This document shows positions 1 through 64,000 of a stretch of DNA of 64,000 nt, in pieces. This DNA is from Nitrospira sp. Lineage in GTDB: Bacteria; Nitrospirota; Nitrospiria; Nitrospirales; Nitrospiraceae. Each line of letters opens with the position of its first letter. Position 1 is the stretch's first letter. The stretch spans positions 434,001 through 498,000 of the forward strand of contig CP060501.1 in the NCBI GenBank assembly GCA_024760545.1, in the 5' to 3' direction. A program made the translations under genes and the position numbers. Under the pieces are notes generated by a model. It ran no database searches. It saw nothing but the letters and a program-made list of their open reading frames with translations, and was not told the origin of the DNA.

Positions 1-777
1 ATCGAAAGCGGCGGCGGCGACCCGTCTTGTTTTCAAGGCCTCGCACAAATCGCTCTCGTTGATGATGCCGCCGCGGGCGCAGTTGACGATCAACACGCCG
101 GGCTTCATCGTGGCGATTGCCTGCGCATTGATGATCCCTCGTGTTTCCGGTGTAAGCGGCGTATGGACGGAAATGATATCTGCTCTTCGGAACAGTTCAT
201 CGAGATCCAGCATCGTCACGCCCATGCGTTCGGCCCGCTCAGGCGTCAAGTAGGGATCGAACGCGACGACGCTCATTCCAATCCCCTGCGCCATCTTTGT
301 CAGATGACTGCCGATCTGTCCGGCGCCGATGATGCCGAGCACCTTGTTGTAGAGCTCGACGCCCATGAACTTGTCTTTCTCCCATTTGCCTGCTTTCACC
401 GAGGCGGTGGCTTGCGGAATGCGACGGCTCATCGCGCAGATCATCGACATCGTATGTTCGGCGGTGGTGACCGTATTGCCGCCAGGCGTATTCATGACGA
501 CGATGCCTCGACGGGTCGCAGCGGGGGTATCGACGTTATCCAGGCCGGATCCGGCTCTTCCCACCACTTTGAGTTTCTCGGCTGCAGCAATGAGCTCCGC
601 CGTCACCTTGGTGCCGGATCGCACGATCAGTCCATCGGCATCCTTGATCTCCCTGAACAGCTCATCTTTCGGCATCTTGGATTTCACCACGACGGTAAAT
701 CCGGCTTTCTCGAGCGCCTCGACGCCCTGTTTCGATAAGCTGTCGCTGATCAAGATTTTCATTCCCGCTGCTGCCAT
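1..777 (-). CDS. serA: D-3-phosphoglycerate dehydrogenase, partial (C-terminus beyond window)
   Basis: SerA oxidises 3-phosphoglycerate to 3-phosphohydroxypyruvate with NAD, the first step of serine synthesis in the cytoplasm. Only the N-terminal 259 codons lie in the window; the gene runs off its left edge. Reading the reverse strand gives MAAAGMKILISDSLSKQGVE, then a GRAGSGLDNVD stretch and the Rossmann motif VLGIIGAGQIGSH (G-x-G-x-x-G), all typical of the D-2-hydroxyacid dehydrogenase family. The ATG at 777 has a GAGGA box just upstream. A second ATG at 762 would give the more usual MKILISDS start. The gene lies 17 bases after a class V aminotransferase on the same strand, so the two are probably one serine operon. 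Which C-terminal regulatory domains are present (ACT or ASB) cannot be seen. Confidence 0.93.
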   Translation of the reverse strand, partial: MAAAGMKILISDSLSKQGVEALEKAGFTVVVKSKMPKDELFREIKDADGLIVRSGTKVTAELIAAAEKLKVVGRAGSGLDNVDTPAATRRGIVVMNTPGGNTVTTAEHTMSMICAMSRRIPQATASVKAGKWEKDKFMGVELYNKVLGIIGAGQIGSHLTKMAQGIGMSVVAFDPYLTPERAERMGVTMLDLDELFRRADIISVHTPLTPETRGIINAQAIATMKPGVLIVNCARGGIINESDLCEALKTRRVAAAAFD

Positions 778-794
778 GTGCATCCTCGCGATGG

Positions 795-1937
795 TTACTT
801 CGCCAATAAGATTTCTTGCGCTTTTCCGACACCCGTTCCTAGTTTTATGGGATGACCGAGTCCTTTCAGAACCATCTCGGTCGCGGCCAACGCGGCGATC
901 ACATCAAACGTATCCGCATACCCCATATGAGACAATCGGAATACTTTCCCCTTGAGGTGATCCTGTCCACCGGCAGCTGTCATACCGTATTGCACACGAA
1001 GATTCTTATAAATCGCCTGCCCGTCAATTCCATCCGGCGCACAGACCGCCGTCAAGGCATCGCTGGGCGATTCCTTTGGAAATAACGCCAGCCCGGCAGC
1101 CTTCACCCCTTCGCGCATGGCATGGGCCAACCGTCCCTGCCGTGCAAACATCTTCTCCAGTCCCTCTGCCCTCATCATTCTGAACGCCTCTTGAAGGCCG
1201 ATCACAAGCGAAACGGCGGGTGTGAAGGCAGTCTGATTCTTGACCTGATTTTCGCGTTCCTTTTTGAAGTTGAAATAAAAGGCAGCATTTTTGGCTTTGT
1301 CGGCCAATGCCCATGCCTTGTCGCTGACACTCACAAATGCCATACCAGGGGGCAGCATCAGGGCCTTCTGGGAACCGGTGATCACGACATCGAGCCCCCA
1401 TGCATCAGTCTTGATGTCAAATACACCCAAGGCTGTAATGGCATCGACCACCAAAATTGTATTGTCGTAGCTCTTAATGATCTCACCCAGCGCCTTGACA
1501 TCATGAGCAACAGCCGTCGAGGTTTCGCTGGCTTGCACATACACCGCTTTGATCGAAGGATCTTTTTTGAGAGCATCGGCAACTTGCTGAGGATTGACCG
1601 CATGTCCCCATTCAACCTTGATCTCGGTTGCTTGTACTCCGAAGGTCTTGCAGAGTTTGCCCCAGCGCTCTCCAAATTTACCCCCGTTGACATAGAGGGC
1701 CTTATCGCCTGGAGACAAAAAGTTCGAGACCGAGCCTTCCATGCCGCCGGTGCCAGACGCCGCCAACATCAGCACGTCATTTCGTGTTTGATACAACCAT
1801 TTCAGTCCTTCGCGCACCTCCGCGAATATCGGATCGAACTCAGGTGCGCGATGATGGATCATCGGGCGAGCCATCGCCAGTAACACCTCCGGGGGTACGG
1901 GCGTCGGGCCAGGTGCCAAGAGATACCGCTTCAACAT
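795..1937 (-). CDS. Class V aminotransferase (serine-pyruvate/alanine-glyoxylate type)
   Basis: A PLP-dependent class V aminotransferase of 380 residues. The start at 1937 gives MLKRYLLAPGPTPVPPEVL, the usual opening of this family, and follows a perfect AGGAGG seven bases upstream; the longer frame to 2003 is not needed. The segment DAITALGVFD carries the conserved cofactor-ring Asp, and GSQKALMLPPG carries the Schiff-base Lys. Family members move amino groups among serine, alanine, glyoxylate and pyruvate, and some archaeal and thermophile homologues act as phosphoserine aminotransferase. Its position immediately upstream of serA in the same direction suggests the second step of serine synthesis in place of a classical SerC. 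The substrate is an inference from context. Confidence 0.88.
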   Translation of the reverse strand: MLKRYLLAPGPTPVPPEVLLAMARPMIHHRAPEFDPIFAEVREGLKWLYQTRNDVLMLAASGTGGMEGSVSNFLSPGDKALYVNGGKFGERWGKLCKTFGVQATEIKVEWGHAVNPQQVADALKKDPSIKAVYVQASETSTAVAHDVKALGEIIKSYDNTILVVDAITALGVFDIKTDAWGLDVVITGSQKALMLPPGMAFVSVSDKAWALADKAKNAAFYFNFKKERENQVKNQTAFTPAVSLVIGLQEAFRMMRAEGLEKMFARQGRLAHAMREGVKAAGLALFPKESPSDALTAVCAPDGIDGQAIYKNLRVQYGMTAAGGQDHLKGKVFRLSHMGYADTFDVIAALAATEMVLKGLGHPIKLGTGVGKAQEILLAK

Positions 1938-2134
1938 TGATCGATCCTCCTTCACGATGCCAATATTGTGGGATGGGCGCTCGAAGAGGTGGTACGCTAC
2001 CATCTGTGTCAGGAGGCTGTCAAGGAATTGAACGACGCAACTGAAGACGTCATCAGGATTTTCTCATCCATGAAGCGCTCGACACCGCGGCATAATCCGA
2101 TGCAGCAATTGTCTTCATTTCGTGCCCTCTTTGC

Positions 2135-3481
2135 ATGAGCGTATCAGCGCCTTACCTACTCAATTTCTTGACAAGTATGCGATGGATCGATAGGCTGGCT
2201 TCACGAATGCTACCGACGATGCTGAAACTGGCCAAACCATGGAGTGTTGAGGCGACGATTGTCGCGGTGTTGGTGATCAGCGCCGGCGCGCTCATGCTCC
2301 CGCGAGTGAGCTGGGCACAAGATGTTCTTCCTGCTGAATCAGAATCCCTCCAGGAAGAAGATGATGTGGACCCCAATCTGGTCCCGCTGGAGCCCGAGTT
2401 GACGGTCTCTCCTCCGGACCTCCCATCAGCCGAAGGCAAGATTGAGCAGCCTGAAGATGCAGTCGTTCAAGCGCCTCCGAACACGGCGAGCACCGATCCT
2501 CAGAGCACCACGTACAATATTCCTATCGTCATTGATCCGACAGTAGAAAGCCATATCCATTTCTTTAATACGTCAATTCGAAGCCGGTTTGAACAGTGGC
2601 TCCTGCGTCTCAACCGCTATCGTCCGCTGGTCGAACACATCTTTGCCGAATTCGACCTTCCCAGTGATCTCGTGAACCTTTCTCTCGTTGAAAGCGGCTT
2701 CAACCCCTACGCATATTCGCGGGCCAAAGCCACCGGGCCATGGCAGTTTATGAAAGGGACCGGGAAGTTGTATGGGTTACGTATCGACCACTATGTTGAT
2801 GAACGACGTGATCCCATTAAATCTACGGTCGCGGCGGCTCGCTATCTGCGGGACTTATACGACTTATTCGGGGCATGGCCCTTGGCAATGGCCGCCTACA
2901 ATGCCGGGGAAGGGAAAGTGTTACGGGCCCTGCATAAGGCCCAAGCGGAATCCTTTTCAGAGATCTCAAGAACAAAACTGATACGGCGGGAGACGAAACA
3001 ATACGTTCCCCGGATCATGGCCGCCACGATCATCGTGCGAAACCCGGATCAATATGGGTTTAATCAGGATCCTGTCCCACTCCACCAGTTTGAGGAAGTC
3101 GTCGTGACCCGCCCGTTGCATTTCCGGGCTATCGCCAACGTGACGGGTATTCCGTACAGCGAGCTGCGGCTATTGAATCCGGAATTGCGGCGGGATGCCA
3201 CACCTCCGGACGACTTGGCGTATCATCTGAAGGTTCCCATAGGCACGAGCGCCAAAGTCGTAGAACTCATCGACAGAGTCCCCACGTACAAGTTTCCTCC
3301 CCTGCGAGCCCAACCTCAGCATGTCAAAACGGATGCGGCGCGTAAGTACCGGGTTCGCATGGGTGATACGCTGGAAAAAGTCTCTCGACGGTTTCGTGTG
3401 CCCCTCAAGACCCTCAAAACACTCAACAATCTTTCCACTCCCACTATCAAGGCCGGCGAACTTCTGATTATTGCCCGGTAG
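2135..3481 (+). CDS. Membrane-bound lytic murein transglycosylase with LysM domain (MltD-like)
   Basis: A 448-residue peptidoglycan lytic transglycosylase. A hydrophobic segment near residues 38-58 (VAVLVISAGALMLP) looks like a signal or anchor sequence. After an acidic, proline-rich linker comes an SLT domain with VNLSLVESGFNPYAYS, where the Glu is the expected catalytic acid, followed by ATGPWQFM, then AMAAYNAGEGKV, the family's substrate-groove motif. The C-terminus has a LysM peptidoglycan-binding repeat (YRVRMGDTLEKVSRRF to AGELLIIAR). The architecture matches MltD: the enzyme cuts glycan strands and leaves 1,6-anhydromuramyl ends in the periplasm. I see no clear ribosome binding site for the ATG at 2135; in-frame ATGs at 2177 and 2207 are alternatives. 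Confidence 0.9.
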   Translation: MSVSAPYLLNFLTSMRWIDRLASRMLPTMLKLAKPWSVEATIVAVLVISAGALMLPRVSWAQDVLPAESESLQEEDDVDPNLVPLEPELTVSPPDLPSAEGKIEQPEDAVVQAPPNTASTDPQSTTYNIPIVIDPTVESHIHFFNTSIRSRFEQWLLRLNRYRPLVEHIFAEFDLPSDLVNLSLVESGFNPYAYSRAKATGPWQFMKGTGKLYGLRIDHYVDERRDPIKSTVAAARYLRDLYDLFGAWPLAMAAYNAGEGKVLRALHKAQAESFSEISRTKLIRRETKQYVPRIMAATIIVRNPDQYGFNQDPVPLHQFEEVVVTRPLHFRAIANVTGIPYSELRLLNPELRRDATPPDDLAYHLKVPIGTSAKVVELIDRVPTYKFPPLRAQPQHVKTDAARKYRVRMGDTLEKVSRRFRVPLKTLKTLNNLSTPTIKAGELLIIAR

Positions 3482-3539
3482 CAAACGCCTGTACGTAGCG
3501 TAAGCGTTCCGCCACTCCGTCGGCAACGGACTGGTATGT

Positions 3540-4316
3540 CTACGGTTTGGATGGCTTTGAAGGAGCGACTGGAGCGGAAGCTGCGGCGGCTGGTGCGGGC
3601 TCCGGAGTTTTCTTGGCCTCGATGACTTTGACACGCATCGCAGCCTCGCCTGTCAGAGGGGAATTTGGGTACGTCTTGATCAGATCCTGATAATGCTTCA
3701 GAGCTTCATCCGGCTTGGATCGATTCTCTTCCAGTCTGGCGATTTCAAAGAGGGCAGAATCCCGGTTCATGGCTCCAGGGATTTCCAGTATCGTCGCATA
3801 GGTCTTGGCGGCTTGCTCAAGATCTCCCTTCAGAAGATACGCATAGCCCAGTTTTTGATGAACCAGTCCGAGAAGCGAGATATTAGATCCATACGTGGCA
3901 ATGAACCGCTTGTAAGTTTCGATGGCTGAGTCTAGATCGTTCGACTGAAGGAATGCATTTCCAAGACTGAACTGGGCCAGAGGGGCTGTCGGGGTTCGCG
4001 GGTATTCCTCCAGTATCCTTTTGTACAGGGCAATCGCCTCCTTGAGATTGGCTGCTGCCTTCTGAGGATCGTTGGGCGGACGATTAAAGAAATGAAGGGT
4101 GGCTTCTCGTTCAAGCTCTTGAGCCTTACTGGCATTTTGCGCGTCATACCAGAAGACTCCCCAGAGACCGCCTGCCATGACGAGCAGAAGAACGAATCCA
4201 ACCAGGAGTGACCATCGATAATTCTTCAGACCGAGCACCCAGTGCTCCAATCCACTCACAAGGTGCGCTTCATCGACCGGCAATGTTCGAGGCGGTACTT
4301 TAATTCGGTATGTCAT
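3540..4316 (-). CDS. Membrane-anchored tetratricopeptide-repeat protein
   Basis: A 258-residue protein with a short cytoplasmic N-terminus, one transmembrane segment at about residues 35-54 (SLLVGFVLLLVMAGGLWGVF) and a tetratricopeptide-repeat region of four to five helical pairs (for example APLAQFSLGNAFLQSNDLDSA and LGYAYLLKGDLEQAAKTYA). The tail is rich in Ala and Pro. The architecture resembles YfgM and similar BamD-like periplasmic scaffolds, which hold partner proteins in envelope assembly. No catalytic motif is visible, so the exact role is unknown. It converges with the transglycosylase gene, 58 bases apart, and diverges from bioF. Confidence 0.8.
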   Translation of the reverse strand: MTYRIKVPPRTLPVDEAHLVSGLEHWVLGLKNYRWSLLVGFVLLLVMAGGLWGVFWYDAQNASKAQELEREATLHFFNRPPNDPQKAAANLKEAIALYKRILEEYPRTPTAPLAQFSLGNAFLQSNDLDSAIETYKRFIATYGSNISLLGLVHQKLGYAYLLKGDLEQAAKTYATILEIPGAMNRDSALFEIARLEENRSKPDEALKHYQDLIKTYPNSPLTGEAAMRVKVIEAKKTPEPAPAAAASAPVAPSKPSKP

Positions 4317-4469
4317 CAGGGACCTTTACATGATTTCTCAACTAAGAACCGGCTTTCAGCTCCAGAACCGTTGCTTTATACTAAGGATGATTTCCCTTGT
4401 CAATGCGATCGATGAGACCGCATCGCAAGGGAGAACCACTGCGACGGCTTAAGGACTTTGCGACGCGGT

Positions 4470-5630
4470 ATGTTTCGAACGAGACTCCAGCAGCTCGCGG
4501 ACCAATCGTTATTGCGCAGCTTATCGCCATTGGAATCGGCCACGGGACCGACCGTCCGATATGCCGGACGTGAGATCATCTTGCTCTCCTCGAATGACTA
4601 CCTCGGACTTTCAACACATCCGGAAGTGATACGCGCCGCAATCGAGGCCACCGAACAATATGGCACCGGGTCAGGAGCGTCGCGCCTGATCAGTGGAACG
4701 CTCCCCCCCCATGCGCGCCTGGAAGCCGCTCTCGCAACCTTCAAAGGAACCGAAGCCGCCCTCCTCTTTGGGGCCGGTTATTTGGCGAACCTCGGCGTCA
4801 TCCCCAATCTCATCGCACGTGGAGGCCTCATTCTGGCGGATCGATTGTGTCATGCCAGTCTGATCGATGGCTGCCGGTTGAGCCATGCTGATTTCCGCGT
4901 ATTCCGCCATCTCGACTGTGCTCATGTCGAGTCATTGCTTCGGCGACGAAGCACGAATCGCCCCACGCTCATCATCACGGAGGGGCTGTTCAGCATGGAC
5001 GGCGACCTTGCGCCGTTACCCGACTTGGTGTCACTGGCCGAGCGATACGGCGCAATGTTGTATGTCGACGATGCCCATGGGACCGGCATCATAGGGCCGA
5101 CCGGTCGAGGCACGATCGAACATTTCGGCCTGGAACAACGGATCCCCTTTCATATGGGGACGCTCAGTAAGGCGCTCGGCAACCACGGCGCCTACGTGGT
5201 CGGCCCCAACGACCTCATTCAGTATTTGATCAACACAACCCGTCCGTTCATTTTTACAACGGCTCTTCCGCCGGCCATCGCGGCGGCCGCGTCGGCTGCG
5301 TTGGATGTCATTCAACATGAGCCGGAACGTCGGGCGCGGCTCTGGTCGAATCGACAACGGTTGTTCAATGGACTGTTGCGCCTCGGTTTTCGTATGACTC
5401 AGACTGTCGGTCCCATACTGCCTGTTCTGGTGGGTGGTGCGGCCAATGCGTCCGCGCTAGCCGAACAGCTACTCTCTCACGGAATTTACGCCCCCGCCAT
5501 TCGCCCCCCGACAGTGCCCGACGGAACCAGCCGGATACGATTCACGGTGACGTCGGAGCATACCGCCGATCAGATCGACGAAGCGCTTCGCGTGCTGGAC
5601 ATCACGGGCCGCGCGACAGGGCTCCTGTAG
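4470..5630 (+). CDS. bioF: 8-amino-7-oxononanoate synthase
   Basis: BioF condenses pimeloyl-ACP (or -CoA) with L-alanine to form 8-amino-7-oxononanoate in biotin synthesis, using PLP. The 386-residue product shows SSNDYLGLSTHPEV and GSGASRLISGT near the N-terminus, ITEGLFSMDGDLAPL, the DDAHGTG motif whose Asp and His contact the cofactor, and MGTLSKALGNHG with the Schiff-base Lys. Length and motifs fit the alpha-oxoamine synthase family. A related enzyme (2-amino-3-ketobutyrate CoA ligase) is possible but less likely. An in-frame TTG at 4458 lies too close to the AAGGA box at 4451-4455, so the ATG at 4470 is preferred. No other biotin gene is adjacent. Confidence 0.88.
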   Translation: MFRTRLQQLADQSLLRSLSPLESATGPTVRYAGREIILLSSNDYLGLSTHPEVIRAAIEATEQYGTGSGASRLISGTLPPHARLEAALATFKGTEAALLFGAGYLANLGVIPNLIARGGLILADRLCHASLIDGCRLSHADFRVFRHLDCAHVESLLRRRSTNRPTLIITEGLFSMDGDLAPLPDLVSLAERYGAMLYVDDAHGTGIIGPTGRGTIEHFGLEQRIPFHMGTLSKALGNHGAYVVGPNDLIQYLINTTRPFIFTTALPPAIAAAASAALDVIQHEPERRARLWSNRQRLFNGLLRLGFRMTQTVGPILPVLVGGAANASALAEQLLSHGIYAPAIRPPTVPDGTSRIRFTVTSEHTADQIDEALRVLDITGRATGLL

Positions 5631-5749
5631 TCTTCATCTCAACCGGCTCGCACCTTCCGCCTATTTTCTTGCTTTCCGGGTTTGCTATGGCATGATGCAC
5701 AAGAGATTTTTGTCGCGCGTTCTATCCATATCACTGAGGATTTCGGGCA

Positions 5750-6808
5750 ATGGATATTTCCAAGCTCCTTACGTTTTCCGTCAAGGAGGGCGCCTCCGAC
5801 TGCCATATCAGTGCCGGAGAACCTCCCATGATTCGTATTCACGGCGATCTGAAAAAGCTCGATCACCCTTCCCTCACCCCCGATGAAACGCATGCGCTGA
5901 TCTACGACATGATGAACGATTCCCAGCGGAAGAACTTCGAAGAAAAGCGTGAATGTGACTTTTCCTTCGAACTCGGCGATATCGCCCGTTTCCGCGTCAA
6001 CGTCTTCGTGCAACAACGTGGATTGGGCGCCGTGTTTCGGAACATTCCGACCACCATTCTTCCGCTGGAAAAACTGGGGATGCCGCCGATTCTTCGGCAA
6101 CTCTGCGATAAGGAAAAGGGGTTGATATTAGTCACTGGACCGACGGGCTCCGGTAAGTCCACCACGCTTGCGGCAATGGTGGACTACTTAAACAACACGT
6201 TCGAAGGCCACATCATCACGATCGAAGATCCGATCGAATTCGTCCACAGGTCCAAGAAGTGCCTGGTCAACCAACGAGAACTCGGTGTCCACACCTTGTC
6301 CTTCGCCAACGCTCTGAAATCGGCGCTTCGTGAGGATCCCGACATCGTGTTGGTGGGCGAAATGCGGGATTTGGAGACCATTCAGCTGGCGTTGACTGCC
6401 GCGGAAACCGGACACTTGGTCTTCGGGACCCTCCACACATCGAGCGCGCCCAAGACGATCGACCGTATCATCGATGCCTTTCCACCGGCGCAGCAGGCAC
6501 AAATCAGAACACAGCTTTCGGAGGCGCTGGAAGCCGTCATCACACAAACGCTGTTGAAGAAAAAAGCAGGCGGACGTGTCGCGGCGCTGGAGGTGATGGT
6601 GGCGACGACCGCAGTCCGGAATCTGATTCGTGAGGCCAAGCTGCACCAAATCCCCGGGATCATGCAGGCAAGCCAAAAAGACGGCATGCAGACGATGGAC
6701 ATGGCGTTGGTCGATCTCGCGACACGCGGCGTCGTGCACAAGGCCGAAGCTCAATCTCGCAGCATGAACCCCAATCTTTTCGGTCCGTCGGTTGCCGGAG
6801 CAGCGTAG
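5750..6808 (+). CDS. pilT: Type IV pilus retraction ATPase PilT
   Basis: A 352-residue hexameric ATPase that depolymerises type IV pili at the inner-membrane base and so drives twitching and DNA uptake. The N-terminal PAS-like part opens MDISKLLTFSVKEGASDCHI. The ATPase core has the Walker A motif GPTGSGKST, the Asp-box around ITIEDPIEFVH, the Walker B region DPDIVLVGEMRD and the His-box TAAETGHLVFGTLHT. An AIRNLIRE-like segment (AVRNLIREAKLHQIP), typical of PilT, is present. A GAGGA box lies nine bases before the ATG. It is followed 27 bases later by pilU, so the two are probably co-transcribed. The pilus structural genes are not in this window. Confidence 0.95.
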   Translation: MDISKLLTFSVKEGASDCHISAGEPPMIRIHGDLKKLDHPSLTPDETHALIYDMMNDSQRKNFEEKRECDFSFELGDIARFRVNVFVQQRGLGAVFRNIPTTILPLEKLGMPPILRQLCDKEKGLILVTGPTGSGKSTTLAAMVDYLNNTFEGHIITIEDPIEFVHRSKKCLVNQRELGVHTLSFANALKSALREDPDIVLVGEMRDLETIQLALTAAETGHLVFGTLHTSSAPKTIDRIIDAFPPAQQAQIRTQLSEALEAVITQTLLKKKAGGRVAALEVMVATTAVRNLIREAKLHQIPGIMQASQKDGMQTMDMALVDLATRGVVHKAEAQSRSMNPNLFGPSVAGAA

Positions 6809-6835
6809 AAGCCTGAACAAAGGCGACATCTCACC

Positions 6836-8011
6836 ATGGAAGTTCGAAGCCTGTTAAAAGTGATGGTGGACCGGGAAGCGTCGGACTTGTATTTGACCGT
6901 CGACGCTTCGCCGATTTACCGGGTCCATGGGGCGACCCAGCCAACCGATGCGCCGCCTTTCAACAATGAGCAACTCGAAGCCTTGGCGTTGGCGCTGATG
7001 CGAGGTCAGCAACGGAGCGAATTCGAAGAAAAGATGGAGATGAATCTGGCGCTTTACTACAAGGATTTAGGCCGTTTTCGCGTCAACATCTTCAGGCAAA
7101 AGGGCAACGTCGGGCTCGTCTTCCGCCATATCAAAGCCGAGATCCAGACCGTTGAGCAGTTGCAGCTTCCTTCGATCATCAAAGATATCGCCATGACGAA
7201 GCGGGGTCTCGTGCTCGTCGTCGGCGCCACTGGTTCAGGGAAATCGACCTCACTGGCGGCCATGATCGACCACCGGAACTCGATTCACCCCGGCCATATC
7301 ATCACGGTTGAGGATCCCATCGAGTTCGTGCACCAGCACAAAAAGTCGATCATCACCCAACGCGAAGTCGGGTTCGATACCCTGAACTTTCAGAACGCCC
7401 TAAAGAATACCCTGCGCCAGGCTCCCGACGTGATCCTCATCGGCGAGGTTCGGGATACGGAAACGATGGAAGCCGCGATTACGTTCGCAGAAACCGGGCA
7501 TTTGTGCATCGGAACCCTGCACTCGAACAATGCCAACCAGGCGATCGAACGCATCATGAATTTCTTCCCTGTTGAGCGTCACGCCCAGATCTATCTGCAA
7601 CTGTCCCTGAATTTGCGCGCGATCATCTCACAACGATTGATTCCATCGGTCGACGGCAAACGAGTCCCGGCATTGGAAATCATGCTCGACACGCCGCGCG
7701 TCAAAGACTTGATCAAGAAAGCCGAGGTCGATACGTTAAAAGAAGCCATGGAGCAAGGCGTCGACGAAGGCTGCCAGACGTTCGATCACGTATTGTTTCA
7801 ACTGTACAAGGCCAATAAAATCAGCCTCGAACAGGCATTGATCAACGCCGACAGTGCGAACAACCTTCGCTTGAAAATCAAGCTCGAGGGGCTGAAAGGC
7901 GACGACGCGGTGAATGCCTTGCTGGATAAACAGATGGATAGCCACGCGACGGATGCCTTTAAGATCCAAGGGGGCGCTTCCGGAAACGTGACTCCGATTC
8001 GCAAACGGTAG
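6836..8011 (+). CDS. pilU: PilT-dependent retraction ATPase PilU
   Basis: A 391-residue PilT paralogue. It has VGATGSGKST (Walker A), ITVEDPIEFVHQHKKS, PDVILIGEVRDTETM (Walker B) and FAETGHLCIGTLHSNNANQ (His-box). The longer C-terminus and the opening MEVRSLLKVMVDREASDLYL match PilU rather than PilT. In studied species PilU adds force to PilT-driven pilus retraction and depends on PilT. Its place directly after pilT supports that role here. Pairing of pilT with pilU is well known in proteobacteria. Confidence 0.9.
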   Translation: MEVRSLLKVMVDREASDLYLTVDASPIYRVHGATQPTDAPPFNNEQLEALALALMRGQQRSEFEEKMEMNLALYYKDLGRFRVNIFRQKGNVGLVFRHIKAEIQTVEQLQLPSIIKDIAMTKRGLVLVVGATGSGKSTSLAAMIDHRNSIHPGHIITVEDPIEFVHQHKKSIITQREVGFDTLNFQNALKNTLRQAPDVILIGEVRDTETMEAAITFAETGHLCIGTLHSNNANQAIERIMNFFPVERHAQIYLQLSLNLRAIISQRLIPSVDGKRVPALEIMLDTPRVKDLIKKAEVDTLKEAMEQGVDEGCQTFDHVLFQLYKANKISLEQALINADSANNLRLKIKLEGLKGDDAVNALLDKQMDSHATDAFKIQGGASGNVTPIRKR

Positions 8012-8026
8012 CCCCACCGCTCACCT

Positions 8027-8566
8027 TCACGGGTTCGAACTCCCTTCAGTCTGACCTTCAAGATACGACGCCATCTTCTCCAGAGCCAGGGCACTCAGCC
8101 TGGATCCGTACCAGGTCGGCATCGTATGTTCGGGATAACCGCGCACCACAAATCGCTGGGGTTCGAGCACGGACTCAACGATATACTCGTGCACCGTCTT
8201 GGCGTCCCCATGATATTCAGGGTCGCTGATCCGTTGCTTGCCGGTGGTGCCTAGGATCAACGGCGGTCCGACTTGGCCATAGGCTCCGGGAATCCCAGGA
8301 ATGATGTGGCAGACCGGGCAACCAGGACGTGTAAACATCTCGGTGAGAGGCTCGTCCCCCGTGACCACCGGAATGGCTTCCGGCTTGAGTGCAGCATCCA
8401 TGGATTGGTCCGGTTGTCTGTGAGAGACGGAAGGATCACGAAGCGCCCAAAGCACCGATAGTAGAACCAGCACGATAGCTGTTAGAACTACGACCTGTTC
8501 GCGGGAGCGGGGCGCAGTGTTTCGGACGGGTACTGAAGACTTAGCGGAATCCCGTTCAGTGCTCAA
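8027..8566 (-). CDS. Membrane-anchored c-type cytochrome
   Basis: A 179-residue protein with one N-terminal membrane segment (about residues 24-42, VVVLTAIVLVLLSVLW) and a single class I cytochrome c domain outside the inner membrane. The haem-attachment motif is CPVCH (Cys83, Cys86, His87), preceded by TEMFTRPG. The likely sixth ligand is Met149 in the segment EHTMPTWYG. The spacing HxIPG...GPPLILG resembles the small cytochromes that accept or donate electrons for membrane oxidases. It converges with pilU (15 bases apart), so the two are separate transcripts. The partner enzyme cannot be told from the sequence. Confidence 0.85.
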   Translation of the reverse strand: MSTERDSAKSSVPVRNTAPRSREQVVVLTAIVLVLLSVLWALRDPSVSHRQPDQSMDAALKPEAIPVVTGDEPLTEMFTRPGCPVCHIIPGIPGAYGQVGPPLILGTTGKQRISDPEYHGDAKTVHEYIVESVLEPQRFVVRGYPEHTMPTWYGSRLSALALEKMASYLEGQTEGSSNP

Positions 8567-8618
8567 AGATCACCCTGCCTATTGATGAGCAAGGAGTACG
8601 GACAAGAAGGGGGAGAGA

Positions 8619-9482
8619 TTAGTTCCCAACATCCGCCGCGCATCGGAACCCGATTGTGCGATCCTCAAAATCCGGCTCAGCCGAAAACCGAGCAGTCACA
8701 CGGAGCGCGATCGGCAAGTCAGCCCAGGACCCACCTCGCAGCACGCGCTTTTCTCCGGTTGGGGGACCGGTCGGATTCTTTTCTGGACTCCGAGGATAGT
8801 ATTCACGATCATACCAATCACCCACCCACTCAGCCGCGTTCCCAGCCATGTGGGAGAGCCCATAGGGGCTCCTGCCGCCGCTCTTCAGTCCAAATCGTAC
8901 GCTCATCCCCTCAAGCCCACTTCCGACCGGAACCAGGGTCACCGCGTCACTCACCCATACGCCTCGATTGTAATTCGCAATGTCGACGAATGGCTGCATA
9001 TGCCCCCAAGGGTAGCGTCGGCCGTCAGTCCCTCGAGCAGCCTTTTCCCATTCTGCTTCCGAGGGCAGACGTCTCCCAGCCCACTTGCAGTATCTGGCCG
9101 CGTCAGTCCACGACATCCCAACAGCGGGAAGCTCCTTGAGGCTCTGATCGGCCCCATCGTCCCACATTGGAGGCAAGTTGCGGCTCGCCGATTCAACGAA
9201 CTTCTGATAGCGGCTAGCTGTGATTTCAAATTGATCGATGTAATAGGCGTCGAGCGTCACGTGATGCTCCGGTTTTTCATTCGGCAGTCCATCGTTGCTT
9301 CCCATCAGAAATGCTCCGGCAGGAATACGGATCATCGGGGCTCCGTCCTTCCCCCTGATCGTCTCAGCAGGAGCGCCGGTTTGTTGTCCCTCGTCCGATA
9401 TCGCGGCAACTGCAAGGCCTGCCCCATTGACTGACACAATCAGAAACAAGGCAGTGAGCCACGTGTATGCTCTGGTCAGCAT
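8619..9482 (-). CDS. Secreted FGE-sulfatase-domain (SUMF1-fold) protein, likely non-catalytic
   Basis: A 287-residue protein with an N-terminal signal peptide (TWLTALFLIVSVNGAGLAVA) and a full formylglycine-generating-enzyme fold: IPAGAFLMGS at the start of the domain, LPSEAEWEKAARG in the middle, GNAAEWVGDWYD, RVLRGGSW and the terminal GFRC. True FGEs carry two cysteines just after the RGGS motif; here that stretch reads WADLPIALRV with no Cys. The enzyme is therefore unlikely to make formylglycine and may be a binding or structural member of the family. It lies 52 bases upstream of the cytochrome c gene in the same direction, so a shared transcript is possible. Confidence 0.85.
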   Translation of the reverse strand: MLTRAYTWLTALFLIVSVNGAGLAVAAISDEGQQTGAPAETIRGKDGAPMIRIPAGAFLMGSNDGLPNEKPEHHVTLDAYYIDQFEITASRYQKFVESASRNLPPMWDDGADQSLKELPAVGMSWTDAARYCKWAGRRLPSEAEWEKAARGTDGRRYPWGHMQPFVDIANYNRGVWVSDAVTLVPVGSGLEGMSVRFGLKSGGRSPYGLSHMAGNAAEWVGDWYDREYYPRSPEKNPTGPPTGEKRVLRGGSWADLPIALRVTARFSAEPDFEDRTIGFRCAADVGN

Positions 9483-9517
9483 AGGGAATTCTGGAAAGGG
9501 CGATGCAGAGTGCTCCT

Positions 9518-9928
9518 TCAGACAGACATCTTCCCTTGAACAAATTTGAGGAGCTGATCGAGGCCACCAGCTTCGATTTTGCCGTTTGGTGTCAACTTGT
9601 CGACTAGATCCGGCAGGAGGCCGGCAAGCTGCGAACTGGCCGCTCCAGACGAGAGCCCCGCTTTGGCGGCCACTTGTTTGAGGATATCGCTTCCAAGTCC
9701 TTGCTCAACCTGATTGGGCGTCACCGGAAGATTGTGCCCCGTGCTCACCCACGAATTCACGATCTCCCCGAGACCATTCTTTTGAAATGCTTGGACGAGG
9801 CCGCCTAGCCCACCGATGCCGCCATGTTGACTAAGCAGACCTATCAAAGCCTGAAGGAGAGGATTCTGGCCGTCTTGCCCGCCCATCATTCCACTTGCTG
9901 CTTGGCCCAATTGATCCATTAATCCCAT
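9518..9928 (-). CDS. YidB-like (DUF937) family protein
   Basis: A 136-residue soluble protein with a Gly/Gln-rich N-terminus (MGLMDQLGQAASGMMGGQDG), then LLQALIGLLSQHGGIGGLGG and the conserved segment FQKNGLGEIVNSWVSTG. The next stretch, NLPVTPNQVEQGLGSDILKQ, completes the pattern of the YidB/DUF937 family. The family's function is not established. The gene is 35 bases upstream of the FGE-fold gene on the same strand, with a good GGAG box before the ATG. Confidence 0.8.
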   Translation of the reverse strand: MGLMDQLGQAASGMMGGQDGQNPLLQALIGLLSQHGGIGGLGGLVQAFQKNGLGEIVNSWVSTGHNLPVTPNQVEQGLGSDILKQVAAKAGLSSGAASSQLAGLLPDLVDKLTPNGKIEAGGLDQLLKFVQGKMSV

Positions 9929-10139
9929 GACGAACTCCTTCTGTGTATGGGCAGTCGAATATCAACAGGTATGTGAATCCGGTCATCTCTGGGATGAGGA
10001 TGTACCACAGACACAAACGACAATCCAATGGACACTTTGGATGCATCCTGGCCCGAGTTGAAAAAACTAGCTTGCACATCGTGAATGGAGAAAGCTGAGG
10101 ATCGGATTCATTGTGAGGGGTATAAAACCCTCAAACTTT

Positions 10140-10151
10140 TGGTATGATAAT
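10140..10151 (+). promoter_or_regulatory. Putative extended -10 promoter of the beta-barrel gene
   Basis: The sequence TGGTATGATAAT matches an extended -10 element (TGn followed by TATGAT) and lies about 25 bases before the ATG at 10176. No good -35 hexamer sits 17 bases upstream, which suits an extended -10 promoter. A short G-C hairpin (GAGGG...CCCTC) lies just upstream. Prediction by eye only. Confidence 0.35.
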
Positions 10152-10175
10152 TTGCTGGTTAAAGGAGTCATGCGC

Positions 10176-10838
10176 ATGCCAAAACTCAATTGGTCGATTG
10201 CTGGCTTGTTCCTTACAGGGATTTTGCTTGTTCCGCTCAATAGCCCGCCTCAAGCATCTGCAGAAATGTATGTCGCTGGATATGGGGGCGTAAACTTTGC
10301 GGACCGTATCAACAGTATTGCAGGGACGGGATCTCAAGCTGGAGTTCCGGGTCCGTTTGCCGATTTTGATCTTCAGAACTCGATCACCTACGGTGGCAAG
10401 GTCGGATACTTCCCCGGACACAGCTGGTACGGAATCGAGGGAGAAGTCTTTACTACCACTCCGCATATTAAGAGCGTGCCGGCCACCGCGGCTCTTCCTG
10501 CTGATCCGGGCATCCATTTTCGAGTCACCACCGTCGGTGTAAACTTTATCGCGCGTTATCCGGGGCGCACCTTCCAACCCTATGTCGGTGCCGGCGTAGG
10601 AGCAGGGATTGCCCACATCGGGGATACCGCGACCGTACGAGGCGACAGTGATGTGGCTGCGGCGTGGAATGTGTTGGCTGGTTTGCGCGCATTCGTCACA
10701 CCCAAGATCGCCGTGTTTGGAGAATATAAGTACACCGGTGCGACGTTTGCGTTCGATCAGGCATTCGGTGACCTAGGAGGTTTCAGTGGCAATTACAGGG
10801 CACAGCATATCCTTGGTGGGCTGTCGTATCACTTCTAG
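10176..10838 (+). CDS. Outer-membrane beta-barrel protein
   Basis: A 220-residue exported protein. The start at 10176 follows AAAGGAG with an eight-base spacer; the frame also has an ATG at 10170 and opens further upstream, but those lack a well-placed ribosome binding site. The signal peptide (GLFLTGILLVPLNSPPQASA) is followed by alternating strands ending in the C-terminal aromatic residue Phe (GGLSYHF), the signature recognised by the Bam machinery. Internal segments such as YVAGYGGVNFAD and FQPYVGAGVGAGIAHIG resemble OmpA/OmpW-like eight-stranded barrels. The ligand or role is unknown. It is followed 13 bases later by a lipoprotein gene. Confidence 0.85.
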   Translation: MPKLNWSIAGLFLTGILLVPLNSPPQASAEMYVAGYGGVNFADRINSIAGTGSQAGVPGPFADFDLQNSITYGGKVGYFPGHSWYGIEGEVFTTTPHIKSVPATAALPADPGIHFRVTTVGVNFIARYPGRTFQPYVGAGVGAGIAHIGDTATVRGDSDVAAAWNVLAGLRAFVTPKIAVFGEYKYTGATFAFDQAFGDLGGFSGNYRAQHILGGLSYHF

Positions 10839-10851
10839 CGGAGGAGAACTC

Positions 10852-11583
10852 ATGTCTCGCATGCCCAGGTTCGCTCCCCTGATTGGTGCGGCACTCATGT
10901 TATCCGCCTGCGCAGAATCGATCCATCAGGTACAACGCGATACGGAGCTGCTCGGGGTTCCTCTTGGGCTGGAAAAGGAGATCGATGCCAGTGTCAGTTT
11001 TGCGGAGCTGAAGACAAGTCCAGGTGAGTATGTCGGTCGAACGGTCATGATCGGCGGGAAAGTCATTCGAGCCAAACGGACGCAGGCGGGAACCGAGTTG
11101 GAAGTCTTGCAGCTGCCGACAGCGAAGGAAGGGCCACAGACAGAAGATGGACTTCGATCAGAAGGAAGATTCTTGGCGATTCAAGAAGCGTTTCTCGATC
11201 CCGCCAGCCTCCCGGAAGGTACACCTATCACAGTAATTGGCACCGTCAAAGGTGAAACCACAAGACCGTTGGATGAGAGTGACTACACCTATCCTCTTCT
11301 TGAGGTCAAACACATTATCGATTGGAATAGTATCGCCGCACAAAACCCGAGGGGCAGACCCTATTATGACCCCTACTATCCGCCCTATGGTTGGAGTGGG
11401 TTTGCTCCCTATAGTGGGTTCGGTCCCTATGGTGGTTATTGGGGTCCATTTGGTGGCTTTGGTGGCTATTGGGGCGGGCGTGGATTCTATGGGGGCCCTC
11501 GCTTTTTTGGCCCACGCGGACCATCTCATTCCTCCCCACCGCCCCCTCCGCGAAGCGTTCACCCGCGACTCAGAGGCAGGTAG
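10852..11583 (+). CDS. Slp-family outer-membrane lipoprotein with Gly/Tyr/Phe-rich tail
   Basis: A 243-residue lipoprotein. GGAGGAG five bases before the ATG at 10852 fixes the start. The lipobox LSAC puts the lipidated Cys at residue 20. Residues about 40-160 (SFAELKTSPGEYVGRTVMIG, then a VIGTVKGE strand and PLLEVKHI) match the Slp domain, a small beta fold found in starvation-inducible outer-membrane lipoproteins. From about residue 165 the chain becomes a low-complexity tail of Gly, Tyr, Phe and Pro ending in a polyproline run (PPPPP). This tail is unusual for the family and may be surface-exposed or adhesive. It probably forms an operon with the beta-barrel gene. Confidence 0.8.
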   Translation: MSRMPRFAPLIGAALMLSACAESIHQVQRDTELLGVPLGLEKEIDASVSFAELKTSPGEYVGRTVMIGGKVIRAKRTQAGTELEVLQLPTAKEGPQTEDGLRSEGRFLAIQEAFLDPASLPEGTPITVIGTVKGETTRPLDESDYTYPLLEVKHIIDWNSIAAQNPRGRPYYDPYYPPYGWSGFAPYSGFGPYGGYWGPFGGFGGYWGGRGFYGGPRFFGPRGPSHSSPPPPPRSVHPRLRGR

Positions 11584-11631
11584 CAATCGACGGCATAAGA
11601 TGCTGTCATATGGCGACGAAGGCCTGACCGA

Positions 11632-12366
11632 ATGAACGAGAACGATGAGCACATCGGAAGACTTCTTTCTCGCCGTGAAGCACTTGTGGTGATGGGTGCG
11701 GCCGGCGCCGGCTTCCTGATGGGTAGTCGACCCCAAAAGTCACAGGCCGATTCCGGTACACCTCGATCCCTTTGCATTGTCCGACCCGAACAAACCGAAG
11801 GTCCGTATTTTGTGGACGAACGATTGCACCGATCCGACATCCGCACTGATCCGGTCAGCGGACAGGTGAAGCCTGGGACACCGTTGGCTTTGACCTTTCG
11901 GGTCATGCGCTTGAAGGCGGGAGCCTGCCAGCCGTTGCCCGACGCTCAGGTAGATATCTGGCACTGTGATGCCCAGGGAATCTACTCCGATGTACGTGAT
12001 CCAAGCTTCAACACGCTCGGCCAGAAATTTTTGCGTGGACACCAAATGACCGATGCACAGGGAGAAGCGCGCTTCCTGACCATCTACCCAGGCTGGTATC
12101 CGATTCGAACGGTGCATGTTCATTTCAAGATTCGTACGGCGCCAGCGACCCAAAAGGCCTTTGAATTTACCTCGCAAGTGTATTTCCCTGATGAGTTCAC
12201 CGATCGTGCCTATGCAAGCCTCCCCTACTCTTCAAATGGCCCACGCAAGGTAAGAAATCGGCATGATTTCATTTTTCGGCAGGGTGGCGAACAGTTGATA
12301 CTGGAACCATCGGCCACAGATAGCGGCTATTCGAGCACCTTTGCGATTGCGCTGAAGCTTCCTTGA
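11632..12366 (+). CDS. Secreted intradiol ring-cleavage dioxygenase-like protein
   Basis: A 244-residue member of the intradiol dioxygenase family, whose known enzymes open catechol-type rings with Fe(III) and O2. The N-terminus has SRREALVVMGAAGAGFLMG, a twin-arginine-like export signal. The four expected iron ligands are visible: Tyr118 (QGIYSD), Tyr156 (PGWYPIRT), His162 and His164 (TVHVHFKI). The motif PEQTEGPYF and the segment VDIWHCDAQG are family hallmarks. No aromatic-degradation genes are nearby, so the substrate is unknown. It starts 48 bases after the lipoprotein gene and may share its transcript. Confidence 0.87.
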   Translation: MNENDEHIGRLLSRREALVVMGAAGAGFLMGSRPQKSQADSGTPRSLCIVRPEQTEGPYFVDERLHRSDIRTDPVSGQVKPGTPLALTFRVMRLKAGACQPLPDAQVDIWHCDAQGIYSDVRDPSFNTLGQKFLRGHQMTDAQGEARFLTIYPGWYPIRTVHVHFKIRTAPATQKAFEFTSQVYFPDEFTDRAYASLPYSSNGPRKVRNRHDFIFRQGGEQLILEPSATDSGYSSTFAIALKLP

Positions 12367-12556
12367 AGAACTCGTTCTCACCCTCTTGACTCCGGTGTCA
12401 AGCGGGAGCCAAACTAAACGAGATCAATGGTGGCAGCCATGGATCCGGGGTAGCCGCATTTTCCCCTACCTATCGAAGTGTCCCTCGTTGGACAGGGTCT
12501 GTAGTCATACCCTTCACGCATAACGTTTCTCTTTTCAATGCCAAGGAGGTTGGATC

Positions 12557-12922
12557 ATGAAGACCTCGCTTATCTTTTTGACCCTCTGCATCGGTCTGTT
12601 GACCACAGAGTCGACGATTCTCGCCAACCCGGAAATGTTACCGAAACATCCCGGCTATCCTATGGGCAAGGCCGTCGACCCCGTCATGGGGCAATCGCTG
12701 GCGAATGACCCTGGCCAGGTCAATACCAATAGCGAAGAGGCACTTTCCCACGCGGCGATCATCGATGATAGTCACTCAAAACAGAGCCTCTTGTTTAATC
12801 AGAATGACGCGCGTCTGCTGGAAAAGCCCGGGGCAGGACTGCTCCCAAAGGTGGAAGGGCCGAATGTCAGGATCGAGCCGCCGGTCAAGAAAGCGACGGA
12901 GGCGAATGCGTCACCTCAGTGA
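12557..12922 (+). CDS. Hypothetical secreted protein
   Basis: A 121-residue protein of unknown function. AAGGAGG seven bases before the ATG supports translation. A signal peptide is clear (SLIFLTLCIGLLTTESTILA, predicted cut near ILA-NP). The mature part is hydrophilic and Pro/Asn-rich, with no Cys and no motif I recognise. It stands alone between the dioxygenase gene and a convergent gene; the 190 bases before it have no convincing promoter. Confidence 0.6.
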   Translation: MKTSLIFLTLCIGLLTTESTILANPEMLPKHPGYPMGKAVDPVMGQSLANDPGQVNTNSEEALSHAAIIDDSHSKQSLLFNQNDARLLEKPGAGLLPKVEGPNVRIEPPVKKATEANASPQ

Positions 12923-13100
12923 GAACTGGAGCAAGAACAAACCCAAACCGCGTGGTGGGATCCTGAATGTATTTTCTTCGGGATGTGGTGGTTGAGTGTC
13001 GAGGCATTGACTGAGGACGCAACCACCCTTCCGTACCAGTTCGTTCTAACGCTGGGTGGACAGATCTGCGTTCTTGCTGCGCTCTTAGACTTCCTTCGGT

Positions 13101-14333
13101 TTAAAAACCGAGTTCTTTCTCAAGATCATCCTGACCCTTTTTGAACTGTTTCTTCTCCGCCGCGTCTTTTTTCTTGGTGAGCGCGTCCAGCTCCGCTTGC
13201 TTTTTCTTCATGGCCTCACGTTCGGCTTTATTCGCCAGCTCTTCCTTTTCCTCATCGAGCGAGGTTACTTGTGCCGTCTTGATGGCGGCATCTGGCACCG
13301 TAGTCCAGGCAAGTCGATACCCCGGCCACTTGAAAGCCAGCTCTTGATAGACGACGACGTAACGCGTGGGGTAATTGCGCTGGCCGATCCGACGTTCCTC
13401 CAAGACATAGACCGTCGGCGCGCCGTAGAGATTCGGCTGATACGTATCGAAGAAAATCCTGCCCGTACTTCCCTGCATGGACACCGATTGCAGTTTTTGC
13501 ATGTGTGCCATGAACGCTTCCATGTTCGTTGTCGGATCGGGGGCCTTCTCGTTCTCTAGATGTTTTCCTGCCGCTTGTTGCAGTTGGTCGAGTGCTTCAT
13601 CCTCGTCTTTCAGTTGGAAACGGTACTGCTCTTTGAATTGCTCCCATGTAAATGGACCCTTTTGGGCCTTGGCTCTAAAAAATCGAGCGGGGTCGGTGTT
13701 GCCTCTTGTGACATAGGAGAGACGACCCTTCGTCGCATCGCTCGAGTCGAAGAGATAAACGCTGTCCGGTGCGACCGGCAGCCCCAGCTTTGAAGCGTCC
13801 GCCGGTTTCTCCGGCGCTCGCCCCGTTCGCACCGGCATCGTGCGCTGTTTTAACAAGTCGATGGCGTTACCCTTCCCGTGCGAAAGCATATTCGAGACGG
13901 CCTGCCTGACATCCGGCACCGGATCGTTGGTCAAGATCGCCAGCATCTCCACATCGCTGTCTTGGGGTCCGATCATGCCGATCGAATCTGCTGTGGCGAT
14001 ACGTAATTCAATCTCCTCGCTTTTGAACATTCGGACAATATGAGGCAAATAGACGCGGTCCGCTGTGGAGCCCAGCGTTAGCAGATCTTCCTTCAGGATA
14101 GCGACTGCGCTCGCCCTCACTTTTTCGCAATCAACCGCTTGAGTAGGTTTGCGCAGGCAACTCACCATATATTTCTTCACGAGCTCCTTCATAGGATAGG
14201 ACTCTTGAGCCACTCCCGACGGCGTGCCCTGAGTGGATGAGGAGGTCGCAGAAGCAAGAGGCGGAAACCCAACAATCGACAGTGCAAGCAGACCGGTGGT
14301 TATCGCAGGCACAGGCAGTTGAAATGATTTCAT
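13101..14333 (-). CDS. Secreted protein with HEAT-like repeats and Lys-rich coiled tail
   Basis: A 410-residue exported protein of unknown function. AGGAGG six bases before the ATG at 14333 fixes the start, giving MKSFQLPVPAITTGLLALSI as signal peptide. Residues about 60-160 form HEAT-like helical pairs (YLPHIVRMFKSEEIELRIAT and AILTNDPVPDVRQAVSNML). A middle region holds a WEQFKEQYRF segment and a beta-rich part (VYVLEERRIGQRNYPTRYVV). The last 60 residues are a charged, Lys/Glu-rich probable coiled coil (LANKAEREAMKKKQAELDAL). A downstream palindrome, TCGGTTT-AA-AAACCGA, overlaps the stop codon. Confidence 0.72.
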   Translation of the reverse strand: MKSFQLPVPAITTGLLALSIVGFPPLASATSSSTQGTPSGVAQESYPMKELVKKYMVSCLRKPTQAVDCEKVRASAVAILKEDLLTLGSTADRVYLPHIVRMFKSEEIELRIATADSIGMIGPQDSDVEMLAILTNDPVPDVRQAVSNMLSHGKGNAIDLLKQRTMPVRTGRAPEKPADASKLGLPVAPDSVYLFDSSDATKGRLSYVTRGNTDPARFFRAKAQKGPFTWEQFKEQYRFQLKDEDEALDQLQQAAGKHLENEKAPDPTTNMEAFMAHMQKLQSVSMQGSTGRIFFDTYQPNLYGAPTVYVLEERRIGQRNYPTRYVVVYQELAFKWPGYRLAWTTVPDAAIKTAQVTSLDEEKEELANKAEREAMKKKQAELDALTKKKDAAEKKQFKKGQDDLEKELGF

Positions 14334-14378
14334 GGATTGTCCTCCTGACCGGTCATACTTTTTCATTATCTTTGTCCG

Positions 14379-14750
14379 CTATCTTCCAAGCTCGTTTCCG
14401 ACTCCCGACACATTTGCGTCCGCGCTTCCGATTTTGTCTTTCTGCGCTTTGATCTCGTTCGCCATTCTGTCCATGCTTCCGGCGAGTTTAGGACAATCGC
14501 GCTTCGCCTCCATCAGCTTGTCGATAGTCGCCTGGTTCTTGGGCACTTTGCCTTGTAACCATTTATTCCAGAGGTCATCGCCGAGTTCATCGCACACGCT
14601 GGACATGCCGGGGATTGCAGGAATATTAGGCACCGGAGCGGGTCTTGCTGCCACATTGTAATCTTCAGGCGAGAATCCGTTGGCGGATGGCGTCCACAAC
14701 GCAATCGCTCCTAACAACAGTCCACACATTGGTAACCGTGGAATGGTCAT
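14379..14750 (-). CDS. Hypothetical secreted protein, two-cysteine helical
   Basis: A 123-residue protein of unknown function. The start at 14750 follows GGGGAG; the frame extends further upstream without support. A signal peptide (MTIPRLPMCGLLLGAIALWT) precedes a Pro-rich linker (ARPAPVPNIPAIPG) and a helical domain with two cysteines (SSVCDELGDDLW and EAKRDCPKLAGS) that could form a disulfide. It lies 45 bases upstream of the HEAT-like gene, same strand, so the two secreted proteins may work together. Confidence 0.6.
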   Translation of the reverse strand: MTIPRLPMCGLLLGAIALWTPSANGFSPEDYNVAARPAPVPNIPAIPGMSSVCDELGDDLWNKWLQGKVPKNQATIDKLMEAKRDCPKLAGSMDRMANEIKAQKDKIGSADANVSGVGNELGR

Positions 14751-14795
14751 TATCTCCCCTTTCCCCTCTCGGTGTGATGCAGTATAACCACGCCG

Positions 14796-16199
14796 GTGAA
14801 TGCCACGATTGGTTCCCTCAAGCTGTTCATCCTGCTCAGCGCATTGACGGGATCCGTGTATTTCGCGGCCTTCCAAGGCGGCTTTCACTATGACGACTCA
14901 TGGACCATCCTCGAGAACCCTCATCTCGACCGATGGCGGACCTTTGTCGGCCATCTCGACCACATGGTCCGGCCTGTTCTGTATGGCACCTTTCTGCTGG
15001 ATCGTTCGCTCTATAGGACGAACCCGGCCGGATATCATTTGCTGAATGTCCTCCTGCACCTTGGTTCCGGAATTCTGATCTATCTGATTCTGACCCGCGC
15101 GGTAACAGAACGACAATCTTCTGTCCCTTTCTGGACCGCGTTACTGTTCCTGATTCATCCCATCGCGACCGAAACCGTCACGTACCTTTCAGGGCGCACG
15201 TCGGGTTTGATGACCTTCTTTTATCTTTCTGCGTTCTTGCTCTACGTCAAAACCCTGGAGCCGTCTGGAACCGTCAAGCTGCGCCGGCTCTATCTGTCAG
15301 GAGCCGTCGCTTCCTTTGCGCTTTCGATCGGTTCCAAGGAAACAGCCGTCACGCTTCCGATCATGTTCCTGCTCTGGGATATGGTCATACGCGGCTTGAA
15401 AGGTCCGTCTCTGCAATCTGCCGTCCTCTCTCGCTACCTGCCTTTTGGGGTCGTGCTCTTGTTTGCCGTTGGATGGGCCTGGAGCCATCCTCGCTATGCC
15501 GGCCTCGCCCAATTCAGCCTGACTATCCGTCCCCTTTGGGACAACCTACTGAGCGAGTTGCACGCCTGGGCCTATGCGTTGGCTCTGTTCTTCACTCCTT
15601 GGAACCAGAACTTTGATCATGACCTCCCTGTATTCCACTCACTGACTCAATGGCCCCTTCCGCTCGATCTGCTCTTGCTCTCTGCAACGTTCGCTGCAGG
15701 CCTATTTTCGTGGCGACGATTCCCCTTGGCGGCCTTCGGTCTGGGCTGGTTTTTCATTCAGCTCCTGCCGACCAGTCTGATTCCCCGTAACGACCTATTG
15801 AGCGAACGGAACCTCTATCTGCCCTCGATCGGACTTCTGTTGGCCATCGTCACGCTAGGTTCCTATCTTGCCCAACGTCTCGCGATGATCGTTTCGAGAC
15901 CCCGGCTCGTTCAGTTCGCCTCCATGAGTGTCGCGACAGCCTTCGTCATAGTCCTGTGCCTCTTCACGTTCCAACGAAACCAGCTCTACCAGAACAGGGT
16001 ATCGTTCTGGTCCGACACGGTCCTGAAATCCCCGAACAAAGCGCGGCCGCACAATAACCTGGGCTATGCTTACGCTCTCGAAGGCGACTGGGACCGCGCG
16101 ATCGAAGAATTTCGGACGGCTGCCAAGCTCGATCCTGATTTCATGATCGCTCAACAAAACCTCCGAGATGCCTACCTCCATCGCCTTGGGCGGCAATAG
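14796..16199 (+). CDS. TMTC-like GT-C membrane glycosyltransferase with C-terminal TPR
   Basis: A 467-residue integral membrane protein with about ten hydrophobic segments. The first loop has GGFHYDDSWTILEN, and the paired Asp matches the metal and lipid-phosphate-sugar binding motif of GT-C enzymes. NPAGYHLLNVLLHLGSGILI and HPIATETVTYLSGR resemble the conserved loops of TMTC-type O-mannosyltransferases. The last 45 residues form one tetratricopeptide repeat (KARPHNNLGYAYALEGDWDR). In animals, TMTC proteins transfer mannose to cadherins; bacterial homologues are mostly uncharacterised. The acceptor here is unknown. It diverges from the two-cysteine secreted protein, with 45 bases between starts. 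Confidence 0.78.
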   Translation: MNATIGSLKLFILLSALTGSVYFAAFQGGFHYDDSWTILENPHLDRWRTFVGHLDHMVRPVLYGTFLLDRSLYRTNPAGYHLLNVLLHLGSGILIYLILTRAVTERQSSVPFWTALLFLIHPIATETVTYLSGRTSGLMTFFYLSAFLLYVKTLEPSGTVKLRRLYLSGAVASFALSIGSKETAVTLPIMFLLWDMVIRGLKGPSLQSAVLSRYLPFGVVLLFAVGWAWSHPRYAGLAQFSLTIRPLWDNLLSELHAWAYALALFFTPWNQNFDHDLPVFHSLTQWPLPLDLLLLSATFAAGLFSWRRFPLAAFGLGWFFIQLLPTSLIPRNDLLSERNLYLPSIGLLLAIVTLGSYLAQRLAMIVSRPRLVQFASMSVATAFVIVLCLFTFQRNQLYQNRVSFWSDTVLKSPNKARPHNNLGYAYALEGDWDRAIEEFRTAAKLDPDFMIAQQNLRDAYLHRLGRQ

Positions 16200-16219
16200 C
16201 AATCCGTCGGGCGCGTCTT

Positions 16220-17065
16220 TCAACTGTTCCCTTGCAACACAACCTGCCCGTAGCGGAGCAGCCGAGAGGCTTGTTCCCATTGGTCAGCCAGATTCAATGC
16301 GACAAGCAACAAGCGATGCCCATCCTTGAACATGCTGGCGATCAAGCAGCGTCCGGCTTTGCTCGTGTAACCGGTTTTCACGCCGTTCACATCCGGATCG
16401 ACCAGCAACTCGTTCGTGGTGTGAATCGACATCTTCCTGGCTCCATCCACCGTGGAGATGTCACGGGTCAGCGTCCGGACCATCATGGAGATGACGGGCA
16501 CCCGAAGCGCATGGTCTGCCAGGTGGGCTAAATCCGCTGCCGTCGAGTAATGTCCCGGAGCATCGAACCCGCAGGGATTGGCGAAGTGCGTGTCCTTTAG
16601 CCCCAGCATGCGAGCCCGCTCATTCATCCTCGCGACGAATCGCTTATCATCTCCTCCGATGTGCCAGGCAATGGCTTCACAGGCATCGTTCGCGCTTGAC
16701 ACCAGCATTGCCGTCATAAGGTCGCGCAGCAGAAACTCTTCTCCAGGCTGAAAATTGTAGGACGAGTGATGCACGATCGCTCGCCTGTCGATCTTCACCA
16801 CCTCTTGGAGAGGAGCAGCGTCCAACGCCACCACGGCCGTCATGATTTTCGTGAGACTGGCCGGGGGAAGACGGCGGGTGGCGTCCTTCTCCAACAGGAC
16901 CTTCCCTGATTGAAGCTCGACCATGTAGAGAGCGGACGCCTTAACAATCGGCGGCTCCTGCTGGCCAAGGGCATTCTGGACAGCCGAGATCCAAGTCAAC
17001 GCCGCCGTGAGAGACAGCACCGCCACGGCGGCCGGTGATGATTGACGACACAGCCGCCTTTCCAT
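16220..17065 (-). CDS. D-alanyl-D-alanine carboxypeptidase (DacA/PBP5-like)
   Basis: A 281-residue peptidase S11 protein that trims the terminal D-Ala of peptidoglycan stem peptides in the periplasm. After a signal peptide (AVLSLTAALTWISAVQNALG) all three penicillin-binding motifs are present: SLTK (Ser70, Lys73), SAN (Ser124-Asn126) and KTG (Lys230-Gly232). The protein ends soon after the catalytic domain, so it lacks the C-terminal beta domain and amphipathic anchor of E. coli PBP5; it may be soluble. It starts ten bases after the stop of the DUF4412 gene on the same strand, so the two are likely co-transcribed. Confidence 0.9.
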   Translation of the reverse strand: MERRLCRQSSPAAVAVLSLTAALTWISAVQNALGQQEPPIVKASALYMVELQSGKVLLEKDATRRLPPASLTKIMTAVVALDAAPLQEVVKIDRRAIVHHSSYNFQPGEEFLLRDLMTAMLVSSANDACEAIAWHIGGDDKRFVARMNERARMLGLKDTHFANPCGFDAPGHYSTAADLAHLADHALRVPVISMMVRTLTRDISTVDGARKMSIHTTNELLVDPDVNGVKTGYTSKAGRCLIASMFKDGHRLLLVALNLADQWEQASRLLRYGQVVLQGNS

Positions 17066-17075
17066 AGCGATGATC

Positions 17076-17855
17076 CTATCGGCCGAATATACCCTTCATC
17101 AGGTTACCCGCCTTCTCTACGTCCGAGGGCTCCTCCTGCGCAGGCGGGGCATCGGGAATCGGTTCAGCCGGAACCGGCACCGTTCTTCCAGTTTGAGGCC
17201 TGGATTTCTGTGGCATGCCGCGCTGTCCCATACCCTCGCGTCCCATCATTCCTCCTCCCATCATGCCGGCCATATCAAATTTCGTGAAGCCGTCGGGGAT
17301 CTCAAACAACGCGGGGTCTTGCTTGCCAATCTTGAGGTTACTGAGTTCGATCAACATCCTCTTCTTGTCATTGCCTTCCTTGTAGAGCAAATCTTGTTTG
17401 AGGTTGATGCCCTCCTTGGTCCGCCAGGAGAACCCTCCGTATTTTTTGCCGTCCGTGCTCGTGGCGATGGTCTTGTACTTGGTGACGTTGACACCGTTCA
17501 GCGTTTCGTCGCCTACGACGGTGTCTTCGTACGTCCATTGCGCGGGGTCATCGCGCTGGGTCTGACGTCCTGTCATGGAATGCTCCATATACATTTTCTC
17601 CGACGGCATCAGAATCCACATGACTTTCGTGTCGAACCGGAAGATTTGTACTCCCCCATCGCCGGCGCCGGTCAGCATTTCCTTTCGCTCCTTGGTCGGG
17701 GTGACAAAGATCTTCTGTTGCATTGCCCCAGTCTCTGTTTGGATCATGGAATCGGCCGAAAATTCCACCTTGGGTCGCTCCATGAGGGCCGCGCCGACCG
17801 GCTGGGAACCGAATAGACTGAAGAGAACAATCAGTGCCACAGAGAGGTACATCAT
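17076..17855 (-). CDS. DUF4412 domain secreted protein
   Basis: A 259-residue exported protein. AAGGAG six bases before the ATG at 17855 defines the start. The signal peptide is MMYLSVALIVLFSLFGSQ. The domain (VEFSADSMIQTETGAMQQKI to KVMWILMPSEKMYMEHSM, then YKTIATSTDGKKYGGFSW) is the LolA/LolB-like fold annotated as DUF4412. A Met/Gly-rich run (AGMMGGGMMGREGMGQRGM) and a Pro-rich tail follow. The function is not established; the fold suggests binding of a hydrophobic ligand. Upstream, the 303 bases to the next gene carry nothing I can identify except a CCGGATATCCGG palindrome. Confidence 0.75.
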   Translation of the reverse strand: MMYLSVALIVLFSLFGSQPVGAALMERPKVEFSADSMIQTETGAMQQKIFVTPTKERKEMLTGAGDGGVQIFRFDTKVMWILMPSEKMYMEHSMTGRQTQRDDPAQWTYEDTVVGDETLNGVNVTKYKTIATSTDGKKYGGFSWRTKEGINLKQDLLYKEGNDKKRMLIELSNLKIGKQDPALFEIPDGFTKFDMAGMMGGGMMGREGMGQRGMPQKSRPQTGRTVPVPAEPIPDAPPAQEEPSDVEKAGNLMKGIFGR

Positions 17856-18158
17856 GAGATGCTCCTTATATCTGCGTGAGATGAGTGGCTGTGTGGTTGG
17901 TCTGATGGCGTTCAAATTGTCCTCTGACCATTGAAGCCGGGCAGAGAGTATCGTGTGCGTAGACAGAAGTAAAGTGGCCTTCTTGCACGATGAAGTTCAA
18001 CCGATACTGGATGATATTTCCGAGGTTTAGGGAGGCCGGGGCGGAAATCTAGTCCTTGGTGCGCCCATGAATTCAGGTGGCAGATACGTTGACAACCGGA
18101 TATCCGGCGCGAGTATGTCGTGGCGGGCTCGCCAAGAGCCGATGGTGACGATATGGTC
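17856..18158. other. Intergenic region without a recognisable gene
   Basis: About 300 bases between the start of the DUF4412 gene and the stop of the MinD/ParA-like gene. It must hold the promoter for the DUF4412-dacA pair, but no convincing -10/-35 pair was found. A perfect 12-base palindrome, CCGGATATCCGG, lies at 18096-18107, and a short TGGCG-GGCT-CGCCA hairpin lies near 18120-18134. No RNA gene is evident. Confidence 0.5.
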
Positions 18159-19301
18159 TTAGGCGACTAACCGGCTGGGGTTCTTGACAGGATCTGCACA
18201 GTCAGGCGGCCTCAACTCATACGCAGATGATGGGGCCTCGGGCGTCGATGGGTTGGAAGAGTGGAAAGACAGAGTCACTTCCGTCGTGGGTGAATTCGTC
18301 CCGTTTTCACTTGCTTGTGTCTTCTGCGTGTCTCCACTTCCGGTACATGCCACGACCAGTCGCTCGACCGCTGCAGAGACAGCCATCAGACCTTTCGCGG
18401 CCGAGGACTCAGGAGCGGCCTCGATGACGGGCAGAAACTTTCGAACGGCCTGGCTCACGGCCGAGTCGTCGGGGATTTCACCGAGCAGCGTCAGGTCACC
18501 GCCCACATATTCATGAAGAATCTTGCGAAGGTAGAGGACGTTGACTTGAGAGCGGCCGGTGACGCGATTGATGATAAGGCTGGGGCGGAACGATTGTAAC
18601 GCTGAGGTGGCCGCGTCGCGCCCTTCGCTGTCGGCGGCGCCCGCAACCTCCATGACTTCCTCCACACTGGTGAAGTCCCGATTTGAGAGCGCCTCAGCCA
18701 TGGAGCTGCGTGCGAGAAAACAGGCCAACACGCGGCGAATCGCAGCTAATTTGATGAATCGGTAGAGGTCCAGCACCGAAGTCGGCTCTGGAGTAGCCAC
18801 AGCTAAATGGATGTCGGCCATCAGGAAGAAATCCAGGGAATGGTAGTTAGTGCCAGCCCCGATGTCGATAACGACCACATCAGCCTCGAGATCTTGGAAG
18901 TGTTTCATCAATCGCTTTTTACGGGCATACACCATATTGGCCGTTGCCAAGGTGTCGCCGGTACCGGCAATCAAGCGGAGGTTCGGGTGGAACGTAACGG
19001 GAATCGCAACCTCCTCCAGCCGGGCAACCCGCTTGTTCAGAAAATCCGTCAGCGTCACCGGTGGATTCAACTCCCCGAACATGATGTGGGCATCAGCCCC
19101 ACCCACGTCGAGGTCTGCCAGGAGAACGTTGCGCCCGGTCTTTGCTAACGCCAGGGCAAGGTTGGTTGAAACGATGCTCTTGCCTACGCCGCCTTTGCCG
19201 GATGCCACTGAGATGAGGGTCGCCATGGTGTTTGCCGTTTCGTTAGTGGGAAGAGGGGCCCTTGGAGTCTCTCGGAATGCAGACTCTTGTGATGACGTCA
19301 T
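18159..19301 (-). CDS. MinD/ParA-family P-loop ATPase
   Basis: A 380-residue deviant-Walker ATPase. The motif SGKGGVGKS is followed by DLDVGGADAHIMFG, and DVVVIDIGAGTNYHSLDFFL contains the Walker B region. Proteins of this type resemble FlhG/FleN and MinD, which position flagella, pili or division sites at the membrane; this one lacks an obvious C-terminal amphipathic helix and instead has a Ser/Pro/Thr-rich tail of about 60 residues. The start is uncertain: ATGs at 19364, 19301 and 19226 are in frame and none has a strong ribosome binding site. No flagellar or chemotaxis gene is adjacent, so its cargo is unknown. Confidence 0.82.
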   Translation of the reverse strand: MTSSQESAFRETPRAPLPTNETANTMATLISVASGKGGVGKSIVSTNLALALAKTGRNVLLADLDVGGADAHIMFGELNPPVTLTDFLNKRVARLEEVAIPVTFHPNLRLIAGTGDTLATANMVYARKKRLMKHFQDLEADVVVIDIGAGTNYHSLDFFLMADIHLAVATPEPTSVLDLYRFIKLAAIRRVLACFLARSSMAEALSNRDFTSVEEVMEVAGAADSEGRDAATSALQSFRPSLIINRVTGRSQVNVLYLRKILHEYVGGDLTLLGEIPDDSAVSQAVRKFLPVIEAAPESSAAKGLMAVSAAVERLVVACTGSGDTQKTQASENGTNSPTTEVTLSFHSSNPSTPEAPSSAYELRPPDCADPVKNPSRLVA

Positions 19302-19537
19302 TGTACGGGCTGAGGGCAAAAAGAAAAGGAAAATACGGGATTGTCGCAGCGATCTCCTTCCCATTCGCCTTACCCAACGGTGTCGTGCTCGTGTTGAGCA
19401 ACATCGGACCGCATAGTGGTCAATGATAGAGGACGTCCTTGTAACCGACCTCCGCTAATAAGACATCCGATGAATGAATCTGTGGTATCCTCTCTCTTTC
19501 TTGGTGGGATCCAACGGAGGTGATGATCGGCGTGACT

Positions 19538-20986
19538 ATGCGAAGAGCCAAGATCGTCTGCACCATCGGCCCGGCCAGCGAGTCGCCTGAAATCCTAGAT
19601 CGGCTGATCGAGAGCGGGATGAATGCCGCCCGATTAAACTTCTCGCACGGAAGCCACGCCTCGCACGCCGTTGCCATCGCGGCGATTCGTCAGACGGCGG
19701 CACGCCGTGGTACGGCGGTGGCGATCATCCAAGATCTGCAAGGTCCCAGAATTCGAGTGGGGCTTCTCCAGAAGGATGGGATCGAGGTCACTTCCGGCCA
19801 GAAGGTGCACCTAGGTATACCGGTTCGGCCTGGTGAGCAAGGCCATGCTCAGAACGTCGCCCCCACTTCTGTTGCCGAAATTCCAGTGACATATCCGATG
19901 CTCGCGCGCGATCTTCATGTAGGCGCTCGAGTCTTGATCAATGATGGGCTGATCGAACTGCTCACTGATCGCATTATGGATGATGTTGTGGAGTGCACCG
20001 TCATGACCGGCGGCAAGATTACGTCGTACAAAGGCATCAATCTGCCGGATACCGCCGTCAGCGCCCCTACGCTGACCAAGAAAGATCGGGAAGACATTCT
20101 ATTTGGCATAGAACAGCGTGTGGACTATCTGGCGCTCTCCTTTGTGCGTGGCCCACAGGACATCGATGAGGCTCGGACGCTATTGGCGGAGCACGGAAGC
20201 GGCATCCGGATCATCGCCAAAATCGAGAGACCCGAAGCCGTTGCTTCATTGGACGATATCTTGGAACGAGCAGACGGTGTCATGATCGCGCGTGGAGACT
20301 TAGGTGTGGAGATGGGTCCTGAAGCCGTGCCGGTCCTCCAGAAGCGAATCATTGCAGAAGCCAATCGCCGACGTCGCGTGGTCATCACCGCCACCCAGAT
20401 GCTGGAGTCTATGACGAACGCCATGCGTCCGACCCGCGCGGAAGCCTCAGATGTTGCGAACGCTGTGTTCGACAGCAGTGACGCGCTCATGCTCTCGGCT
20501 GAAACAGCCATCGGTGCTCATCCGATCGAAACGGTCCAAGTCATGGATCGCATTATCCGAGCAGCAGAGCAGGAAGCCGAACCCAACCTGATCCTTAAAC
20601 GCCAAACCGATCTGGAAAACCTGTCTTTTCCAGAAGCCATCTGTATCGCTGCTTTTTCCGCGGCCAAAGCGGTTGCCGCACGCGCGATCGTCGCCTTCAG
20701 CGAAGGCGGAGCCACCGCCCGATTGATTTCGAAACAACGTCCGTCCTCTCTCATCATCGCGTTCACGCCGTTTGAGCCGGTCAGACAACAGATGGCGCTC
20801 TATTGGGGCGTACGCCCCTACACGATGCCACAAATTGAGCAGACCGATGCGCGAGTGGAAGAAGCGGAACGACGAGCGAAATCGGAAGGGCTGGTCAAGA
20901 CGGGGGAAAAGATCGTCATCTTGTCAGGAACCCGCGTAGGGCAAGTAGGGGGGACTAATCTGATCAAGCTGCATGAGGTGAGGTAG
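19538..20986 (+). CDS. pyk: Pyruvate kinase
   Basis: A 482-residue enzyme converting phosphoenolpyruvate and ADP to pyruvate and ATP. The N-terminus MRRAKIVCTIGPASESPEIL matches the family opening exactly, which favours the ATG at 19538; GTG 19520, ATG 19523 and GTG 19532 are alternatives closer to the CGGAGG box. Further signatures are GMNAARLNFSHG, DLQGPRIRVG, the catalytic segment IIAKIERPEA, IARGDLGVEMG and ATQMLESM. The C-terminal regulatory domain is present (full length). The gene converges with the phosphatase-phosphofructokinase fusion gene, 16 bases apart, putting two irreversible glycolytic steps side by side. Confidence 0.95.
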   Translation: MRRAKIVCTIGPASESPEILDRLIESGMNAARLNFSHGSHASHAVAIAAIRQTAARRGTAVAIIQDLQGPRIRVGLLQKDGIEVTSGQKVHLGIPVRPGEQGHAQNVAPTSVAEIPVTYPMLARDLHVGARVLINDGLIELLTDRIMDDVVECTVMTGGKITSYKGINLPDTAVSAPTLTKKDREDILFGIEQRVDYLALSFVRGPQDIDEARTLLAEHGSGIRIIAKIERPEAVASLDDILERADGVMIARGDLGVEMGPEAVPVLQKRIIAEANRRRRVVITATQMLESMTNAMRPTRAEASDVANAVFDSSDALMLSAETAIGAHPIETVQVMDRIIRAAEQEAEPNLILKRQTDLENLSFPEAICIAAFSAAKAVAARAIVAFSEGGATARLISKQRPSSLIIAFTPFEPVRQQMALYWGVRPYTMPQIEQTDARVEEAERRAKSEGLVKTGEKIVILSGTRVGQVGGTNLIKLHEVR

Positions 20987-21002
20987 TGCTGTCCTGACGA
21001 TC

Positions 21003-23330
21003 TCAACCGTCAATCATCCGAGTCTCCTGTCCATGCATGCGCGAAAAGATTTCCCAATCGAAGGGTTTGGAAGTCAGCGCGTGTAATGGAATGGTTTCAA
21101 TCGAGCCCGGCTCGCGATACGCGACCATGCAGCCGACGATGTCGTCCGGCTGTTCCACCAAACGTCTCACGGTTTCGTACGCCAATTGTTGTGCGATGGC
21201 TTTGTCCTCGGGTGTCGGAGGGGCCCCACGGAGCGTATGTCCCAGAATTGTTGCTTTGGTGGCGGGAGTGAGCGGATAGTGGCCCGGCTGCGGACAGACC
21301 TGCGGCCATTTCGAAATTTCACGGGCCACATAGTCGGGTAATCCGTGGATGCCTCCATCAGGGTGATGTTGATGGGGGGTCCGCTCGGCGACAATGAACA
21401 AATGGCTCTTGTTGGGTACCCCCAGCGATCGCTTCAGGGTTCCAAGAATCACGTCATTGATGTAGGTATCAGGGTCCGGATGTTCGTTGACCAATACCCC
21501 TTCCGCTCTCGCCTGATAGGCGCATGCCAACGCAAGGTGACCGGACCCGGCACCCATCAATTCGACAAAAAAGATGCTGCCCATCGCGGAGCTCGTGGCC
21601 TTGAGCGATTCGATGGACTGATCCGCCAGCCGAAGGGCCGAGTGGAACCCCAACGAGACGGTCCCGCGAATGTTGTTGTCGATCGTACCTGGGATCCCTG
21701 CCACTTGGACGCCGAACATTTCATACATCGCACGCGCGCCGCGTAAACTTCCATCGCCTCCCAATACCACCAGTGCGCCATCTCGCAGATACGGCTCCAG
21801 ATTGCGGACGGCTGCCTGCTGCACCTGTTGATCCTTGAAATCCTCGAACCGGCTGCTGCCGATCGGGCTGCTGGGACGGCTGCCCATCATGCGCGTGTCC
21901 TGTTCCGAGACCTTTTCAATCCAGTTGTTGGCCAACCCCAGAAACCCGTGCCGTACGAAATAGACCTCCAGGCCGAACCGGTTGCCGGTCACCCGCAACT
22001 CTTTCAATGCCGCCCCGCCGCCCGCAAAGTCTCCGCCCGAAACAAGCGCCACCAACCTCTTGATCTGTCTAGGCTTGAGTGTCACCCGATCCCGTCGTTC
22101 CTTCTCCACTGTCAGCCAGGCATCCCGTTCCGTCCGCTCGCGTTGCGACAACCCAACTGCCGTCGAGTAGCCGGACAACTGTCCGTGCTCATAGGTCAAC
22201 AGCACGACATTGTCTTGCCCTTCCTTGTATTCGCCGAACTCGGCGAAAGCCTCACTGAACGGTCGGGGGTCGAGAAAAATCACCAGCGCCCGCAACGTCG
22301 AACTGTGCGTATAGAGACAGGCGACGGAGCCGTGATGGTCGTCTGCGAGCCGATGCACCCCGTCTACGACATTCACATACGTGTCGAAGAAGGAATTGCC
22401 GCCCGGATAACTGTAGAGCGGATGTTTGATCAGCTTCTTAGCCGTCGCCCCATCGACACCGAAGGCCTGTGCCGCTGCTTCCGCTTCCACCGATTTCTCG
22501 ATGCCTGTCACCCATCCGAAATCTTGCGATTCGAGAGCATTCGCTTGTTGCGGCGCAGACGACTCCGAACCGCCGGGCGCGAGAGCTGCCACCACGCGGT
22601 GATACAGTTGGGTCGTGTTCGGGCTTCGGCTGACCAGGTGAATGAAGGTCCGCGGGTCCAGATAATTGTGGACTTGCAGATAGTCGAGCTGTTTGCCCAC
22701 TACTCCGATGATCTTCGCCAAGGCCATCCCGACTGCGTCCGCCTTGACAATCCCTCGCTCCGGATCCAGACGATTGGCGAGCCGGCATCCGACACGATGC
22801 GTCTTGCTCTCTACCTGGGAGACACCGTGCCGCATGGTGAAAAGCAGAGTCCGCTGCCCCAGATCTCTCGGCAGCAGCCAAAAACGATCATCGCCGAGAT
22901 CGAGGACGATCCGCCCCTCCGCCAGCTGTGGCGTCAGTTGTGTACGTGGAACGATCGCCACCGGCCGGCGGACCGTGGGCTTTTGACTGTGTCCGATCGC
23001 GGCACGAAGGAGCGGCGCGAGCTCTCCCGCCGCCAACAGTTTGTTCCATGCGGCATAGAAGACCAGTGCATCCCCGCCACAACTCTGATCGATCACCGTT
23101 TGTCGAGCCGCCTGATATTCAGTTGCATCGGCAAATCCCTTATGGGCGCGCTGGACCAACGACAGGATGGCCGACATAGCCGCTTCGGCCCGCTCGATTC
23201 GATCCGAACTCGCCGGGGCCGGAGGTGGAAGCGTGGGATCGCCGATGCGTGCTAACCGCATCAAGGCTTCTCCATACGCAACCAGCTTTTCAAGCGTGAC
23301 AAAATTCAACGTGGCGGCGGAAGACGGCAT
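21003..23330 (-). CDS. Fusion: histidine-phosphatase-like domain plus 6-phosphofructokinase domain
   Basis: A 775-residue protein with two recognisable halves. Residues about 160-395 resemble the phosphoglycerate mutase/fructose-2,6-bisphosphatase fold: FTMRHGVSQVE (Arg167, His168), RVGCRLANRLD, and a second His in YTHSSTLRALVIFLDPRPF (His342). Residues about 424-765 are a phosphofructokinase domain: VSGGDFAGGGAALKE, GGDGS (Gly527, the residue typical of ATP users), GIPGTIDNN and TKATILGHTLRG. Against E. coli PfkA by eye, Asp127 (here Asp551), Glu222 (Glu649) and His249 (His698) are kept, but Asp129 is Asn553, Arg171 is Ala594 and Arg243 is Lys692. The phosphatase part also departs from the RHGES...N consensus. 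Residues 1-155 are helical and unassigned. The ATG at 23330 is the likely start; the frame extends to 23459. Confidence 0.85.
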   Translation of the reverse strand: MPSSAATLNFVTLEKLVAYGEALMRLARIGDPTLPPPAPASSDRIERAEAAMSAILSLVQRAHKGFADATEYQAARQTVIDQSCGGDALVFYAAWNKLLAAGELAPLLRAAIGHSQKPTVRRPVAIVPRTQLTPQLAEGRIVLDLGDDRFWLLPRDLGQRTLLFTMRHGVSQVESKTHRVGCRLANRLDPERGIVKADAVGMALAKIIGVVGKQLDYLQVHNYLDPRTFIHLVSRSPNTTQLYHRVVAALAPGGSESSAPQQANALESQDFGWVTGIEKSVEAEAAAQAFGVDGATAKKLIKHPLYSYPGGNSFFDTYVNVVDGVHRLADDHHGSVACLYTHSSTLRALVIFLDPRPFSEAFAEFGEYKEGQDNVVLLTYEHGQLSGYSTAVGLSQRERTERDAWLTVEKERRDRVTLKPRQIKRLVALVSGGDFAGGGAALKELRVTGNRFGLEVYFVRHGFLGLANNWIEKVSEQDTRMMGSRPSSPIGSSRFEDFKDQQVQQAAVRNLEPYLRDGALVVLGGDGSLRGARAMYEMFGVQVAGIPGTIDNNIRGTVSLGFHSALRLADQSIESLKATSSAMGSIFFVELMGAGSGHLALACAYQARAEGVLVNEHPDPDTYINDVILGTLKRSLGVPNKSHLFIVAERTPHQHHPDGGIHGLPDYVAREISKWPQVCPQPGHYPLTPATKATILGHTLRGAPPTPEDKAIAQQLAYETVRRLVEQPDDIVGCMVAYREPGSIETIPLHALTSKPFDWEIFSRMHGQETRMIDG

Positions 23331-23813
23331 AATCACCCAGGCGGCTGTGCGGATACAAAACGAACGTCTATCTTTCTTGAACTTTCCATAAGACGATGTC
23401 AAGCCGGAGCGGTCAGTCGAATGCGATCGAATACGAGCGTGTGAAATGCGGAAGCCCATGCGTGCGTGATTGAAGTGCTGCGGGGATCAATGTGTCTGGA
23501 TGGTCCACCAAGAAAAGCACAAGAGAGGGACGGCAAGACCAAATAAGGTACAGGAAGTTGGACGATTCAATCAAGCACCTTTCCATGGTGGTGTTCAACA
23601 CTGTTGATCTCCCATCTCCAACAGGCTACTCTCCGGCAAACACAGCGTATCTATTTCTTATGCGATTGACCGTCCCAGCCGTGAACAATCTTATCAATGT
23701 TGTCGGAAGCTAGGAATTTCCCGAGTCCTCTTTTATGAATTGGCTTGGTACAAGGACGCATGCAGGAGGCAAACCTTAACAAACCTTAGTCACAACTTCT
23801 GGAGGATGATGCT
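23331..23813. other. Divergent intergenic region between the fusion gene and the radical SAM gene
   Basis: About 480 bases with no supported gene; a 73-codon open frame at 23492-23713 has no ribosome binding site or family resemblance. It should contain promoters for both flanking genes. A candidate for the plus-strand gene is TTGACC at 23666-23671 with TCTTAT at 23689-23694 (17-base spacing), a weak match. A nine-base direct repeat lies at 23770-23788. Confidence 0.4.
23770..23788 (+). repeat. Tandem direct repeat CAAACCTTA x2 upstream of the radical SAM gene
   Basis: CAAACCTTA occurs at 23770-23778 and again at 23780-23788, a period of ten bases, or about one DNA turn. It ends some 25 bases before the ATG at 23814 and just upstream of the GGAGG ribosome binding site. 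Such spacing fits a dimeric regulator site or a feature of the 5' untranslated region. No regulator is known for it. Confidence 0.5.
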
Positions 23814-25289
23814 ATGGGGCACTATAAGATCGGTCTCATTATTCCGCATCCCGAAGATCAGAAATGGGACTCGGTCTGGAAGTTGTTCCGCACACCCAAT
23901 CTCAATCTCCCTACCCTCGCCGCGTTGATCCCGGAAGACGAATGGGACATTGAGATCCAAGACGAGATTGTCGGTCCCCTCGATTTTACCCGCGATTATG
24001 ATTTGGTCTTTATCACCGTCACGACCGTCGTGGCCATTCGGGCTTACGAGGTCGCTCGACTCTTCCGTGACCGCGGCGCCAAGGTGGTGCTCGGCGGAAT
24101 TCATCCGTCAACGATGCCGGATGAAGCGATCCAGCACGCCGACTCAGTCGTGATCGGCGAAGGAGAGTTGACTGTGCCGAGGCTGATCGAAGACTTCAAG
24201 AAAGGCAAGATGCAACCGCAGTACCGAATGCCATACATGGTTGAACAGTGGGATGCGAAGCCGCCCCGTTGGGATCTCCTGCCTCCCGGCTATATGTTCA
24301 GGGATGCACTGACGGCGACCAGAGGGTGTAATTACCGCTGCACCTTCTGCTCTATCCATTTGGCGTTAGGAGGCGGTCAGTATGGATTCCGGAAAAAACC
24401 ACCGGCCGATGTTGTGAAGCTCGTCGAGAAGATGAACGGGCCGATGGTGATGTTTTGGGACGACGACTTGCTCTCCGATCCGGCCTATACACGAGAGCTC
24501 TGCCAGGCTATGAAGCCTCTCGGAAAGAAATGGATGAGCCAAATGAGCGCAACCTATGTCGCTCATCATCCCGAGTTGCTCAAGACATTGAAAGAGTCCG
24601 GTTGCTCGGCGATGTTCATGGGGATTGAATCCATCAACCAGGATTCGCTTAAGTCCGTCGACAAACAAAATCAGGCGAAGCTGTATGAGGAGATGATCAA
24701 GCGCATTCATGACCAGGGCATCGATATCCATGCAGGCTTTATCTGTGGCTTGGATCATGAGGATGTCTATGACTTCGAGCGCACGGCGGAATGGGCGACC
24801 AAGATGGGGTTGGCCGGGGCGCTTTGGCGTATCATGACTCCCTATCCTGGCACCAAGCAGTTCGCCGAGCTCAAGGCTGCCGGCCGCATTCTCACGGAGA
24901 ACTGGACCGCCTACACCGGCGAGCACGTCGTGTACAAACCGGCCAAGATGACCGTCGAGCAACTGTACTGGGGGCACAAGTGGGCCAAGGGCCAGTTCTA
25001 TTCGTTTCGTTCCATCGGACAGAGAGCCGTCCAGAGGGCATCTCAGAACGGCTTTGGCGAGCTCCTCAATATCACCGGATGCGGGTTGGGTTATCGCTCC
25101 ATGTTTCACCTGGCGGCGGATTCTGCTCCCGTCAATGTGTACCGGGATATGGATCACTTGCCGCCTCAGGAGGAGCCGATCGCTTACCGGTTCCCCTATC
25201 CGCCAAAGAAACGGTTCAGCTTTATCACCGATCGCCTGGATCAGGTCCGCTCAAAGATCCAACCGCGACCGAGGGTCAATAAGTGTTGA
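23814..25289 (+). CDS. B12-binding-domain radical SAM protein
   Basis: A 491-residue class B type radical SAM protein. Residues about 1-140 form a cobalamin-binding-like Rossmann domain (YKIGLIIPHPEDQKWDSVW, later VVLGGIHPSTMPDEAI and VVIGEGE). The radical SAM core begins at TATRGCNYRCTFCSIHLALG with the CxxxCxxC motif for the 4Fe-4S cluster, and includes FWDDDLLSDPAYT and AMFMGIESINQDSL. Relatives include BchE and the hopanoid-modifying enzymes HpnP, HpnR and HpnJ, which methylate or rearrange unactivated carbons. The substrate cannot be named from the sequence. GGAGG eight bases before the ATG supports the start. A small secreted-protein gene follows 46 bases downstream. Confidence 0.85.
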   Translation: MGHYKIGLIIPHPEDQKWDSVWKLFRTPNLNLPTLAALIPEDEWDIEIQDEIVGPLDFTRDYDLVFITVTTVVAIRAYEVARLFRDRGAKVVLGGIHPSTMPDEAIQHADSVVIGEGELTVPRLIEDFKKGKMQPQYRMPYMVEQWDAKPPRWDLLPPGYMFRDALTATRGCNYRCTFCSIHLALGGGQYGFRKKPPADVVKLVEKMNGPMVMFWDDDLLSDPAYTRELCQAMKPLGKKWMSQMSATYVAHHPELLKTLKESGCSAMFMGIESINQDSLKSVDKQNQAKLYEEMIKRIHDQGIDIHAGFICGLDHEDVYDFERTAEWATKMGLAGALWRIMTPYPGTKQFAELKAAGRILTENWTAYTGEHVVYKPAKMTVEQLYWGHKWAKGQFYSFRSIGQRAVQRASQNGFGELLNITGCGLGYRSMFHLAADSAPVNVYRDMDHLPPQEEPIAYRFPYPPKKRFSFITDRLDQVRSKIQPRPRVNKC

Positions 25290-25335
25290 GTGGGTATCAG
25301 CCGGGTCCTCTGCTCGCGAGGACGTGATCGTATAT

Positions 25336-25752
25336 ATGTCCCGGTCAGGTTTCTGGCTTGCCATTGTGATGCTCGCCTTGGTGCATCAACCCACAGAGGC
25401 CGGGTGGGTGGCAATCGATCGGCAATACCAATCACCAGGCCTACAAACCGTCTATGTCGATCCCGACAGCGTCCGTCGAGAAGGCAATCTCGTGACCCTC
25501 TCCGCACTGATTGATTGGACCTGGATGCAGGGAAACCGGTCTCCGACCCGATTTTATTCCACCAAGTTCACCAAGCAATTTGATTGTGCCGAGCAACAAG
25601 TTCGAACCCTGGCCGCCACAGATTTCTACGGCCATATGGGAACAGCGCACCCGGTTGGAGGTACCGGTCTATCCAGTGAAGGACACTGGTCCGCCATCCA
25701 GCCGGAAAGCGTCAATCAAGGCTTGTGGGAAGTCGCCTGTGGAAAGGGGTAA
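25336..25752 (+). CDS. Small secreted protein, surface-adhesin E-like
   Basis: A 138-residue protein. The ATG at 25336 gives a signal peptide (SRSGFWLAIVMLALVHQPTEA), which the longer frame running back into the radical SAM gene would not; a GAGGA box lies 13 bases upstream. The mature part (WVAIDRQYQSPGLQTVYVDP, TRFYSTKFTKQFDCAEQQ, GLWEVACGKG) resembles the small surface-adhesin E-like domain (DVDSVRREGN...WEVACG), with two cysteines likely paired. Its function is unknown; many such proteins are simply periplasmic. It converges with mtnA, 18 bases apart. Confidence 0.65.
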   Translation: MSRSGFWLAIVMLALVHQPTEAGWVAIDRQYQSPGLQTVYVDPDSVRREGNLVTLSALIDWTWMQGNRSPTRFYSTKFTKQFDCAEQQVRTLAATDFYGHMGTAHPVGGTGLSSEGHWSAIQPESVNQGLWEVACGKG

Positions 25753-25770
25753 GCGTACGAATCCGATCTC

Positions 25771-26802
25771 TTATCTGGTGAAATGTTCACCGATCTCACG
25801 AGGTTTGAAGACGCCTCGCTCGGTGATGATCGCGGTAATGAGCTCGGCTGGTGTCACATCAAAGGCAGGGTTGTAGACAGCGACATCTTTGGGTGCGACC
25901 GGATGGCTGCCGTGAATCATGGTCACTTCGGATGGATTCCGCTGCTCGATCGGTATCTGCTCGCCGGATTTCGTCTTCAGATCGATGGTCGAATAGGGGG
26001 CCGCGACATAGAAGGGAATGTTGTGCGCTTTGGCCAACACCGCGACTGAATAGGTCCCGATCTTATTGGCCACATCGCCATTCGCCGCAATTCTATCGGC
26101 TCCGACCACACAGAGATGGATTCTCCCCTGCTTCATGAGTGTGCCGGCCATATTGTCGGTGATCAGTGTGACCGGTATCTGATCCTGCATAAGTTCCCAA
26201 GCTGTCAGTCTCGAACCTTGAAGTACAGGGCGAGTTTCATCGGCAATCACTTTGATTTTCTTACCTTGTTCCCATGCAGCACGGATCACCCCTAATGCGG
26301 TTCCATAGCCGGCCGTCGCAAGCGAACCGGCATTACAGTGAGTGAGAATCGTCTGCCCATCCAGAATAAGTTCGGCTCCGTGCCGACCCATGGCCTTGCA
26401 GAGCTCGATATCTTCTTCAAGTATAGCTTGAGCTTCACCAATCAGTGCGTGCTTTATGGATGCGATGGGATGAGCCTGTAATGACTCAAGCTTCCGTCTC
26501 ATCCGTTCAATGGCCCAAAACAGATTCACCGCAGTCGGCCTCGTCGAAGCCAGATCATCGCAAATCCTGTGAACCTCCTGCGCGAAGGTAGGATAGTCGG
26601 TTGCGTCGATTGCTTGAGCACCGAGAGCGACGCCCAGGGCGGCCGTCACGCCGATGGCCGGCGCCCCACGGACCTTCAATGTGCGGATGGCATCCGCCAC
26701 TGTCTGGTAATCACGGCAGTCGAGGAACTCCACCTGCTCTGGAAGCCGTGTCTGATCGAGCAAACGGACACTGCCATTTTTCCATTCAACGGTTGGAACC
26801 AT
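25771..26802 (-). CDS. mtnA: S-methyl-5-thioribose-1-phosphate isomerase
   Basis: MtnA converts 5-methylthioribose 1-phosphate to 5-methylthioribulose 1-phosphate in methionine salvage. The 343-residue product has [20 protein letters not shown], the catalytic segment [20 protein letters not shown] (Cys) and [20 protein letters not shown] (catalytic Asp), all hallmarks of the MtnA branch of the eIF2B-like family. The ATG at 26802 begins [18 protein letters not shown]; the ORF extends to 27069 without support. It is the last gene of the long polysaccharide transcript but the link is probably only positional. No other salvage gene is nearby. Confidence 0.93.
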
Positions 26803-26843
26803 AGAAGAATCTTCTAGCGGGAATGGAGAAGGAGTGCAAGCCC

Positions 26844-28010
26844 TTAGAGGCGGCGACCACTGACCTCCAGGACGGTGATCATCGCGGCAATCAACCCGGC
26901 TTGAATGAGCAGGACCACTGCCTCCATCGTGCCGGCGTGCCGAAGGGCCAGCGCAGCCAGCCCAAGACAGATCGTGAAGAGAAAAATCATGGCGACGCTG
27001 GCTTGGCGCGAGCCAAGAGCGCGCTCCAGGCGGTGGTGCAGATGGTCTTTCCCGACATAGTCCAGCCAATCCTTCACGGATTTGACCTTTCCGGTGACGA
27101 TACGCTCCACGGTGATATGAATCATGTCGTAGATGAGCACGCCGAAGATCAGCAAGGGATTGCTGAAGGATACAATCGGGCTGGAATCGGCCCAGTTGCC
27201 CTTCACGGCCAAACAGGCCAATGTGAATCCGATGAAGGTCGATCCGCCGTCACCTAAGAAAATGACGGCCGGCTTTGCCCCTCGAAAATTGTACGGCAGA
27301 AACCCAAGACCTGCTCCGATCATGGCAATCGCGAGCCAACCCAGCCCTGCTTGGTTCGTCTCAAATGCGACGACGCCCATGAACCCGGCCATCAGAACGG
27401 CAAGGCCGGTGGCCAGTCCATCCATGCCGTCGAAGAAGTTGAACGCATTCGTAATGCCAACGATCCAGAGAAGCGTCAGGAAGATATTGGCCATATCACC
27501 CGGCAGTCCGGCAGGACAGAGCGTCAAGACTTTGCCTGAAGCAATGACGATTCCCGCAGCCAGCAATTGTCCAAGCAGTTTGACTGAAGCCGGCAGCTCT
27601 CGAATATCGTCGAGCACTCCGATGACGAGCAGCAGAGACCCAGCCGCCAGAATCGCCACCATCCAATCAGGCACGATGGAGTTGAGGAGTATCGATCCGA
27701 CAAAGCCGGCATACAGAGCGAGCCCGCCAAGCCGCGGAGTCGGAACCACATGAATCTTTCGATTGGTTGGTTGATCGACAAGATTCCATCGATGGCCGAT
27801 CCATACCATCAACGGCGTCAAGGCTCCGGTTCCAAGAAACGCGAACAGAAAAATATAGAGCCACCGGAGGCCTTCGAGTTGGAAGAGGTCTCGAACAGCG
27901 GGAATCGCCAGCGCGACGGTGCCCAGCGCCGCGCCGGAAATCAGCGGAGTAATCCAGCGCCAGGTGGTGGCTGTAAATGGAATTGCCAGGTCCGATTGGG
28001 TTGCCTTCAT
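26844..28010 (-). CDS. WecA/MraY-family polyprenyl-phosphate sugar-1-phosphate transferase
   Basis: A 388-residue integral membrane enzyme with about ten helices that moves a sugar-1-phosphate (usually GlcNAc or a related HexNAc) from UDP to undecaprenyl phosphate, the initiating step of polysaccharide assembly. Motifs are [32 protein letters not shown] (catalytic Asp pair), [16 protein letters not shown] and [13 protein letters not shown]; the His-rich loop [13 protein letters not shown] near the C-terminus is typical of WecA/TagO. Start at 28010 overlaps the upstream aminotransferase stop by four bases (ATGA), so they are translationally coupled. It probably starts the polymer made by this locus. 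Confidence 0.9.
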
Positions 28011-29068
28011 AACCACTCCGACCGTAATGCCACATGCACCTGGGCCACTTCCTCGTCGGTCATCGCCGGAAACAGTGGGATGGAGAGTGCGGTCCGTTCC
28101 GCCTCTTCTGCGGAGGGAAACCCATCCAACCCAAGATAGCGATGAAGCGACCGGAATACCGGCTTCCGACATTGGATGCCTTGGGCCTCAAATCGAGCGA
28201 TCACCTTATTCAGTCCATCCACCTGCTCTGCCATCCCAGGCAGACGTACGACAAAGCGATAATAGGCATGAGTGTACCCGGTCGGTACGATCGGGGGAAC
28301 CAATTCTGCGCTCGCCAGCGACGTTCGGTAATCGTGAGCCAGCCATTTCCGCCGCTCAAGGAAAGATCCTAACCGCCCCAGCTGCGCCAAACCGATCGCA
28401 GCCTGGAGATTCGTCATTTTTAAATTTGTCGAGCCGGGGCGGAGAGATGGTGTTTCGTCATACTCTCTGAGCCTGCGGGCTCGTTCCAACAAGCCTTCAT
28501 CCCGCGATAACACCATGCCACCCTCGCCGGTGCAGAGCAACTTCGTGGCATAGAACGAACAGACCGTCAAAATCCCAACCGACCCTACGGATCTCCCCTG
28601 CTCCATTGCCCCCAGCGTTTGCGCACAGTCTTCAATGATAGGAATTCCCAACTCCTGGAGCGCCGTCAAATTGGCGGGCAGCCCGAACAGATGCGGCACA
28701 ATCAACGCTTTGGTCTTCGAGCTCACGGCTTTACGCGCCGCCGACGGATCGATATTAAACGTATCCAGTTCGATGTCCACTAAGCGTGGCCTGGCTCCGA
28801 CACGCTCGGTTGCCAACATCGGCGCAGCACAGACATAGCTTGGGAGGAGCACCTCATCGCCCGGGCCAATTCCCAATACTCGGAGGGCGACTTCCAATGC
28901 GGCCGTTCCGGAGGTCACCGCCACTCCACCGGACAGGCCGAAATACGCCGCCATCCCCCGCTCGAACTGCTCGACGACACCTCCTTGAGCGAGCTGGCGA
29001 GATTGAAGCACCTCAACCGCCGCACGAATGTCGTCCGCTTCAATGGAAGGTCGTGAATGTGGAATCAT
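28007..29068 (-). CDS. DegT/DnrJ/EryC1/StrS-family sugar aminotransferase
   Basis: A 353-residue PLP enzyme that typically aminates a nucleotide-linked keto-sugar. It shows SGTAALEVALRVLGIGPGDEV, DEVLLPSYVCAAP, IPIIEDCAQTLGA (cofactor-binding Asp) and SFYATKLLCTGEGGMVL with the Schiff-base Lys. The opening MIPHSRPSIEADDI is the family start. Position between the PIG-L deacetylase and the initiating transferase suggests it makes an amino sugar precursor for the polymer. The exact sugar is not predictable. No clear ribosome binding site precedes the ATG. Confidence 0.88.
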   Translation of the reverse strand: MIPHSRPSIEADDIRAAVEVLQSRQLAQGGVVEQFERGMAAYFGLSGGVAVTSGTAALEVALRVLGIGPGDEVLLPSYVCAAPMLATERVGARPRLVDIELDTFNIDPSAARKAVSSKTKALIVPHLFGLPANLTALQELGIPIIEDCAQTLGAMEQGRSVGSVGILTVCSFYATKLLCTGEGGMVLSRDEGLLERARRLREYDETPSLRPGSTNLKMTNLQAAIGLAQLGRLGSFLERRKWLAHDYRTSLASAELVPPIVPTGYTHAYYRFVVRLPGMAEQVDGLNKVIARFEAQGIQCRKPVFRSLHRYLGLDGFPSAEEAERTALSIPLFPAMTDEEVAQVHVALRSEWL

Positions 29069-29082
29069 CGTTCTAACGTCAA

Positions 29083-29730
29083 TCAGACCCCGATGTTGAT
29101 AAACAATCGCAGAGGGAGAAATCCTTCCGCTGTCCGCACGCGGCCTTGGATACCGCGAAAATGCGCCGACGACCTGACCAGATCGGCGATGCTCAGCCCT
29201 TCGATGTTGGTCTTCTTCACCTGCGAGGCATGCGCTTCCAGCGATTGAATTTTGCGGTCCAACGCCTGCTGAATATCCACAAAGACCGTCGGCGCAAAAT
29301 TTTGCGTGGTCGGTCCTTCATAAAACAGGACGTTCTTCGTGTATCGTGTGGCGGTAATCGTGCTCATCGCCAAATGCCGATGGTCTTGATGCGTATCATC
29401 ATGGTAATGAACAAAAATAAAATGAGGTTCGATCTTTCGCACAATCTCCTCGACGGTTTGGATCAGTTCACGCCCGAGAGGAACTTCGGTATCCTCGTAG
29501 CCTCCCCAGAACACTTCTTCGGCTTGAAGCAATTTGGCCGCACGCTCTTGCTCCTGCTTGCGCACCGCCGTCTGACCACCGGCTCCACCTTGTGTCATAA
29601 CCATGAGAAAAATGCGATGGCCATTCTCGGCATACTTGATCAATGTCCCGCCGCATCCTACTTCGATGTCGTCCGGATGGGCCCCCAGTGCGAGAATGCG
29701 CATCGGTTCTTTGACATCGGTGCTCCTCAT
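29083..29730 (-). CDS. PIG-L (LmbE-like) zinc deacetylase
   Basis: A 215-residue N-deacetylase of the PIG-L family, which removes acetyl groups from GlcNAc-type substrates using zinc. The motif GAHPDDIEVGCGG supplies the Asp and zinc ligands and HYHDDTHQDHRHLAMST the later His. AGGAGG eight bases before the ATG at 29730 supports this start over the internal ATG at 29703. Homologues act on GPI precursors, mycothiol/bacillithiol precursors and antibiotic sugars. In this locus a sugar-nucleotide or lipid-linked sugar is the likely target. Confidence 0.88.
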   Translation of the reverse strand: MRSTDVKEPMRILALGAHPDDIEVGCGGTLIKYAENGHRIFLMVMTQGGAGGQTAVRKQEQERAAKLLQAEEVFWGGYEDTEVPLGRELIQTVEEIVRKIEPHFIFVHYHDDTHQDHRHLAMSTITATRYTKNVLFYEGPTTQNFAPTVFVDIQQALDRKIQSLEAHASQVKKTNIEGLSIADLVRSSAHFRGIQGRVRTAEGFLPLRLFINIGV

Positions 29731-29741
29731 GCCTGTCCCTC

Positions 29742-30449
29742 CTATGCGGTCATCATACAGCGAGACCTCGATCGCACACCGCGTACCGTCGCGAGTGCCT
29801 CAGCCCCTTGTATCAACAACAGATCAAGTGCGGACAGATTCGGTTCAAACGGCTCGTACATCTGGCGATAGATCGGGTGTTTGAACGCTTGCGTTTCAAG
29901 TCGAATGCCGGAAGCCTCAAATCGTGGTGTGTCCATGTAGTGCTCGGCCCCTGGCCCGGCGAGGTACTGCGTCGCACCCACCGCCCGACACAGATCGATC
30001 AGCCGATCCGTCGGCTCTTCACGGGACAGATGATCGGACGCGTTCTGCACCGGCGTGGTGATGCCGTACGCCTTGAGCAGCCATTGGACGATAGCCTTGT
30101 TGAGATCGCCGAGCTTGGTCCACGGCACCGAGTAGAGTTCCCGCAACTGGGATAGATAGTGATGGCGGTAGGGAGCCTTGGCGTAATGCATCTCCAGCGC
30201 TCGGAGGTGCTGAGCTTTCCATTCGGATGTCGGATTGATCAGGACATCGTCGATGCGTTGACCAAAATGGTGTAGTACGGGCACGGTCAGCCATTGCCAT
30301 CCCTGGGAGGTGCGAATGCGGTTGCGATTTTGCCACTCGTTTTTCTTGAATTGCACAGTATCCAGCACAATAAAGAGGTCGGCTTGATCGATCTTGTCCA
30401 GGTACCCCAGCCAGGGCAAGAACTGTGGTTGATGAATGGTTACACGCAT
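29742..30449 (-). CDS. WbqC-family protein
   Basis: A 235-residue member of the WbqC family. The opening IHQPQFLPWLGYLDKIDQAD and the segments LDTVQFKKNEWQNRNRIRT and LIDLCRAVGATQYLAGPGA are the family pattern. WbqC-like proteins occur in O-antigen and capsule loci beside aminotransferases; their biochemical role is not firmly established. It sits 11 bases upstream of the PIG-L gene and 15 bases after the PHP protein gene, so the three are almost certainly co-translated. Confidence 0.85.
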   Translation of the reverse strand: MRVTIHQPQFLPWLGYLDKIDQADLFIVLDTVQFKKNEWQNRNRIRTSQGWQWLTVPVLHHFGQRIDDVLINPTSEWKAQHLRALEMHYAKAPYRHHYLSQLRELYSVPWTKLGDLNKAIVQWLLKAYGITTPVQNASDHLSREEPTDRLIDLCRAVGATQYLAGPGAEHYMDTPRFEASGIRLETQAFKHPIYRQMYEPFEPNLSALDLLLIQGAEALATVRGVRSRSRCMMTA

Positions 30450-30464
30450 TCTCTCTCCAAACGG

Positions 30465-32048
30465 TCAGCCGAGGGCTTTCACGTTCTGATCAGCATTCTC
30501 CGAAGCGCCGGCCCCTAGCTCACGGCTGCTCTGGATTGCGCCGCGTGTCGGTGCGACATAGATCGGGTTGGTCAGCAATTCCCCGCTTTTGCCCACAACC
30601 TCCACACGATAGTTCAGCCCTGGTCCATACCGAGCCTCTCGATCCACGAGTTCCAGCTGTATGGGAGTCTGGCCCTCGACTTGTCTAATGACGGCTCCGG
30701 ATCGAATGACACGGAGTGTAGCCGCGCTCGGCCTTTCATCGATGGTCGAAATCCCAACTCGGATAAGGATGCCATCACTCGTGCTTCCGTCAAGTATCTC
30801 GCCGATCTCCGCCGATTTGCCCCCGCTCGATACCTGAAACTCGTCAAGCCGAAGCAAGACGTTCTGTTCACCTCTTGCTACGGCATAGGCTCGACCGTTC
30901 CGGAGCGCGGCCACAATACCGGCGACGGTTCGCTCAGCGGGCTTGATCACGGTGTACACCCGGTCGAGGTCCTTTCCCGCATCGGTGGTTCCATGAAACG
31001 CGACTTCCCCTATCATGATAGGGAACTCTGTCCGGCCGGTTGCCATGTTCATTCCCAGCAACTGGTCCCACACCCCACCAGGGGCCACCACCCGCCTGGT
31101 GTCTTGGTAGAGTCCGCCGAATCCGGTATAGCCCTGCGTCAGGATCAATGCTTCGGGATGAGGCTCTGTCTGAATCGTGACTGTTCCTAATGGGCCGAAC
31201 GAGTGCCGGCTGAAGTCTCGAGCCTCCGTCATCGACCAAAATACCAGCGCACCGCGCTCGACCGCTGTATCTATCAAGGCTTGATAAGGCCTATACCCGA
31301 CCCCGCTCTCATAGGAACTATATGCAGGCACCCTGACGGGCCAAGCATTGGCCATCAGCACAAGACACACGGCCAGGAGGGTGCCGGCAAGAACGTGCCG
31401 ACGGCTGGATTTGGGCTCTATCTCTTCAACGCATCTCCTGCTCTGCGGTTTCCACAACCACGCAACCGGAACCAATAGGAGAAGCGGGAGGCCATTGAGC
31501 ACGCTCCGCCAGCTCCACACAAAAGAGAGTGAATTCCCTCGTGAAGGAAGATCCTCATAGTCTTCGACCCTTTCAAGGCCGATCACCAAGAGATTCCGCT
31601 GGGCGTTGTGCATGGTGAGGTCACCATGGAAAAGCGACCCAGTCCAATAATAATACGGAGCCACCTCGACTCCTGGGATAATGATCAGATTCGGATGGAG
31701 CCGTTGAACCGTGCGAACCTCATCAAGAAATCGTTGTAGCCCGTATTCCATGACGGATGGGAATGTCACGTGATAGCGCAGAAGTCCTTCCAACGGATGG
31801 AGACCATAGTCGTATCGCAGCGTAAAGTTCTCGGAGAGAATCAAGACATCCAACTGTTGTTGCTCGGCTCGTCTCGCCAATGATTCCAGGTTCAGCGATC
31901 CCGTGCTCATCGTACTATGCACGTGAATGGCCGCCCGTAGCGAGATCGGCGTCTGCGCCGGCCCGGCAGCAATACCTGCGACGGCTGCCGTCAAATGGAT
32001 CGTCCCCATAAACAGCATGGTGGTGATCCAAGAGGTGGTTTTACGCAT
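30465..32048 (-). CDS. Membrane protein with degenerate PHP-like domain
   Basis: A 527-residue exported or membrane protein. A signal segment (ITTMLFMGTIHLTAAVAGI) is followed by a PHP-like (polymerase and histidinol phosphatase) start, LRAAIHVHSTMSTGSLNLES (His42, His44), then LDVLILSENFTL where the usual TDH reads SEN, and IIIPGVEVAPYYYW. Two transmembrane helices (about 183-199 and 218-236) interrupt the domain. A further 290 residues include YTVIKPAERTVAGIVAALRN, consistent with a later PHP segment. Several metal ligands appear lost, so catalysis is doubtful. The ATG at 32048 overlaps the upstream glycosyltransferase stop. No family name beyond PHP-like can be given. Confidence 0.65.
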   Translation of the reverse strand: MRKTTSWITTMLFMGTIHLTAAVAGIAAGPAQTPISLRAAIHVHSTMSTGSLNLESLARRAEQQQLDVLILSENFTLRYDYGLHPLEGLLRYHVTFPSVMEYGLQRFLDEVRTVQRLHPNLIIIPGVEVAPYYYWTGSLFHGDLTMHNAQRNLLVIGLERVEDYEDLPSRGNSLSFVWSWRSVLNGLPLLLLVPVAWLWKPQSRRCVEEIEPKSSRRHVLAGTLLAVCLVLMANAWPVRVPAYSSYESGVGYRPYQALIDTAVERGALVFWSMTEARDFSRHSFGPLGTVTIQTEPHPEALILTQGYTGFGGLYQDTRRVVAPGGVWDQLLGMNMATGRTEFPIMIGEVAFHGTTDAGKDLDRVYTVIKPAERTVAGIVAALRNGRAYAVARGEQNVLLRLDEFQVSSGGKSAEIGEILDGSTSDGILIRVGISTIDERPSAATLRVIRSGAVIRQVEGQTPIQLELVDREARYGPGLNYRVEVVGKSGELLTNPIYVAPTRGAIQSSRELGAGASENADQNVKALG

Positions 32049-33228
32049 GACCGACCGCACCCTCTCTATAAATCGACTCGATGGCTTGGACCATAGCCGG
32101 GATGCCATGGCTTGCTCCAACACCTTTCATGGCCCTCGCTCCGAGTTCACCGGCCCGCATGGGATCATCGAGTACACGCCGTATCGCAACGGCCAATGCT
32201 GCACTATTTCCCGGCGGAACAAGGAGGCCGTTCCTCCCATCCTCAATGAGAGCGGGAATCCCGCCTACTCGGCAGGCAATCACGGGAAGCCCCGCCGCCA
32301 TCGCTTCAATCAAGGCCCGCCCCATCCCTTCATTAAGCGACGGCAATACGAAGCAATCCATCCCCGCCAGACACATTTCGACTTCCTCTCGATAACCGAC
32401 AAAATGCACACAGTGGCTGATTCCACGCTCCTGCGCCCGGTTCAACAACGCATCGTGTTGATCACCGCTGCCGACAATGACGAGATGCAGATGGGGATAC
32501 TCTTGTTTCAAGAGGGCCACGGCATCGACTAAGAATCGATGCCCCTTGATATCGGTAAGCCAACCGACCGAACCGATGACCGTCGCGGCCGGTGGACAGC
32601 CGAACCAATCAGGCGCCAGTTTTCCTCCCATGCGAGCATTCTTGAAACGGTCGATGTCGATCCCGCTTGGAATCACGGCAAAGCGATCAGTTCGCCCAAC
32701 ACCTCGCTCAAGATGTTCACGTGTTTCCGCGGTGGTGAGCCCAATCAATTGATCGGTAATCCCGGCCAACACTCGTTCGATCTGAAGAAACACCCATGAG
32801 GACACCGGCCCAAAATGGCCATAGAACACGTGCCCGTGCGGAGTATGAACGACCAGCGGAACCCCCGTGATCCAAGCAGCCAATCGTCCCAATACTCCTG
32901 CTTTAGATGTGTGCGTGTGCACGACTTGGGGCCGTTCCTGTCGTAATAGGGACACAAGTTTCCATAGAGCGCTGAAATCAGACCCTGGGCTGATGTGACG
33001 AACCAGAGACGGCACTACGTAATAACGAATCGACTCCTTCTCTAAGAGACGGAGATTGTCCATGGTCGCCGCTGCTCCCCCCTGAGCGTCCCAAGCACGA
33101 GCGTCACCCGCGATCACAACCGGTTCGAACTGGGTGCGGTCTTGCCCCAAAACTGTCAGCATGGTGTTCCGAGCAGAACCCCCTTGATCAAGCCGAGTGA
33201 TGATGTGAACGACCTTTTGAGCTGTCAT
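32041..33228 (-). CDS. Family 4 glycosyltransferase
   Basis: A 395-residue GT-B fold enzyme (GT4 type) transferring a sugar from a nucleotide donor to the growing polymer at the cytoplasmic face. The N-terminal half has VVHIITRLDQGGSARNTML and VHTHTSKAGVLGRLAAWITG; the C-terminal half has VIGSVGWLTDIKGHRFLVDA and the E-x7-E motif in NEGMGRALIEAMAAG. Relatives include the EPS and capsule transferases. Donor and linkage are unknown. Confidence 0.88.
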   Translation of the reverse strand: MTAQKVVHIITRLDQGGSARNTMLTVLGQDRTQFEPVVIAGDARAWDAQGGAAATMDNLRLLEKESIRYYVVPSLVRHISPGSDFSALWKLVSLLRQERPQVVHTHTSKAGVLGRLAAWITGVPLVVHTPHGHVFYGHFGPVSSWVFLQIERVLAGITDQLIGLTTAETREHLERGVGRTDRFAVIPSGIDIDRFKNARMGGKLAPDWFGCPPAATVIGSVGWLTDIKGHRFLVDAVALLKQEYPHLHLVIVGSGDQHDALLNRAQERGISHCVHFVGYREEVEMCLAGMDCFVLPSLNEGMGRALIEAMAAGLPVIACRVGGIPALIEDGRNGLLVPPGNSAALAVAIRRVLDDPMRAGELGARAMKGVGASHGIPAMVQAIESIYREGAVGHA

Positions 33229-33238
33229 CTGTCCTGTT

Positions 33239-34462
33239 CTATGCCGCCATCCGAAAGGCCATTGGGTTGTCCAACATTCTGACCAGCTCAGTGCAATGCT
33301 GGGTCCAATTGTAGCGATGCTCGATCAGAGCTCGACCCTTCTTAGCCAGCCGCACCGCCTCGCCTGGTTCCTGCAAACGTCTCAAGACCCGTTCAAGGGC
33401 CTCAGCGATCGAACGACCATCAACCCCTTGAGCAACCAAGATGGGGTCGACTTGATTCAAGACTTCAGGAATGGCGCCAACCGGCGTTCCCAGGACTGGT
33501 GTTCCACAGGCCAGCGCTTCAACCATCACCAGCCCAAATCCCTCCAATTGAAGGCTCGGCATCAGAACGAGATCGGCTGCCTGATAGTATTGGCGGAGTT
33601 GGGATTCGGGAATGAACCCTACGAGGCGTACGGCGTCATGCAACCTTTTCCGCCGAATGTCGGCTTGAAGCTGTTCGCGGAGCGGGCCTTCTCCGCCGAT
33701 CACGAGCACGAATCGATGCGCGGTGGTATTCAGCATCTGTATGGCGCTGAGCAAATTTTCCAGCCCCATCCTCGGCACAAGATTTCGCACCGTGAAGAGG
33801 ATCGTGTGGTTTTCCGGCAGGTTGAGCGCGGCTCTTGCGACGTGACGCTCTCCTGAAGGCATAAAGGCCTGCGGATCAACCGCTCCCGGGATCAGTCCTA
33901 TGCGATCGACCGAGATCCCATGTGCTCCTATCACCCGCTGGCGCATGAACTGGCTGAGGACAACCACACGGTGGCATCGAGACAGGACGGCATGTTCCAC
34001 CGAGCGCCTGGCTCGAAGGTTGGCATGTCGACGCAAGCTCGTGATGGTCGATCGAGCCGGGGCCTGTCTCGTCTCATACTCCTCGTGAGCAAGAGAGTGG
34101 CAAATATAGATCCAGCGTGACGCCGCATGACGGCGGGACAGAATCGGTCCGAGTCCGGCCATGGACTGATGCACGATCACGGCATCCAGCGGTTCGGTTG
34201 CGCGAAGACGATCGAAGTACTCGACCGATCGACGCACCGAGGACCAGAGAAACGCCGCTTCATGCTTCCGGCTGACGGGATAACGCCATTCCCGAAGACC
34301 ATCCACCTCGATCACGCCTTCCGGCTCATTCTCCGGAGCTCGCGCGAGCAACTCCACCCGATGTCCGAGCGCTGCCAACCCCAAGGCTTGATTGCGAAGC
34401 ACGCGCTCTGCCCCGCCGATCACCCGTTGTGCCGAGACTTCGGCCAGTAACAGTATGTTCAT
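33239..34462 (-). CDS. Family 4 glycosyltransferase
   Basis: A 407-residue GT-B protein. The N-terminus MNILLLAEVSAQRVIGGAER is a GT4 opening with the glycine loop VIGGAERVL. The donor half has IGLIPGAVDPQAF, VIGGEGPLREQLQ and the E-x7-E region LEGFGLVMVEALACGTPVLG. The ATG at 34462 overlaps the asnB stop by four bases (ATGA). The acceptor and donor sugars are unknown; its sequence differs clearly from the neighbouring GT4 protein, so it likely forms a different linkage. Confidence 0.88.
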   Translation of the reverse strand: MNILLLAEVSAQRVIGGAERVLRNQALGLAALGHRVELLARAPENEPEGVIEVDGLREWRYPVSRKHEAAFLWSSVRRSVEYFDRLRATEPLDAVIVHQSMAGLGPILSRRHAASRWIYICHSLAHEEYETRQAPARSTITSLRRHANLRARRSVEHAVLSRCHRVVVLSQFMRQRVIGAHGISVDRIGLIPGAVDPQAFMPSGERHVARAALNLPENHTILFTVRNLVPRMGLENLLSAIQMLNTTAHRFVLVIGGEGPLREQLQADIRRKRLHDAVRLVGFIPESQLRQYYQAADLVLMPSLQLEGFGLVMVEALACGTPVLGTPVGAIPEVLNQVDPILVAQGVDGRSIAEALERVLRRLQEPGEAVRLAKKGRALIEHRYNWTQHCTELVRMLDNPMAFRMAA

Positions 34463-36390
34463 GCGCTCGTCACGACCTCCGTTCTGTCATGGGAACCGGC
34501 ACGCAACTGTCGATGCCAGAGTTCCAGCACGATCAGCGCATAGAGTTGATCCGAACAGTTTCGACGGCCGGCGTCATGCTCTTCCCATAGCCATCGTACG
34601 TAGCGCGGTTTGACGTAGCCCCGTTTCCTGATCACATCATCCGACAATAGATCGTGTGCCATCTCACGAAGGTCCTCCCGAAGCCATCGAGCCATCGGCA
34701 CCATGAACCCTTGTTTGGGTGCATGAAGAATCCGATCAGGCAAGATGCCTCGCAACATTCGGCGCATGAATCCCTTTAACCGCCAACCGGCAAACCGCAT
34801 CGAAGAGGGAATCCGTAGCGCCGCGGTCAACAGTTGCTGGTCGCAAAACGGAACGCGCAGCTCGAGGGAATGCACCATGCTCATTCGATCTCCCATGCGC
34901 AGGAGATCATCAGGCAGATAGCTCTGGAGGTCTACGCCCATGGCACAGTTCATGGGATCGGTTGAGGCCCACTGGTTGAACAACTCGTGAGCAAGTCCTC
35001 GTGGCCTCTCACCGGCAAACATGGCCTCCAGTTGGTCTCCCCAGAGAGCGCCGTCCCATTCGGCAGGAATAAACGTCGTCCAACGGCAGTACTGCTCTGG
35101 AAGCGGGAGATGGCCACCGTGGAGAAATCGTTTCAGGCGGGCAACCTGATCGCGGCCATTTCCTCGTTCGCCGATGGATGTACTCCATTGGGCAATCCGT
35201 TCACGGAGCTTCTGTGGGAGGCGTTGATACTGTGCGGCGGTGCGCACGCCCAGATATCGAGGATACCCTCCGAAGAGTTCGTCTCCGCCGATTCCGGAGA
35301 GTGCAACCGTGACGGTTTGACGAGCGACTTCAGAAACCAAATAGGTGGGAATGGCCGATGAGTCGGCAAATGGCTCGCCCATCCCCTCGACCACCTTTTT
35401 GATGAGGGCAACCGCATCCGGTTTCAGAATCGTTTCGGTATGAGTCGTCCGGAAATGAGCCGCCAGAAAGCGAGCCGATGCCAGTTCACTGAACGATTGG
35501 TCAGCAGGATGCTCATATCCGATTGTGAAGGTCTTGATGGGGTCTGTCTGATATTTGGCCATGACAGCCAAGAGGGACGCGGAGTCGAGGCCGCCTGAGA
35601 GGAATAATCCCAAGGGCACATCGCTCACGAGATGAGCGTGCACGGTCTCCTCGAACGTACGTAAAACTTCCGGTACGGCCTCTTTGCTCGTCCACTGGTT
35701 GTCATGGTGAAGCTCATCCTCCAGGCGATAATAGCGCAGCAATTCCGTACGTCCATCCGATACCTTCAACGCCTCGCCGGGGCGCAGCTGATGCACGCCG
35801 GCGACAGCCGTGGCAGATCCTGGTATGTATAAATGCGTCAAATATTCGGCGATGCTTTCGGGATGGAGCTGCCAATCGGGTAAGGCCTCGAGTAGTGAGG
35901 GAATCTCCGATGAAAATACGACACATGTTTCCCCACCGGCTTCGGGGCGGCGGATCGCATAGTACAGCGGTTTGATACCAAGATGATCACGGATCAACCA
36001 TGCGCAGCGACGCTCCTGATCCCACAAGGCAATGGCAAACATGCCTCTCAATCGGCGAAACGCATCAAACCCTTCATCTTCATACAAATGGACCAGGACT
36101 TCCGTATCGCACTGATTCGTCAGGTGGTGCCCTCTGTTCAACAGCTCTTTCCGCAATTCTCTGTAGTTATAGATCTCGCCATTCATGATGGCCCGCACGG
36201 TACGCGTCTCATTGCTGACCGGTTGCCGGCCACCTTCCGGATCGATCACTCGAAGTCTCCGCGCGCCAAGCGCAATTCCAGATTGCCGATAGACTCCTTC
36301 TTCATCCGGTCCGCGATGGACCAGTCTTCGAAGCATTGCGTGGACCGCCGTGCCGTCATTCTGCCCTATGACTCCGCAAATGCCGCACAT
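34459..36390 (-). CDS. asnB: Asparagine synthetase-type glutamine amidotransferase
   Basis: A 643-residue two-domain protein. The class II glutaminase half begins MCGICGVIGQNDG, with Cys2 as nucleophile after Met removal; this fixes the start at 36390 although the frame is open to 36642. RGPDEEG, AIMNGEIYNYREL and NQCDTEVLVHLYE are the glutaminase pattern. The synthetase half has the ATP pyrophosphatase loop LFLSGGLDSASLLAVM and LSGIGGDELFGGYPRYL. Such proteins make asparagine from aspartate, but within O-antigen and capsule loci they often amidate uronic acids of the polymer. The locus context favours the second role, without proof. Confidence 0.9.
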   Translation of the reverse strand: MCGICGVIGQNDGTAVHAMLRRLVHRGPDEEGVYRQSGIALGARRLRVIDPEGGRQPVSNETRTVRAIMNGEIYNYRELRKELLNRGHHLTNQCDTEVLVHLYEDEGFDAFRRLRGMFAIALWDQERRCAWLIRDHLGIKPLYYAIRRPEAGGETCVVFSSEIPSLLEALPDWQLHPESIAEYLTHLYIPGSATAVAGVHQLRPGEALKVSDGRTELLRYYRLEDELHHDNQWTSKEAVPEVLRTFEETVHAHLVSDVPLGLFLSGGLDSASLLAVMAKYQTDPIKTFTIGYEHPADQSFSELASARFLAAHFRTTHTETILKPDAVALIKKVVEGMGEPFADSSAIPTYLVSEVARQTVTVALSGIGGDELFGGYPRYLGVRTAAQYQRLPQKLRERIAQWSTSIGERGNGRDQVARLKRFLHGGHLPLPEQYCRWTTFIPAEWDGALWGDQLEAMFAGERPRGLAHELFNQWASTDPMNCAMGVDLQSYLPDDLLRMGDRMSMVHSLELRVPFCDQQLLTAALRIPSSMRFAGWRLKGFMRRMLRGILPDRILHAPKQGFMVPMARWLREDLREMAHDLLSDDVIRKRGYVKPRYVRWLWEEHDAGRRNCSDQLYALIVLELWHRQLRAGSHDRTEVVTSA

Positions 36391-36394
36391 GGAA

Positions 36395-36646
36395 CTATTT
36401 CCCTTTGTCGAGCACGGCACGATCACGACGCTCCAACTCTTGCCGCTCGCGTTCGTGTTTTGGCGATACCGATTGCGGTGGAACGTCCACCGGCTCATAT
36501 CGCGTATGCTTCGCGCTTCCGACTGATTCCAGGAGTGCGCGCACACCGAGCGCCGCCATGGCGCCGAGGAAGCACAACAACAAGATTGCACCCCATCCGC
36601 GTAGTGTCCGTTTCCAAGACCGCTTGTGCGCCAAATAGGCACTCAT
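36395..36646 (-). CDS. Small single-pass membrane protein
   Basis: An 83-residue protein with a basic N-terminus (AHKRSWKRTLRGWG), one transmembrane helix (AILLLCFLGAMAALGVRALL) and a charged, probably periplasmic or cytoplasmic coiled tail (SPKHERERQELERRDRAVLD). Its start overlaps the methyltransferase stop by four bases, and it ends four bases before asnB, so it is in the middle of a coupled run of genes and is likely real. No family is recognised. Confidence 0.65.
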   Translation of the reverse strand: MSAYLAHKRSWKRTLRGWGAILLLCFLGAMAALGVRALLESVGSAKHTRYEPVDVPPQSVSPKHERERQELERRDRAVLDKGK

Positions 36647-37533
36647 GGTCCATGTCCTGGTCGCTGGGCGACGATTTCAAACGAGGGAGCGCACAGGAGA
36701 CGACCGCTCGTTGCGTAGTACACAGTCTGAGATAGCGGCCACAGTACTGTTCGGCTGACTGTCCATTTCAATCGGCTCACCCAGGGGTGCACGGGAGACA
36801 AGGGACCTCGGCTGGGCCTGGAATTGCGCAGGCTGATGATGCTGAGCCCGGCCTGTTCCATTAAGGTGGTCAGCGCCCTAGCGGTGTACAGATACCAATG
36901 GAAGGCTTGGTCATATTGGGAACCGATCCAGCGAGCGGGGTGTCGCATCGACAGATGGAACAGTCCGTTTGTCGCGCGCACCAGCATCAGTCCCTTCGGT
37001 GCGAGGAGGTTGCTCGCTTGCTGAAGCATGACTGACGGGTCGGCCACGGTTTCCAGCACGTTGATCAAGGTCACGACATCGAATCGCGGCACCTGTTCAC
37101 CACCCTCAAGCGTGTGGGGCGGTAACATAGGGAACCCTTTCTGCGCGGCTCGAAGCGCGGCCTGTTTGGATAGTTCGATTCCCGAGCAGTTCCATCCGCC
37201 CTCTCGACAGAGCAACAGGAACCCTCCATCTCCACACCCGATATCAAGCAGGGTACCTGAGGGCGATCGATACGAAGACAGGTGCTTCAACACACTTCGA
37301 AACACCGGCTGACGATCATCTAAGGCTTCGACGGCTCCATAATCCCCATCGTAGCTTTCACGAAAATAGTCTTCGACTGACTCGCGTGCCGGGCGAGGAG
37401 AGCGAAACACGAGCTCACACGTGGGACACTGAACATACCGCCTGGTTGGAGTGTGAAATACCTCGGTCGGCGGTTCCAGAGTTCCGCAGGGACATTCGCT
37501 GGAAGCTTCTTGGAGAGCGCTTGCCGCGTTCAT
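36643..37533 (-). CDS. SAM-dependent methyltransferase with N-terminal zinc ribbon
   Basis: A 296-residue class I methyltransferase. The N-terminus carries a four-Cys zinc-ribbon-like element (CPC at residues 14-16 and CPTC near 36-39), then the SAM-binding motif I TLLDIGCGDGGFLLLCREG and the post-motif acidic residue GIELSKQAA. This layout is common in methyltransferases of polysaccharide loci. It may O- or C-methylate a sugar residue. Its start overlaps the stop of the upstream GT4 gene (ATGA). Confidence 0.85.
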   Translation of the reverse strand: MNAASALQEASSECPCGTLEPPTEVFHTPTRRYVQCPTCELVFRSPRPARESVEDYFRESYDGDYGAVEALDDRQPVFRSVLKHLSSYRSPSGTLLDIGCGDGGFLLLCREGGWNCSGIELSKQAALRAAQKGFPMLPPHTLEGGEQVPRFDVVTLINVLETVADPSVMLQQASNLLAPKGLMLVRATNGLFHLSMRHPARWIGSQYDQAFHWYLYTARALTTLMEQAGLSIISLRNSRPSRGPLSPVHPWVSRLKWTVSRTVLWPLSQTVYYATSGRLLCAPSFEIVAQRPGHGP

Positions 37534-38705
37534 GCCGCTTCCTTCTGCACCTCTGGAGGTGCAACCGCGGATGAGCTGCGCAAGGCCGGCATAGCCTCTT
37601 CAAATACCTTGACCGTATCTTGAACCATTTTCCCTGCCGTAAACCGCGCTGCCACTTCTTGTTGCCCTGTCTTGCCCATTCGCGCGGCCCAAGTCGGATC
37701 CCGAAGCATACTCCGAATCGCCGCTTCCAAGGCATGGGAGCTCCTCGGGGGAACCAGTAGGCCGTTGCTGCCGTGGCGGACGATCTCCGGCACACCATTG
37801 ACACTCGTTGCAACAACGGGCCGGCACATGGCCAACGCCTCTAGGACTACAAAGGGAAACCCTTCCGACAGGGAAGGCAACACGACCACATCTGCTGCGG
37901 CATACCAGTCTCCCACGTCGTCCCGAGCGCCCACAAACCGACAGGACTGCTCAACTCCCTTCTCTCTCGCCAAGGTCCTGAGGACTTCCCGACATTCACC
38001 TTCCCCAACAAACAAGCAGACAAGTGACGGCCATTCTGCCAGAAGACCGGGGAGAGCACCGATCAAAAACCGATGGCCCTTTTCCTCCGTGAGTCTCGCG
38101 ACTGTGAGGAGCGCGAGCCCATTACCTACACACCATTCTCTCCTGATCTTGTTGCGATTTCCTGAGCCGGAGAACGAGGCCAGGTCAATCCCGTTCCGAA
38201 CCGTCGTCGTTCTCGCAGCGGCGGCGGGGCAGTCGGCAAGGACATCCCGCTTGATGGCATCGGAGACACAAATCAGTCGATCGGCCTGTGGAAGCAGAGC
38301 CCGCAGGATCGCGATATAGAAAGACCGTTTGGCCGGGTTGATTTCGTAATCTCTGATGGAGTTGTGTATCGTCGCCACCACGCAAGGCACTCCGGCCAAC
38401 CATGCTGCCAGGCGCCCATACACGTTCGCGCGCGCCCCATGCGTTTGGAGAACAGTCACCTTGTTCTGCTTGAGTACGTATGCCAGCCGCAGGAGCGCTA
38501 ACGGATTGAAGAGCGGGGTCAGGGGGACGACGCTGGTCGGAACCTTCTTCGATATCATCTTCCCGACAAACGGACCCGGTTCCGGACAGATCAGGAGCGG
38601 ACGAAAACGGGTGCGGTCCAATCGATCAAACAGCAGTTCCAGATACCGCTCACCTCCACCATACCCGGCTGAGCCGGCCAGTTGCGCCAGAACGACCGGC
38701 TTCAT
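37530..38705 (-). CDS. Family 4 glycosyltransferase
   Basis: A 391-residue GT-B enzyme. GGGAGG before the ATG at 38705 and the four-base overlap with the upstream methyltransferase stop fix the start; the ORF runs to 38918 without need. Signatures are LAQLAGSAGYGGGERYLELL, LQTHGARANVYGRLAAWLAG, TVRNGIDLASFSG and SEGFPFVVLEALAMCRPVVA. It probably extends the repeat unit of the locus polymer. Donor sugar unknown. Confidence 0.88.
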   Translation of the reverse strand: MKPVVLAQLAGSAGYGGGERYLELLFDRLDRTRFRPLLICPEPGPFVGKMISKKVPTSVVPLTPLFNPLALLRLAYVLKQNKVTVLQTHGARANVYGRLAAWLAGVPCVVATIHNSIRDYEINPAKRSFYIAILRALLPQADRLICVSDAIKRDVLADCPAAAARTTTVRNGIDLASFSGSGNRNKIRREWCVGNGLALLTVARLTEEKGHRFLIGALPGLLAEWPSLVCLFVGEGECREVLRTLAREKGVEQSCRFVGARDDVGDWYAAADVVVLPSLSEGFPFVVLEALAMCRPVVATSVNGVPEIVRHGSNGLLVPPRSSHALEAAIRSMLRDPTWAARMGKTGQQEVAARFTAGKMVQDTVKVFEEAMPALRSSSAVAPPEVQKEAA

Positions 38706-39544
38706 GGTTTCCTCCCGACGATCAACAGGCTGCCGCGCAAGTGAGGCACGACATAGAACGGCCATTTGGCCCAATCGATGCCATGTTGCTTGACGGACTG
38801 ACGGCAGTCTTGCGTGTCTTCGCCGAGAAAATACCGGGATTCCGCGATGCAAAATCCGGTTTGGCGCAGCATGTCGGTCAATTCGTGCATGGCATACTCT
38901 CGGGCATGCGGCCGCCATTCATCATCGGGATTCTTGTATCCCGGTGGAGCAAGGCGATCGTTCAGGGTACGACCGATCAAGAGCTTGAAGATGTTCCCGA
39001 TCCGAGTGACGTTCGGCGTCGTCAGCACCACATGACCGCCGGAACGAAGAATTCGAAATGCTTCCTCGAGCAAATGAAACGGCGAAGTCAGATGTTCGAT
39101 GATTTCCAGCGCGAAGACCAGTTGAACCGAGTGATCCGGAAGAGGGACCTTATCGGAATATCCCTTTGCCTGAAAGTGACCGCCCAAGGGATCGAGGTCG
39201 ACCGTCATGATGTCCGCATGGATGTCTCGCCGCATGAACTCTACGAAGTCCTCGGAGATCATCAGCCCGGCTCCGTACAACTGTGCCGCTTTCGTATAAC
39301 CGATGCGACGGAGCAGCCTCAACAGGCTGCCGGGGAAAGGCCCTAAGTCAACGATCGACTGTGTCTCGGGCGGCAGCATACGCAAACCACTCCGCAATGC
39401 CACATGCAAACGGTCCCGGCATTTCATCGCATGATGCATGGGAATCTTGAACCGGTCATCTTTCTGCCCGAAGGACTCGTAGGCAGACGGCTGGTACGTT
39501 TTCAGGACGTCGAAAAAGTGATCTCTGGTCAATTCGTAAGCCAT
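38702..39544 (-). CDS. SAM-dependent methyltransferase
   Basis: A 280-residue class I methyltransferase. Motif I is SIVDLGPFPGSLLRLLRRIG, motif II contains QLVFALEIIEHLTSPFHLLE and motif III GGHVVLTTPNVTRIGN. The ATG at 39544 overlaps the preceding stop (TGATG). The segment HHAMKCRDRLHVAL upstream of motif I and the later FYVVPHLRGSLLIVG are distinctive but not assigned. It may act on a sugar of the repeat unit, or on a polyprenyl-linked intermediate. Confidence 0.82.
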   Translation of the reverse strand: MAYELTRDHFFDVLKTYQPSAYESFGQKDDRFKIPMHHAMKCRDRLHVALRSGLRMLPPETQSIVDLGPFPGSLLRLLRRIGYTKAAQLYGAGLMISEDFVEFMRRDIHADIMTVDLDPLGGHFQAKGYSDKVPLPDHSVQLVFALEIIEHLTSPFHLLEEAFRILRSGGHVVLTTPNVTRIGNIFKLLIGRTLNDRLAPPGYKNPDDEWRPHAREYAMHELTDMLRQTGFCIAESRYFLGEDTQDCRQSVKQHGIDWAKWPFYVVPHLRGSLLIVGRKP

Positions 39545-40875
39545 CACGCGCTTGTCATATGTGAATAAACCGGCCGCCTCTGGAGAATCGCTCGACGCAT
39601 CCTAAAATGGGGAACTGCGGCGACTGATAGCATCATGAGACACGGTAATACGGGTAGTGCATAGCGACCGGCCTCCACAGTGAAGGGCACATACCCCGCC
39701 GTCAGGCCAATCGGGAACAGATAGAGAGGAAGAAGGGTCTTCCAGTGCTCTCGATGAACCCAGCCACTGAAGCAAGCCATGACAATGAGACCAGGAACAA
39801 GCAACAGCCGCTTGACCAGACTATACGTGGCCACGGCCAAACCCCTCTCCTTGAGATCCTTCTGCAGCCCATGCATGAACCCTTGTCCTTCATCTGACAA
39901 GTAGTACGCGTTGCCGACCCAGAAATCCCAAATCCTTCCACATGTCAGTGCCGCGTAATTCAATGGATCGGCCACGATTCGATCTATCCCCTTTTTACGA
40001 AGCAGTTGATCCGTCGACACGTCATACATTGCATACGCATAGGGCAGCGGGGTGATCCCGGCACTCTCCCATATGGCTTGTTCTCGTTCCTGCGGCATCG
40101 GCCAACTGCCTCGAGACGAGGGATCACTTCCCATCCACAGTCCTGCGCCCACACCGGCCGAAACCGGAATGATGTGATGAAAAGACATGTAGTTCCGCAC
40201 GGACCACGGCAGCACGAGCACGAGACACGTCGCTCCGTACACCACTCCATACTTGACCCGTTGTGAGAGCTGATCTGTGTCTATCCATATGAATGCCATC
40301 AGACACATGGCCAACACCAAGACCACCGGTTTACACAGGATCGTCAGACCGGCAGCGAGCCCCATCAGGGTGAATTGACGGCTGGACGGGACCTGCGCAG
40401 ATCTGACCACCGTCCAGAGCCAGACACTGATTAACAGTGTCAAAAGGGCTTCACTCCGGATCCTTGGGTCATAGGTCCAGTAGGCCGGATAGAGGAATAC
40501 GATGGACGCGGTCCACGCCCCTACTCGGGAATCCCACAATGCAGTGCCAACTCTATAGAGGCTCCACGCGGCTCCGAGATCGAAGAGTATATGAAGCATC
40601 GGCACCCAGTCCGGTCGATGGCCGACCAAGAAATAGAAACTTGCGAGGACGGCCGGATAGAGAGGGGCCACATGGGCGGCAGGATCGACCCCATCCAGAG
40701 TGAACCGTCCCAGAGTCACCAGATTCCATGCCAGCGTATCAAACAGCTGATCAACGGCAAACGAATGCCCTGGCGCCGTCCAGATAACCCAGGCTCGCGC
40801 AAGCAGACCCAGACAGATTGCCGACAGGACAATCATTCCGGTATTGAACCTCAGTCTATTCGGGCGGCCGATCAT
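39544..40875 (-). CDS. GT-C-fold membrane glycosyltransferase (PMT/ArnT-like)
   Basis: A 443-residue integral membrane protein with about ten to eleven helices. The N-terminal loop contains an acidic pattern (GHSFAVDQLFDTLAWNLVT) and the segment APLYPAVLASFYFLVGHRPD, like GT-C enzymes of the PMT/ArnT type, which use polyprenyl-phosphate sugars on the periplasmic side. ALTLLISVWLWTV-like helices follow. It may add a side sugar after flipping. Coupled at both ends by overlapping start and stop codons. Confidence 0.78.
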   Translation of the reverse strand: MIGRPNRLRFNTGMIVLSAICLGLLARAWVIWTAPGHSFAVDQLFDTLAWNLVTLGRFTLDGVDPAAHVAPLYPAVLASFYFLVGHRPDWVPMLHILFDLGAAWSLYRVGTALWDSRVGAWTASIVFLYPAYWTYDPRIRSEALLTLLISVWLWTVVRSAQVPSSRQFTLMGLAAGLTILCKPVVLVLAMCLMAFIWIDTDQLSQRVKYGVVYGATCLVLVLPWSVRNYMSFHHIIPVSAGVGAGLWMGSDPSSRGSWPMPQEREQAIWESAGITPLPYAYAMYDVSTDQLLRKKGIDRIVADPLNYAALTCGRIWDFWVGNAYYLSDEGQGFMHGLQKDLKERGLAVATYSLVKRLLLVPGLIVMACFSGWVHREHWKTLLPLYLFPIGLTAGYVPFTVEAGRYALPVLPCLMMLSVAAVPHFRMRRAILQRRPVYSHMTSA

Positions 40876-41612
40876 TTAACGCAGACCCCGATCAAGTTGG
40901 TGTCTTCGGCAATCCCTTCGCCGTATTCAATATCCGCAGGAACGATCTCACTTAATGAAGGCCCCCCATGCCATCGACTGATCAGTCCACCGATCCAATG
41001 ACGGATAGGCCGTGGAACACAATTACGGAGTCCTGATGGATCCCACTGACGGACGCGCTCCATCGATTGTTCGACCGTTTTCAACCGCAGACCTTGGCGC
41101 CGGCCGTACCAGCGAATAGTCGAAAAGTATGGCGCCAGGAGCGCTTTGAACTCATCCGCGGTGTATTCACGAACGTGGTAAGGATCACCTGGAATGACTC
41201 CCCTGCCCTTTCCGTGGGGCGTAAAAATGATCAGCATGCCTCGAGGTTTCAACACGCGAGTGAGCTCAGCTACGAAACCGTGGTCATCTTGGATGTGTTC
41301 AATGGTATCTTGTGAAACGATGCAGTCGAACGATTCATCTCGAAATCCGAGGGCACATCCATCCATCGCAAGAAAATCGACATTGCATCGAGGATAATCG
41401 GTTCGGCTCTTGGCGACAACGCTCGGAACGCAATCGATCCCGACGATCCGACCCGCCCTCGCGCCAAGGTAGTCGGCACCGTACCCGGTTCCGCAAGAGA
41501 GATCCAAAATTCGACGTTGTCCCAGTGAGCCGACTTGATGGGCCGCCCACACATATCCCGATAAGTTCACCATGTGCTGCGTATCGGTGGGATAGGCGGA
41601 TCGTCGTTCCAC
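40872..41612 (-). CDS. SAM-dependent methyltransferase
   Basis: A 246-residue class I methyltransferase. The SAM motif RRILDLSCGTGYGADYLGA is followed by VGIDCVPSVVAKSRTDYP and FDCIVSQDTIEHIQDDHGFV, then RGMLIIFTPHGKG. The N-terminus is short (MERRSAYPTDTQHMVNLSG). It most resembles UbiE/Methyltransf_11-type enzymes. Third methyltransferase of the locus; the polymer is probably heavily methylated. Confidence 0.85.
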   Translation of the reverse strand: MERRSAYPTDTQHMVNLSGYVWAAHQVGSLGQRRILDLSCGTGYGADYLGARAGRIVGIDCVPSVVAKSRTDYPRCNVDFLAMDGCALGFRDESFDCIVSQDTIEHIQDDHGFVAELTRVLKPRGMLIIFTPHGKGRGVIPGDPYHVREYTADEFKALLAPYFSTIRWYGRRQGLRLKTVEQSMERVRQWDPSGLRNCVPRPIRHWIGGLISRWHGGPSLSEIVPADIEYGEGIAEDTNLIGVCVK

Positions 41613-41623
41613 GAATGTGTCCT

Positions 41624-42607
41624 TTATCCTTTACTCTGACTGGACCAGGCCAAGTCAGCCTGTGTCGGCCGTCCTCCGCTCCATAAACGACGAACGATCG
41701 ACAGATAGGTGTCGAAAGATATGTCTGTCGCGGCCGACTGTGATCTGCCGAACGCCCCAATGAGGCGCACCATTGCTCCAACGGCGATCCAGCCTTTCAT
41801 GATCCAACGTTTGAGCCATGAAAAGTGTTTTTCCACATACCTGATTCGGCTGAACTCCCATATGATGTTCAAACGAGCTCGATCATTCGTTCCACTGCGG
41901 CCGAGCAAATGTACGATATCTGCATCGGCCAGATGCCGAATTCGATACCCACGCCGCCGGATTTCTCGGCACAGATCGACATCCTCGAAATACATGAAAT
42001 ACCCTTCGTCCAACCCACCGCACGCCTTCATCAGCTCGCGGCGCACCAGGAGACACGCCCCATTGATCCAGTCCACATCCTGTGACTGCGAACAGTCGAT
42101 GACCTGCCTGGCCGCCAGGGAACCCTGTAACCTAGGAGCCCATCGTCGGAAGACCTCGGCATAGGTCAGATGATCCCGAATCGATGGAAAGGGATAACAA
42201 GATTGGTACAGGAGGCCATCCCCGGTCCACTGTTTGCACCCCACGGCGCCGATCGTTGGTTCTTGATCAAGACAGGCCAGCATCCGATCCAATGTCTGCG
42301 GCCGTATACGTGTGTCGCTGTTCAACATGAGAAAATATCGCCCGCGGCTCACTGCGAACCCTTGGTTGACCGCTTTGGCAAATCCCAGATTCTCTTGATT
42401 CACGATAAGGTCGATCTTGGGATACGTCATTTGCACGGCGGGTACCGTCGCATCCTGCGAGTTGTTGTCTACGACGATGACTTCAAATCGAATCGCATCC
42501 GTAGATTCGAACACCGACTTGAGGCAATCGAGCAACAACGTTCGGGTGTTGTAGCTGACGATGGCGATCGACATGTCCACTAAACCCCCTGAATCTCCTG
42601 ATGTCAT
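41624..42607 (-). CDS. Family 2 glycosyltransferase
   Basis: A 327-residue GT-A enzyme, rhamnosyltransferase-like. The opening VDMSIAIVSYNTRTLLLDCL and EVIVVDNNSQDATVPAVQ are GT2 signatures; NSDTRIRPQTLDRML holds the metal-binding DxD-like element and MYFEDVDLCREIRRRGYRI is the usual ED/DVDLC block with the catalytic base. A hydrophobic C-terminal segment may associate with the membrane. The ATG overlaps the flippase stop by four bases. Confidence 0.88.
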   Translation of the reverse strand: MTSGDSGGLVDMSIAIVSYNTRTLLLDCLKSVFESTDAIRFEVIVVDNNSQDATVPAVQMTYPKIDLIVNQENLGFAKAVNQGFAVSRGRYFLMLNSDTRIRPQTLDRMLACLDQEPTIGAVGCKQWTGDGLLYQSCYPFPSIRDHLTYAEVFRRWAPRLQGSLAARQVIDCSQSQDVDWINGACLLVRRELMKACGGLDEGYFMYFEDVDLCREIRRRGYRIRHLADADIVHLLGRSGTNDRARLNIIWEFSRIRYVEKHFSWLKRWIMKGWIAVGAMVRLIGAFGRSQSAATDISFDTYLSIVRRLWSGGRPTQADLAWSSQSKG

Positions 42608-44076
42608 GCTCTTGCACCCTGTGCTTGATAGTTCCAGAGCGCATTGAGGCGTGGACGCTCAATCCACCACAGGTACCCACCGAGCATTCCAGCAGCAAGC
42701 AGAGCAAGGATCTCGGGCGTCCAGGGAATCGCGACTTGATGCTCTCCCTGTATTGAGGAGAGAAGTACGCCCGCGATGAGACCAATGATCCCTGTTCGGC
42801 CGAGTGCCACGAAGGTGGCATGGCTGGATGAGCCCAGAAGTCGGTGTGTTTCCAACGCTTGCAGTACAACGCCGAGTATGAAGCTGATTGTCAGCGAGAG
42901 AGCGGCGCCGAGTACCCCCAACGAGCTCGTCATTGGAACAATGATGGCCAGATACAATGCACACTGCCCGACCCAACTCCTCATTTGAAGGTCGGGACGT
43001 CCCATTCCAAAGTGCAACGAGGCCATCACAGCGGCATATCCGCTACAAACGGTATATACACAAAGCACTTTCAGCGGGTCGACAATACCGATCCATTGCG
43101 GGCCAAACACGAAGGGCACAAGAATAGGCGCCAAGGTACCAATCATCACCGCCAGCGGAATGTAGGCGATACCCACAAGTCCCGCTTGGAGGTCGAAGAC
43201 ACGGGCAACCCCAAGCCGGTCCTGCTGCAATGAAGCATAAGTCGGTACACTGATTTGCTGCATGAGCGATGTGGCTCGAGCGCCCAACAGCAGCGGGATG
43301 GCGAGCGCCACCTGATAGAATCCGAGCGCTTCCGCTCCGAGTTCCCGACCGACGACCAGTTCTCCACCGGTCATGACCCCGAAGGCACACAGCGTCGTGA
43401 TGTTGAGACGGCTGCCGTACCGGACAAAGTAGGATACTGATGAGCTTTTCAGGGACCACCGCGGAGTAAAAGGCGACACCAGAAAAGACAGCACACATCC
43501 AACCACCAGGCCGGCCAGCTGCCCGATGACGAGTGCCCAGACGGTCCGGTAGAAAACTGCAACGATTACGGTTACGGTTGCTTCCACAATTCGACGGACA
43601 ACATCCAGTGTCACGCGACGCTTCAGGTCGAGTCGTTTCATCATCATGGCCAATGCCGGGCTTTGGACTCCCTGTACGATCAAAGCCAGGGCGTGCACAC
43701 GCAACAGGGACTCAAGCACCGGCATACGCATCAGATCGCTGATTATCCCCGCCAAGACCCAGATTCCTGCCGCCATCACCAGCCCCCGGAGAGCCGACAG
43801 TGTCCATGCCGCGGCCAGATCTTCGTCAGTCACGTGTTCTTTCGCTATGAGAGCCGAATCAACCCCCAACTCACTGAGGGTCAACATCGCCAGTAACACG
43901 GCGGCCGACGCGGCCATGATTCCGAAATCCACCGGTGTCAGGATTCTTGCGAGGACAGCGAGTTGTCCCGCCGCAATCACTTTGTCGAGCAGAAATCCTC
44001 CACCAGCCCACCAGCCAGCGCGAAGGATCCGGTGACGGAAACGCGTCGGTCCCGATTCATCATCCTGCATAGACAT
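42604..44076 (-). CDS. Wzx-type polysaccharide flippase (MOP superfamily)
   Basis: A 490-residue membrane protein with about fourteen helices, of the MOP flippase superfamily. The opening FRHRILRAGWWAGGGFLLDK and ARILTPVDFGIMAASAAVLL are typical of Wzx/WzxC proteins. These turn undecaprenyl-linked repeat units from the cytoplasmic to the periplasmic face. The presence of flippase, ligase/polymerase, Wza and Wzc in one locus indicates a Wzx/Wzy pathway. No strong ribosome binding site precedes the ATGs at 44076 and 44070. Confidence 0.87.
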   Translation of the reverse strand: MSMQDDESGPTRFRHRILRAGWWAGGGFLLDKVIAAGQLAVLARILTPVDFGIMAASAAVLLAMLTLSELGVDSALIAKEHVTDEDLAAAWTLSALRGLVMAAGIWVLAGIISDLMRMPVLESLLRVHALALIVQGVQSPALAMMMKRLDLKRRVTLDVVRRIVEATVTVIVAVFYRTVWALVIGQLAGLVVGCVLSFLVSPFTPRWSLKSSSVSYFVRYGSRLNITTLCAFGVMTGGELVVGRELGAEALGFYQVALAIPLLLGARATSLMQQISVPTYASLQQDRLGVARVFDLQAGLVGIAYIPLAVMIGTLAPILVPFVFGPQWIGIVDPLKVLCVYTVCSGYAAVMASLHFGMGRPDLQMRSWVGQCALYLAIIVPMTSSLGVLGAALSLTISFILGVVLQALETHRLLGSSSHATFVALGRTGIIGLIAGVLLSSIQGEHQVAIPWTPEILALLAAGMLGGYLWWIERPRLNALWNYQAQGARA

Positions 44077-44118
44077 GGTTAGTCGACTGTCACTTTGCTT
44101 GTTATTCAGTCGCGCCGT

Positions 44119-45330
44119 TCATGCCGCAAGCGCTGTTTTAGCGATGACCTGATGACAGACCTGCTCGAGTTGCGCGGCCCGTGCCGACCAGGTATGGGAT
44201 CTCATCACGGCAGCCCTCCCGCGCTCTCCCATGCTTCGTCGGAGAGGATGGTCGCCCAGGAGCGTAATGAGTTGCCGAGCAAGATCGTCTGGATCGTCGG
44301 CTGCGGTCGGCAAACCGCAGCGCAGCTCAGATACTGTGTCTCCGTAGCCGGACCCTGCCGTTGCGACGACCGGTCGCCCACAGGCCAAATATTCCCATAG
44401 CTTCATTGAATCCCCGGGATAAGAGCGAGTCTGTCGATGGAGAACCACACAGACATCGCAGGCCGCAATCCATTGGGGCACGGCATCGAAGCCGACACGC
44501 CCGGTGAAACGGATGTAGGGAGAAAGTTGGAGGCGATCAACCCGTTGTTCTAGTGCGGCCTTTGTTTGCCCGTCTCCGACCAAAAGGCATTGAACCGTTG
44601 GAAATGATTTCGCAACGACGGCCATCGCATCGACCAAGGTATCCAGACCATGCCACGGGAAAAAGCCTCCGACAAATCCGATGTACGGTCCTGAGCTACC
44701 AAGCCTCAATTCCTGTCTGGCTCGTTCATGCGATCGGGGACAAAACCGATCTGGGTCAACCCCATTCCTAATGACGAAGCATTTCTTGGAATCGACCGGC
44801 TCAAGGCTTTTGAGACCAACCAACACCTCGGGGCATACACTCACGACAGCCTTCGCTCTCCTTGCTGCATGGCGAAGGCCATACGTTAACAGATCAAGAA
44901 GCGGTCCAAGTCGCCACAGGCCTCGTACTTCCTCAGCGGGAAGTCCGTTGACAAAGTATACGACAGGACAGGAAGCGTTTCGCAGAGCCCAGAGCGGGGC
45001 CATCTGACCGGGTGAATCGAACCACAGCAACAGATCCGGTCGGGTTGTGCATAAAAGTCTTTCGAGTGTACGGATCGAGTTCACGAGAAATGAAATAGGA
45101 CGCATTCTTCCCCACCTGACCACAGGAACCCACTGCATGTGGATCTTGGCCGGTACTGAAAAGCCGGGTTCGTTTTGATGAAACTCCGGAGCCACCACGG
45201 TGATGTCATGCCCTCGTAATGACAATGCTTGGGCAAGTTCCAATACCTGCCGCGAACCACCAGCCGCCACCCCGAGATCTTCGTCACAGTACGTGAGAAT
45301 GTGCATGATGCGAGGCGGTGATATCTTCAT
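44119..45330 (-). CDS. Family 4 glycosyltransferase
   Basis: A 403-residue GT-B enzyme. ILTYCDEDLGVAAGGSRQVL is the N-terminal nucleotide-sugar-enzyme opening; the donor half shows IGFVGGFFPWHGLDTLVDAM, QCLLVGDGQTKAALEQ and MKLWEYLACGRPVVATAGSG. Its annotated start overlaps the upstream GT4 gene by 47 bases in another frame; an ATG at 45306 would shorten this to 23. It and the next GT4 are closely similar in their C-terminal halves and may be duplicates. Confidence 0.87.
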   Translation of the reverse strand: MKISPPRIMHILTYCDEDLGVAAGGSRQVLELAQALSLRGHDITVVAPEFHQNEPGFSVPAKIHMQWVPVVRWGRMRPISFLVNSIRTLERLLCTTRPDLLLWFDSPGQMAPLWALRNASCPVVYFVNGLPAEEVRGLWRLGPLLDLLTYGLRHAARRAKAVVSVCPEVLVGLKSLEPVDSKKCFVIRNGVDPDRFCPRSHERARQELRLGSSGPYIGFVGGFFPWHGLDTLVDAMAVVAKSFPTVQCLLVGDGQTKAALEQRVDRLQLSPYIRFTGRVGFDAVPQWIAACDVCVVLHRQTRSYPGDSMKLWEYLACGRPVVATAGSGYGDTVSELRCGLPTAADDPDDLARQLITLLGDHPLRRSMGERGRAAVMRSHTWSARAAQLEQVCHQVIAKTALAA

Positions 45331-46471
45331 CGAGCCATCGGCGAAGTTGTCCCACGATGGCCATCCAAGAAAATCTGCTTTCTACGAAGCGGCGACCCTG
45401 CGCACCCATGACTCCGCATTGCGCCGAGTCATTCAAGAGTGCGCCGATCGCATCCGCGAGCGGGTGCGCCTCATCCGGCGGCACTAATTGCACGCCGCTA
45501 TCAGCCGTGAATATCGAGACGACGGACGGGATGGCGCTCGCCACCACCGGCCGGCCACAAGCGAGATAGTCAAAAATCTTCACGGGTGAGGTCTCACCTC
45601 GATCGCCGCGAAACGGAGCCACACAGACACTCATGGCACTGATCCAAACCGGCACCTCCCAGTATGGAATACGGCCCGTCCATGTAATGCTGTCCTCCAG
45701 ACCCAGTTGCGCTGCCTGTTGCTTGAGTGCTTCAGTCGCCTCCCCATCGCCCACCAAAATGAGCTGTGCCGTCGGATGCACCTTCCTGACCACCATCATG
45801 GAATTCAGCAGAGCATCCAAACCCTGATAACGATAGAAGCTTCCGACAAATCCAACGTACGGGCGGGAAGGCGAGAGACCCAGCTCCAATCGAGCAGCCA
45901 CCGCGTCACGCGGGACAAACAATTGCACATCCGTTCCGCTGGGAAGTATTGCCATGCGATCAAGCGGAACGTCATAGCGCTCATGGAGCAACGACCGCAA
46001 TCCTTCCGTCAGCACGACGATGCGGTCACAATGCCGCAATGCCAGTCGGGCCAAGAGCCGCTTGAGACTTTGTACGACTCGCGTTCGATCATCGAGCCAT
46101 TCGGGAACCGGCTCCCCGTTCACCTCGCAGACACACGGCACGCCAAGAAGCTTTGCCAGAACCAATGCGTGTGGACTGTCCATCCATCGGTAGTATACGA
46201 CATCCGGCCTGCCGAGCATGGCTCGCATCAGCCCCTGTATGAACGAAAACAGTGCATACGAAATCGGGCGGAGCCACCGCAGGTGGATGAGCCGAATGGG
46301 AACGACGGTGCAGACACGCCGTCTCAGCGCGGACCGATACCGCGGGGGAAAGAGCGTGACTCTATCTCCAACCCTGGTGAGCGCGTCCGCCAAGGTCCAC
46401 ATTCGGACCAATCCAACCGGATCACGAGGAGCATCCGGCTCATACCAATAGCAAAAGAGAAACCAAGTCAC
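45284..46471 (-). CDS. Family 4 glycosyltransferase
   Basis: A 395-residue GT-B enzyme. The N-terminus MTWFLFCYWYEPDAPRDPVG and ADALTRVGDRVTLFPPR precede a donor domain with YVGFVGSFYRYQGLDALLNS, QLILVGDGEATEALKQQ and SPVKIFDYLACGRPVVASAI. The similarity of these blocks to those of the downstream GT4 suggests an old tandem duplication. The ATG overlaps the ligase/polymerase stop by four bases. Confidence 0.88.
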   Translation of the reverse strand: MTWFLFCYWYEPDAPRDPVGLVRMWTLADALTRVGDRVTLFPPRYRSALRRRVCTVVPIRLIHLRWLRPISYALFSFIQGLMRAMLGRPDVVYYRWMDSPHALVLAKLLGVPCVCEVNGEPVPEWLDDRTRVVQSLKRLLARLALRHCDRIVVLTEGLRSLLHERYDVPLDRMAILPSGTDVQLFVPRDAVAARLELGLSPSRPYVGFVGSFYRYQGLDALLNSMMVVRKVHPTAQLILVGDGEATEALKQQAAQLGLEDSITWTGRIPYWEVPVWISAMSVCVAPFRGDRGETSPVKIFDYLACGRPVVASAIPSVVSIFTADSGVQLVPPDEAHPLADAIGALLNDSAQCGVMGAQGRRFVESRFSWMAIVGQLRRWLDEDITASHHAHSHVL

Positions 46472-47850
46472 ACAGCCTCCTGGGGCCTGACCGGCGACTC
46501 AATCTGAGCCGACAGAGTCGGCAATAACATGACGAGCCCGGCACAAAGCCAAAATGGCTCCATAATGCGGATGATGATGAAGGTATTGGCCCCGATCCCG
46601 TGGGCAAGCAAGGCGAGCAGGCCCAAAAGCAATCCATGGGCCAACCCTTTTGCAAAAGGATCGGTTTGAGACAGAAACGACTCACGGGCACAGCGCCAGA
46701 GTCGATAGATGATGAATCCGAAGGCGACGAGCCCCGCAAGGCCCGTCTCGCCGAGGATCTTGACGTATTGGGCATCCGCCCAAGCATATCCCGTGATTCC
46801 ACGCCCTAAGATCGGATCGTGAACCCAGTCTTTCAAGACGTACGCCCATGACTTCAGGCGTTCAGTCGTCGAAAGATCCAGTCCCACCTTGCCGACCTTG
46901 ATTTCTCCCCCATACTGGCGCCCGAAAAACGTTTCATTCACTCGTTGTTTCACATTCGCAGGTGCCAGCAGTGGGATCAGCATCATGATGACGAGCAGGA
47001 GCGTGACGACACGCGGCCGCCGCCACTGGGTCAACCCTACCGCCATGAGCAGGACGGCGCCGGCGAGGTAGGACGAACGCGACAACGTAGCCATGAGCGC
47101 CAGGATCGCAAAGCCGCTAAGCACCAGCAATGCAATGCGGATCGGGCCGATCTGAATATGCAACAAGAGACCCGTCATGATGGCCAGCAGAAACACTAGG
47201 TAACCGCCGAGCGTATTCGGTTCACCGCTTTCTCCCTCGAAGGGAGCGGATGCGCGTTGGCCGCTTGGGATTTGATAAATCGCATACAAGCTCACGATCA
47301 GACCCACGACAAGCAGAGCCGACACAAGTCCTACGACCTGCTCCTGTGACCGCACATGGTTGACGACCATGAAAAACACGAAGAAATATTCGAAGTATTT
47401 CAGGACGAAGAAAAAACCTGTCATAGGTCTGACGTGGCCATTTAAGATGCCCAATAGAGTGGAGACCACACAGATCACCATGTACACGGCGATCGGTCGG
47501 TTAAGTGGCGTCTCGCGAAAGAGGGCCAACTCCCGATAGATGATATTCTTGACCAACCAGCTCGCTCCGATGATGACCAGGAGGATATCGTCCATTCGAA
47601 ACGACAGTTCCCGTCCACCTACGCCGCGGCCCTCGACCCGTCCGACCGCAATTTCCGGCGACAACAGCATCGACGCGATCAGGAGATAGAGCGCAGCAGA
47701 CACGGAGGTAAAGGCCGTCAGAACGATCAAAAAGCCGACGACGGCTTGCATACCGATGGCGGGTGTTGTCAGGGTCAGGCCGAGTGCGATGGCGACCGCA
47801 AGAACCGAAATAACGAGGCTGTCTTGTGCACTGACGGCCGTGTGCTGCAT
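46468..47850 (-). CDS. O-antigen ligase/polymerase-family membrane protein (Wzy/WaaL-like)
   Basis: A 460-residue protein with about ten to twelve helices. The large periplasmic loop with TTERLKSWAYVLKDWVHDPI, LGRGITGYAWADAQYVKILG and ETGLAGLVAFGFIIYRLW is the O-antigen ligase/polymerase family pattern. Such proteins join repeat units on the lipid carrier (Wzy) or transfer the polymer to lipid A or another acceptor (WaaL). Next to wzc and wza, polymerase is more likely. Sequence alone does not separate the two. Confidence 0.85.
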   Translation of the reverse strand: MQHTAVSAQDSLVISVLAVAIALGLTLTTPAIGMQAVVGFLIVLTAFTSVSAALYLLIASMLLSPEIAVGRVEGRGVGGRELSFRMDDILLVIIGASWLVKNIIYRELALFRETPLNRPIAVYMVICVVSTLLGILNGHVRPMTGFFFVLKYFEYFFVFFMVVNHVRSQEQVVGLVSALLVVGLIVSLYAIYQIPSGQRASAPFEGESGEPNTLGGYLVFLLAIMTGLLLHIQIGPIRIALLVLSGFAILALMATLSRSSYLAGAVLLMAVGLTQWRRPRVVTLLLVIMMLIPLLAPANVKQRVNETFFGRQYGGEIKVGKVGLDLSTTERLKSWAYVLKDWVHDPILGRGITGYAWADAQYVKILGETGLAGLVAFGFIIYRLWRCARESFLSQTDPFAKGLAHGLLLGLLALLAHGIGANTFIIIRIMEPFWLCAGLVMLLPTLSAQIESPVRPQEAV

Positions 47851-47874
47851 GATGCGGACGCTCCTGGAATCACG

Positions 47875-50013
47875 TTAACGATACTCGTAGCGATAGAGCC
47901 CGTACTCCGGCGTGACTTCCGATTTCACGTTGGTCAGGACCACTCCAAGAACATTCGCCTGTGCATGGTCGAGCAAGAACTTTGCGCGTTTAAGCGCATT
48001 GCGCCCGATCCGACCGACCTGGTACACGAGAATGGCTCCATCCACGCGGGAGCTAAAGGCGACCGCATCCGTGACCGGCAGAATCGGCGGAGTATCGATC
48101 AACACGATGTCGTACTCTTCTTGCATTTCGGATGTCAGCGTTTTGATCTTATTGATGTTCAAGAACTCGTTCGGATTTCGGGATTCTGACCCGCTGGTGA
48201 GCACATGGAGATTGTCCAGCCCCGGGGTATTCATCAACCGATCAACACCGACCGTCCCAAGCATCAGATCCGTCGCCGAGCGAACATAGGATCGCCATGA
48301 GGTCGCCCCCAGCAAGGCATCGACCAGTCCTGGCTCGCGCTCTAAACCCAATCGTTGATGCACGATCGGCTTGCGGAGGTCGGCATCGACCAACAGCACC
48401 TTCATCCCCTCTTGCGCCATGGTGATTGCCAGATTGATGACGCAGGTACTCTTGCCTTCACCCAGAGCGGCACTCGTGAAAATGATCGATTTGACTCTCC
48501 GATCCATGCTGGCGAACTGGATATTCGTTCGAAGCGACCGAAGGCTTTCTGACAAGACAGACTTGGGATCGAGCAGGCACACCAGCTTCGACAAACTGTC
48601 GGCTACGGAAGGAGGTGTATCCGGAGGCAACACTTCCACGGCCATGTCTTTGAGGACGTTTTGATCGAACTGTGGAATGATTCCCAGGACGGGCACTTTG
48701 AGAAACTCTTCGACTCCTTCGATCGTACCGATCGAGGTGTCGAACGATTCACGGCCAAACGCAAGCACAATGCCGAGGAAGCATCCCATCAACGCCCCGA
48801 TCATCAGATTCAATGTGACGTTTGATGCATTGATGGGACTCCTGGGAGTCATGGCTGGGGCGATCATCGTTACTTCCTCGATCCGCTCCGCTCCCTTGAT
48901 CAACAACTCCTGATGCTTTCCTTTCAGCGTTGCGAGGAGATCCGTATTCACTTTCACCTCGCGCTCCAATCGGCTCATTTGAATCGCGGCGCGAGGGTAT
49001 CCGAGGTAGCGCTTCCGATAGTGATCCCGTTGTTCTTGCAGTGCCTCTTCGCGATTCATCAGCGTGGCAACTTTGGACTTTAACTCTCGGATCATTTCAG
49101 ATTTGACATTGTCTATCTTCTTTTGCTGTTCCGTCACTTGAGGGTGATCAGGCGTGTAATTGATGAGTAAGGTGTCTCTCTCCTGGATCAAATCCAGCAA
49201 CCGTTGGTTCAGGATCGTGAGAAGAGCATTTTGTTCCTCGGTAAAGATCCGGCCCGTCTGATTCCCGATGATCGCATCCGATCGTTTCAGCACGGCGATC
49301 TGGCGTTCGCCTTCAGCGCGCTTGCGCAAGACTTCGTTGTACTGTTCTTCCAGTTTGGTAAAGGTATCCAGCGCGGCTCTCGCTTCGTCCGACAGAAATA
49401 CCCGGCCTTCATTTTCCTTAAAGCCGCGCAACGCTTCCTCGGAATCATTGAGACTCTTTTCCAAGTATCCCAACTGTTCTTCCACGAACCGTCGCGATTC
49501 GTTGACGAGGCGATTCCGCGCAGCGATATTTTCAACCCGATAGGCAGACGCCGTGGAATTGGCCATCCGTTCCGCTTGCTCGGGCGCGGCGGATGTGGCT
49601 GAAATACGAATGATGTTGGTATCTCCCTCTCGCTGCGCCGTAATCTCTTGGCCCAAGTTGTAGATGATGTTCAGGTAGGCAGCTGATCGTTTCTCCTCCT
49701 CGGATGCATCTCGGGCGACGCGCTCGAGATCCATGGCCACCCGTTCCATGACCGGAAAGCTCCGAATAAACTCGATCTGTGTGCCAAGATCGTTGACATT
49801 GGAGTATGAGAGGGACTCCAGGAGTTGTTGAGCCATCGTCGTACTACGTTCGAACTTCACACGCGCGGAGGCTTCGTAAATCGGGTTGGGTTTGAGGAAC
49901 TCGGAAAACAGGAATGTAAAGATGACCACCATGACGGCGGAAAGCAGGATCAGGTACTTGCGCTTCTTGAGAATGAGCCAGTAATCGATGACGTTCAGTT
50001 CGTACTGTGCCAT
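47875..50013 (-). CDS. Polysaccharide co-polymerase / tyrosine autokinase (Wzc-like)
   Basis: A 712-residue inner-membrane protein that sets polymer length and controls export through tyrosine phosphorylation. Wzz-type N-terminus with TM1 at about 19-40, a long periplasmic coiled coil (about 160-360), the Pro-rich PRSP segment near 389 and TM2 at 402-420. The cytoplasmic BY-kinase has Walker A SAALGEGKST (514-523), Walker A' VLLVDADLRKP (539-549), Walker B DIVLIDTPP (635-643) and a C-terminal Tyr cluster (Tyr704, 707, 709, 711). TTG at 50019 also lies in frame, but AGGA six bases before the ATG at 50013 favours the latter. Its partner, the Wza-like exporter, lies just upstream. Confidence 0.93.
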   Translation of the reverse strand: MAQYELNVIDYWLILKKRKYLILLSAVMVVIFTFLFSEFLKPNPIYEASARVKFERSTTMAQQLLESLSYSNVNDLGTQIEFIRSFPVMERVAMDLERVARDASEEEKRSAAYLNIIYNLGQEITAQREGDTNIIRISATSAAPEQAERMANSTASAYRVENIAARNRLVNESRRFVEEQLGYLEKSLNDSEEALRGFKENEGRVFLSDEARAALDTFTKLEEQYNEVLRKRAEGERQIAVLKRSDAIIGNQTGRIFTEEQNALLTILNQRLLDLIQERDTLLINYTPDHPQVTEQQKKIDNVKSEMIRELKSKVATLMNREEALQEQRDHYRKRYLGYPRAAIQMSRLEREVKVNTDLLATLKGKHQELLIKGAERIEEVTMIAPAMTPRSPINASNVTLNLMIGALMGCFLGIVLAFGRESFDTSIGTIEGVEEFLKVPVLGIIPQFDQNVLKDMAVEVLPPDTPPSVADSLSKLVCLLDPKSVLSESLRSLRTNIQFASMDRRVKSIIFTSAALGEGKSTCVINLAITMAQEGMKVLLVDADLRKPIVHQRLGLEREPGLVDALLGATSWRSYVRSATDLMLGTVGVDRLMNTPGLDNLHVLTSGSESRNPNEFLNINKIKTLTSEMQEEYDIVLIDTPPILPVTDAVAFSSRVDGAILVYQVGRIGRNALKRAKFLLDHAQANVLGVVLTNVKSEVTPEYGLYRYEYR

Positions 50014-50040
50014 GAGCAATCCTGGTTTTAAACCATCGGT

Positions 50041-50829
50041 CTAGGGCCTGGTCGTAAATGCCGGAATCAGATACGCCGGATAAATCGGCATGATTGCAAC
50101 CTGAATAATCGGCATAATCTTCTTTGCCGCCTCGGTCGCATCCCCCAGGTGTTCGCGCGGGACAAAGACGACATCGTTCTCTTCAAGCGAGATATTTCGT
50201 GAGAGGTCTCCATATGTAAACAGGCGCGCCACATCGGCGGTCAGAATACGCGGTTTTGTGAAATCCCCTCCCCGCACCACTCGAATCTCTTCCAAAAGCG
50301 CGGTCTCCTGAAAGTTGTCGGCAGCGGCCAACGCCTGCAAGACCGTCATGTTGCGCGCCATGGGAACGACCCCTGGTTTTCTGACATCTCCGAACACGAA
50401 CACCCGCTTGACCTTGAGCAGTTTTTTCTTGAGCGCGATCTGAACGCGCGGGTCCCGCATGAAAGGCTTGGCCGCTTCCTGAACACGCTGCTCGGCCTCA
50501 GCCACGGTGAGGCCGCCGACGGCCACTTCCATGAACCCTACGGATACGGACCCGTTTTCTCGTATCAAACTGCTGAACTTTTCTTCTCCCGCACCTCTCC
50601 GGATAACAACTTCCAACGTATCTCCTGTTTCGATCGGCGTCTCCGCGGTTGGAACCGTTTCATCGGCATACACATCACCTTTCGGCAACGGAGGAAGCGA
50701 ATAGGGAATAGTGCCTACCGCCGAAGGAGGCAATGTGGATTGCCCAGGGTTTCGACAGCCTGTTAGAAGCAGCACGACCCCCATCGCCACGACACCGATC
50801 GCGACCGGTTCTCTTCTGAGCCACCGCAT
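50041..50829 (-). CDS. Polysaccharide export lipoprotein (Wza-like)
   Basis: A 262-residue outer-membrane auxiliary protein. The lipobox LLLTGC places the lipidated Cys at residue 25. The Poly_export domain (DTLEVVIRRGAGEEKFSSLI, VSVGFMEVAVGGLTVAEAEQ) is followed by a SLBB-type segment (VFVFGDVRKPGVVPMARNMT) and NISLEENDVVFVPRE. It is shorter than E. coli Wza (about 380 residues) and has no obvious C-terminal amphipathic barrel helix, though the last 30 residues include a hydrophobic segment (IMPIIQVAIMPIYPAYLIPA). It would form the exit channel with Wzc. Confidence 0.9.
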   Translation of the reverse strand: MRWLRREPVAIGVVAMGVVLLLTGCRNPGQSTLPPSAVGTIPYSLPPLPKGDVYADETVPTAETPIETGDTLEVVIRRGAGEEKFSSLIRENGSVSVGFMEVAVGGLTVAEAEQRVQEAAKPFMRDPRVQIALKKKLLKVKRVFVFGDVRKPGVVPMARNMTVLQALAAADNFQETALLEEIRVVRGGDFTKPRILTADVARLFTYGDLSRNISLEENDVVFVPREHLGDATEAAKKIMPIIQVAIMPIYPAYLIPAFTTRP

Positions 50830-50839
50830 ACAGTCTCTC

Positions 50840-51793
50840 CTACGATGCCGCCATGGGTTGCAGGACCTCCGCGATATGCGACGACATACCTTGGGACAAA
50901 TCCAATTCGGTCATTGCTCCGAACTTGGAGAGCGCGACCACTGGACGCAGCGGATACCGCGGATTGACCCTGCTCACGGTTCCGATCTCTCCTGTACTGA
51001 GACGTATCCTTGTTCCAACCGGATAGAGAGTGATCTGATCCCCCACCGCCTTTAAAACACGGAGCGAAAATGTCGTCTTGGCGTGGAGCAGCAGGTCTCG
51101 GATTGCCTGGTGAGGTGTGAGGCTTTTTCGATAGGGCCTCGCCGTTGCCATAGCATCCAGTGCATCGACAATGCCGATAATCTGCGCCGGCTCCGTGATC
51201 TGGTTGCCCTTTAAACGGCATGGATATCCATTGCCGTCCCACCGTTCATGCTCCTGCGCGCTTATCGTTGAAACCCATTCAAACACGCTGCCATGCCCGG
51301 CCAGAATCCGCCGACCTCGTTCAGGGTGAGTACGAAGAAGATCTCGCTCGTCGTCTGAGAGGGATTCACTCTTCTCGACGAGTGATGCGGGCAGGGTCCA
51401 CATACCGATGTCGTGCAGCAGCCCCGCCAACGCCAATCGCTCCAAGTCTTCCTCGGAGTACTGCAACCCCATCCCCACCTTGGCCCCCAACACGGCGACA
51501 TGCAGTGCATTGTCTACGAGATAATCCTCGGTATGACCGTCCAAGACCCATCCGATGAGCTCGTCGCTGCGCCGGAGTAGTTGCACCAAACGACTGGCCA
51601 GATCAGTGCATCCTTTGAGCGGCGGCGCTTTGTTCGAACGAACCGCCTCTCTGACCCGCTGTAGCTCCTGCCTCGCCGAAATATACCAACAGCGATCGGC
51701 ATCGAGGGATAAAGCCGCGGCCTGAGGCCGAGGAGGCTCGCCCCTTTTTGGATCAGAAGTCTGCTCCCGGATCAGATCAGACAGCCGTGCCAC
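50840..51793 (-). CDS. HD-GYP domain protein, atypical active-site motifs
   Basis: A 317-residue protein whose central region is an HD-GYP domain, the fold of cyclic-di-GMP phosphodiesterases. LLHDIGMW (His127, Asp128) is the HD motif and EHERWDGNGYPCRLKG (181-196) the GYP motif. Two usually conserved positions differ: the Lys after HDIG is Met131, and the first His of HHE is Glu181. IVDALDAMATARPYRK follows as in active members. The N-terminal 90 residues and C-terminal 65 residues show no receiver or other sensor domain. Ten bases separate it from the wza-like gene, so it probably tunes polymer output. Confidence 0.87.
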   Translation of the reverse strand: MARLSDLIREQTSDPKRGEPPRPQAAALSLDADRCWYISARQELQRVREAVRSNKAPPLKGCTDLASRLVQLLRRSDELIGWVLDGHTEDYLVDNALHVAVLGAKVGMGLQYSEEDLERLALAGLLHDIGMWTLPASLVEKSESLSDDERDLLRTHPERGRRILAGHGSVFEWVSTISAQEHERWDGNGYPCRLKGNQITEPAQIIGIVDALDAMATARPYRKSLTPHQAIRDLLLHAKTTFSLRVLKAVGDQITLYPVGTRIRLSTGEIGTVSRVNPRYPLRPVVALSKFGAMTELDLSQGMSSHIAEVLQPMAAS

Positions 51794-51832
51794 CCTTGCG
51801 CTTCCTCCTGTGGGTTGCGACTCTCAACAACC

Positions 51833-52009
51833 TCATTTGTGCACGACCTTTCTCGTAGTGGAGTCCGGCCGTGGATCGAGCTTGTTAAGCTCCCGTTCCA
51901 ATGTGGCACGAATGAACCCACTCGTCGTGTATCCCTGCTGCTTCAGGGCGTCGAGCTTCTCCTTGAGCTCGACCGGAAGTTGAATAACGATGCGAACGAG
52001 CCTAGGCAT
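51833..52009 (-). CDS. Ribbon-helix-helix (CopG/Arc-type) DNA-binding protein
   Basis: A 58-residue protein with the ribbon-helix-helix pattern: a short beta strand (RLVRIVIQLPVELKEKLDAL), then a Gly-turn and second helix (GYTTSGFIRATLERELNKL). GGGAG nine bases before the ATG at 52009 defines the start. Such proteins dimerise on DNA and repress or activate nearby operons. It lies 39 bases upstream of the HD-GYP gene on the same strand, at the head of the polysaccharide unit, with repeated and inverted sequences in the 230 bases upstream of it. Confidence 0.75.
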   Translation of the reverse strand: MPRLVRIVIQLPVELKEKLDALKQQGYTTSGFIRATLERELNKLDPRPDSTTRKVVHK

Positions 52010-52075
52010 GATTGTGACTCCCTTTAGACAGAGTGCTGGTCTGGCAAGGGGCTTCTGCACGTGCTATGCCTTGCT

Positions 52076-52190
52076 AGCATTTCGTTAAAAGTGAGAAAAT
52101 ACTGATACTTCTGCTGTGGTCTCTCAGCATTTCTGCAAAAAAGCGCCAAAAACTGTCACTCCTTACCGATCTTGTACAGTCAGGTGACAG
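52076..52190. promoter_or_regulatory. Candidate operator/promoter region at head of the polysaccharide unit
   Basis: Two similar sequences, AGCATTTCGTTAAAA (52076-52090) and AGCATTTCTGCAAAA (52126-52140), lie 50 bases apart in direct orientation. A perfect seven-base inverted repeat, CTGTCAC at 52153-52159 and GTGACAG at 52184-52190, lies next to them. They precede the minus-strand ribbon-helix-helix gene and are plausible sites for its product or another regulator. No experimental support; the elements were found by eye. Confidence 0.4.
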
Positions 52191-52212
52191 CGCAGCGGAT
52201 TCCGTGAGAAAG

Positions 52213-52240
52213 CGGTCGGCCCGATAAGTGTCGGCCGATC
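52213..52240 (-). terminator. Hairpin overlapping the end of comEC
   Basis: GGTCGGCC and GGCCGATC can pair over eight positions (one G-U) around an 11-base loop, overlapping the comEC stop codon. It could slow or end transcription from comEC before the polysaccharide unit. No strong T-run follows on the minus strand, so a classic intrinsic terminator is uncertain. Confidence 0.35.
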
Positions 52241-54755
52241 AGGACAATTGGAGGAAGAGCCGGCGCCAATTCTGGTATTCACAGCGCCAGAGACAGTTGG
52301 GAAGATCGACCGGTTGCACGAGAAGATCTCTCATGCGGGTCACGGTCAATTCGGGACTCGTCAAACGTCCTGTCACCCAGATCGCTCCATCACGATCCGT
52401 ACGATAGACAGTCACATGCTCATCTTCATAGGCTTGGAGCACTGATTCAACCGGGTGTCCATAAGGGTTGGTTGCGCCAACCGAGACGACTGCATACTGT
52501 GGGTGGAGTTGCCGGAGCCAGTCCCGATCCAGTGAGCTGCGCGCTCCGTGATGCGGCACTTTCAGTATGGTGACCGGCCTTCGTCCCTCTTCTGTCAATC
52601 GACTCACCGCGCCGGTCTCGATGTCGGCGGCAAAGAGAATGGAATGAACTCCGCACTGTAATCGCGAAACAATGGATCCATTATTCAATGATGATCCACT
52701 GTGGAATCGGGCCATCTCAGATATACTGGTCGACTCAGGCGGATTAAGAATGCTCAACTGACAGGGGCCGGACGGTAACAAGTCTTTCCCGCGCACGGCG
52801 GTTTGTTCATCGATGTGCCGATGGCGCAGGGCTGCGTTGAGGTCTTCGACGAATCGCTCAGACCGCTCCGTTCCCACTCCCCAATACTGACCGACTGACA
52901 TGTGTCGGAGCACCCAAATCAACCCGCCGACGTGATCCAGTTGCAAATGTGTGCCGACGACATGATCAATATGATGGATTCCCCTATTCCAGAGAAATGG
53001 CGCCACCACCCCACGCCCCATATCAAACCGCTCATATCGAGATCCACCATCGATAAGCACCGTCCGACCATCCGGCAGTTCGACAACGGCACTATCCCCT
53101 TGTCCGACATCGAGGAACGTGACGCGCCAGTGATCACCATCCCTCGGCAATCCTGGAACGACAAGCCACCAACTGATCAACACCATCGCCATACCGGCGC
53201 TCGCAACCCGGACGCGCAGCGGCAGTGCATGAATACATGCCACGATCAGCCCTGAATAAAATAGCGCCATCATCGGTATTGACGGCGCAGCCACATGCCA
53301 TTCCCCTCCTGGAAGGCCTGCACACCATCGAAGCGCAAGAATCATCCACTCGAACAAGCGCTCCAAAGCTGAGCCGTAGATCAAGGAATCAGCGCCGGAC
53401 ATGATCGTCCACAGAGCGGCGAGTAGCCCCAGCGGAACTAGGACGATACCCGTAAACGGGATGGCAACGAGATTGGTGACAACTCCCATCCATGGAACCT
53501 GATTGAAATAGAATGCGACGATGGGGAAAGTGGCCAACGTCACAGCCCCGCTCATTGACAAGGCCTTGAGCCCATGGTTCACGAGGCGGGATCTCAGCCC
53601 TCCGTCAGCATGTTCCTCTTGCTGGTTCCATGATTGTGCAAACGAGATCATGTTGATCATCACGAGTACGGACAGAAACGAGAGCTGAAAGGAAATATCA
53701 AAGATCGCCCGAGGATCGTGTAAGACGATCGCCAAGAGAGCCGTCGCCATCATGTGACCGAGATGGCGTTCGTGCCCAAGCCAGACCGCAACCATGGCCA
53801 GCGTAATCATGACAAGCGAACGCATGGTCGCTAATTCAGCTCCCGCCAGCAACGCATACAGCGCGACAGCCGGCCATGTGAGAAGAATCGCGACCTTCGA
53901 AGGCGTGAGCCGTCGAGAAAGGGCCAACAAGAGGTTGGTGGGAAGCCGCAAGATGCCTTGTCTTATCACCCAAAACACGGCCACGGCGACAAGCCCGAGG
54001 TGTGAGCCGGAGATCGAGAGCAGATGAACGGTTCCGGTGACCATGAACCACTCTTGGAGATCTTGCTCGAGGTATCCACGCTCCCCAATGATCATGCCGA
54101 GAAATACTCCCAGGGCTGGCTGGCTCAACGTGCGGATCGCGGCATCCCGTATACCCGCCCTCCAACGATCGATGTGATTCGACCAACTCCATAGTCCACT
54201 ATGGGGCTTCTCCAACAGCGTCACCGCCTGAGTACCGCTAATAGTGGCGACAAGATCGATGCCTTGCTGCTCTAAATATGCGGCATAATTGAATCCTCCG
54301 GGGTTCAACGATCCGTTCGGACGGTGAACGTGTCCGTGAAATAGGATACGGTCGCCATTGTGAAGCGTGACACCCGGATCACGCCACACGAGTCGTATGC
54401 GCCTTGATTGTGAAGCCGCGTCTTCAGTTTGAACAAGAAGTGTCTGGCGCCCTATACTATGCTGAACAGGTGCCACAACCCGAGCCGTGAACGTGGCTTG
54501 AGTAGTGTCATGCAGCGCCGGTAAAGAAGCGCGATCCTGTGGCGGTGGAGCTGTGACGGTCCAATAGACTACCCCGGAAAGAACACTGACATACAAGAGC
54601 AGCGTGGACCGTGCGTCTAAATAGCCGGCTCGTTCGAGGGCACTGAATCCAATGGCGACGCCGACCAGCAAACCAATGAGAGAAAGCGGGAAAAAAGAGA
54701 GTTTCGATCCACACAGAAGACCGAGGAGAAACGCTGCCGTAAGGGAGGGGAGCAT
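52239..54755 (-). CDS. comEC: DNA uptake channel ComEC/Rec2
   Basis: An 838-residue inner-membrane protein that carries single-stranded DNA into the cell in natural transformation. The N-terminus has membrane helices (PSLTAAFLLGLLCGSKLSFF), then the OB-fold region (QATFTARVVAPVQHSIGRQT), the ComEC competence domain with about eight helices (GTVHLLSISGSHLGLVAVAV is a hallmark) and a C-terminal metallo-beta-lactamase-like domain (DVGQGDSAVVELPDGRTVLI and THLQLDHVGGLIW). Full length for the family. ATG at 54755 and GTG at 54764 are both possible starts; neither has a clear ribosome binding site. Together with PilT/PilU it hints at competence. Confidence 0.92.
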   Translation of the reverse strand: MLPSLTAAFLLGLLCGSKLSFFPLSLIGLLVGVAIGFSALERAGYLDARSTLLLYVSVLSGVVYWTVTAPPPQDRASLPALHDTTQATFTARVVAPVQHSIGRQTLLVQTEDAASQSRRIRLVWRDPGVTLHNGDRILFHGHVHRPNGSLNPGGFNYAAYLEQQGIDLVATISGTQAVTLLEKPHSGLWSWSNHIDRWRAGIRDAAIRTLSQPALGVFLGMIIGERGYLEQDLQEWFMVTGTVHLLSISGSHLGLVAVAVFWVIRQGILRLPTNLLLALSRRLTPSKVAILLTWPAVALYALLAGAELATMRSLVMITLAMVAVWLGHERHLGHMMATALLAIVLHDPRAIFDISFQLSFLSVLVMINMISFAQSWNQQEEHADGGLRSRLVNHGLKALSMSGAVTLATFPIVAFYFNQVPWMGVVTNLVAIPFTGIVLVPLGLLAALWTIMSGADSLIYGSALERLFEWMILALRWCAGLPGGEWHVAAPSIPMMALFYSGLIVACIHALPLRVRVASAGMAMVLISWWLVVPGLPRDGDHWRVTFLDVGQGDSAVVELPDGRTVLIDGGSRYERFDMGRGVVAPFLWNRGIHHIDHVVGTHLQLDHVGGLIWVLRHMSVGQYWGVGTERSERFVEDLNAALRHRHIDEQTAVRGKDLLPSGPCQLSILNPPESTSISEMARFHSGSSLNNGSIVSRLQCGVHSILFAADIETGAVSRLTEEGRRPVTILKVPHHGARSSLDRDWLRQLHPQYAVVSVGATNPYGHPVESVLQAYEDEHVTVYRTDRDGAIWVTGRLTSPELTVTRMRDLLVQPVDLPNCLWRCEYQNWRRLFLQLS

Positions 54756-54784
54756 GCGCGTCACTTATGCGCGAGAAGGAACAC

Positions 54785-56134
54785 TCAGCCGATATGTTCT
54801 CGTACGACCCTGGCCAGATCTTCAGCCACTTCTTTCACGACAGTAGACTGCTCGCCTTCCACCATGATCCGCAATAACGGTTCAGTCCCTGAGTATCGAA
54901 TCACCACTCGACCGCTTCCGTTGAGGCGACGCTCATTCTCTTGTATCGCCCGATCGATATCGGGAATCGACTCCAAGACCGGCTTTCGCTTGACTTGAAT
55001 ATTGACTAATACCTGTGGCACAGCGGTCATCGCCTTCGCCAACTCGGATAAGGGTTTTTTGGTTCGTTTGATTAATGACAGCATTTGCAGAGCTGAAATG
55101 AGGCCGTCTCCGGTCGTGTTATGGTCGAGAAATATAAAATGTCCCGATTGTTCGCCGCCGAAATTAAAGCCCTCCGCCAACATGCGTTCGAGCAAGTACC
55201 GATCACCCACCGGTGTTCGAATCAGTTTGATACCTGCTTTGGCCATCGACAACTCAAGTCCGAAATTGCTCATGACGGTTCCAACCAAGGTTTGCTTGGC
55301 GAGCAGGCCATTGTGATGGAGATCGAGACCCAGCGCGGCCATGACATGGTCTCCATCGATGATCATCCCCTGTTCGCAGACAAAGACCGCTCGATCGGCG
55401 TCGCCATCCAAGGCGATCCCGATGTCCGCTTTGTGGCGTCGCACCGCCTCCTGAAGGATTTCGGGGTGAACGGCGCCGCACCCTGAATTGATGTTCATGC
55501 CGTCAGGTTTGTTGGCGATGACCTCAACTGTCGCTCCCAATTCCTTGAGAACAGTCGGCGCCACTTTGTATGCTGCCCCATTGGCGCAGTCTACGACGAG
55601 CTTGATCCCTTGGAAATCCAGGTCCTTGGGCAACGACCGCTTGGCAAATTCGATGTAGCGTCCTTCCGCATCGTCGATACGGTAGGCTTTGCCGATAAGA
55701 TCCGCTGTCGGTCTGAGATGCCGAATCTCATCCGACACGATCAGCTCTTCAATACGGGCTTCCACGTCGTCCGGCAGCTTGAAGCCATCGCTTGAAAAGA
55801 ATTTAATTCCGTTGTCTTGGTAAGGATTGTGCGACGCCGAGATGACGACCCCTGCATCTGCGCGGAGACTCCGAGTCAAGAAGGCAATGGCCGGCGTCGG
55901 CATCGGTCCGACTAACAACACATCGACGCCCATTGAACAGATTCCCGCCAATAAGGCAGACTCCAGCATATAGCCTGAAATCCGGGTATCTTTACCGATC
56001 ACGATCTGATGGCGCCCTGCCCGTCGCATGAAGATATGCGCGGCTGCTCGCCCTAACTGCATCGCCATCTCGCTGGTCATGGGGTCGAGATTCGCGACGC
56101 CTCGGACACCGTCCGTGCCGAATAACTTACGCAT
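54785..56134 (-). CDS. glmM: Phosphoglucosamine mutase
   Basis: A 449-residue enzyme converting glucosamine 6-phosphate to glucosamine 1-phosphate for UDP-GlcNAc, needed for peptidoglycan and for polysaccharide. The opening [20 protein letters not shown] is diagnostic. The active-site Ser lies in [20 protein letters not shown], the metal loop in [13 protein letters not shown], and the sugar loop in [16 protein letters not shown] 56134 or 56137; the GGAG box sits close to both. The gene overlaps the folP stop, matching the common folP-glmM order. Confidence 0.96.
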
Positions 56135-57038
56135 CATACTCCTGTCCGCAAGACGACCAACGAGGGCTCAACGCCGCGGCCATCTTGACTACATCGATCA
56201 TCATGGCAACATCATGAACCCGCACGATGTGCGCGCCTCGGTCGACAGCCAATGCAACAGCCGCTGCCGTTCCCCATTCACGTTGGTCAACAGGCCTGTC
56301 GACAATGTGCCCGATGAAACCTTTCCGCGATAGACCGACGAGCAAGGGACACTCCAGCATGGCCAAAGATGTCAGTCCTCTAAGAAGCTCAAGATTATGC
56401 AACAACAGCTTACCAAAACCGAATCCAGGATCAAGAATGATGTTGGTTCGAGGTATCCCAGCGAGAAGGGCGGTTTCTACACGTTCCTCAAAAAACTCCA
56501 ACACTTCGGCTCCGACATCCGAGTAATGCGGCGCGAGTTGCATCGTTTGGGGAGTTCCTTGCATGTGCATCAGGACGACGGCCGCGCCTGATTTGGCGAT
56601 CACGGAAGCCATTGCCGGATCTTGCCGCAGCGCACTCACATCATTAATAATCGATGCTCCAATATCCAGCGCAAGCCGAGCCACTTGTGACTTCGTAGTA
56701 TCGATCGAGATGGGGATTGTCACACGGTGGACTAATCCTTCAACCACCGGGAGAATGCGAGCCAGTTCATCTTCTTCACTGACTGGACTTGAACCAGGCC
56801 TCGTCGACTCTCCTCCGATGTCGATGATGTCCGCACCTTGCTCGACGAGTTCCAATGCATGCGCGATCGCCCGTTCGGGCACCACATATCGTCCTCCGTC
56901 ATAGAAGGAATCAGCCGTGACGTTGACGACGCCCATGATGAGCGGACGCGTCGTCCACCAAATCCTGCGTCCCTTGGCTGAAAACCAATTTCGGATGGGA
57001 ATCTCCTGTGAGGTGACGTGTCTCAACTCTTGCACCAA
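56127..57038 (-). CDS. folP: Dihydropteroate synthase
   Basis: FolP joins p-aminobenzoate to 6-hydroxymethyl-dihydropterin diphosphate in folate synthesis and is the sulfonamide target. The 303-residue product has [67 protein letters not shown] and [12 protein letters not shown]. The last two residues before the stop overlap glmM. Upstream 133 bases separate it from ftsH and contain a strong hairpin. The standard start is the ATG at 57038. Confidence 0.95.
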
Positions 57039-57129
57039 GGCATTCGATATCTCATACGCAGATCGCTACTGTAGAATTGCACGCCACTGATCCACCAGTA
57101 GCATCCATGGGGTTCGGTAATATGGATAT

Positions 57130-57157
57130 GGCGGCTCCTATCTTTATAGGAGCCGCC
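57130..57157 (-). terminator. Perfect 12-bp hairpin after ftsH
   Basis: GGCGGCTCCTAT and ATAGGAGCCGCC pair perfectly around a four-base loop, 15 bases after the ftsH stop on the minus strand. This is the strongest inverted repeat seen in the window. The bases after the stem on the minus strand are AT-rich (ATATCCATATT) but lack a run of U, so it may attenuate rather than end transcription between ftsH and folP, or protect the ftsH mRNA 3' end. Confidence 0.55.
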
Positions 57158-57171
57158 ACGACACTCTCATT

Positions 57172-58983
57172 CTAGGCAGGAACTGTTTGAGAGGAAGATT
57201 GCAACAGAATCTGATCGATTTCCGGCGCGTCCAGCACTTCTTTTTCAAGCAGCGCTTCCGCCAATGCCTTCAGACTTGTCATCTGTTCAGTCAGCACGCG
57301 CTTGGCACGTTCATAGTTTTCCGTCACAAAGCGCTTGATTTCAAGATCGATCTCAAGTGCAACTTGGTCACTGACATCCCGTTTGGTGGTGAAGTCCCGA
57401 CCAAGAAATACGGAATCTTCTTTTTGTCCGAATGTCAGAGGACCCAGCTTCTCGCTCATTCCCCATTCACAGACCATTTTTCGGGCAAGGTCCGTGGCAC
57501 GTTCCAGATCGTTGCCGGCCCCGGTCGTGACATGCTTAAACACAAGTTCTTCTGCGACACGTCCACCCATGAGAATTGCCAAGGTGTTATAAAGGAACTC
57601 CTTGGAGTAATTATGCCTATCATCGGTGGGCAACTGCATCGTCACACCGAGAGCCCGACCTCTAGGAATAATCGTCACTTTGTGGACCGGATCGGTTCCA
57701 GGAAGAAGCTTGGCCATCAAGGCGTGGCCGGCTTCGTGATACGCCGTGACCCGCTTTTCCTCCTCGGTGAGAATCATGCTCTTTCGTTCGGCACCCATCA
57801 TGACCTTATCCTTGGCCATTTCAAAGTCGATGCTTTCAACTTCCTTCTTGTTCTGGCGAGCCGCCCACAGCGCCGCCTCGTTCACGAGGTTCTCCAGATC
57901 AGCTCCTGAAAATCCAGGAGTTCCTCTGGCGATCTTTTCCAGCTCCACATTAGCGGCTACAGGAACCTTTTTTGTGTGAACTTTCAAGATCTCAGAGCGT
58001 CCTCGAAGATCCGGGCGGTTGACGACCACCTGGCGGTCAAACCGACCGGGCCTCAGCAAGGCCGGATCGAGCACGTCAGGACGGTTTGTCGCTGCAACCA
58101 ATATCACACCCTCGGTGGTGTCGAACCCGTCCATTTCGACCAGCAACTGATTGAGCGTTTGTTCTCGCTCATCATGGCCACCGCCGAGGCCTGCGCCTCG
58201 CAATCGGCCAACCGCATCGATCTCATCGATAAAAATAATACAGGGGGCATGTTTCTTCCCCTGCTCAAACAAATCACGAACCCGCGAGGCTCCCACGCCG
58301 ACAAACATCTCGACGAAATCAGACCCGCTGATGCTGAAGAACGGCACCCCGGCTTCTCCGGCAATGGCTTTGGCCAGAAGAGTCTTCCCGGTTCCAGGAG
58401 GCCCGACCACCAGGACACCTTTGGGGATGCGCCCGCCGAGCTTTTGAAATTTCCGAGGGTCTTTCAAGAATTCAATAATTTCAAGGACTTCTTCTTTCGC
58501 CTCATCGACACCGGCCACATCGGAAAATGTGACCTTTTTTCTTTCCTCTGTCAGCATACGGGCCCGGCTCTTTCCAAAAGACAGAGCTTTATTCCCACCA
58601 ATTTGCATCTGGCGCATCAGGAAAAACCAGAGACCGAGGAAGAGGATAAACGGCCCCCACGTGACGAGGAACGTGATATACCAAGGACTTTCGTCCGGTG
58701 GCTTGACCTCGATCTGAACGTCCTTTTCGCGAAGAACTTTGACCAGGTCAGGGTAGTCGGCTGAATAGGTACGGATGCGAGTCTTATCCTTCAAGACCCC
58801 GCTGATGTGATTGCCTTTTATAATGACCTTCTCAAAGTCTCCCTTATCGAGCTTCGCCATAAAATCGCTGAATATCACTTCTTCTTCAGGCGCATGTGTC
58901 GGCACACTGAACAAATTAAATAGGAGAATCATGAACAAGCCGACGACCACCCAGAAGAGCAAGTTCTTGACCCGGGAATTCAT
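57172..58983 (-). CDS. ftsH: ATP-dependent zinc metalloprotease FtsH
   Basis: A 603-residue membrane AAA+ protease that degrades damaged or short-lived membrane and cytoplasmic proteins. Two membrane helices (about 6-26 and 102-122) flank a small periplasmic domain. The AAA module has Walker A GPPGTGKT (194-201), Walker B IIFIDEID (249-256) and the second region of homology LLRPGRFDR (309-317). The zinc site is HEAGH (416-420). Length and features fit the family. It is followed by a strong hairpin and then folP; hpt and tilS precede it, a widely conserved order. Confidence 0.97.
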
Positions 58984-59082
58984 CCAGTTCTCCTTCGCGA
59001 TAACGTTGAACGGAACGTACTCATAAATCGAGGTGATGTTAACACAGCCTGGCGCACCTTGACAACAGCTCCTTACAAAACT

Positions 59083-59628
59083 CTACTCATCTTGTTGCGC
59101 ACTCAACTGGTCCAGAACCGCCAGGTAAGGAAGGTTACGATACTTCTGTTGATAGTCAAGTCCATACCCGACAACATACTGGTTCGGTATTTTGAAACCG
59201 ATGTACTGTACCTGTACATTGATGACCCGGCGCTCCGGCTTACTCAGCAACGTGCAGACCTTGATGCTTCTCGGCTTCTGTTTTGCCAACGCCTTCGTCA
59301 GATAGTGAACCGTCAATCCCGAATCGACAATGTCCTCGACAAGCAGGACATCCTTGCCCTTGATCTTTTCGGTCAATTCGGTCACGAGTTTCACGGTCCC
59401 GGAGGTCCTGGCCCGTGTTCCATAACTCGTCACGACGATAAAATCTACCCGCACTGGAATTCGGATGGCTCGTGCCAGATCGGCAAAAAACGCAAACGCC
59501 CCCTTTAACACTCCGACAAGGACAAGATCCTTGCCGGCATAGTCGGCGCTGATCTGTCTTCCCAACTCGCGGATACGGCTCCGCATTTGTTCCTGGGTAA
59601 CGATCGGTCGTCCAAACATGCGTTCCAT
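59083..59628 (-). CDS. hpt: Hypoxanthine phosphoribosyltransferase
   Basis: Hpt makes IMP (and GMP) from hypoxanthine (or guanine) and PRPP in purine salvage. The 181-residue product shows the PRPP-binding motif VLLVEDIVDSGLT, the flexible-loop region VVTSYGTRARTSG and the C-terminal KIPNQYVVGYGLDY. The start at 59628 gives MERMFGRPIVTQEQMRSRIR. It lies 18 bases after tilS, the classical tilS-hpt-ftsH order. Confidence 0.93.
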   Translation of the reverse strand: MERMFGRPIVTQEQMRSRIRELGRQISADYAGKDLVLVGVLKGAFAFFADLARAIRIPVRVDFIVVTSYGTRARTSGTVKLVTELTEKIKGKDVLLVEDIVDSGLTVHYLTKALAKQKPRSIKVCTLLSKPERRVINVQVQYIGFKIPNQYVVGYGLDYQQKYRNLPYLAVLDQLSAQQDE

Positions 59629-59646
59629 CTCATCCAGTTCCTTCCC

Positions 59647-61095
59647 TTAAGAGAGCCCATCCACGGTCAAGACCAAACAGCGTTCTGTGGTAGCAGTCGG
59701 CATCCAGCGTTGATCCTGTCGATAGCCGACGATCCACACGATCCCCTCGGGCGCTGCCACCACTGGAATACGGGAGCGCGCGGCGACCGGTATTTTGAGA
59801 TCCGTGAAAAAGTCTTGCAGTTTTTTCGAATGACCTTTCATACCAGACGGGTGAAATCGGTCGCCTGGTGACCAGGGCCGCACCAGCAGCGGCTGAGAAA
59901 CTCGATCGGCATCCACGACGATCCGATATTTTCCCAGAGGCGCAGCAACCTGGTCGCGCGCCACACGTTGTACCTGAAGTTGTTGACCGGTGCTAGGCCA
60001 CACGAGCGTACCGGGCACAGTCAGCCGCTCTGGAGGTATGACGTGCCCTTGTCGGTCAGGAGCAATCACCTGTGTTTTTAGTGAAATAAACCGTACCTCG
60101 TCGCGGCCGACAATGATGCGCCCTCTTGCCACATCAAGGCTTGAAACGCGTCCCCGCTTCGAAACCAGACGAATGACTCGATCAATGGTCCGCAGACCGG
60201 AGGAGCGATGTTGGGCATGATTCTGACGGAGGAGGCCGCGGATGATACGCCGTTGCAGAGCAGACGGAAGGTCCAGGAGAACACCACGATCGATCACCCA
60301 GCCCCCGGCAGATTCCCATTTCACAGTGGAAGAGGACAAGGCCGTAGCCTGCTGCTCCAGATAGCGATCATCCTCCCTGCAAATATCGGCAAGCCTGCAG
60401 AGCGCATCCGTGCTCGAAGGCACCAGCCGATTCAGAATCGGAACGATTTCCTGCCTGATTCGGTTCCGCAAGTAGAGCGGCTTGGCATTGCTCGAGTCTT
60501 CGCGAAAGGATATTCCTGCCTTGCGAAGATACGTCGAGATCTCCCGCCTGCTGGCCTCATACAGCGGCCGAATAACCTTGTCGTCTCGGAAAGCCGGCAT
60601 GCCGGAAAGACCGGTGAGTCCCGACCCACGGAGCAACCACAACAACACTGTCTCCGCCTGATCATCGGCTGTATGGCCTACGGCGATCCGGTCCGCTCCG
60701 CATTCTTCAGCAATCTCGTTGAAGGCCCGATAACGAAGATCGCGAGCCACCGCTTGCAGAGATGAATACCGCGGACTATCGTGAAGCTGGAACCTTCGAA
60801 CATGGAGGGGGATATTCCGTTCTTTGCACCGAGCCCTTGCGAACTCTTGATCATCGTCCGACTCCGATCCGCGCAATCCATAATTGCAGTGAACAGCCGT
60901 CAGCGTCAGCGACCAGCTCGAGCGAAGACAATCCAGAAGCGACAGCAAGGCTATGGAATCAGCACCGCCGGAAACGGCGACCAATAGGTGCTGTCCTGGT
61001 TGGAAGAGATTCCTCGATCGAACCGTACGGACAACCCGATGCAGCAGAGAAGGCCACGCCGTTTTGCCGAGAGATTTTTTCATGACCGGGTGCAA
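59647..61095 (-). CDS. tilS: tRNA(Ile)-lysidine synthase
   Basis: TilS attaches lysine to C34 of the CAU-anticodon tRNA-Ile so it reads AUA. The 482-residue product has the PP-loop SGGADSIALLSLLDCL (residues 42-), then VHCNYGLRGSESDDDQ, HTADDQAETVLLWLLRGSGL and the C-terminal KLQDFFTDLKIP region of the full-length form. A TTG at 61095 lies eleven bases after GGAGG and is preferred; an ATG at 61083 would shorten it by four residues. The downstream ftsH/hpt order is conserved. Confidence 0.93.
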   Translation of the reverse strand: MHPVMKKSLGKTAWPSLLHRVVRTVRSRNLFQPGQHLLVAVSGGADSIALLSLLDCLRSSWSLTLTAVHCNYGLRGSESDDDQEFARARCKERNIPLHVRRFQLHDSPRYSSLQAVARDLRYRAFNEIAEECGADRIAVGHTADDQAETVLLWLLRGSGLTGLSGMPAFRDDKVIRPLYEASRREISTYLRKAGISFREDSSNAKPLYLRNRIRQEIVPILNRLVPSSTDALCRLADICREDDRYLEQQATALSSSTVKWESAGGWVIDRGVLLDLPSALQRRIIRGLLRQNHAQHRSSGLRTIDRVIRLVSKRGRVSSLDVARGRIIVGRDEVRFISLKTQVIAPDRQGHVIPPERLTVPGTLVWPSTGQQLQVQRVARDQVAAPLGKYRIVVDADRVSQPLLVRPWSPGDRFHPSGMKGHSKKLQDFFTDLKIPVAARSRIPVVAAPEGIVWIVGYRQDQRWMPTATTERCLVLTVDGLS

Positions 61096-61099
61096 TGAG

Positions 61100-62047
61100 T
61101 CATCGACCTCCGATTGTTAGATGATGTCGACGCAGCATGCTCCTTGCCGACTCCGTGTCGGACGCGATCTGCCGGCTCAGAGCGTCTTCTCCGTCGAATC
61201 GAACGTCACCTCGAATACGCCCGATGAACTCAACAGTGAGCAATCGTCCGTACAACTCGTGCGTTCCGTCTAGGATCGATACTTCCAATCGGCGCTCTCC
61301 TCCATCAAAGGTCGGTCTTGTCCCAATATACGCGACCGAATCGTGCCGCTCCTGATCGATGATCGTGATGGAGGCATAGATTCCGTCGGCAGGTGCCACG
61401 CGCTCAGAAGGTAGTCGCAGGTTTGCCGTTGGCCATCCCAGGGTCCGCCCCCTCCCCTCGCCGGTCGATACGACACCGTTGAGCGCATACTGGCGGCCAA
61501 GCAAAACAGCCGCTTGATCAACCTGTCCTTTAATAACGAGCTGTCTGATTCTTGTCGAGCTGACGACTCCTCCATCGATGGTCACAGGAGGCATGGGATG
61601 GACGAGGAAATCAAACCGTTCGCCGAGCGTGATCAAATCACTGATTTTCCCCGCTCGCTTGTGTCCGAAGGCAAAGTGTTGTCCGACGAAAATCTCCTTC
61701 AGCCCAAGGCCCTTGGATAGAATCCGTTCGGCAAACTCCTCCGGAGAAAGTGCGGCAAATGTTTCGGTAAACTCCAGGAAGACCACCTCATCGATTCCTG
61801 CTCGTTCAAAACGAGCGAGCTTCTCCTCCTTATCGGTCAAAAACCGTAGGTCAACATGAGGAGCCAGGATTTTCGCCGGGTGAGGATCGAAGGTCAGCAC
61901 TACCGCCGTGCCCTGGGCTCGGCGCGCCGAATCGACCACCTGTTTCAAGAGGGTATGATGCCCGATGTGATGCCCATCGAAGTTCCCGATGGTTCCCACG
62001 GGATACGGCCGCACGGTCTCGTCCGAATATCCACGGGTGACTTTCAT
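61100..62047 (-). CDS. ribF: Bifunctional riboflavin kinase / FAD synthetase
   Basis: RibF phosphorylates riboflavin to FMN and adenylates FMN to FAD. The 315-residue product has an N-terminal nucleotidyl-transferase half (VGTIGNFDGHHIGHHTLLKQ, the HxGH-like motif) and FVGQHFAFGHKRAGK, then a C-terminal flavokinase half with GRGRTLGWPTANLRLP and GDVRFDGEDALSRQIASD. The start at 62047 lies six bases from the hemB stop; it overlaps closely, so the two are likely co-transcribed. Confidence 0.95.
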   Translation of the reverse strand: MKVTRGYSDETVRPYPVGTIGNFDGHHIGHHTLLKQVVDSARRAQGTAVVLTFDPHPAKILAPHVDLRFLTDKEEKLARFERAGIDEVVFLEFTETFAALSPEEFAERILSKGLGLKEIFVGQHFAFGHKRAGKISDLITLGERFDFLVHPMPPVTIDGGVVSSTRIRQLVIKGQVDQAAVLLGRQYALNGVVSTGEGRGRTLGWPTANLRLPSERVAPADGIYASITIIDQERHDSVAYIGTRPTFDGGERRLEVSILDGTHELYGRLLTVEFIGRIRGDVRFDGEDALSRQIASDTESARSMLRRHHLTIGGR

Positions 62048-62053
62048 TTTCGA

Positions 62054-63025
62054 TCAATGAAGCAGCCTGACGGCGTCCTTCGCGAAATAAGACAGGATCA
62101 GGTCAGCTCCCGCCCGCTTGATCGCCAGCAACGACTCCATCATCGCGCGCGCTTCGTCGAGCCAACCCGCCCTCGCGGCCGCTTTGATCATGCTGTACTC
62201 GCCGCTCACTTGATAGGCGGCGATCGGACGGAGCGTACGCGCGCGCGCGGCCGCGATGATGTCCAGATAGGGCAACGCCGGCTTGACCATGACAATATCG
62301 GCTCCCTCTTCGACGTCGAGGTCAATCTCGAGCATCGCCTCGCGCGCGTTTGCCGGGTCCATTTGATACGATTGCCGGTCTCCGAATTGAGGGCTGGAGA
62401 AGGCCGCGTCACGAAACGGGGCATAAAAACATGAGGAGAATTTGGCGGCATAGGCCATGATCGGCGTATCGGAGAATCCCGACTGATCCAATTCGCGCCT
62501 GATTGCGGCAACACGACCATCCATCATATCCGATGGCGCAACCATGTCGGCTCCGGCTTCGGCATGCGTACGGGCCATGGTGGTGAGACATTCGAGAGTC
62601 TCGTCGTTGAGAATTTTCCCTTCCCTGACGATCCCGCAGTGCCCATGGTTCGTATATTCATCAATGCACACATCGGTAATGACCATCAATCCCGGCACCG
62701 CATGCTTGACCGCCCTGATCGCCCGCTGCACGATCCCGTCAGCGTCCCATCCCGAGCTGCCGCGCTCGTCTTTGTGCGCCGGAATACCGAACAAAATAAT
62801 CGCCGGAATCCCCAAGGCGTGAATGTCGCCGGCTTCTTTGACCAGCAAATCGATCGACAGCCGGAATTGACCCGGCATCGACGCGATTTCCTCGCGGCGA
62901 TCCTGGCCTTCGACCACAAACAGCGGATAGATGAAGTTTGCGGGAGAAAGCGTCGTCTCACGCACCATTCGCCGCAGCGATTCATGTTGTCTCAGCCGCC
63001 GAAGTCGCTGAATAGGAAACGCCAT
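62054..63025 (-). CDS. hemB: Porphobilinogen synthase (delta-aminolevulinate dehydratase)
   Basis: HemB condenses two 5-aminolevulinate molecules to porphobilinogen for haem synthesis. The 323-residue product has the Schiff-base lysines Lys195 ([12 protein letters not shown]) and Lys248 ([12 protein letters not shown]), and [10 protein letters not shown] near the N-terminus. The usual zinc site of the E. coli type reads Cys120-x-Cys122-x7-Cys130; here it reads [14 protein letters not shown], so Cys120 and Cys130 are kept but position 122 is Asp. That places it between the zinc type and the Asp-rich magnesium type. Confidence 0.95.
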
Positions 63026-63033
63026 ATCTCGCC

Positions 63034-63426
63034 TTACTTTCGCGGGAGGTTCGTCAAGAAGACGACGAGATCGCGAACAGAAATGATCCCGACCATCTTC
63101 CCGTCGCGCGTGACGCCGAGATGGCGGAGATGGGATTGTGCCATCAAATCGTTGGCATCGAGCAGCGTCTTGCTCTCTTCAATGGTCATGATCGGCGCCG
63201 ACATGATTTGCTCGACCGTCGTCTTGGTGGCATCCGCTCCAGCTGCAACCACCCGGCGCATCATGTCCGTATCCGTTATGATTCCGATAATCTCGCGATC
63301 GTTGGTCACGAACAAACTGCCGATCCCGCGGTCGCGCATGATGCGGGCGGCCGTCTGTGTATCCGTATCACGCGGCACCGTCACAAACTTTTCTCGGGGA
63401 ATCATAAAGGATTTTACAGGAACCAT
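63034..63426 (-). CDS. CBS-domain pair protein
   Basis: A 130-residue protein made almost entirely of two CBS repeats: [20 protein letters not shown] to [11 protein letters not shown], and [20 protein letters not shown] to [15 protein letters not shown] pairs (Bateman modules) bind AMP, ATP, NAD or SAM and sense cell energy. It is free-standing and lies between hemD and hemB, so it may relay an energy or redox signal, but no partner is indicated. A GGAGGACGG box lies before the start region at 63426. Confidence 0.88.
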
Positions 63427-63472
63427 TTCACCGTCCTCCTTTCACATGACAACCATACACGCCGCATCCTCA

Positions 63473-64000
63473 TCACTGCTGCAGCGCTCCCATGGGGGCT
63501 TCCTCGCGGCTACCGTAATGGTGGGCGATCGCGTCCACCAGAGCCGGAATCGTATTTTCTCTCGGCATGATCGAGACCGTCAAACCATATTCTTCCACTG
63601 TCTTGGCCGTGATGGGTCCGATACATGCGATCGCGACGGATCGCAAGAGCGGTTGGACGGTTTCGATACCGCCCAGCATCGCGACAAAATTGCGAACCGT
63701 GGAAGAGCTCGTGAACGTGACAATATGGATCCGGCGATCCATGAGCTCTTGGCGCCACCCTTCGGCATCCTGGGTGGGGATGAGTGTTCGATACACAGGG
63801 ACCACATCGACTTGCGCGCCACAGTGACGAAGCTCGTCCGGCAAGAGTTCTCTGGCCACCTCCGCACGTGGAATCAGGACGCGGACTCTCGACAGGTCTT
63901 GCTGCTTCAGGACTTCCAGGACGCCTTCGGCCTGATAGTCCGTCGGAACCACATCAGCTCTGAGACCGAACCGCTCCAGTTCCTGAGCCGTGCGGGGTCC
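63473..64000 (-). CDS. hemD: Uroporphyrinogen-III synthase, partial (N-terminus beyond window)
   Basis: HemD closes and rearranges hydroxymethylbilane to uroporphyrinogen III in haem and sirohaem synthesis. The visible 175 C-terminal codons read GPRTAQELERFGLRADVVPT at the window edge, then RVLIPRAEVARELLPDELRH, DVVPVYRTLIPTQDAEGW, TFTSSSTVRNFVAML and ACIGPITAKTVEEYGL, typical of the family. The gene continues beyond base 64000. A GTG-start frame at 63952 is internal. Its placement near hemB is common. Confidence 0.9.
   Translation of the reverse strand, partial: GPRTAQELERFGLRADVVPTDYQAEGVLEVLKQQDLSRVRVLIPRAEVARELLPDELRHCGAQVDVVPVYRTLIPTQDAEGWRQELMDRRIHIVTFTSSSTVRNFVAMLGGIETVQPLLRSVAIACIGPITAKTVEEYGLTVSIMPRENTIPALVDAIAHHYGSREEAPMGALQQ

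Follow-up and report, generated by a model that had tools for sequence, protein, structure and literature searches.

A predicted histidine-phosphatase-fold domain fused to a PfkA-type phosphofructokinase domain with altered active-site residues in Nitrospiria

One gene of Nitrospira sp. codes for a protein in which a predicted histidine-phosphatase (HP) fold domain precedes a PfkA-type phosphofructokinase (PFK) domain. The fusion is conserved within the class Nitrospiria, carries active-site replacements fixed in the family, and its gene is recurrently found beside a pyruvate kinase gene (pyk). Its kinase activity, substrate, sensing and control are inferred from these features: the protein is tentatively read as a sugar-phosphate kinase controlled by an HP-derived ligand-sensing domain, a reading favoured over that of a kinase and a phosphatase opposing each other in one chain. 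The window (the whole 64,000-nucleotide stretch of DNA that was analysed) belongs to a 4.81 Mb genome in two contigs and gave no match in an Rfam search. The features are listed below in positions of the window. Residues of PfkA follow Escherichia coli numbering with Met as 0. The 47 alignment rows are this protein and 46 of the 54 fusion loci found in a scan of sequenced species, 8 fragmentary or split loci being dropped; the 31 rows are a more divergent set of fusions.

21,003–23,330, minus strand: fused HP-PFK gene, 775 aa, with full-length relatives in many other genomes
22,980–23,309, minus strand: N-terminal helical segment, residues 8–117, model helices at 13–25, 44–64, 69–83, 88–100 and 105–109
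22,146–22,868, minus strand: predicted histidine-phosphatase-fold domain, about residues 155–395, from family Pfam matches, predicted structure, Foldseek and VIA-align
22,824–22,832, minus strand: RHG motif, residues 167–169, in 47 of 47 rows, His168 at the phospho-accepting histidine position
22,614–22,625, minus strand: SPNT, residues 236–239, at the HP second-arginine position, N238 in 47 of 47 rows
22,512–22,529, minus strand: SQDFGW, residues 268–273, Ser268 aligned with the usual acid Glu, Asp270 invariant
22,290–22,310, minus strand: THSSTLR, residues 341–347, His342 at the second-histidine position, H342 and R347 in 47 of 47 rows
22,071–22,145, minus strand: helical linker, residues 396–420, helix 396–415 modelled at low confidence
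21,024–22,070, minus strand: PfkA-type phosphofructokinase domain, residues 421–769, PF00365 at E 1e-54, Foldseek match 5xoe on a weak model
21,747–21,761, minus strand: GGDGS, residues 524–528, ATP-type phosphate-donor site by alignment to PfkA
21,672–21,692, minus strand: PGTIDNN, residues 547–553, base D127 kept (D551), D129 replaced by N553, in 47 of 47 and 31 of 31 rows
21,576–21,578, minus strand: Ser585 at the R162 position, S throughout the 47 rows; the 31 divergent rows have 29 S and 2 T
21,549–21,557, minus strand: MGA, residues 592–594, R171 replaced by A594
21,225–21,242, minus strand: GHTLRG, residues 697–702, H249 and R252 kept, upstream Lys692 replacing R243
19,520–20,986, plus strand: convergent pyruvate kinase gene, 16 bases from the fusion stop, PF00224 match at the same place

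The fusion is a single uninterrupted frame of 775 codons, from the ATG at 23,330 to a stop that ends at 21,003. There is also a longer frame, which has an ATG in frame at 23,459; conservation in the family starts at about residue 8. The plus strand opposite the gene holds overlapping mechanical frames only. The initial annotation had described two domains in one protein, the phosphatase-like one first and the phosphofructokinase second, and the frame, the PF00365 match and the predicted HP fold agree with this order. It had also named a frameshift or a joining of two genes as the error to look for. None was found: in a sample of 395 genomes of the phylum the domain pair is present in 100, in 97 of them as a single near-complete frame, and such recurrence of the joined frame across genomes rejects a frameshift or assembly join. 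The incomplete cases are a gene that misses about 140 N-terminal residues (G274), one split over two contigs (G224) and one broken by stops (G300). An assembly accident is thus ruled out and the fusion is conserved in Nitrospiria, all 100 carriers sharing genus, family, order or class with this genome; class genomes without the fusion exist, even within the same genus. A profile of the HP half matched 101 of the 395 genomes, namely the 100 carriers and one (G376) with two short frames that match residues 3–96 only, and no whole HP half separate from a PFK half was found among them.

Contigs of 84,980 species were scanned with six peptide patterns taken from this protein, so that distant relatives elsewhere could be missed, and yielded 54 confirmed fusion loci. 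The titles of 53 read Nitrospira, Nitrospirae/Nitrospirota, Nitrospiraceae or Manganitroph*, and the remaining one reads Nitrosospira (L018, isolate NOB2), which is probably a misname. Among named records close to this gene the protein is 100% identical in Nitrospira sp. BO4 (L003) and 73% identical in Candidatus Nitrospira defluvii (L021). A 16S search of the genome gave no match, and its kinship is taken from the near-identical named records. Two loci were considered as candidates for separate genes and rejected: the apparent split in Manganitrophus GAC4 (L054) is a one-base frame change inside continuous homology, and the frame of L052 runs into masked bases. Plasmids gave 63 records with a match, none reaching 80% coverage of the query.

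The PFK half is clear from sequence. PF00365 covers residues 427–722 at E 1e-54 (186.2 bits against a cut-off of 30.9), and the profile search matched no other kinase family, the P-loop kinase of eukaryotic PFK-2/FBPase-2 (PFKFB) included. The full-length model (mean pLDDT 69.3, pTM 0.50) is poor in the sugar-binding domain of this half, pLDDT falling under 50 in 570–620 and 631–651; the best Foldseek match of the PFK part of this weak model is 5xoe (E 4.4e-14, rmsd 12.8 Å).

The amino-terminal half is harder to place. In this protein PF00300 (His_Phos_1) matches residues 302–357 at 16.4–18.3 bits, under the curated cut-off of 21.7, and single-sequence profile evidence is therefore weak; 23 of 24 family N-terminal halves match it at E <= 1, the best at E 1.6e-6. 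The same Pfam search of the family halves gave no match above cut-off for the N-terminal helical segment. When the HP half was compared, profile against profile, with five HP proteins, the match was weak (E 0.005, probability 7%), and PDB sequences searched with the N-half profile returned nothing but two chance-like matches. An AlphaFold2 model of residues 1–425, built from 24 sequences, has a mean pLDDT of 74.0 and a pTM of 0.78, and is weak at 170–194, straight after the RHG motif. Foldseek places it closest to 1h2e (E 1.3e-5), with 34 chains at E <= 0.001; PhoE/YhfR, phosphoglycerate mutases, PFKFB, TIGAR and phosphoserine phosphatases are among the matches. Among the 50 VIA-align matches listed, Z is 10.3–12.9 and rmsd 3.1–5.8 Å over 151–194 residues, covering about residues 153–395. 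The assignment of an HP fold to residues 155–395, approximately, thus rests on predicted fold and family rather than on strong single-sequence similarity. The earlier placement of residues 160–395 in the HP clan is borne out at that level, by the model, Foldseek, VIA-align and the family PF00300 matches.

The PFK half retains G11, R72, D103, G104, S105, G108, G124, D127, M169, E222, H249 and R252 of PfkA in all 47 rows; at position 125, 42 rows have T and 5 have S. The ATP-type donor site (G104, G124) and the base D127 are consequently present throughout, and the Asp104/Lys124 signature of PPi-dependent PFKs is absent, with G and G in 47 of 47. D129N, R162S, R171A and R243K are each found in every row, and the more divergent set carries N, S/T, A and K at these positions in 31 of 31. 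Passages of a Clostridium thermocellum enzyme study describe D127 as the general base, D129 as a ligand of Mg and other cofactors, and R162 and H249 as contacts of the 6-phosphate (PMC10339645). R162 is likewise, in a section of a 2025 review of the PFK superfamily, one of four residues that bind the phosphate of fructose 6-phosphate (PMC12203962). The initial annotation had named His168, His342, D129N, R171A and R243K, all correct by sequence and by alignment to PfkA; its list of changed residues lacked R162S/T, which is equally fixed in the family.

How unusual these replacements are was gauged on 19 standalone PFKs of the phylum, selected by the authors from matches of the phylum genome search. 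D127, D129 and R162 are kept in 19 of 19, R243 in 18 (one K) and R171 in 16 (two A, one H). Four of the 19 have K at position 124 and so look PPi-like, and only 8 keep D103, so that the control set is mixed. D129, R162 and R171 are also kept in four PFKs from other phyla, and the Bacillus methanolicus PfkA has Lys at the R243 position. The other PFK of the host (L002:1480-2727) carries the PPi-type signature D104 and K124, with His, Val and Tyr at positions 162, 243 and 249, while D129 and R171 are kept; loss of R162 and R243 accordingly has precedent in the superfamily. In these alignments the full set of changes, above all D129N, distinguishes the fusion.

The replacements bear on whether this is an ordinary ATP-dependent 6-phosphofructokinase to which a domain has been added, its residue changes being tolerated. 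The ATP-type donor site would agree with that, as would the standalone PFKs that have Ala (2 of 19) or His (1 of 19) for R171 and Lys for R243 (1 of 19, and the B. methanolicus PfkA). The fusion is also the sole PF00365 match in 20 of the 100 fusion genomes, 14 of which are at least 95% complete and two of these 14 single contigs (G110 and G189). However, D129 and R162 are kept in all 19 standalone proteins versus none of the 31 fusions, and the scores lie far under the NCBIfam cut-offs for ATP-PFKs (171.9 versus 371.35 bits for PFKA_ATP and 180.6 versus 253 for PRK03202). The 12 fusion PFK halves included in a tree of 37 rows group together as a single clade with support of 100/100, on a very long branch: the stem measures 5.69 changes per column and the tips inside 0.083–0.23, as expected if a large change occurred once and constraint followed. 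The sister of the clade is not resolved, and long-branch effects leave doubt about where the PFK half came from. An ordinary enzyme of this kind is quite improbable on balance.

The allosteric site has changed as well. At the positions that we take to form the PfkA effector site (R21, R25, R54, D59, R154, K213 and E187), the fusion has R21K, R154K and K213N in 47 of 47 rows, R25V in 45, R54E in 46 and D59G/M in 47; E187 is retained.

Ten residues of the HP half are identical in the 47 rows: R167, H168, G169, S171, R183, N238, S268, D270, H342 and R347. N238 and D270 are invariant in the divergent set too, where residue 268 is nearly so. Of the positions with catalytic roles in the HP family, the RHG His-Arg pair and the second His are both present in every row. 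Compared with ordinary HP proteins, the Asn of RHGxSxxN is Glu/Asp, so that the earlier remark on a missing consensus holds; the second Arg aligns with N238 and the acid Glu with Ser268. This alignment is weak, its register may shift by a residue or two and the model does not fix it; neighbouring registers hold no conserved Arg near N238/S268 either. The HP half therefore seems, from the alignment, to have neither the second catalytic arginine nor the usual acid.

Selection acts on both halves. Over 103 close pairs, which are not independent, the median dN/dS is lowest in the PFK half (0.064), followed by the HP half (0.085) and the N-terminal segment (0.170), indicating purifying selection on both halves and that neither is a decaying passenger.

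These data bear on a bifunctional, self-opposing enzyme, comparable to animal PFK-2/FBPase-2, in which a phosphate that the PFK half puts on a sugar phosphate is taken off again by the HP half. The constraint on both halves fits it, as do the retained base and ATP site on one side and R167, H168 and H342 in all 47 rows on the other; the invariant D270 could act as the acid. Among the Foldseek matches of the N-half, PFKFB3 stands at rank 6 (E 1.9e-4) and the rat liver bisphosphatase domain at rank 17. Against it, the second Arg and the usual acid Glu are replaced, and mutases, PhoE and phosphoserine phosphatases rank alike among the structural matches, so PFKFB is not singled out. Class I fructose-bisphosphatase (FBPase, PF00316) is moreover present in all 14 fusion genomes tested. 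A self-opposing enzyme is possible and rather doubtful.

That count comes from 20 author-selected genomes, chosen mainly for few contigs, all of which have PF00316 (14 with and 6 without the fusion); GlpX was found in none of the 20. Phosphorylase PF00343 gave matches in 17, mostly partial and weak, with no separation of the fusion and non-fusion groups. A proposal that the HP half fills in for a missing FBPase is not supported by the 14 fusion genomes. A further PF00365 match is present in 80 of the 100 fusion genomes; neither activity of the fusion would thus be needed to fill a gap in these genomes. Great Lakes Nitrospira genomes are reported, in the part of the source consulted, to have no phosphofructokinase (PMC9239080), which fits an uneven need for PFK. 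A plain self-opposing switch at the fructose 6-phosphate step, one of the two options first suggested for this gene, is not sustained in that form, given the family-fixed changes, the missing second Arg and acid, and the FBPase. The changes being fixed across the family, the pair looks remodelled rather than a plain PFK joined to a plain FBPase. The accompanying suggestion that one half regulates the other fits better and would still be a proposal; the caution that both activities need proof is upheld by altered active-site residues in both halves.

A pyruvate kinase gene recurs beside the fusion. The neighbourhood set has 74 loci (54 and 20, in which two or more pairs seem to be one and the same contig). 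Of these, 10 have too little flank to be judged, and 49 of the other 64 have a pyk no more than 1 kb away. It is upstream and divergent in 27 cases, downstream and co-directional in 19, and downstream and convergent in 3. Seven of the 27 upstream divergent genes code for proteins only 36–38% identical to the pyruvate kinase of this window, all other adjacent ones being 61–100% identical. One locus has pyk 2.4 kb away, and 14 whose flanks each span 2.5 kb or more lack it. At the genome level the pyruvate kinase family is found in 97 of 100 fusion genomes versus 33 of 63 other class genomes (Fisher p 4e-12, which ignores relatedness); these 163 comprise every class genome whose handle falls below G395, assumed to belong to the 395-genome set. 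Recurrence in varied arrangements and with divergent pyk weighs more than the raw neighbourhood count, which ignores relatedness.

Both halves might instead be catalytically dead, leaving a regulator or scaffold that binds nucleotides and phosphosugars and perhaps serves pyruvate kinase. The adjacency to and co-occurrence with pyruvate kinase would suit such a role, together with the change of all of D129, R162, R171 and R243 and of the second Arg and acid of the HP half. Yet the base D127, the ATP-site residues, the HP nucleophile and the second His are invariant, and dead enzymes often lose such residues. R162, R243 and H249 are also changed in the PPi-type PFK of the host, and PPi-PFKs with R162 replaced still phosphorylate fructose 6-phosphate and sedoheptulose 7-phosphate, according to passages of the Clostridium thermocellum study (PMC10339645). 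A dead regulator is judged unlikely.

An intact ATP site and base, a rebuilt sugar site, a lost effector site, the tie to an HP domain and the pyk neighbour together make the sensor-controlled kinase the best reading. The PFK half would bind ATP-Mg and phosphorylate a sugar phosphate by means of the PfkA base Asp127. Its remodelled pocket suggests that the substrate, or its handling, may differ from plain fructose 6-phosphate. The HP half would no longer be a normal phosphatase; its RHG/His pocket may bind a phosphorylated metabolite and control the kinase half in place of the largely lost effector site. The fusion might then act with the neighbouring pyruvate kinase in the forward direction of glycolysis. 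Several observations count against the sensor-controlled kinase. The role of D129 as a ligand of Mg and cofactors, as passages of the cited study put it (PMC10339645), means that D129N may abolish catalysis. Being the sole PF00365 match in a fifth of the fusion genomes also fits a plain PFK. Both HP histidines appear in every aligned row, as they would in an active phosphatase; the 14 pyk-free loci and the kept E187 also count against this reading.

Both domain families are known; their combination, order and fixed residue set were not found in searches of an open-access library. Those searches gave no paper on an HP-PFK fusion, and the 2025 PFK superfamily review has no word beginning with "phosphatase" or "Nitrospir"; it expects that more domain fusions will come to light (PMC12203962). 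With bacterial ATP-PFKs (PfkA, PF00365) the fusion shares the fold family, the GGDGS donor site, D127, M169, E222, H249 and R252; it differs by the four fixed replacements, the loss of most effector residues and the N-terminal HP half. Histidine phosphatases of branch 1 (PhoE/YhfR, PspA, dPGM, TIGAR; PF00300) have in common with it the predicted fold, RHG and the second His, whereas the second Arg is missing here, the motif Asn is Glu/Asp, Ser is at the acid position and there are long insertions. PFKFB likewise combines a kinase with an HP-fold domain in a single chain, and the HP half matches its bisphosphatase domain; however, its kinase is a P-loop kinase, that of the fusion is of PfkA type (PF00365), and the domain order is reversed. 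PPi-dependent PFKs, that of the host included, are PF00365 members in which R162 is also replaced (His in the host), but the host enzyme has D104/K124 and keeps D129 and R171, whereas the fusion has G104/G124 and has lost both. Yeast PFK, as described in part of the review (PMC12203962), has an extra N-terminal domain that looks regulatory and derives from another enzyme family; that domain is glyoxalase I-like, of a different fold, and yeast PFK is a tandem duplicate.

A bolder form of the PFKFB comparison is a long shot. It would make the fusion an independently evolved bacterial counterpart of PFK-2/FBPase-2 in Nitrospiria, the PfkA-derived half writing and the HP half erasing a phosphate on some sugar-phosphate signal distinct from fructose 1,6-bisphosphate. 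That signal would decide which way carbon flows at the steps of PFK/FBPase and pyruvate kinase.

As far as searched, no description was found of how Nitrospiria, many of which are autotrophs, avoid a clash of glycolysis and gluconeogenesis at the protein level. The fusion, tied to pyruvate kinase by neighbourhood, is a concrete and testable candidate regulator in this respect, and is proposed as a case of PFK control passing to a fused domain in place of the classic effector site. The group that carries it includes nitrite oxidisers, and the conserved pair, usually encoded beside pyruvate kinase, hints at a form of control of sugar metabolism that is built into the protein and so far undescribed.

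Note that in the loci without pyk, whose translations were judged by eye, no metabolic neighbour stood out; pilus-like genes recur in a few of them.

The amino terminus of the fusion is a helical segment ahead of the HP half to which no family was assigned. It has a dN/dS of 0.170 and evolves faster than the rest of the protein. This segment and the partial or interrupted matches to the fusion in other genomes of the phylum are:

Window 22980-23309: N-terminal helical segment of the fusion
G376, C51:4-291 and C37:162164-162448: two short frames matching fusion residues 3-96 only
G300, C1:133636-135927: fusion copy (locus L105) with several internal stops
G366, C44:4131-4358: second fusion piece, matching residues 695-770 with 59% identity

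The HP half and the fusion PFK half are both absent from the two G376 frames in the profile search of 395 phylum genomes with the HP-half profile. One of these frames abuts the start of its contig and may thus reflect an assembly break. The stops in the G300 copy, which lies 337 bases from a pyk gene, result either from decay of the gene or from sequencing errors. The G366 piece, found ~4.7 kb away from the full fusion gene of the same genome, is a partial duplication.

In the alignment of the 19 standalone PFKs of the phylum, the position of D103 (E. coli PfkA numbering, Met as 0) often holds a residue other than Asp: Asn in nine proteins, Glu in one and Thr in one. Variation at this position was noted for loci L113, L114, L117-L122, L127 and L129.
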